From a virus: a DNA stretch of 23,629 nucleotides. The notes beneath the pieces are model-generated. The model saw nothing but the letters and a program-made list of their open reading frames with translations. It ran no database searches and had not been told where the DNA came from. Made by a program: the position numbers and the translations under genes. Below are positions 1 through 23,629 of this stretch, piece after piece. Position 1 is the stretch's first letter. Every line of letters begins with the position of its first letter. The DNA is taken from the IMG/VR virus record IMGVR_UViG_3300022220_000022, positions 1 to 23,629 of that record; one strand, given 5' to 3'.

Positions 1-364
1 CAGACGCAGCTTGCCATCTTACAGTTTCGTTACCACCAAGAAGCCAGTTAATAATACCACCTTCTACTTCAGTGTAACCTACAATGACGTTTATCTCAGG
101 GTAGAATACAGCAACTAACTTAGGTAATACTATGATGGAAAACACAGCAGACAAAGCTATGAGCCTACGTGTCCAAGCAAAGTGTTTGTCAGTCTTACCA
201 GCATCACGGGCTATGTTAACCTGTTCAGCATTAAAGTTAGCTCGTTCCATGAGCATCTTGTTATTCTCTTGTTTAGCCTTAATGCTTTGACCCCATATGG
301 ACATGACCCCACCGAGAACGGTAGAGCCTAGCATTGTGATTAGTTCTAATGGTAATCCAAACAT
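1..364 (-). CDS. Holin-like membrane protein (3' end outside window)
   Basis: I translated this by hand from the ATG at 364; the frame stays open to the window edge (121 codons seen). The protein begins MFGLPLELITMLGSTVLGGV and has a hydrophobic segment at about residues 8-25. A charged, Lys/Gln/Asn-rich stretch follows (residues about 28-65), then a basic RR and a second hydrophobic segment (about 70-95, LIALSAVFSIIVLPKLVAVF). A third weakly hydrophobic stretch (GGIINWLLGG) follows. The pattern fits the three-TM holins found beside lysozymes in aquatic phages and gene transfer agents, which let endolysin or its activity through the inner membrane. The ATG follows directly on the lysozyme stop codon with no gap, so the two form a lysis pair at the end of the late operon. 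The holin call rests on topology and neighbourhood; another small membrane protein is possible. Confidence 0.6.
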   Translation of the reverse strand, partial: MFGLPLELITMLGSTVLGGVMSIWGQSIKAKQENNKMLMERANFNAEQVNIARDAGKTDKHFAWTRRLIALSAVFSIIVLPKLVAVFYPEINVIVGYTEVEGGIINWLLGGNETVRWQAAS

Positions 365-1054
365 TTATTTAATTCCTTCGTTCCTTAAAGCATTAGCTAC
401 AGCATCCATTCTAGGTATGATACCAGCTCTACCTCGTTGCTTGGCGGTTAGGTACTCTTTATTATCTAAAAACTCAGTTGCTGCTGCTTTAAATTTACCT
501 TGGTTAATAAGTTTTATTGTTGCAGGACTTCCTGACATTCCACCCCTAAACCAACTCTGTGCTATCTCGACCCTTAGTTCTTCAGATAGGTCTCCAAAGT
601 TAGGTATTGCAGACTGTATAGCTGGTAGTCTGTCACCTATATCTTTTTCTAGTAAATCTAATGCTTCTTCTTTGTTAATCTTCTGATTAGGCTTAACATC
701 TTTACCGTAGTGTCCATACCCATACGTAAGAAACTTCTCATCTTTAACAGCCTTGTATGCTGTGGGACTAAATTTCTCTAAAGATATTAATCTTTCGGTG
801 AGCTTATCCATGAAGGTGTCAACAGCTTGAGGTTTAGTTTCTTCAACTACTGTCTCAGCTTCCATTGCACTTTGTCTAGCTCTAGTATCTAAAGTTTCAC
901 CAATGACATCGACAACCTCGTCACCTTCCCAGAAGTTTTTCTTTTGGACTACCTCATCTCTTTCCCAGAAATCAACCATTCTAGTTACTACCTCTTTTAA
1001 TCCTAAGAGTAGGATCGTTACCAACCCTATAGTAAGAACCAGTCGGTATCTCAT
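365..1054 (-). CDS. GH24 lysozyme (endolysin) with N-terminal membrane anchor
   Basis: This muralytic enzyme for host lysis belongs to the T4/P22-type glycoside hydrolase 24 family. From the ATG at 1054 it is 229 aa. An ATG at 1069 would add 5 aa, but GAGG at 1064-1067 lies 9 nt before the 1054 ATG and supports that one. Counting from 1069, residues 9-25 (RLVLTIGLVTILLLGL) form a hydrophobic N-terminal helix after basic residues, i.e. a signal anchor or SAR-type segment. A linker with two FWE-x-DEVV repeats and an acidic stretch follows. The catalytic domain starts near residue 90: the Glu in SLEKFSPTAY is the likely acid, followed by KDEKFLTYGYGH with the Asp and Thr of the Glu-Asp-Thr triad. 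The Asp is one position nearer the Thr than in T4 lysozyme. The C-terminus has the family-like RGRAGIIPRMDA motif. The gene overlaps the end of the preceding virion gene by 74 nt and abuts the holin-like gene. Confidence 0.88.
   Translation of the reverse strand: MRYRLVLTIGLVTILLLGLKEVVTRMVDFWERDEVVQKKNFWEGDEVVDVIGETLDTRARQSAMEAETVVEETKPQAVDTFMDKLTERLISLEKFSPTAYKAVKDEKFLTYGYGHYGKDVKPNQKINKEEALDLLEKDIGDRLPAIQSAIPNFGDLSEELRVEIAQSWFRGGMSGSPATIKLINQGKFKAAATEFLDNKEYLTAKQRGRAGIIPRMDAVANALRNEGIK
915..970 (-). repeat. 36-bp-period imperfect tandem repeat in lysozyme linker
   Basis: Two 20-nt segments, at 915-934 and 951-970, match with a few substitutions at a period of 36 bp. They encode FWEGDEVV and FWERDEVV, 12 residues apart, in the linker between the membrane anchor and the lysozyme domain. 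The period is a multiple of three, so the frame is kept; this looks like an in-frame duplication. Confidence 0.7.
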
Positions 1055-3245
1055 TGTACTGTGCCTCATCTTTAACTGTGTACGGCTCGGCTTCAGAACC
1101 TAGTATAGGTAATTTTTCTTGTTGTATCTCTGGTAATTCTGGAGCATTTACTTCCATGTTAGCAGCTCTTTGAGCAATTACATCTGTAGCTCTATCTAAG
1201 TCACCTTGTCTTACAGACCCTCCTATTGTGTTGACAACTGCTGAGTCATTAGATGTAGTTGGTATTTCTATGAATGGGTCTATCCTTGTACCTACTGGTT
1301 GCTCTCCTCTCCTAGCTAATGCCATAGCTTCTCTTTCAGCAACGTAAGCTTCAGGTTCTATTTGTGCTGCAAGCCTTGACAAGTATACAGATGATGAACG
1401 CATGTCTAACAGTTGTTTGAAGTCAGCTTCTTTAGGTAGAAGACCTAAGAATTTATTACGAGCTGCAACAATGTCACCACCAGCAGGTTTTGCTAACATC
1501 ATACCCTTGCCAGTTACCCCTGCTACGTCAGCTGAGGTAATAGACTCAAATTTATCAGCATATGCTTTACTTACATCACCACCGTAGTACTTGTCTACAA
1601 CAGTACGTAAGCCTAGTATATCAGGGTCTGTAGTATTAGCATCTATATTGTACACACGTTTAGTTTCATCAAAGACAAAACCCATAGTACTAGCATCTGA
1701 TCTAATACGTTGGTCATACTGTGTTTTCTGTGCACCAAAAGATCTATACATCATGGCTTCAAGAGCCTCACCCTTTACAGGGTCAACGGATTTTAGTGAC
1801 TTAATTATTTGTGGTAAATCAGATCTTACTTCTTCTCTGACACCCTTAAAGGAAACAGGTTCTTCTAGTATATTTATCTGTTCAAAACTTAAAGCTAATC
1901 CTGCAATATTCTGGAAGAAACCATTCCTGAAACTTTCATCTCCTTCTAGAATTGCTTTAGAATTAAAACCTTTACTTGCTATACCATATGCTTTAGTACC
2001 TACCCACCCCTGAGCATTTGTCATACTGTTCCACTTAGCTTGTTCGTCAGGGTTGAGTAAAGATACTGCACTTACTTTGGCCTTCTCTATATCAGCAGCA
2101 CCACCTGGTTTCTCCAGCTCAATTAGGTTTGCATAGGTTGACATAAGACCATTGGTTGTTACAATGTCTGGACTAGGTACATCTTCTGCTTTAATAGGTG
2201 TCTCAGCTAAAGCTAAAAATCTAGAGTCGAGTATATCTACCTGTTCTGGTCTAAGTATATAATTATTTGCAATAATACCTTGTGCAAGAATTTGATCAGT
2301 CATAGTATCACTTTTACTAAGCATACTAACTGCTAGTTTAACCTTATCTCTTGACTGTAGTTCATCTTTTTTTAGAATAGCAATGTCACCGTTAATTGTA
2401 GAAATTCCCAGTTGCTTAAAGGTTTCTTCAATGTTATTCATCTCTTTGTCAAACTGTGCTCTATCTGATGTATCAATAGAGGAAGGTATCTTAGCTTCTA
2501 ATTCTGATTTAAGTGTTAAGAAATTAAGGTATCTTGTTTGTAACATTTCACCTGTAACTCTAACACCTGCTTGGTCTAGAGCTTTAAATGCATTAAGTGT
2601 GTCATCATTAAAGGTTTTTTGCATCTGTTTATATACAGGTTGAGCATTTTGCCATTCAACTGCATCTGTTATTTGTGTATTATCAAATGCAATTTTTGTT
2701 ACTTCACGAGAGTTTATTTGAGCAGCTAACTCTTCTGTTGTAGGTTGTTCAATACCCTGTTGTATTAGACTAAGCCTTGCAAAGTTTACTTCCCCTTGTC
2801 CTTCTGGGGTTAGACTCAAGTTATTAACTAAAATCTCTGCCTCAGTTTGTCCAAACATCTCACTAGGTTGACCTGTAATAGTTTCTTTTAATGCACTGTA
2901 TTCTGCATCATTAACATCGATACCTTTACCACCAAACCTTAAATCAAGCATATTTATTTTTCTTTTGTAATCATTTTCATTAAGATTACCTTGCTCAAAC
3001 TGCTGCTGAAAAAAGTCTAACTCATCAGAGTACTTAGCTTTTTGTTCTCTTTCGAACATGTCTTTACGTTCAGTGTACGAGGGGGCTGAAGCAGCAGCTT
3101 CTCTTTTTGCCCTAATCCTAGACCTAGACAATTCTTCAGTACCTGCAGCTAGAAAGTTAAAAACACTAGCTGTAGTATTGGCTTCTTGTACAGGTTGCTC
3201 AGGTCTAACCTGTGATGTTAGTTGTGGTGAAAATATACCAGCCAT
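981..3245 (-). CDS. Internal virion protein, 754 aa (predicted)
   Basis: The product is large, soluble-looking and charged, with long predicted helical stretches rich in Glu, Lys, Gln and Ala. Its N-terminus (MAGIFSPQL) is followed by an Arg/Glu-rich coiled-coil-like stretch around residues 38-95. I see no catalytic motif, signal peptide or membrane helix. It sits between the 1440-aa internal protein and the lysozyme, in the position of the internal core/ejection proteins of T7-like podoviruses (gp14-gp15-gp16), and its length is close to T7 gp15. I therefore call it an internal virion/ejection protein; this rests on order and size, not on recognised sequence motifs. The start at 3245 lies 3 nt after the preceding stop. 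Its 3' end is read in two frames because the lysozyme gene starts inside it. Confidence 0.6.
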   Translation of the reverse strand: MAGIFSPQLTSQVRPEQPVQEANTTASVFNFLAAGTEELSRSRIRAKREAAASAPSYTERKDMFEREQKAKYSDELDFFQQQFEQGNLNENDYKRKINMLDLRFGGKGIDVNDAEYSALKETITGQPSEMFGQTEAEILVNNLSLTPEGQGEVNFARLSLIQQGIEQPTTEELAAQINSREVTKIAFDNTQITDAVEWQNAQPVYKQMQKTFNDDTLNAFKALDQAGVRVTGEMLQTRYLNFLTLKSELEAKIPSSIDTSDRAQFDKEMNNIEETFKQLGISTINGDIAILKKDELQSRDKVKLAVSMLSKSDTMTDQILAQGIIANNYILRPEQVDILDSRFLALAETPIKAEDVPSPDIVTTNGLMSTYANLIELEKPGGAADIEKAKVSAVSLLNPDEQAKWNSMTNAQGWVGTKAYGIASKGFNSKAILEGDESFRNGFFQNIAGLALSFEQINILEEPVSFKGVREEVRSDLPQIIKSLKSVDPVKGEALEAMMYRSFGAQKTQYDQRIRSDASTMGFVFDETKRVYNIDANTTDPDILGLRTVVDKYYGGDVSKAYADKFESITSADVAGVTGKGMMLAKPAGGDIVAARNKFLGLLPKEADFKQLLDMRSSSVYLSRLAAQIEPEAYVAEREAMALARRGEQPVGTRIDPFIEIPTTSNDSAVVNTIGGSVRQGDLDRATDVIAQRAANMEVNAPELPEIQQEKLPILGSEAEPYTVKDEAQYNEIPTGSYYRVGNDPTLRIKRGSN
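1064..1067 (-). promoter_or_regulatory. Ribosome binding site choosing the lysozyme start
   Basis: On the minus strand GAGG precedes the ATG at 1054 by 9 nt. The alternative upstream ATG at 1069 has no comparable purine-rich site. This site lies inside the coding region of the preceding gene. Confidence 0.5.
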
Positions 3246-3248
3246 GTT

Positions 3249-6200
3249 TTAGTTTCCTTGTAAAGTTTGGGCTGCCCATCGTGCTGCAGTCCCTTTATCA
3301 TTTTCGTATAGTGTTCTTAGAAGAAAAGAGTAATCGTCAACTGTAGGTGTAAGTAACCTAAGAAGATCTGTCTTCCTGTTATAAGTTAGTGGTGCTTTAG
3401 AAACAAGAGTTCTAGCATCTCTTAGGATAGCAGATGCACGTTCAGGGTCTTTACCGTAAATGCTCCAAGCTAGTTTAGACTTGGACAAGACTTCCTTTTT
3501 AAGAGCCTTATTGTTTTTACCTAAGTCAAATACTCTTCCCATCTGGTTGTAGTACTCAGTTACTTGCAGTGGTGTAAAACCTAGTATAGATATAAGAGCA
3601 TCTGACAAACCAACTTCGACAGGAACCCTTAAACCTTTACGGTTTCTGTATGTGTCATCTGCTATAATACCAGCAGCTTTAGCAACTGAGTTTATACCTG
3701 AGAAGTTTCTTAATATTCTTAGTGAGTCTTCTGTAAGTGTAGATGTCTGACCGTTGACTAGGTTATTGACAAGGTTAAACAATGCTTCACCACCAGTATA
3801 TACGATATTACCTGATGGACCACCTATAGCTGAAAGAACATTCTCTTCTGTAAACTTATCAATGATGTCATAAAATGCTGGGATAGGGGCCATACGTTCT
3901 GACAGAGCTACATCAAAAGGAGTGAAGTGATTAAGGAAACCATCCATAACACCATACTTCATAGTTATAAACAACGCCTTGTCTGTGTCATCATTAGGGT
4001 CAAGGTCAAAGGTTTCTGCTACTTTTTCTGCAAGGAACCCACCGCCTAAACCTGTAAAACCAAAGAACGGCATTGTAATAAAACCTAGTTTAGCTCTTTC
4101 TGCTTTAGTTAGATCACGACCAACAAATACTTGTTCTGTTGTACGGAAGAAATATGACAACCACTGTGTAGGTACTTTACCCACACCACTCTGTAAAGCT
4201 GAACGAGATGTGTTACTCATGTTCTGTGTGAGAGTTTCAGTTCTTGTCACTATATAGTTTATAGCTTCTTCTGACAAAAAGGATACGTCAGGATTAGCCT
4301 TTTTAAACTCTAGTGCTGCTCCTACAAAACCATTAGACTTAGCTGTTGATTCACCAAAGTTAAATGGTTTTAGACCTACGTTGAAGATAGCTTTGCCTAC
4401 CTTAGATGCTTTGAAACCAGCTCTGCCAAATGTATTTCTTGAGGACTTACCTGTCAGAGCACCCGTACTTGCTGCTAGTTCGATACTGTCGCCCATAACT
4501 TCATTTGGTAATACTTGACGGAATAACTCTGCAAGATCTACAGTGTCTTCTTCACTTAGTTTAATAGCCTTAGATAACTTTTTTAATCCCAAACTTTCTG
4601 TGGCTATGTCATCTGTTCCATTCATAACTACACGTAAGATACTAGAACCTGTTAGTGCTCTTGATGCCACATCATATCCTAGTATAGCTGCAGCATTTAA
4701 AATCTGAGATGACTGTAAGTAAGCTTGTGACAAGTTAAATGAGAATGCAGAAAAGAAACCTGTCTTTAGTAGTAGTGCTTCAGAGCCTTCTAGATTAACC
4801 TTCAAACCCCAAGCATCATAAACTTGTTCAGTTACTTCATCAGCAATAACTTTCATTTGATCCTGTAAGTTACTTGTCATACCTAATCTATTTTTAACAA
4901 TATTCTGTAATTCACGCATACGACCAGCTTCAGGACTTGAGCCAACTACTTTAGCTGTCAGGAATAGTTTTTTAAAGTTAGAACCTTGACCTACCTCAAC
5001 GCCAATATTAACACCTTCTTTTTTCATCAAACGAACCTGTTCAATCCACCCTTGCATAGCACGATGTGTGTAAACAGAACTAGCATACTGGTGGGCAGCT
5101 GATCCATACTGATCTACAATAGAAGACAATGGGCTTGGGTTGTAGGCTGAAGACCCACCGTATTCTGTAAGTGGTGTGTCACTACGAGCCATCTGGTTGT
5201 GGACGTATTCTTCTACAGATTCACCATTAAAGACTTTATCAAAAGGATCTTCAATAGTATCATCTCTTAGTTTACTGCCTACTTTACCTTCTGTAATATC
5301 TATTTTGTTATCTGTTAACCACTTGTCCATATCAGCTTTAGTATTTATACTAGGACTCCAGCTGTTGTTTGCTTGGATAACTTCAGTAATGCTTTCGTCT
5401 GTAATCTTGTCAGTCTTGTAAGCAGCCTGGATAGCTTGTAATTCTTTTGTTGCTAACTGTGCTGTTTGGTCACTGAATGCTGTAAGTATAGTCTTGACAC
5501 CCTTACCCCCTGTTAAGAACAAGAAGTATTTAGCCAAAGGATTAGTACGTCTACCATAAGCTGAGTAACCCAAGACATCACTAGGTTCTATAACTCTTAC
5601 TGTAGAGGGTAATATAACATAATCCTGACCACTCCAAGGAGAGTTAAGTTCCCATACTACAGTGTCTTCAGGTATATCGTCTACCTCTTTAGCATACAGT
5701 TTGACACCATTCATATTGTCAAGAACCTTAGCATCATCAGGTAACTTACTAAGTGTAGTTCTTTTAGCAGGTAAGAAGATACCCTCAGCTACTTGCACTG
5801 AGTTCTTGAAACCTTTAGATATATAAGACTTTAGTATTTCTTGAGAAGTAAAAAAGTATGCAGCATCTGACAAATCTTGAGAAGCTTTAAAGGCATCCAA
5901 CACTTCTTGAGAAGGTTGTTCGTTTGTTTTACCTACCCAGTGAGCTTTAAAGTTTGTTTCACTCCACTCCTTACGTAGTACACTCTCAGGTCCATCTCTT
6001 AGTGTTGCTAGTATACCATTCAACATATTTGTGTCATCATAGTTTAACTTAGCTATTATCTCTTTCTTCTTATTTCCTGTCTTGCTAAGATACTTATCAG
6101 CAGTAGCTGAACGAAGAGCAAGTGTATTTAGTTCTGAAACATCCCTTGTAGCTGCAGAAGCAACATACTTATTGTCATACAGTTTGCCAATTGTTTTAGT

Positions 6201-7571
6201 CCAAGCATTTTGAACTAGCTTTGTATCCAAACGTCCCTTTAAACCAGATGACAAATCTGCTGCTTCAGATACTTTAACCACATATCCGAGAGATAAGTTG
6301 TCAGGATCTAAAGGTATTACTTCACCGTCAGTTTTCTCTGCAATTTTTCTAGCACCACTAGGAGCTTCACCACTCTTTAAGGGTTTGAATGCTGTCCCAT
6401 CTGTACCTTTACCTATAAGAAAATCAATAGATGACGTTTGAGTATCTATAGGATTAAACCTAGTGTCATATAAATTATACTTAAAGGTTCTTGTAAACTT
6501 TTCTACAGCAGCTACCTTTAAAGCTTCTTGGTCTACAATACGAGCAGCTGTAGGTACAGCACCTGTAGCCTCACCCTTTATAACAGTTGTAACAATATCA
6601 TTTGTGTCTTGAATTTTTTGTGCCCAGCCAGCAGATGGTCTTACACCACCACCATTAGGATCTACAACACTAGACTGTAGGTTAGCTGTGTTAAGAGGAT
6701 CAATATCTTTAGAGTGTAAGTTGTCAGCTACTTTGTTAGCTTCTTCTACACCACCTAAATTACCAGCACGAGTTGCTGCTGTTGTAGATTTAAAAGATGC
6801 TGCTTTAGAAATACTTCTAGCTATACCAGCAGTCTTACCTACTACACCTACAAGACCTAATAGATCTAGTGTACCGAATACTTTATCCCAAGCTGCGTCT
6901 GGGTTGTAACCTTTACCGTATACTTCTCTAACCATCTGAGCATAAGCAAATGCATTTTCCTTACCCAAACCTTCTTTACGTATATCATCTACGTAGTCTT
7001 TAGCAAACCTACGCATCTCTTTAGGGTCAGCTGTGTCAAACATAGTAGAGAGCAAACGATCTCCCTCACGAGCTGTACGATTGGTAAGGTTCTCATACCA
7101 ACCAAAAGCTGTAGCCCTTAGTATTTCTCTGTCAATTAGATCAATACCATAACCAATGTAACTCTTACCCTCTTGCTCAACAGCAGCTTGTTCCATCTCT
7201 TCTGTAAGTATCTGTAAGTTTTTATAGTAACGAGTTTCAGCAGCTGTGTATCCTTCACTACGACTAAGTACATCGTCTTCTATATACAAGTCATCCTTAC
7301 TGTAGATACCAAACAGTTTATTTTCACCATCTGAAATAACCTCTGCAAGTTCTATAGTATCTTCTTTGTTATCAATAGCCCTTGTCACTTTTCTTTTAAA
7401 TGACATAGATGCTTGACTGTTTATTCGTTCTGATGCTTCTTCAGGTGTTTCATTACCTTTAAGTATGGCCTCATTATCTACATTAGGTGGACGTACAAAC
7501 TCTGGTCCATAGACATCTTGAGAGTCTATAAAGCCACCAGTCTTGTTTTCAGAAGTATCAATAAATTCCAC
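3249..7571 (-). CDS. Giant internal virion protein, 1440 aa (T7 gp16-like role)
   Basis: This is the largest gene in the window. The start codon is GTG (7571-7569), 20 nt after the previous gene. The protein is mostly charged and helical, with hydrophobic stretches at about residues 231-250 (VFGTLDLLGLVGVVGKTAGI), 935-970 (FFSAFSFNLSQAYLQSSQIL...) and 1160-1185 (LGFITMPFFGFTGLGGGFLAEKV). The C-terminal third has features I associate with the large internal core proteins of marine T7-like phages: WLSYFFRTTEQVF, then LGFITMPFFGF and an ISILGFTPLQVTEYYN segment. In T7, gp16 is 1318 aa, is ejected first, crosses the inner membrane and helps pull DNA in. T7 gp16 carries an N-terminal lytic transglycosylase domain, and I see no clear counterpart here. 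Being a virion protein is likely; the detailed role is inferred. Confidence 0.65.
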   Translation of the reverse strand: MEFIDTSENKTGGFIDSQDVYGPEFVRPPNVDNEAILKGNETPEEASERINSQASMSFKRKVTRAIDNKEDTIELAEVISDGENKLFGIYSKDDLYIEDDVLSRSEGYTAAETRYYKNLQILTEEMEQAAVEQEGKSYIGYGIDLIDREILRATAFGWYENLTNRTAREGDRLLSTMFDTADPKEMRRFAKDYVDDIRKEGLGKENAFAYAQMVREVYGKGYNPDAAWDKVFGTLDLLGLVGVVGKTAGIARSISKAASFKSTTAATRAGNLGGVEEANKVADNLHSKDIDPLNTANLQSSVVDPNGGGVRPSAGWAQKIQDTNDIVTTVIKGEATGAVPTAARIVDQEALKVAAVEKFTRTFKYNLYDTRFNPIDTQTSSIDFLIGKGTDGTAFKPLKSGEAPSGARKIAEKTDGEVIPLDPDNLSLGYVVKVSEAADLSSGLKGRLDTKLVQNAWTKTIGKLYDNKYVASAATRDVSELNTLALRSATADKYLSKTGNKKKEIIAKLNYDDTNMLNGILATLRDGPESVLRKEWSETNFKAHWVGKTNEQPSQEVLDAFKASQDLSDAAYFFTSQEILKSYISKGFKNSVQVAEGIFLPAKRTTLSKLPDDAKVLDNMNGVKLYAKEVDDIPEDTVVWELNSPWSGQDYVILPSTVRVIEPSDVLGYSAYGRRTNPLAKYFLFLTGGKGVKTILTAFSDQTAQLATKELQAIQAAYKTDKITDESITEVIQANNSWSPSINTKADMDKWLTDNKIDITEGKVGSKLRDDTIEDPFDKVFNGESVEEYVHNQMARSDTPLTEYGGSSAYNPSPLSSIVDQYGSAAHQYASSVYTHRAMQGWIEQVRLMKKEGVNIGVEVGQGSNFKKLFLTAKVVGSSPEAGRMRELQNIVKNRLGMTSNLQDQMKVIADEVTEQVYDAWGLKVNLEGSEALLLKTGFFSAFSFNLSQAYLQSSQILNAAAILGYDVASRALTGSSILRVVMNGTDDIATESLGLKKLSKAIKLSEEDTVDLAELFRQVLPNEVMGDSIELAASTGALTGKSSRNTFGRAGFKASKVGKAIFNVGLKPFNFGESTAKSNGFVGAALEFKKANPDVSFLSEEAINYIVTRTETLTQNMSNTSRSALQSGVGKVPTQWLSYFFRTTEQVFVGRDLTKAERAKLGFITMPFFGFTGLGGGFLAEKVAETFDLDPNDDTDKALFITMKYGVMDGFLNHFTPFDVALSERMAPIPAFYDIIDKFTEENVLSAIGGPSGNIVYTGGEALFNLVNNLVNGQTSTLTEDSLRILRNFSGINSVAKAAGIIADDTYRNRKGLRVPVEVGLSDALISILGFTPLQVTEYYNQMGRVFDLGKNNKALKKEVLSKSKLAWSIYGKDPERASAILRDARTLVSKAPLTYNRKTDLLRLLTPTVDDYSFLLRTLYENDKGTAARWAAQTLQGN

Positions 7572-7591
7572 GTTTATTATCCAATCGTTTA

Positions 7592-8002
7592 CTATGTAAG
7601 ACCAAGCTGTTCAAAACCGTCAACACCTGAGAATACTTTCATACCCAAACCAGCTAATGCTTGTCCTTGTTGTGCCTTACTCTGCTGCATACTAATCCCT
7701 TGGGATAACCCTGACATCTGCCCTGCAAACCCAATGTTACTACCTAGCTGTGATGACAAAGAAGCCTGTCCACCAGCTAAACCTGAGCCACCTGTGACAC
7801 CTAAAGCACCAGCTTGTACTTGTGCTTGTGCTCTACGCATCTGTGCCTCACGTACAGCCTGGCGTTGACTACGACGAGACTGTAGCTGTTGTTGTTGCCT
7901 TTGTAACCCTGCTGATCTTTTCTGTGCTCTATTTGACTGTACAGTACCTGCTACTGCAGCTGTTGCACCTATTACTGCGGCGATTGTTGCTTTTGCTACC
8001 AT
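7592..8002 (-). CDS. Small internal virion protein (T7 gp14-like), 136 aa
   Basis: The N-terminus (MVAKATIAAVIGATAAVAGTV) is hydrophobic and Ala/Val-rich, consistent with a membrane-inserting helix. Residues about 22-65 are very rich in Gln, Arg and Ala (QRQQQQLQSRRSQRQAVREA) and should form an amphipathic helix or coiled coil. The rest is Gly/Ser/Gln-rich. This architecture, and the position just before two large internal proteins, match T7 gp14-type internal proteins that form the outer-membrane part of the ejection conduit. A good ribosome binding site, AAGGAG (8009-8014), is embedded in the last codons of the preceding gene, and only 3 nt separate the two genes. The assignment rests on composition and order. 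Confidence 0.6.
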   Translation of the reverse strand: MVAKATIAAVIGATAAVAGTVQSNRAQKRSAGLQRQQQQLQSRRSQRQAVREAQMRRAQAQVQAGALGVTGGSGLAGGQASLSSQLGSNIGFAGQMSGLSQGISMQQSKAQQGQALAGLGMKVFSGVDGFEQLGLT

Positions 8003-8005
8003 TAT

Positions 8006-8323
8006 CTACTCCTTAAATTGATAAACAAAGTAACCTTTGTCTTCCCCTACATATTTAAAATCTAACATAAGCAAAAGTTTGTTTACTTTGTGGGTTGGTT
8101 CTACAGCTGCAAAGATTGCTTTGTAGCCCATTGTTTTTACAAATAACCACCAGTCAGATAACATAGTCTTCATTTCTATTAAGACTTCTTTCGTCATCTT
8201 ATCTATAGTGGGTAAGTGTAGTATGATAAAATCTTCGTTGTACTCAAGCTGTATACTAAAACATGAACCTTTAATTCCATCTAATTTCTTAGAAACGGGT
8301 ATTGACTGCATTAAGTATTCCAA
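8006..8323 (-). CDS. Small phage protein, possibly GNAT-fold (T7 gp13-like position), 105 aa
   Basis: This gene lies between the tail nozzle and the gp14-like protein, where T7 has gene 13. The C-terminal half (GYKAIFAAVEPTHKVNKLLLMLDFKYVGEDKGYFVYQF) has the look of the end of a GNAT acetyltransferase fold: beta strand, helix with Asn before Leu-rich residues, then a xDFKYVG strand in the place of LGF. I see no acetyl-CoA pyrophosphate-binding motif (R/Q-x-x-G-x-G/A), so an active enzyme is doubtful. The start overlaps the nozzle gene's 3' end by 35 nt; a second ATG four codons in (8311) would shorten the overlap to 23 nt. It may be a virion assembly factor. Confidence 0.45.
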   Translation of the reverse strand: MEYLMQSIPVSKKLDGIKGSCFSIQLEYNEDFIILHLPTIDKMTKEVLIEMKTMLSDWWLFVKTMGYKAIFAAVEPTHKVNKLLLMLDFKYVGEDKGYFVYQFKE

Positions 8324-10481
8324 AGCCTAACAGTACGAAATCTTTACCTTGTTCACTTTCGAATCTAAGGCGCATACTGCGGCCATGACCTCTCATTTTT
8401 AGCCGTGTGGTTACGACTTTTTCAGGATAGTCCCATGTGCCTAAGCTGGACTCGTTAACAACAGGAGTATACTTCAATCTGTATGCCTGTTGGGGTGATG
8501 ATGACGTGTTAGTACGGAAGTCCCAATACGATGACACCAATAGTGATGACTCACGAACTGGTGTATAACCTAATTCGTCACTACCTGAGAACCCTGTCTC
8601 TGTAGGACGTAAGTAAACTTGTACGTATGGTGCATTCTTCTTCAGTATAAGGTCACCCATGAAGTCATAACCAGCTTCAGCATACGAGCTGTAGTTAGCA
8701 TCACCCCAATCTAAGAAGTCAGTACCAGAGAACAGACCCATTGTCAACTTACTTGTAGCATTATCAAACACCATTAGTACGATATTTGCATCAGCTTGTG
8801 ACAACTCAGTTAGTGTAGAAACCACAACATCGTCACCACCTGAAGTAATTACATCGTCACCGTCTAGTGTAATGACATCGTTGTTTTCAAAGTCTGACCC
8901 AAACCCTGGTAAGTACTCAGCACCTAAGATGTAATCAGGGTTACTTGCACTATCTGTTATAGTCCAAGGATAAAAAGCCTGAAGAGTAATATCAAGAGTT
9001 AATACTTTATTCTTCTTGTTGGATACTATCTCACCGTTGTTAGGGTAAAACCAGTGTATTCTTTTGTTTGTCTCATCGTATACTGCTGTACACTGCTGAC
9101 GAGAATTACCGTCTATAGACTCAAAGAATGACTGTATAGTACCAATGCTAAGGTTCTGCTCATTAGCTCGACCTGACACTTGATCAAAAGCTAGTGTGTG
9201 TATACCATGCTTAGACCACCACATAGGTACACCTTCAACACTGACAAAAGACTGTGGGTTATTTAAACCAATCTGAGATACTTGAGATATAGAGTACTCT
9301 GTTGCTTTGAAAACACCATCAACACCTTCTATCTGCCATACACCATTCTCAGAAAACACAAAGATTGAGCTTCTAAATACATGTAGCTTTAGTATGTTAG
9401 ATGCTTCAGGGATTGATATGACACCACCATCAGTATCTAGTAGATCACTTATCTCTTCTGATGTTGGATCGTTCTGTTGATAACATCTGTCAGATTCTGT
9501 TATGTTATCTAAGTATTTACTAAAGAGTATCTTACCAGCATTCTTTGATCCTGTCAACCCAGCATAGAAGATTCGTCCAGAAAAAGAAGCTACAGCTTTA
9601 AACCTGCTGTTTTCATTTTCAGTTGTAATACCTGCAATACCCGAAGCATCACTACGGTTCTTAGAAAAGAAGTCAAGAACAAAACTACCGTTACCTGTAA
9701 GTGTAGAACCTGTGAATACTTTATTCCACTCAGCTACAGTAAAGTCACCTGATGTATTTTTACCTGAGTACCAAGGGTGTGTGAGTGGTGGGTATTTGTT
9801 ATCAGGAAAACCTACAGTTTCTGTTTCTTGTGCTAGATAAGTAGCTAAAGCTGCTGACCCTTTGACACCTGACCAACCTGAGTTAGCTGTATCGTATTTA
9901 CGGTTAGTATCAGCTGATGCTTTGGATGTAGTATATGTTGTTGTTTCACCTAGCCACTCAAAGTCTCTTACACGAGGAGATATTTGTGTAGTAGAAATTG
10001 TGTTAGCATCTGCATCGTATTCAATGTAGAAAGGTTCTATAGCTTCAGAGGTAACAACAAGAGTACCATTAACTGTGTCCATTTGAACCTTAGCTAAACC
10101 TGGGCCTACACTACCTGCAAAGTTAAAGGTGTTAAGGTTAACATTAAAGGTTTCTTGATTACCTGAGTATGGTTCTGAAGATGTATTGTAAAAACGTAGA
10201 GTTGTACCATCCTGTACAACAAGAAATTCTAAACCAGCAACACCAGCTGCGTTCTTCCATCTACCAGTTGTAAATACAAATGCATTATTTAGTGCAAAGG
10301 TAGAATAAACATTGTTTGTTTCTAACTCAACAGCTAGTCTACGACGACGAGTACCATCCCTGTCAAGAAGACAGTTGGATTCATCTATAGATGCGTCTTG
10401 AGGAAATGTTAGTTCACCAGCTTCCGTTATCAGACCCTTGATGAACGTGTTCACTACCTTTTGACTTAATCTCTGGGCCAT
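8289..10481 (-). CDS. Tail nozzle / tail tubular protein B (T7 gp12-like), 730 aa
   Basis: The predicted beta-rich protein forms the distal tail tube or nozzle, to which fibres and spikes attach. Length (730 aa) is near T7 gp12 (794 aa). The N-terminus (VVNTFIKGLITEAGELTFPQDASIDESNCLLDRDGTRRRR) has the layout seen in podovirus nozzle proteins: a short lead, then a Glu/Leu-Pro-x-Asn/Asp-Ala segment and a conserved Arg-rich turn. The middle carries propeller-like strands ending in motifs such as RSSIFVFSENGVWQI and WWSKHGIHTL. It directly follows the tail adaptor module. An 8-residue Asp-rich repeat (DVITLDGD, DVITSGGD, DVVV) lies at about residues 530-555. The ATG at 10481 starts 68 nt inside the preceding gene; no other early in-frame ATG is visible, and GGAA lies just upstream. 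Confidence 0.8.
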   Translation of the reverse strand: MAQRLSQKVVNTFIKGLITEAGELTFPQDASIDESNCLLDRDGTRRRRLAVELETNNVYSTFALNNAFVFTTGRWKNAAGVAGLEFLVVQDGTTLRFYNTSSEPYSGNQETFNVNLNTFNFAGSVGPGLAKVQMDTVNGTLVVTSEAIEPFYIEYDADANTISTTQISPRVRDFEWLGETTTYTTSKASADTNRKYDTANSGWSGVKGSAALATYLAQETETVGFPDNKYPPLTHPWYSGKNTSGDFTVAEWNKVFTGSTLTGNGSFVLDFFSKNRSDASGIAGITTENENSRFKAVASFSGRIFYAGLTGSKNAGKILFSKYLDNITESDRCYQQNDPTSEEISDLLDTDGGVISIPEASNILKLHVFRSSIFVFSENGVWQIEGVDGVFKATEYSISQVSQIGLNNPQSFVSVEGVPMWWSKHGIHTLAFDQVSGRANEQNLSIGTIQSFFESIDGNSRQQCTAVYDETNKRIHWFYPNNGEIVSNKKNKVLTLDITLQAFYPWTITDSASNPDYILGAEYLPGFGSDFENNDVITLDGDDVITSGGDDVVVSTLTELSQADANIVLMVFDNATSKLTMGLFSGTDFLDWGDANYSSYAEAGYDFMGDLILKKNAPYVQVYLRPTETGFSGSDELGYTPVRESSLLVSSYWDFRTNTSSSPQQAYRLKYTPVVNESSLGTWDYPEKVVTTRLKMRGHGRSMRLRFESEQGKDFVLLGFGILNAVNTRF
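8827..8881 (-). repeat. 24-bp tandem repeat encoding Asp-rich octapeptides in the nozzle gene
   Basis: Units begin at 8827, 8851 and 8875, each starting acatcgt on the plus strand; the third is partial. The 24-bp period keeps the frame and encodes DVITLDGD-DVITSGGD-DVVV. Confidence 0.8.
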
Positions 10482-10755
10482 CTTGTTTTTTCCGTTCTTG
10501 TCTAGCTTTACTGAAGTTGTCTCTTCGGACTGTGGGAGTTTCTTTCCTGTTATTCAAGTAATGTTCTACAGCTGCTTTAGCCTTTAGTATACTTGAATAA
10601 TGACCACTAAGCTCTGCTGGTGGACTGCCTTTTGTAAACTTAATCTCAAAGAATATAAACCCATCGTTTGACTTTTGTATTATAATATCAGTGTTAAGTT
10701 TATCAGTCTTACAAACACACCTTTGCTTTGCGGTGTCTTCTATAAATTCAATCAT
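10414..10755 (-). CDS. Conserved-looking phage protein of unknown function, 113 aa
   Basis: I do not recognise this protein. The first 70 residues look folded, with alternating strands (DIIIQKSNDGFIFFEIKF) and a helix (SSILKAKAAVEHYLNN). The last 40 are basic and hydrophilic (RRDNFSKARQERKKQD...), probably disordered. It starts with the A of ATG shared with the adaptor stop (TAATG at 10755), so it is likely translated by reinitiation. Its last 22 codons overlap the nozzle start in another frame, and the disordered tail may exist because of that overlap. Its place between adaptor and nozzle suggests a tail assembly factor or small virion protein. Confidence 0.55.
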   Translation of the reverse strand: MIEFIEDTAKQRCVCKTDKLNTDIIIQKSNDGFIFFEIKFTKGSPPAELSGHYSSILKAKAAVEHYLNNRKETPTVRRDNFSKARQERKKQDGPEIKSKGSEHVHQGSDNGSW

Positions 10756-11486
10756 TAATTTCTTCCGTAGTATGGACGTTTGTTAGCTCGTTTAGTTTTA
10801 TACATATCGTTCTGTACAAAAGACTTTAACCTACGTGCTGACTGTTCAATCTTAGGATCTGACCCCGACTTAAACAATGAGAAGCAAGTTGATTTAGCTT
10901 CTGCTAACATATAAGGAAGCATTGTGTCATCTAGGTCAGGCTCAAAGCTATCAGCTATAGTAAATGTTGGGTACACATAACCGAATGCTCTTGACTTGTT
11001 AATCTGAAGTACTGTGTCAATGTCAGCATCATATGAATCCATGACAATATGTTCGTCATCAAAACTTGTATAGTATGATGGGCTTGTAGAGTTACCTATG
11101 AATAATGTAGTTCCACCTGCAACATCTGTCACTGTAATATTACTAGAGGTATCCTGGTTCATACGGTCTATAAAGATCATAGGCTCAACAAATGTAATCT
11201 CTCTGTAAGTAGTACCTGTAGTTGCTATGTTGTAATCAACTCGACTAATCTGACGAGTGTTAGTTGGGTACTTAAAGTGTGTTGGTTTAGTGCTGTCTGC
11301 TAATGACGTTAGCTTAATTAACTGTCTGTGCTCAGGTATGTCTCGTGCTGCAATCAGGTTAAAGAATGTGTCTTGTATGACAGATGCTACCTGTTCAGCT
11401 TCAACGGAGTCACTAATAGAATTCACAGATTCTGAGTCCATGTCACTTAGTATTGACTGAACCATTTCTAGGAGGGTACGTTTCAT
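10755..11486 (-). CDS. Tail adaptor / tail tubular protein A (T7 gp11-like), 243 aa
   Basis: This protein is predicted to form the ring that joins portal to nozzle. The N-terminal helices (LLEMVQSILSDMDSESVNSISDSVEAEQVASVIQDTFFNLI) match the usual opening of gp11-like adaptors, where a conserved Asp/Ser-rich loop precedes a helix ending at VIxxTF. A beta domain follows, with YPTNTRQISRVDYNI and FVEPMIFIDRM. The C-terminal helix (ML-PYMLAEAKSTCFSLFKSGSDPKIEQSARR) is also typical of the family. Length 243 aa against 196 aa in T7. It lies between the decoration protein and the nozzle, with TAATG overlaps at both ends (11486 and 10755). Confidence 0.8.
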   Translation of the reverse strand: MKRTLLEMVQSILSDMDSESVNSISDSVEAEQVASVIQDTFFNLIAARDIPEHRQLIKLTSLADSTKPTHFKYPTNTRQISRVDYNIATTGTTYREITFVEPMIFIDRMNQDTSSNITVTDVAGGTTLFIGNSTSPSYYTSFDDEHIVMDSYDADIDTVLQINKSRAFGYVYPTFTIADSFEPDLDDTMLPYMLAEAKSTCFSLFKSGSDPKIEQSARRLKSFVQNDMYKTKRANKRPYYGRN

Positions 11487-11956
11487 TATGATCTATCCAG
11501 TACTACTACAAAACGAAGGGCGGCAGTGTTAACAGAAGCACCATTTGTTTCTATGGTAATAAAACTATCTGCTGTTACTGTATTGTTAGATGAGGGTGAA
11601 AGTGAATCTACGTCACCTGCTGCTGATCCTGAATGAGCAACTGTAATAGTACCCATAGAAGCATTGGATGCATTCTTAACTGCGATAGTAGCATTCGAAC
11701 TGCCTATAGCAGCTTCAAGAACTGTAACTACTTTATTAATTGTACCAGCAAAAGGGACAGGTACATAGACTTTAGTGGATGTAGATATATTTTCAATGTA
11801 ACCTGTTAGAGTTTCTCCAACTAGGGTTTCTTTAGATGTCCATGTTCCAGATCCTGATCCGTTAGCTACGTAGACTTTACCAGCATCGGCTGAAGCTACA
11901 CCTTTAGGTTCATGTAAGAGAGGATCTGTTAAAGATGAGTGGTTTACGTTAGCCAT
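11486..11956 (-). CDS. Capsid decoration / head-fibre-like protein, 156 aa
   Basis: The N-terminus contains LHEPKGVASADAGKVYVANGSGSGTW, a motif I associate with small head-fibre or decoration proteins of many phages: HEPKG, then a Val-Tyr-x-Ala strand and a GSGxW turn. The rest is a beta-rich, Ser/Thr/Ala-rich domain (residues about 55-156) ending in the strand ALRFVVVLDRS, without charged clusters, consistent with a jelly-roll or Ig-like exposed domain. It follows the capsid protein and another decoration-like gene. RBS AAGGAA lies 6-7 nt before the ATG. Its stop overlaps the adaptor start by one base. A host-surface adhesin role for the head is possible but inferred. Confidence 0.6.
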   Translation of the reverse strand: MANVNHSSLTDPLLHEPKGVASADAGKVYVANGSGSGTWTSKETLVGETLTGYIENISTSTKVYVPVPFAGTINKVVTVLEAAIGSSNATIAVKNASNASMGTITVAHSGSAAGDVDSLSPSSNNTVTADSFITIETNGASVNTAALRFVVVLDRS

Positions 11957-11987
11957 TTGAATTTCCTTGTTATGACAAGAGAGGTAA

Positions 11988-12006
11988 GGGGAGCACTAAG
12001 CCCCCC
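11988..12006 (-). other. G/C-rich stem-loop between the two decoration genes
   Basis: The minus strand reads GGGGGGCTTAGTGCTCCCC, a 7-bp stem (one G-U pair) with a 5-nt loop, in the 64-nt gap between two late genes. No U-run follows on the minus strand, so it is not a classical intrinsic terminator. It could pause polymerase, block RNase or set relative expression of capsid and tail genes. Confidence 0.6.
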
Positions 12007-12020
12007 AAACTTTGTTTTAT

Positions 12021-12494
12021 TTATATTTCGATATACTCGATAACAAGTTTAGCTGCACCTGCTGTGAAAGCAGCTGTGCCATATCTAAACCCAACATATA
12101 AATTGTCGGCTCCAAGAGCAGCTGTTCCACCTACTTGAGCACCGTTACATATAACAGCTTTATCGGCTGCTAATGCTGCTAAAGCAATAGTGGCATCAAT
12201 ACCGTCTGCATCACCAGCAGTGTTATTGCTCTTATACAAACCAATGTTTAAGGTTGCAGAACCAGCAGATGTCCATGCAGTTTGAACAACAAGAGTTGCT
12301 TTAGTGATGTAAGAACCAGCTGGTATAAATGCATCATTTGGAGTCGGAGGTACTTGAACAGAACCAATAGTAGATGCATCAGGCATTTCAACAACTAGAA
12401 ATTTAGTTGCACCTAAAGATCCACCGTTTTGTTTTACAGCCCCTTGCTCACCGTCAGTGAGTACAAATAGGCCATCTGAGTTAGTGTAAGACAT
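12021..12494 (-). CDS. Predicted capsid-associated / decoration protein, 157 aa
   Basis: The protein starts MSYTNSDGLFVLTDGEQGAVK and is Ala/Gly/Thr-rich. It alternates predicted strands (KFLVVEMP, ATLVVQTAW, TLNIGLYKS, NLYVGFRYGT) and ends KLVIEYIEI, so it is an all-beta protein with almost no basic residues. It lies directly after the major capsid gene, with the best ribosome binding site in the window, AAGGAG at 12503-12508, only 12 nt after that gene. Strong translation beside the capsid gene suggests an abundant, capsid-stoichiometric protein, so I infer a decoration or head-stabilising role. I do not recognise a specific family. Confidence 0.6.
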   Translation of the reverse strand: MSYTNSDGLFVLTDGEQGAVKQNGGSLGATKFLVVEMPDASTIGSVQVPPTPNDAFIPAGSYITKATLVVQTAWTSAGSATLNIGLYKSNNTAGDADGIDATIALAALAADKAVICNGAQVGGTAALGADNLYVGFRYGTAAFTAGAAKLVIEYIEI

Positions 12495-12502
12495 TTATAT
12501 AT

Positions 12503-12508
12503 CTCCTT
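12503..12508 (-). promoter_or_regulatory. Strong ribosome binding site
   Basis: AAGGAG followed by an A/T spacer (ATATATAA) before the ATG at 12494. It overlaps the stop codon of the major capsid gene and is the closest match to consensus among the late genes. Confidence 0.75.
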
Positions 12509-13472
12509 ATACTGTTGGAGTCGTGATAACACGAACCATGTTTTCAGGGCGGTATAACTTAACACCGTAACGAGCAGTTGTTACAAACTCGTGACGTTGG
12601 TAATCTTTGTTATACTCATAATCAACTTCAGGCTGTTGTCTCCATGCACCCACGAATGGATTCACAGTTGAGTCAGCTGAGAAGAACAAGTTAACTTTAC
12701 CGTTAGTTGAGTTAAACGCATTCGTTGTTGAGTTGTCACGTTCCTTCAATGCTGTATCTGTTGCAGATGCACAGTAGTTAGATGTGTATACATCAAAACC
12801 ATATACGTTAGCAACAAATCGCATACCAGATGCAATACCTTTACTTACAATACCTTCAAACTTAGGGTTGTTAGTAACAGCTGCAAGTTGTGACAATGTG
12901 TTAATTGTAAACTCAACAGAAGGATCAACAATAGCAATCATGTTTTGATCTGGCACGTTAGCCATTTTCAATTTCATGCGAGCATATGCAAAATCTTCTA
13001 CTTCGATTTTACCTGCGTTACCACCTGAGAAACGGTGTATTCCACCATCAACTAATGCTTGACCGTTGTTGGAAATACCAGCTTCAGAAGCAGCCATAGT
13101 TGTAGTTTCAAAGTGAGCCATGATAGCACGTTCTTGTTCAGGAACAAAACGACTCATTAACTCGTTACCATAGAAAGTGTCTTGTTCAGCTTTCTTAGTC
13201 ATGTAAGTAGCTGATGACAGATACTTGTCTACTGAGAAGGTGAACTCACCTGTGTCAAGTGGACGATATTCAACTGACGAATCTTCGTTGTAGTTGTCAA
13301 CCTGTGCTTGACCGATTGATGGGATGTGGAAAGTGTTTCCATCAGGGAAACCTTCAAGCATACGGACGTACCGTTGTGCTTGCATCTCATCTCTTAATAT
13401 CTCCTTTAACTCACTGGACCAGACTTCGGTGCGAGTAAGAAGAGTTGAATTTGCTGTGTTCATACCAGACAT
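12507..13472 (-). CDS. Major capsid protein, 321 aa
   Basis: Predicted HK97-fold shell protein. It follows the scaffold gene by 13 nt and comes before two decoration-like genes. The N-terminal helix (LLTRTEVWSSELKEILRDEMQAQRYVRML) is followed by a glycine/proline-rich extended loop (GNTFHIPSIGQ, then YRPLDTGEFTFSVDKYL, the E-loop region). A long spine helix region spans roughly residues 95-130 (TKKAEQDTFYGNELMSRFVPEQERAIMAHFE). The P-domain part has NMIAIVDPSVEFTINTL, a strand-helix motif common in podovirus capsid proteins, and ends with FVTTARYGVKLYRPENMVRV. Length fits T7-like shells. RBS GGAG lies about 9 nt before the first ATG; a second ATG four codons in is possible. Confidence 0.85.
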   Translation of the reverse strand: MSGMNTANSTLLTRTEVWSSELKEILRDEMQAQRYVRMLEGFPDGNTFHIPSIGQAQVDNYNEDSSVEYRPLDTGEFTFSVDKYLSSATYMTKKAEQDTFYGNELMSRFVPEQERAIMAHFETTTMAASEAGISNNGQALVDGGIHRFSGGNAGKIEVEDFAYARMKLKMANVPDQNMIAIVDPSVEFTINTLSQLAAVTNNPKFEGIVSKGIASGMRFVANVYGFDVYTSNYCASATDTALKERDNSTTNAFNSTNGKVNLFFSADSTVNPFVGAWRQQPEVDYEYNKDYQRHEFVTTARYGVKLYRPENMVRVITTPTV

Positions 13473-13485
13473 ATTTTATTCTCCA

Positions 13486-14259
13486 TTAGATTCCAAATTT
13501 ACCACCCAAACGACTTTTATCTTCCATAAGTTGTCGTTGTATTTTTGGGCTATAGTAAAGACTACGATTATCTCGACGAAGATTTTGGTAGTAAGACCAA
13601 TCACGTTCATTCGAGGCTTGCATGTTGACACCTTCTGTACGAACCGAACCTTCAACCATAGGTTTAAAGTTTTTCTTAGGTTCACCAATAAGGTTAAAGA
13701 AAGCATTGGGTGACTCAGCAGCAATTTCTTGCATACGTTCTATAGTTAGCCCTAGCTCCTTAGCTTTATCTTGGATCTTAGCTGAAGCATCAGTGCCGTA
13801 GCTCTTTTCCATTTCCTCATTAACAAGATTAAGGTTTTGCTTTACAACAGAATCTTTATCTCGTTCAGTTAGTGTACGTTCAACGAGGCTCTTCAGGTCT
13901 TCCTCACTCAGATTGGGGTTGGTATTTCCTTCTGACGTGCCACCAGTATCATTGTTTGGCATTGCATTCTTCGCATTGATGGGGTCTGCGGCCTTATTTT
14001 GCAACTGTTCCAAGAGATTTTTGGCATAATCCTGTTTACTTAAATCTTCCCTCATATTACTGAGTTGTCCTTCAAGTTCTTTAATATAACCGTCAGCTTC
14101 TATTTTGCCTTTGGCTAATACTTCAGGGTCTTTCCAATTATCTCCCTTTGCCTCTACGAGTTTCTGTACAAAAGAATCCTGTGGTTGGGTACTCTCAGTA
14201 GCTTGAATCTCAGGTTGAGTAGTGTCATTGGTTTGACCACTCTCAGAAAACACATCCAT
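13486..14259 (-). CDS. Capsid scaffold protein, 257 aa
   Basis: The protein is highly acidic and Gln/Thr-rich at the N-terminus (SGQTNDTTQPEIQATESTQPQD). A long charged helical region (about residues 45-145) with coiled-coil character follows, and the C-terminus is basic and aromatic (YYQNLRRDNRSLYYSPKIQRQLMEDKSRLGG). This polarity, acidic front and basic capsid-binding tail, is typical of internal scaffolds that are lost before packaging. It sits between portal and capsid protein, where T7 gp9 lies. RBS AAGGAA lies 7-8 nt before the ATG. Start and stop are separated from the neighbours by only 3 and 13 nt. Confidence 0.8.
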   Translation of the reverse strand: MDVFSESGQTNDTTQPEIQATESTQPQDSFVQKLVEAKGDNWKDPEVLAKGKIEADGYIKELEGQLSNMREDLSKQDYAKNLLEQLQNKAADPINAKNAMPNNDTGGTSEGNTNPNLSEEDLKSLVERTLTERDKDSVVKQNLNLVNEEMEKSYGTDASAKIQDKAKELGLTIERMQEIAAESPNAFFNLIGEPKKNFKPMVEGSVRTEGVNMQASNERDWSYYQNLRRDNRSLYYSPKIQRQLMEDKSRLGGKFGI

Positions 14260-14262
14260 GTT

Positions 14263-14502
14263 TTATTCCTTATTAATTGTTATTAGTTTAAGCAGATCTT
14301 CAAGTACTTGGTTGTACTCGTTGACTGCCACTTGACGTAGTTCCCAATTGGGTACTGCGTAATCACGGACAGATTCTTTCTTTTTAAAATCATGTTCGAG
14401 AATTTCTTTAAGAGAATCAAAAGCATTTCTGTAACCTAATACTTCAGCTTTACGTTTCTCTTTCTCTTGTCCCTTAAGACCTTTTAACCAAGTAGCTTGC
14501 AT
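14263..14502 (-). CDS. Small charged helical protein between portal and scaffold, 79 aa
   Basis: I do not recognise a family. It has a basic N-terminal part (LKGLKGQEKEKRKAEVLGYRNAFDSLKEIL, residues 7-36), then EHDFKKKESVRDYAVPNWELRQVAVNEYNQVLEDLLKL, mainly helical and charged with a single conserved-looking PNW turn. The ATG shares a base with the preceding microprotein's stop (TAATG at 14502), so the two are probably translationally coupled. Placement suggests a head assembly co-factor. It ends 3 nt before the scaffold ATG. Confidence 0.55.
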   Translation of the reverse strand: MQATWLKGLKGQEKEKRKAEVLGYRNAFDSLKEILEHDFKKKESVRDYAVPNWELRQVAVNEYNQVLEDLLKLITINKE

Positions 14503-14600
14503 TACTTCTTTTTCATCGGCTTTGCTTTAGGCTTCTTTGTAGGCTTAGGTTTCTTTGTTGTGTTACTGTAAGGTTTAACTTTACCTGCTTTATATGGCAT
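14502..14600 (-). CDS. Lys/Pro-rich microprotein, 32 aa
   Basis: I translated this by hand from the 100-nt gap between portal and the 79-aa gene. It starts MPYKAGKVKPYSNTTK and continues with KPK/KKP repeats to a KKK end. There are 13 lysines and 7 prolines and no acidic residue, so it is strongly basic and likely unstructured. The ATG at 14600 is 2 nt after the portal stop, and the stop TAA at 14504-14502 overlaps the next ATG. The tight fit between two real genes, with overlap codons on the downstream side, argues that it is translated. Nucleic-acid or scaffold binding is a guess based on charge. Confidence 0.6.
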   Translation of the reverse strand: MPYKAGKVKPYSNTTKKPKPTKKPKAKPMKKK

Positions 14601-14602
14601 AT

Positions 14603-16348
14603 CTATATTCCCATTTCTTGAGCTAACATTAATTGTTCTTGGTTAATAGCTTCAGCTTCTTGCATCTGCTGTTGTGTTTCAAGTTGCTCAGATACTTGAA
14701 TGTTTTCTGAGAACAACTCAGGTTCACCCAACTCTTCTGATAAGATTCGAGCAAACTCTTTACCTGACAAGTGAGCAGCCACTGTAGGGTCTGACAACTT
14801 AATCTGATATAACTGGGTAAGGTTTTGTATACGTCTAGCACGTTCTGCAAAGTGTCTAGCACCTACAGGAACAATCTTACCTTTAGCTGTAATGTCATCT
14901 TTAGTAATCGTCTGGAACAAAACAGCACCTGTTGCATCATCCAAAACTCTTATGGTGTCAGACATGTTCATATAACGACGAGACACTTCAAGCATAGCAT
15001 TAAGTATTGGCTCAAGGAACACACGTTCAAAGTGGGCTGTCTTGTGTTCAAAGATACGAGATGCTGAGTTCTGTAATGACTGAACTTCAAATGCTGTCTT
15101 CTCACCTGGTGTACGGATACCCATAGCCTGACGAGGAGCACCTGCCATCTCTTCCATTTTATCTTCCAAGAACCTAATCTGTAAGTCAGCCTGTAATGCT
15201 GTAGCATCAGGAGCCATGTAACCTACATCACCCTCTTCACCTAAGTATATACGACCACCAGGTTCAAAGTCAAAGTCTTCTACATCACCACGAATCTTTA
15301 GCATAGGGTAAGCTATCTGGTCAAACACATCTGACTTTAAGTTCTCTAAATGATCAATACGGTACTGCATACCGACCAAGTTATCTAGTGGTCCCATTGC
15401 ATACAAGTTGTCAGGACGAGGTCTCCATCCAGCTTGGAAGATAGGGGAGCTACCTAACCAGCTAGGGTCTTCTTCGTTAGCCATGACATATGCACGATCA
15501 ACGACTGTGATGACACGATTCTTTAGTAGAACACCATTCTCAGTATCGTAGTAGTCGCCATAGAAGGTTAGAACTTCCACGTAGTCCGACTCATAGTACT
15601 GCTGAATGGATGTAAAACCGTCAGCTATGTAACCGTCAGCTTTATCGTATGTGGCGTCAGAACCCCTTACAGCAGCTCTAGCACCCATCATTTTAGAGAA
15701 GACACCTTCCATGTATGACTTAGATGGATCAGCATCTATCATATTTCGGATCTCTCCAAGAGTCTTTATAGACTTGAGGATCTTAGGTGACTTCTCAAAG
15801 CTGGGTGCTGTAGGGTTAAAGCAAAGATCGTATGGTGAAACACGTACAACCTTTGGACCTACATAGTTTACAACGAGGTCCCCAGCTTCTTTAACTTGAT
15901 AGTTGTCTTCCCACGTAACAGTAGCAAAACAATTACCATATTGAATGTAATCGTATAGTAAGTCACTGGCTGTATTAATAAAATCAGACTGACGAACTTT
16001 GTTATCCATGTATGCTTGTATGACACTACGTTTAGCTTTAGTGTTAGCATCTCTTGTCTCAGCTTCAAAACGCATCCACTTAGACTGTGGGAATAATGTA
16101 GCAAAGTAATTAGCATGGAGGTTATCCATGATCTGTGTTAGCTTAGGTGTTGTAGTACTGTTAGACCAAGGAAGCATAGCATTCTTAGTTGTACTTGTGT
16201 CAGTAGCATATAAGTAGTTACGTAACTCTTTCCACTCTTCAACCTTTGTTTGACGTAGGTTAGACCACTCACGCCAACGATTAGACACCTCGACAGCCAT
16301 TGAGTCAGGACCTAAAAGATATTCTAATTCTATTGTTTCACCAGCCAT
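14603..16348 (-). CDS. Portal protein (T7 head-tail connector type), 581 aa
   Basis: The dodecameric portal at the capsid vertex is the DNA entry and exit channel and the docking site for terminase and adaptor. Length is close to T7 gp8 (536 aa). The N-terminal part (VSNRWREWSNLRQTKVEEWKELRNYLY, then LPWSNSTTTPKLTQIMDNLHANYFATLFP) and the central region (YRIDHLENLKSDVFDQIAYPMLKIRG, then GAPRQAMGIRTPGEKTAFEVQSLQNSA) carry the features I know from podovirus portals: the RTPGEKTAxEV motif precedes the helix entering the tunnel. The C-terminal helix after about residue 510 is Gln/Glu-rich (QLETQQQMQEAEAINQEQ), as in portal barrels. It overlaps the terminase stop by one base (TAATG at 16348). Confidence 0.87.
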   Translation of the reverse strand: MAGETIELEYLLGPDSMAVEVSNRWREWSNLRQTKVEEWKELRNYLYATDTSTTKNAMLPWSNSTTTPKLTQIMDNLHANYFATLFPQSKWMRFEAETRDANTKAKRSVIQAYMDNKVRQSDFINTASDLLYDYIQYGNCFATVTWEDNYQVKEAGDLVVNYVGPKVVRVSPYDLCFNPTAPSFEKSPKILKSIKTLGEIRNMIDADPSKSYMEGVFSKMMGARAAVRGSDATYDKADGYIADGFTSIQQYYESDYVEVLTFYGDYYDTENGVLLKNRVITVVDRAYVMANEEDPSWLGSSPIFQAGWRPRPDNLYAMGPLDNLVGMQYRIDHLENLKSDVFDQIAYPMLKIRGDVEDFDFEPGGRIYLGEEGDVGYMAPDATALQADLQIRFLEDKMEEMAGAPRQAMGIRTPGEKTAFEVQSLQNSASRIFEHKTAHFERVFLEPILNAMLEVSRRYMNMSDTIRVLDDATGAVLFQTITKDDITAKGKIVPVGARHFAERARRIQNLTQLYQIKLSDPTVAAHLSGKEFARILSEELGEPELFSENIQVSEQLETQQQMQEAEAINQEQLMLAQEMGI

Positions 16349-17883
16349 TAAGAGGCTCCTCTAAATCTATTATTAGCCCAAACTATATTAGCACTCTTAT
16401 CTCTACGTACACTCTTGAAGGGTTTAACAGCAATATCTATAGCTGAAGCAAGAGCATCTTTAATATCGTCGTGCGGTGGGTTCCTTGATTGAAGTTCTTC
16501 TTCTAAAGTTTGTATGTTACCACCACGGTAGTGCCATATCTGTAAGTTGTCATAACGAGGTTCTAAAGTAGCTGAGATACGTTCTTCTTTATTACCTTGA
16601 TATTTGTTAGGTCTAAACTCATCTACACTGATAGCAAGTCCGTGTTGTTTGATAAGTTCTTTAAGTTGTTTAACGATTGCTTGTTGAGCTACTGTAACCT
16701 CAGCCCTTAGTTTACGGAATGACCACTTAGTTGACAACTGTAGTATGTGCTCAAAGTATTCTGTAATCCTGTCAGTACGAAAACGATCTATGTCGAGTAC
16801 GTAAACATTATTGTCTGAGTCAACACCTACAACAACAATGGCTGTGTAGTCAGATTTCTTAGATAAACTAAAAGCAAAGTCTACTGCTGCAAATACGTTT
16901 AACTTAGCATCTTTGTAGAACCAGTAACCATTTTCTTCTTTAAGTAATTTACGTTCGTAGTACTGAAATCTACTGCTTTCTATCGGTACATTGTCAGGGT
17001 CTGACGGATCGTTGTAGTACTGTGCTCTGAACTGACCCTTGTCTAAGTACTGTCCACGTTTCTTAGCTAGTACCTTAATGTCAAACCCAAACCACTTACC
17101 ATCTCTACGTTGACTACGAGGCCATAACATTTCACCTGTACCATCTCCTCTATCCTCTACAGGACGTTCAAAGATTTCGTAGATGTTTTCCTCACCTATC
17201 TTATTTCCTTCGTTATCGTATAAGTCTTCTTCCATTTGTAGAAGATCGTTGTAAAGATCTACAGGATGGTAACGTGTACCTACCACCCACTCTCTAGCAT
17301 CAGCTCCTTCAATGGATGACAATAGAGAGTATTGGCTTTTTACTTTGTTACGACCCTCACCAGTGTAAGCATTCTCGTATACTACTATGTCATCGAGTAC
17401 AGCAATATCGCAGTGCATCCCTGTAAGAGAAGTAGTAAGACCACCAGTGAACACAGACGGGTCACGTACTTTCTCTGCTTTCCTTAAAGGATGGTCTAAC
17501 ATAATCTCGGAGTTAGTCCACCTTGTTCTCTTACCGTCTTCAGGGTGTACATGGTCAGGCCAGTACCTACTATATATTTCTGAGGTTAGAATACTTTTAA
17601 TAAACCCTAGTTGTTTCTCTGCTAAGTTAGCTGTAGCTGATATATATAGGATACGAAGGGTTGGGTCTTTGGTTAATTCCCAGGCAACTCTGTAAGCAAC
17701 TAAACGAGACTTACCATGGTCACGAGGAAACAAAAGAAGCTGGTGAGACTTGGCATTTTCGTTACCCCACCAATTACATACGTCCTCATGACATTGCCCA
17801 AGCACTTGTTCAGGTGCTACTAACTTAATGAATGTTACTAAGTCATTCTCAGCAGCTTGTCTAATTTGATCTATTGTTGCCAT
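16348..17883 (-). CDS. terL: Terminase large subunit, 511 aa
   Basis: This ATP-driven packaging motor and nuclease docks on the portal. Residues 52-59 (FPRDHGKS) are the Walker A variant and 160-165 (IAVLDD) the Walker B with its acidic pair. The RNase H-like nuclease domain shows D335 (AAVDFAFS), E395 (LRAEV) and the C-terminal cluster HDDIKDAL at 471-478, giving the expected acidic triad. Length and order resemble T7 gp19-type enzymes (586 aa), somewhat shorter. The ATG at 17883 has no good Shine-Dalgarno sequence (CCGTGGTACA precedes it). Its start codon overlaps a promoter-like -10 box. It is separated from the small subunit gene by three receptor-binding genes, an unusual order. Confidence 0.93.
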   Translation of the reverse strand: MATIDQIRQAAENDLVTFIKLVAPEQVLGQCHEDVCNWWGNENAKSHQLLLFPRDHGKSRLVAYRVAWELTKDPTLRILYISATANLAEKQLGFIKSILTSEIYSRYWPDHVHPEDGKRTRWTNSEIMLDHPLRKAEKVRDPSVFTGGLTTSLTGMHCDIAVLDDIVVYENAYTGEGRNKVKSQYSLLSSIEGADAREWVVGTRYHPVDLYNDLLQMEEDLYDNEGNKIGEENIYEIFERPVEDRGDGTGEMLWPRSQRRDGKWFGFDIKVLAKKRGQYLDKGQFRAQYYNDPSDPDNVPIESSRFQYYERKLLKEENGYWFYKDAKLNVFAAVDFAFSLSKKSDYTAIVVVGVDSDNNVYVLDIDRFRTDRITEYFEHILQLSTKWSFRKLRAEVTVAQQAIVKQLKELIKQHGLAISVDEFRPNKYQGNKEERISATLEPRYDNLQIWHYRGGNIQTLEEELQSRNPPHDDIKDALASAIDIAVKPFKSVRRDKSANIVWANNRFRGAS

Positions 17884-17911
17884 TGTACCACGGTTATGTT
17901 ACGGTTGTCAA
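17882..17911 (-). promoter_or_regulatory. Sigma70-like promoter candidate overlapping the terL start codon
   Basis: On the minus strand TTGACA (17911-17906), 18-nt spacer, then TACAAT (17887-17882) preceded by TGG, an extended -10. The ATG of terL is inside the -10 (TACAATG). Transcripts would start about 7 nt inside terL, so this promoter would feed the portal and everything beyond, not terL itself. The spacer holds a direct repeat of AACCGT 11 bp apart. It resembles the main late promoter at 22483-22512 in spacer length and CCRTGGTA context. Confidence 0.5.
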
Positions 17912-17920
17912 GAAGTATTT

Positions 17921-19981
17921 TTATTCTCTGACAAATTCTAGTTTTAAATGGCTTTCACCAACTGGAAGTGTTAAGGTGCTTCCAGAATTTTGTGCAATTT
18001 CTAATTCAATGTATTGCCCATCTGTTAAGTCTACTGTAAATTCTCCTGTAGATATAGTTGTACCTAGTCCTGAAACAGCATTCATAACTACTAATGGAAA
18101 TCCTCTTACTGTATTACCATTTCTAGTAATAGCTGCACGTCTAAAACCTGTCGCATTTTCAGGAAAAACTATAGTTGCAGATACTCTATAACGTCCTGAT
18201 GCATGTGCCGTTAAACGTGTCGGATTAGAACCACTCCAAGAGTTATTGTATTCAAAATCACTAGCTTGCCACGTAACGGGAGTTAGTGAAGTACCAGATG
18301 CAATCGTTGTTGTAGTTGTTCTTCTTGCTAATGTATTTGAACCTTTAACATAACTCATACTGCTTTGATCAAGTATTCTGTTTGTTGATATAGTGTTAAA
18401 TACGTTTTCTCCTACACGAACTCCTGATGATCCAGATTGTAGCCAAATAGCTGTCGTTGCTTTTTGAAATACATTATCTTTAACAAGACAAGCAAGGCCA
18501 TCAGAGTTTACTACAACACCGTTAAAATCATTTCCTGTTTGAGTATCTACAAAGATATTGTTAGTTACCATAACGTATTTACAATTAGCAAGAGTTACGC
18601 CAGTTACATTACCTGGAGCTGTAGAACGAGCATAAAGAAGATTTTGTGATATATTTCCTTGAGCTAAGTACTGACACTTAACACAATTAATGTTAGCATT
18701 TATATGATTACCTATTAAATTAAGTTGTGGTTCTAAAGAACCAGCTTGAAAAAACATTCCAATATTACAGTTAATTAAATTACACTGACTAACAAAGACA
18801 CCTTCAGAATTTCCTATATCAATTCCGTTTACTGAATGAAATATCCAGCTATCTCTAATTACAATTTCTACAGCAGCTCCATCTCCATCAAACTTAATTC
18901 CGTCAAGGCTGTTGATAGTACCAGCATCACCATCTACGTGTTTACCTGTAAAGTGAAATTTGTCAACTGTTGCATGTAAAACATCTGTGCAATATAAACC
19001 TCTTTGCCAACCGTTTGTAAAAGTGTTATTGGTTGCTCCAGTACAAGCAACATTTGTTATGTTTAGTCTACTATAAGTTCTACCATTAATAACACCTGAA
19101 CCTGAACCTATTTGTGCTGTGTTAACAATTCTTATTGCTTGCCCTGCTGATACTCCTGTTGTACGTAACGAAAGGTTAGAAATATTAACAGGGTCAAATT
19201 CATTAGCATTACCTACAATAGAAATTCCACTAGATCCAGCCCATTGTAAAACACTTTCCCTAATACCCTCACCACGAATTGTAGGTGATCCTGTAAAATT
19301 TATTGCACTTGTAAGTATGTATGTACCTTCTGGGATAAAGAGAACCTTCCCAGAATTAGCTGCTCTTTGAAAAGCTAACGTGTCGTTTGTTGATCCGTCA
19401 CCCACAGCACCAAAGTCTTTGACTGACACACTTTCTTGTAACTTAGCTAGAACTGTACGATTAACAGAATTCGTGCTACCCTGTGTATAAGCTACGTTAG
19501 AAGCATCTGTTGCGCCAAAATCTAGTGTACGTGAAACTACAATTTCAATCTTAGCACTATTGGCAGGTGCTGCTACAAAAGTAAGGTTTGTTCCTGAAAT
19601 AGAATACGATGATTTTTCTTGGTAAAGACCATTAATATAAACTTGAGTGTTGTCTTTAATAAATGGATTGTATGACATAGAAAAGACTTTTGTACTTCCG
19701 TTGCCTGTATGGTTATCAGAAGATAAAGAAGCACCTGCTGCACTTAAACCACTTGCAGTTACAGATGTACCATCTAGCCTAAGGGAAGATGTTGTAATAA
19801 GATCTGCATTAAGTATGTCATTACTTCCCATATCTATATCACCACTCATAGAATTAGGAACACTACCATCTAATGACAGTGTGTTGTCAAAACTATCTTG
19901 GATATTTTCAAAGTTTGTATTGAGTGCTTGTCTACTGTAATAGCCTGAAGCTATCGTTGTTATGTCAGGTTTCTTAGTCAT
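17921..19981 (-). CDS. Tailspike with pectate-lyase-like beta-helix, 686 aa
   Basis: Predicted trimeric receptor-binding spike. Residues 1-90 form an N-terminal attachment region (ITTIASGYYSRQALNTNFENIQDSF), then MSGDIDMGSNDILNADLI, a pattern common at the head of tail fibres in aquatic phages. Residues about 92-152 form a small beta domain (FIKDNTQVYINGLYQEKSSYSI). VSVKDFGAVGDGSTND at 185-200 is the signature entry of pectate-lyase superfamily (Pectate_lyase_3) beta-helices, as in P22-like spikes, and continues as short rung-like repeats with many Asn/Ile/Val to about residue 550. The last 130 residues, with SGRYRVSATIVF and GQYIELEIAQNSG, look like a C1q/TNF-like trimerisation or binding domain. 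It may cleave host surface glycan; no catalytic residue can be named. RBS AAAGGA (19992-19997) lies 10 nt before the ATG. Confidence 0.82.
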   Translation of the reverse strand: MTKKPDITTIASGYYSRQALNTNFENIQDSFDNTLSLDGSVPNSMSGDIDMGSNDILNADLITTSSLRLDGTSVTASGLSAAGASLSSDNHTGNGSTKVFSMSYNPFIKDNTQVYINGLYQEKSSYSISGTNLTFVAAPANSAKIEIVVSRTLDFGATDASNVAYTQGSTNSVNRTVLAKLQESVSVKDFGAVGDGSTNDTLAFQRAANSGKVLFIPEGTYILTSAINFTGSPTIRGEGIRESVLQWAGSSGISIVGNANEFDPVNISNLSLRTTGVSAGQAIRIVNTAQIGSGSGVINGRTYSRLNITNVACTGATNNTFTNGWQRGLYCTDVLHATVDKFHFTGKHVDGDAGTINSLDGIKFDGDGAAVEIVIRDSWIFHSVNGIDIGNSEGVFVSQCNLINCNIGMFFQAGSLEPQLNLIGNHINANINCVKCQYLAQGNISQNLLYARSTAPGNVTGVTLANCKYVMVTNNIFVDTQTGNDFNGVVVNSDGLACLVKDNVFQKATTAIWLQSGSSGVRVGENVFNTISTNRILDQSSMSYVKGSNTLARRTTTTTIASGTSLTPVTWQASDFEYNNSWSGSNPTRLTAHASGRYRVSATIVFPENATGFRRAAITRNGNTVRGFPLVVMNAVSGLGTTISTGEFTVDLTDGQYIELEIAQNSGSTLTLPVGESHLKLEFVRE

Positions 19982-20020
19982 TGTTTGTTTATCCTTTACC
20001 AGTGGTGGATTATTGTGTTT

Positions 20021-20332
20021 CTAAAACCAAATTCTTTTAGGTGACTCAGGGGATACACCGTGTAATGTATTTAGGGATTCTACAGTTTGTTTAAAAGTTT
20101 CATTTAACAAACGTATGTTAACATGCCAACCTGGGATAGCTTGCATCTCAGGGTACTGTATATCCTCAAAGTCAGATGTAAGAGTTACACCTGTAGGTTC
20201 ATGTAAAACCCCTACAACATCGATGGCATAGTCATCTGTATTTGATACAAACTCACCGTCTTCATCATAGAAGTCTGACAAGACTGTAGACATTGCTGCT
20301 TCGTTATCTAACTTTAAATAAAAATCTATCAT
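20021..20332 (-). CDS. Small tail-associated protein of unknown function, 103 aa
   Basis: Acidic, probably beta-rich protein: MIDFYLKLDNEAAMSTVLSDFYDEDGEF, then AIDVVGVLHEPTG and a C-terminal GWHVNIRLLNETF with the end SPESPKRIWF. I know similar small proteins next to tail fibre genes in other aquatic phages (repeats of the AIDVIGVxxxPTG kind), where they may be fibre connectors or chaperones, but I cannot give a specific family. The ATG overlaps the stop of the LamG-like gene by 4 nt (ATGA), which points to coupled translation and a shared role. Confidence 0.6.
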   Translation of the reverse strand: MIDFYLKLDNEAAMSTVLSDFYDEDGEFVSNTDDYAIDVVGVLHEPTGVTLTSDFEDIQYPEMQAIPGWHVNIRLLNETFKQTVESLNTLHGVSPESPKRIWF

Positions 20333-21819
20333 GTTGAAGCCTCCTCAATACCTGTGTCTGTTAGGTCTTCATCCCACATTCTGAACTTACTTATTGTACC
20401 CATAAGCTTGAAACCAATCTTTAAGTTCGTAGATGACAAATTAGGTAAAGCTGATGGTGTTGTGTTAGCTGTTAGTGCTGTGCCAGATATAGCACCATTA
20501 ATAAATCCTGAGCCATGACGAGAGGCGATGTTAAATGGCACGTTGATGCCAATGTTAAATGCATCGGAGTTCACATTATCTACAACTCCACCTGCTTCCT
20601 GTGTAAAGTAGATTTGCCCATCAAAACTACCCTCAGTAGTAATGTTTGCGATAATTCCGTTATTTGCGTCCAGTGTCCAATCAAACAGTCGAACAGTGCC
20701 AAACGCACCCGTATCAGCATAAGTCATCTTGCCATCCATTTGAATAGACATGTTAGTAGAACTATAAGGTAAGTTAGCCGCAGGGACAATCAGTGTCTCA
20801 GCAGCACGAGTGGCTGTTGTCCCTGATGTTGCAATGTAAGAAGAAACCGTTGCAGCTGCTTCTCGTTGTGGTGCAAAAACATAAAAACCAGAAGTACCAT
20901 CTCCTGCAAATATTCCTGCTCCTGTATTATTTAGAGCTTGTAGTCTCACTTGTGAGTTGGTGACTGTACCTGTAGTTTTAAAGCCAAATGAAACCCTATA
21001 CCAACCATTGCTTACATCTTCAATAGAAATAGAAGTAAAAGTATCTGTTGAATAGCTAATTACCTCACCTGTTGTTAAGTTAAATTTTGCATCAGATGTA
21101 TCACCTTCCGATGCACCAACATGTACAGGACGGATGAAAAATTTAGTATAGCCGTTAGCTTTTACATACACACTATCAGTGTGAGTTCCATTTGCTGCTG
21201 TTAAATTAAATTGGGCATAATGTGCAGTTGATGATGTACTAGGTGTTAGAGAGTAAGCATCTTGGCTACCGTCTGGTGCTGTGACAGATGCTTCAGCTAA
21301 TGTAGATTGAAATGTAAGCCAAGACCCACTAAAATCTGAATGGGTGATTAAGTTAGTTCTAGCATCAGTCTCGTGGAGTATGCCTTCGTTAACCCAAGCT
21401 GATCCATTGTAGACGTGGTGGCCTGTTCTTGGTACGTTGTTACCTACAGTTACAAGAGTACCTGAGCTGTTTGTCATTGTAGCTGATGATGCACGAGCTT
21501 GAGTTATAGTTCCTGAAAACGTAGAAGCAGTACCACTTTTCCTGTAGTAACTATTCTTAAAATCAAGTACTAGGTCAGGGTTAATCCCTAAAACACGGTA
21601 GCCTACTAATGCAAACACAGATGTACCATTACGTAAGTCTCTCATAGCTTCGTAATAGCTACCGTATGTTGCTGTAAGGTACGCATGTATTCTGTCATTC
21701 AAAGAGCCTGTGTAACCTAGGTCACCCATAGCTTTGTAATGCATGTCGTTAATTGAACCAGTATAACCTTGGTTCCTGAAGTACTTGAAGTCTTCATCTG
21801 CTGTAGGGAAAAATAACAA
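20329..21819 (-). CDS. Tail / receptor-binding protein with LamG-like domain, 496 aa
   Basis: The start codon is TTG at 21819 (MLFFPTADEDF...); AGAGG lies about 11 nt upstream. The N-terminal residues 1-70 would be lost if the first in-frame ATG (residue 26) were used, and they carry a duplicated GYTGSxND motif (GYTGSINDM and GYTGSLNDR) typical of such proteins. Residues about 75-95 (VLGINPDLVLDFKNSYYRKSG) open a first beta domain, followed at about 150-345 by a carbohydrate-binding-like module ending in SYIATSGTTATRAAE, a sequence seen at the end of such modules in many phage tail proteins. The C-terminal 150 residues (GFINGAISGTALT, then LKIGFKLMGTISKFRMWDEDLT) look like a concanavalin/LamG fold with its FRMWDEDL strand. 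It likely binds host glycans. No enzymatic motif is visible. Confidence 0.72.
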   Translation of the reverse strand: MLFFPTADEDFKYFRNQGYTGSINDMHYKAMGDLGYTGSLNDRIHAYLTATYGSYYEAMRDLRNGTSVFALVGYRVLGINPDLVLDFKNSYYRKSGTASTFSGTITQARASSATMTNSSGTLVTVGNNVPRTGHHVYNGSAWVNEGILHETDARTNLITHSDFSGSWLTFQSTLAEASVTAPDGSQDAYSLTPSTSSTAHYAQFNLTAANGTHTDSVYVKANGYTKFFIRPVHVGASEGDTSDAKFNLTTGEVISYSTDTFTSISIEDVSNGWYRVSFGFKTTGTVTNSQVRLQALNNTGAGIFAGDGTSGFYVFAPQREAAATVSSYIATSGTTATRAAETLIVPAANLPYSSTNMSIQMDGKMTYADTGAFGTVRLFDWTLDANNGIIANITTEGSFDGQIYFTQEAGGVVDNVNSDAFNIGINVPFNIASRHGSGFINGAISGTALTANTTPSALPNLSSTNLKIGFKLMGTISKFRMWDEDLTDTGIEEAST

Positions 21820-21917
21820 TGTGTAGGTATCCTCTTTTTAATTTTGACAAAGAGAGAAAGGTCTATGGCTTACTAGAAGGAATAAACTATAAGCTAGACG
21901 GGATCATCTCTTTTCTT

Positions 21918-22448
21918 TTAGTTGGTTCTATTCAAACCTAATCGTTCAGCATCTTCATGGAGAAGATTTAGTGCTGCTTTGTTTTCGTCTTCTACTTCTT
22001 TAGCTTTAAGTTTACCTTTAGCTACTGAGGCTGTGTCTTTGTCTAACCAACCCTTGTCCAATAGAAGCTTGGCTGCACTAAAGGAACTTCTTCCGTTAGA
22101 CTTCATCTCTTCAGCTATAGCCTTGATAGCTTCTGACTTGACCTTAACCTCTACCTCTTTTCTCCATCTGGATATGTGAGGCTTAACTCCTGATGCTGTT
22201 GACACGTTCTGCCATACATCCCAAGAACCAAAGACTGTCTGAGCAAACCCGTACTCTGTAGGGTCAGCTGGAGCCATCTGTAGGTATAGCTTTTGTAATG
22301 ACAAGTACATCTTGCCGTGAGCTTCTAGGTCTCTGTCTTTAAGAGTAAACACAGCATCCTCTGTACCTGAGTAACATAACTCATAGAATAAACTCTTGGT
22401 CTTTGTCTTGCCGTTAGAGCCTTTGAAGTTTTCGTACTGGAACATCAT
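21918..22448 (-). CDS. terS: Terminase small subunit (predicted), 176 aa
   Basis: The protein has a pattern I associate with small terminases of aquatic phages: FTLKDRDLEAHGKMYLSLQKLYLQM, then DPTEYGFAQTVFGSWDVWQ, then WRKEVEVKVKSEAIKAI and a final AAKLLLDKGWL segment followed by a charged Lys/Glu helix. TerS rings recognise the packaging site and stimulate TerL. It is the first gene of the leftward operon, right beside the control region, where a packaging site could lie. Two adjacent ATGs (22448 and 22445) are possible starts; AAGAG is the only purine-rich site upstream and is weakly placed. A 98-nt gap, larger than the rest of the operon, follows. Confidence 0.72.
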   Translation of the reverse strand: MMFQYENFKGSNGKTKTKSLFYELCYSGTEDAVFTLKDRDLEAHGKMYLSLQKLYLQMAPADPTEYGFAQTVFGSWDVWQNVSTASGVKPHISRWRKEVEVKVKSEAIKAIAEEMKSNGRSSFSAAKLLLDKGWLDKDTASVAKGKLKAKEVEDENKAALNLLHEDAERLGLNRTN

Positions 22449-22482
22449 GGTGGTTATACTCTTTACTGTTTGTAATTTACGT

Positions 22483-22512
22483 AGTATACCATGGGTGTGA
22501 TATATATGTCAA
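22483..22512 (-). promoter_or_regulatory. Main leftward (late operon) sigma70-type promoter
   Basis: On the minus strand TTGACA (22512-22507), 18-nt spacer, TGG-TATACT (-10 at 22488-22483, extended by TGn). The region upstream of the -35 is a run of TTTA repeats (22514-22532), like an UP element. Predicted start near 22476 gives a 28-nt leader before terS. Five of six -10 bases and all six -35 bases match consensus. Confidence 0.75.
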
Positions 22513-22561
22513 CACTTTATTTATTTATTTATGGTATATTGTTGAAATACATCTAAAGGTA

Positions 22562-22590
22562 TTGACACAAGTAAGAATAGGGTGTATAAT
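22562..22590 (+). promoter_or_regulatory. Perfect-consensus sigma70 promoter, rightward
   Basis: TTGACA (22562-22567), 17-nt spacer, TATAAT (22585-22590). Predicted start near 22597. Nothing that looks like a real gene follows before the terminator at 22764-22802, so it appears to drive a small RNA. It is back-to-back with the late promoter, 49 nt between the two -35 boxes. Confidence 0.85.
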
Positions 22591-22601
22591 TTCATTACTA
22601 G

Positions 22602-22612
22602 CCGCCAGGCGG
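22602..22612. repeat. G/C-rich palindrome at the rightward start site
   Basis: CCGCC-A-GGCGG, a perfect inverted repeat in an otherwise AT-rich region, 5-15 nt downstream of the predicted start. It may be a repressor operator or the 5' hairpin of the small RNA. Confidence 0.55.
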
Positions 22613-22616
22613 TATA

Positions 22617-22628
22617 AGTATATATACT
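22617..22628. repeat. 12-bp perfect palindrome
   Basis: AGTATATATACT, immediately after the G/C palindrome. All A/T apart from the ends, so it could arise by chance, but it is among several GGTATA-type motifs around both divergent promoters. Confidence 0.4.
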
Positions 22629-22763
22629 ATAGTAATACCAAGGTATAATCCATTACTCTAATGTCTATCTAAGCTTGGTAGTCTACGCAAGGTACTTACG
22701 GTAAGTCTTAGGGACACGTCCAGATTCTACTGTAAGTCCCCCACCCATACAGATCTTACATGC

Positions 22764-22802
22764 AGCCCACCACTGGTTAACTCCTTTGGTGGGTTTCTTT
22801 TT
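22764..22802 (+). terminator. Intrinsic terminator of the small RNA
   Basis: Stem AGCCCACCA (22764-22772) with TGGTGGGTT (22787-22795), 9 bp with one G-U, loop of 14 nt, then TTTCTTTTTT (22794-22802 region). The orientation is rightward; no matching A-run would make it work leftward. A second CCCACC (22740-22745) could compete for the 3' arm. Confidence 0.85.
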
Positions 22803-22856
22803 GCATGCCTAAGAAAATCCTTAGAAAATGTTTTGGTACAATGTACATATAGAAGG

Positions 22857-23019
22857 ATACCCCCTAGCCCCCTTGGTCAATACCCTAGTGTTGCACAAAT
22901 GTTACACTCCAGGTAGTTGCAAAAGTACAACACTGTGGCAAATCCATCGCAGTGTTGCAGGAATGACACAGGGATGCTTGAAGATTGTCAGGGCAATAAT
23001 ACCCAAGCAATACCCAAGC
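22857..23019. repeat. Iteron-like direct repeats, ATACCC(n)AG family
   Basis: ATACCCCCTAG (22857-22867), ATACCCTAG (22880-22888) and ATACCCAAG twice in an exact 11-bp tandem AATACCCAAGC (22998-23008, 23009-23019), all on the same strand. The 11-bp period places the last pair on one face of the helix. Confidence 0.6.
22928..22957. repeat. Stem-loop / inverted repeat
   Basis: CAACACTG (22928-22935) with CAGTGTTG (22950-22957), perfect 8-bp arms extendable to 11 bp with two G-U pairs, loop of 8 nt. No U-run follows, so not a terminator. Confidence 0.65.
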
Positions 23020-23145
23020 ATTTAACCCACTGTAATCCATGACAAATCTAGGGACAATGCAAACTGAATGACACAATGGGACACGTTCTTTTTATCCATG
23101 CATTATATAGTCTGAATATTATTATCATTTATTTTATTTAATGGG

Positions 23146-23175
23146 TTGACATATTGAAAAGCTTAGAATTATAAA
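23146..23175 (+). promoter_or_regulatory. Rightward sigma70-type promoter
   Basis: TTGACA (23146-23151), 18-nt spacer, TATAAA (23170-23175), with an AT-rich stretch upstream. Predicted start near 23182, inside a TAGGGACA motif, giving a leader of about 35 nt before the 72-aa gene. Confidence 0.8.
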
Positions 23176-23216
23176 TAGGGACAAACAAAAATTAATTAAA
23201 TATAAGGGATTTTAAA

Positions 23217-23435
23217 ATGAGAATAATAAATACAGACGGCAAAAAAGCTCAAAGAAAACTTGATAAAGACGCAAAAAGATTAACCGAAAGAACAACAGAA
23301 CAAAAATTGAAGGATTTAATGTTAGAATATGAGAGGGCTAATAGACGTTACGAACAAGCAAAAAGAGATGTATTAGCTTGGTTGTCTCATACAGATGCAA
23401 TCAAAAAAGAAATGTTTGAATTAATAAAAGGTTAA
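23217..23435 (+). CDS. Small charged coiled-coil protein, 72 aa
   Basis: First gene of the rightward block, directly under the promoter at 23146. RBS AAGGGA lies about 9 nt before the ATG. The protein is highly charged (KKAQRKLDKDAKRLTERTTEQKLK) with heptad-like spacing from residue 20 to 65, ending ELIKG. I see no HTH motif, Cys cluster or membrane segment. First-expressed small phage proteins often act on host polymerase, nucleases or defence, but nothing in the sequence points to a target. I do not recognise a family. Its lysine- and AAA-rich codon use is more A-rich than the late genes. Confidence 0.7.
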   Translation: MRIINTDGKKAQRKLDKDAKRLTERTTEQKLKDLMLEYERANRRYEQAKRDVLAWLSHTDAIKKEMFELIKG

Positions 23436-23463
23436 CTTTAACATTGTCATCGTTATCGGTGGC

Positions 23464-23475
23464 AATTCTAGAATT
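23464..23475. repeat. 12-bp perfect palindrome in the gap after the 72-aa gene
   Basis: AATTCTAGAATT in the 71-nt gap before the next start. It could be an operator or mRNA feature; all but four bases are A/T, so chance is possible. Confidence 0.35.
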
Positions 23476-23506
23476 AACTTAAACCAAAACAAAAGGATAA
23501 AACAAA

Positions 23507-23629
23507 ATGTCAAACTACCCATTAGTTCACATCTCTAAAATGACAGGAAAACTAGACGGCTTTAAGGCTATCAGTACCAATACAATGACAAATGAATATT
23601 GCATTAAACAAAATGCCTCCACTAGAAAA
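23507..23629 (+). CDS. Phage protein of unknown function, N-terminal 41 aa (cut by window edge)
   Basis: Translated by hand from the ATG at 23507; RBS AGGA lies 9 nt upstream (23494-23497). It begins MSNYPLVHISKMTGKLDGFK, then AISTNTMTNEYCIKQN. I associate this opening (HISKMTGKL, then INTNTLTN-x-C) with a protein found in several aquatic phages in which Cys-x-x-Cys-Tyr-type motifs follow, distantly like phage gp88 proteins, but the diagnostic part lies beyond the window. It follows the 72-aa gene by 71 nt and probably shares its transcript. Confidence 0.6.
   Translation, partial: MSNYPLVHISKMTGKLDGFKAISTNTMTNEYCIKQNASTRK

Follow-up and report, generated by a model that had tools for sequence, protein, structure and literature searches.

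What does a free-standing transcription unit, with a perfect promoter, a strong terminator and no gene between them, do at the edge of the late operon of a tightly packed phage genome? This question is raised by a 23,629-nucleotide stretch of viral DNA (positions 1 to 23,629 of IMG/VR record IMGVR_UViG_3300022220_000022), the whole of which is called the window here. A first-pass annotation had proposed a phage-encoded small RNA at this place. The window comes from a cobavirus (Zobellviridae, Cobavirinae, Veravirus-like), and its portal, terminase, capsid and tail genes match those of Lentibacter phage ICBM2, of the Roseobacter phages CRP-4 and CRP-5, and of relatives. Comparison with such phages leads us to conclude that a functional noncoding transcription unit very probably exists; it is best described as a stand-alone noncoding RNA gene of Veravirus-type cobaviruses, apparently confined to one cobavirus branch. 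For this comparison a viral contig collection was scanned with the neighbouring late protein, which gave 41 and then 80 related loci, and further loci were added from a search with the terminus motif. Removal of near-identical copies left about 40 forms, and 37 representatives were used for the promoter statistics. The features of the locus are collected in the table.

Table. Features of the RNA locus and its surroundings (positions in the window)
Feature	Position	Strand	Basis or remark
First late gene, 176 aa, phrog_8035	21918..22448	-	phrog_8035, E 2e-37
Divergent late-operon promoter, TTGACA-18-TATACT	22483..22512	-	
Sigma-70 promoter of the RNA gene, TTGACA-17-TATAAT	22562..22590	+	12/12 match
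-35 hexamer TTGACA	22562..22567	+	
-10 hexamer TATAAT	22585..22590	+	17 nt after the -35 hexamer
Predicted noncoding RNA, about 206 nt	22597..22802	+	start inferred 7 nt after the -10 box
5' hairpin GCCGC-CAG-GCGGT at transcript start	22601..22613	+	
Conserved box AGGGACACGTCCAGATTCTAC, proposed contact site	22710..22730	+	recurrence in relatives
Intrinsic terminator, stem AGCCCACCA/TGGTGGGTT with inner GG/CC, then T-run	22764..22802	+	
Direct terminal repeat, terminase cut site at 22840	22840..22997		inferred by homology to ICBM2

The promoter that had been claimed is the only 12/12 sigma-70 match in the window. Weaker sigma-70 matches are about as frequent as expected from shuffled sequence (43 vs 50.7), so the perfect match alone is weak proof and could be chance, and the case therefore rests on the comparison with the relatives. 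There the promoter is conserved. The hexamers are spaced by exactly 17 nt in 37/37 distinct representatives, TTGACA is exact in 35 and TATAAT in 32 of them, and pairwise identity reaches 98% and 95% in the -35 and -10 hexamers as against 46% in the 17-nt spacer. Judged from this pattern, the promoter of the RNA gene is under purifying selection.

Folding bears out the strong same-strand terminator that had been placed about 170-200 nt after the promoter. Its stem-loop (22764-22795) runs into TTTCTTTTT, which ends at 22802 and whose first two T still belong to the stem. Its folding energy in RNAfold is about -18 kcal/mol, and the element starts about 170 nt past the inferred RNA start at 22597. 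The internal loop in the helix is probably the reason why it escaped a simple terminator scan. Among the relatives the terminator is the most strongly structured element (mean z -4.3). The 24 relatives with simple terminator stems have 14 distinct stems, and when arms are swapped between relatives only 57% of the terminator pairs are kept; the own side of this test is 100% paired by construction, and thus only the stem diversity and the comparison with shuffles count. Both sides of the stem have changed and the pairs are kept. These are the compensatory changes that the annotation had suggested to look for, and they argue that the terminator is selected.

The unit almost certainly makes an RNA and no protein, as far as its reading frames tell. 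No ORF of at least 15 codons lies in the window RNA, in keeping with the annotation, and no ORF is common to the relatives at this locus. A small protein gene missed by ORF rules is hardly credible: some relatives have chance ORFs of 15-51 codons, but none of these is shared, and this lack of a shared ORF largely refutes the idea. The related phages therefore offer the opposite of what the annotation had named as evidence against an RNA, namely a conserved ORF here and no compensatory changes. The annotation knew of no RNA family with this sequence, and Rfam likewise has no match in the window at the gathering cut-off, nor in 22550-22830 even at E<=5.

The homologous units are predicted to be about 118-260 nt long, and they share no fold beyond the RNA ends. 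The whole window RNA folds with -55.9 kcal/mol (z -2.1). A 5' hairpin of at least 4 bp is found in 30/38 representatives, with 14 distinct stems and a mean z of -1.6. The best-hairpin score at the 5' end is 11.0 vs a maximum of 9.2 in 300 shuffles, with control windows further into the RNA also somewhat raised. The 5' stem covaries little (in a gap-free set of nine sequences a single pair has changed on both sides), and the minimum-energy fold of the whole window RNA pairs the bases of 22601-22613 differently. With the 5' region aligned in MAFFT, RNAalifold gave no consensus structure because the hairpins shift register in the alignment; it was replaced by the arm-swap test and the gap-free subset. 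The middle of the RNA is plastic and grows by short repeats. Of the at least four hairpins that had been proposed for the unit, the terminator and usually the 5' hairpin are thus common to the relatives, but the middle is not.

One element upstream of the terminator recurs nevertheless. A box of the form (G)GACAnGTCCAGATTC, a CAGATTC-like motif near GGACACGTCCAGATTC, is present in 23/35 representatives, where shuffles lead to an expectation of 1.9, and in three more it is visible by eye immediately beyond the scanned segment. L140, L120 and ICBM2 have about three copies of it. A sub-clade (L109, L118, L122, L125, L129 and L134) has GGACACTTTCGTTTTC in place of the box, and L123, L135 and L065 are without it. 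In the predicted fold of the window RNA the box lies inside a hairpin and is partly paired. Two ideas about the box were given up. Base-pairing of its flank TTACNGTA with TACTGTAA in the window clade finds no support, since the central position varies between G, T and C without compensation, and a resemblance to the 3' end of 16S rRNA, seen in some relatives, is not shared by the window. Promoter selection, terminator compensation, the recurrent box and the lack of an ORF and of an Rfam match together support the earlier view of a free-standing noncoding unit at this place.

The annotation missed the restriction of the unit to one cobavirus branch and also its genomic position: it abuts a direct terminal repeat. 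The annotated repeat of ICBM2 is 159 bp long, begins with ATTGTACATACAG and ends with GGGGAAAT; the window counterparts are AATGTACATATAG at 22840 and GGGCAAT ending at 22997, which gives a repeat of 158 bp, and window 22800-22878 matches ICBM2 in blastn. The repeat signals at 22840 and 22997 mean that the window spans a joined genome end. By this homology the RNA gene is placed at the extreme right of the linear virion genome, immediately ahead of the right repeat; the early genes right of the unit (23217 on) would be the left genome end, joined by assembly. The annotation was right in giving the genes further right their own promoter, though in the virion they would lie at the opposite end of the genome. 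In every case the RNA unit has the divergent late-operon promoter on one side and the terminase cut site on the other. The late promoter is found upstream in 37/37 representatives, 33-69 bp from the RNA promoter, and the distance from the terminator to the cut site is usually 35-45 bp, reaching about 120-140 bp in ICBM2 and L135. In L126-L128 an extra gene separates the first late gene from the late promoter, and the RNA unit still lies between late promoter and repeat; we count this in favour of an RNA gene. The first late gene lies directly upstream of terL in PQ867845 and apart from terL in the branch of the window. From position only, one might guess that it is a candidate small terminase. 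Its AlphaFold model (pLDDT 74) has no fold match in the PDB and matched only uncharacterised viral proteins.

Two further observations concern the repeats themselves. At the start of the terminal repeat, the window (22813-22870) and L052, L053 and L055 have a motif like GAAAATCT...TGTACAT/GCAC...CCCCC. From the sequences compared, this type of motif seems common to Zobellviridae (Pseudomonas PA11, Klebsiella Asterion, Vibrio PS32B), and it is likely the terminase recognition site. Palindromes TGTGATCACA are repeated several times in or beside the terminal repeats of L112, L118, L126, L150 and others; they were not seen in the window.

The unit is also found in the cultured phages ICBM2 and CRP-5. 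CRP-4 has a weak, diverged version, and L152 has no clear unit. In the Siovirus phages ICBM1, ICBM3, SIO1 and P12053L, late promoter and repeat are present and a rightward promoter is absent from the locus; Siovirus shares terminase, DTR type and cut motif, and its portal is about 68-70% identical. The basal cobavirus record T5S1 has the leftward promoter only and is without the RNA unit at the locus. A sequence model of promoter and 5' end detects the unit in 16/18 records searched and is not exhaustive, since it misses two records in which the unit is visible by eye. A search for the RNA unit elsewhere (R1) gave no match in ICBM1, P12053L or the fetched SIO1 segment. Outside the unit, the model finds a related leader (CCTTGGCAGGG..AGTATA) behind a perfect post-capsid promoter in ICBM2 and CRP-5 (L001 28557-28596 and L002 28040-28083, both on the minus strand). 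The window has no post-capsid promoter of that kind, and the other records searched gave no clearly supported leader of this sort. Siovirus phages and CRP-4 have a conserved sequence, CATCGGCAARCAAACACCG ... AACCTGAGTTACYGAGCAAGSCCTAGCAANCAAG, in a stretch without ORFs that separates the terminal repeat from the first early promoter (L046 173-600, L048 ~1496-2100, L047 ~1400-1669); the stretch has no Rfam match and is possibly another RNA. In ICBM1 an annotated hypothetical protein of 41 codons (39779-39904; L045 480-605) covers part of the late promoter region and is unlikely to be a real gene.

How might such an RNA act? We see an even chance that the RNA, its ends protected, accumulates and works in trans by way of the box. 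Host RNA polymerase would make the RNA of ~206 nt; the frequent 5' hairpin would shield one end and the terminator hairpin the other, which would let the RNA accumulate. The terminator would at the same time keep transcription out of the cut site and the terminal repeat. The GGACAnGTCCAGATTC box might pair with or bind a host RNA or an RNA-binding protein and in this way favour infection, and the middle would serve as a plastic spacer, growing by short repeats and, in a few relatives, multiplying the box. Pairing of the RNA or the box with the translation starts of ICBM2 and CRP-5 was no better than that of shuffled RNA; a host RNA or a protein is therefore the likelier partner, and the case for action in trans rests on anatomy. 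Well-known examples of phage regulatory small RNAs come mostly from temperate phages and prophages of enterobacteria. The cobavirus unit resembles them in its host-type promoter, intrinsic terminator, lack of an ORF and location inside a phage genome, but it belongs to a podovirus family, in which no lysogeny module was seen, and no sequence relation was found. Phage-encoded regulatory small RNAs have been reviewed (PMC12197685).

The main rival to a trans-acting RNA is an element that acts in cis at the terminus. Transcription that runs toward the repeat and halts at the terminator, about 40 bp short of the terminase cut site, would aid the replication or maturation of concatemer ends, and the RNA would be a by-product. 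We consider this possible, if rather improbable. T7 has a right-end promoter, phiOR, and a pause site at the concatemer junction, and T7 RNA polymerase, pausing there, is thought to aid concatemer-end maturation. The cobavirus promoter likewise lies near the right terminal repeat and reads toward it, and the constant place of the unit between late promoter and repeat, with its end usually so close to the cut, fits this comparison, as does the argument that cobaviruses replicate via concatemers like T7 (PMC6775973). Unlike phiOR, however, the promoter of the unit is of the host sigma-70 type, and an intrinsic terminator stands ahead of the repeat. The annotations of ICBM2 and CRP-5 list no RNA polymerase gene, and SIO1 was reported to be without one (PMC6775973). 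The longer terminator-cut distance in ICBM2 and L135 speaks against the terminus reading, as does Siovirus, which shares terminase, DTR type and cut motif and yet, like T5S1, is without the unit; the conserved box and the plastic body would be left unexplained. It is somewhat less likely still that the unit represents a hitherto undescribed class of terminus-linked RNA that helps, itself or by its transcription, to choose, cut or duplicate the terminal repeat; such a class would concern phages without their own RNA polymerase.

The locus might instead be a control region at the DNA level. The inverted repeat just after the -10 box could be a DNA operator, in which case these repeats would serve a phage regulator of the divergent promoters and the terminated transcript would be a spacer or insulator that shields the early genes on concatemers. 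The divergent promoter pair in all 37 representatives, the similar leader that ICBM2 and CRP-5 have behind the post-capsid promoter, and AT-rich inverted repeats such as CTATAGTACATACTATAG in ICBM2 agree with it. However, a strong promoter kept merely for a stop 200 nt further on would be an odd insulator, the 14 kinds of 5' stem vary widely, unlike an operator for one protein family, and the post-capsid leader lacks clear support in other records searched. We therefore hold this explanation to be unlikely. A packaging RNA in the motor, beside the cut site and the likely small-terminase gene, is very improbable. Its model, the prohead RNA of phi29, is similar in size, is also encoded at a genome end and has a host polymerase promoter of its own. 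But phi29 has protein-primed ends and cobaviruses have direct terminal repeats, and the cobavirus unit varies about twofold in length and also in its body, the relatives sharing no fold beyond the ends. Close relatives with the same packaging genes, Siovirus and T5S1, manage without the unit at the locus, and a packaging RNA is disfavoured for this reason.

Our search of open-access papers on cobavirus transcription or small RNAs found nothing on this locus, and no noncoding RNA was described for cobaviruses in them. The published cobavirus study determined the repeats and names no promoter, sRNA or intergenic RNA there (PMC6775973). It does describe a bidirectional terminator between two genome arms, likewise a transcription signal of these phages, but this one marks the other boundary of the arms, near the middle of the genome (PMC6775973). 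The RNA family is thus new, in that it is undescribed in the libraries and open-access papers searched, and its general kind is a known one. Phages of the Roseobacter group, the cobaviruses are widespread in the sea. The unit is present in ICBM2 and CRP-5, cultured phages with cultured hosts, and is therefore directly testable; ICBM1, without the unit, infects the same Lentibacter strain as ICBM2 and offers a natural comparison. If the RNA acts on the host, it would be a new tool of phage takeover. A role at the terminus would show how phages that lack an RNA polymerase of their own couple transcription to the processing of their genome ends.
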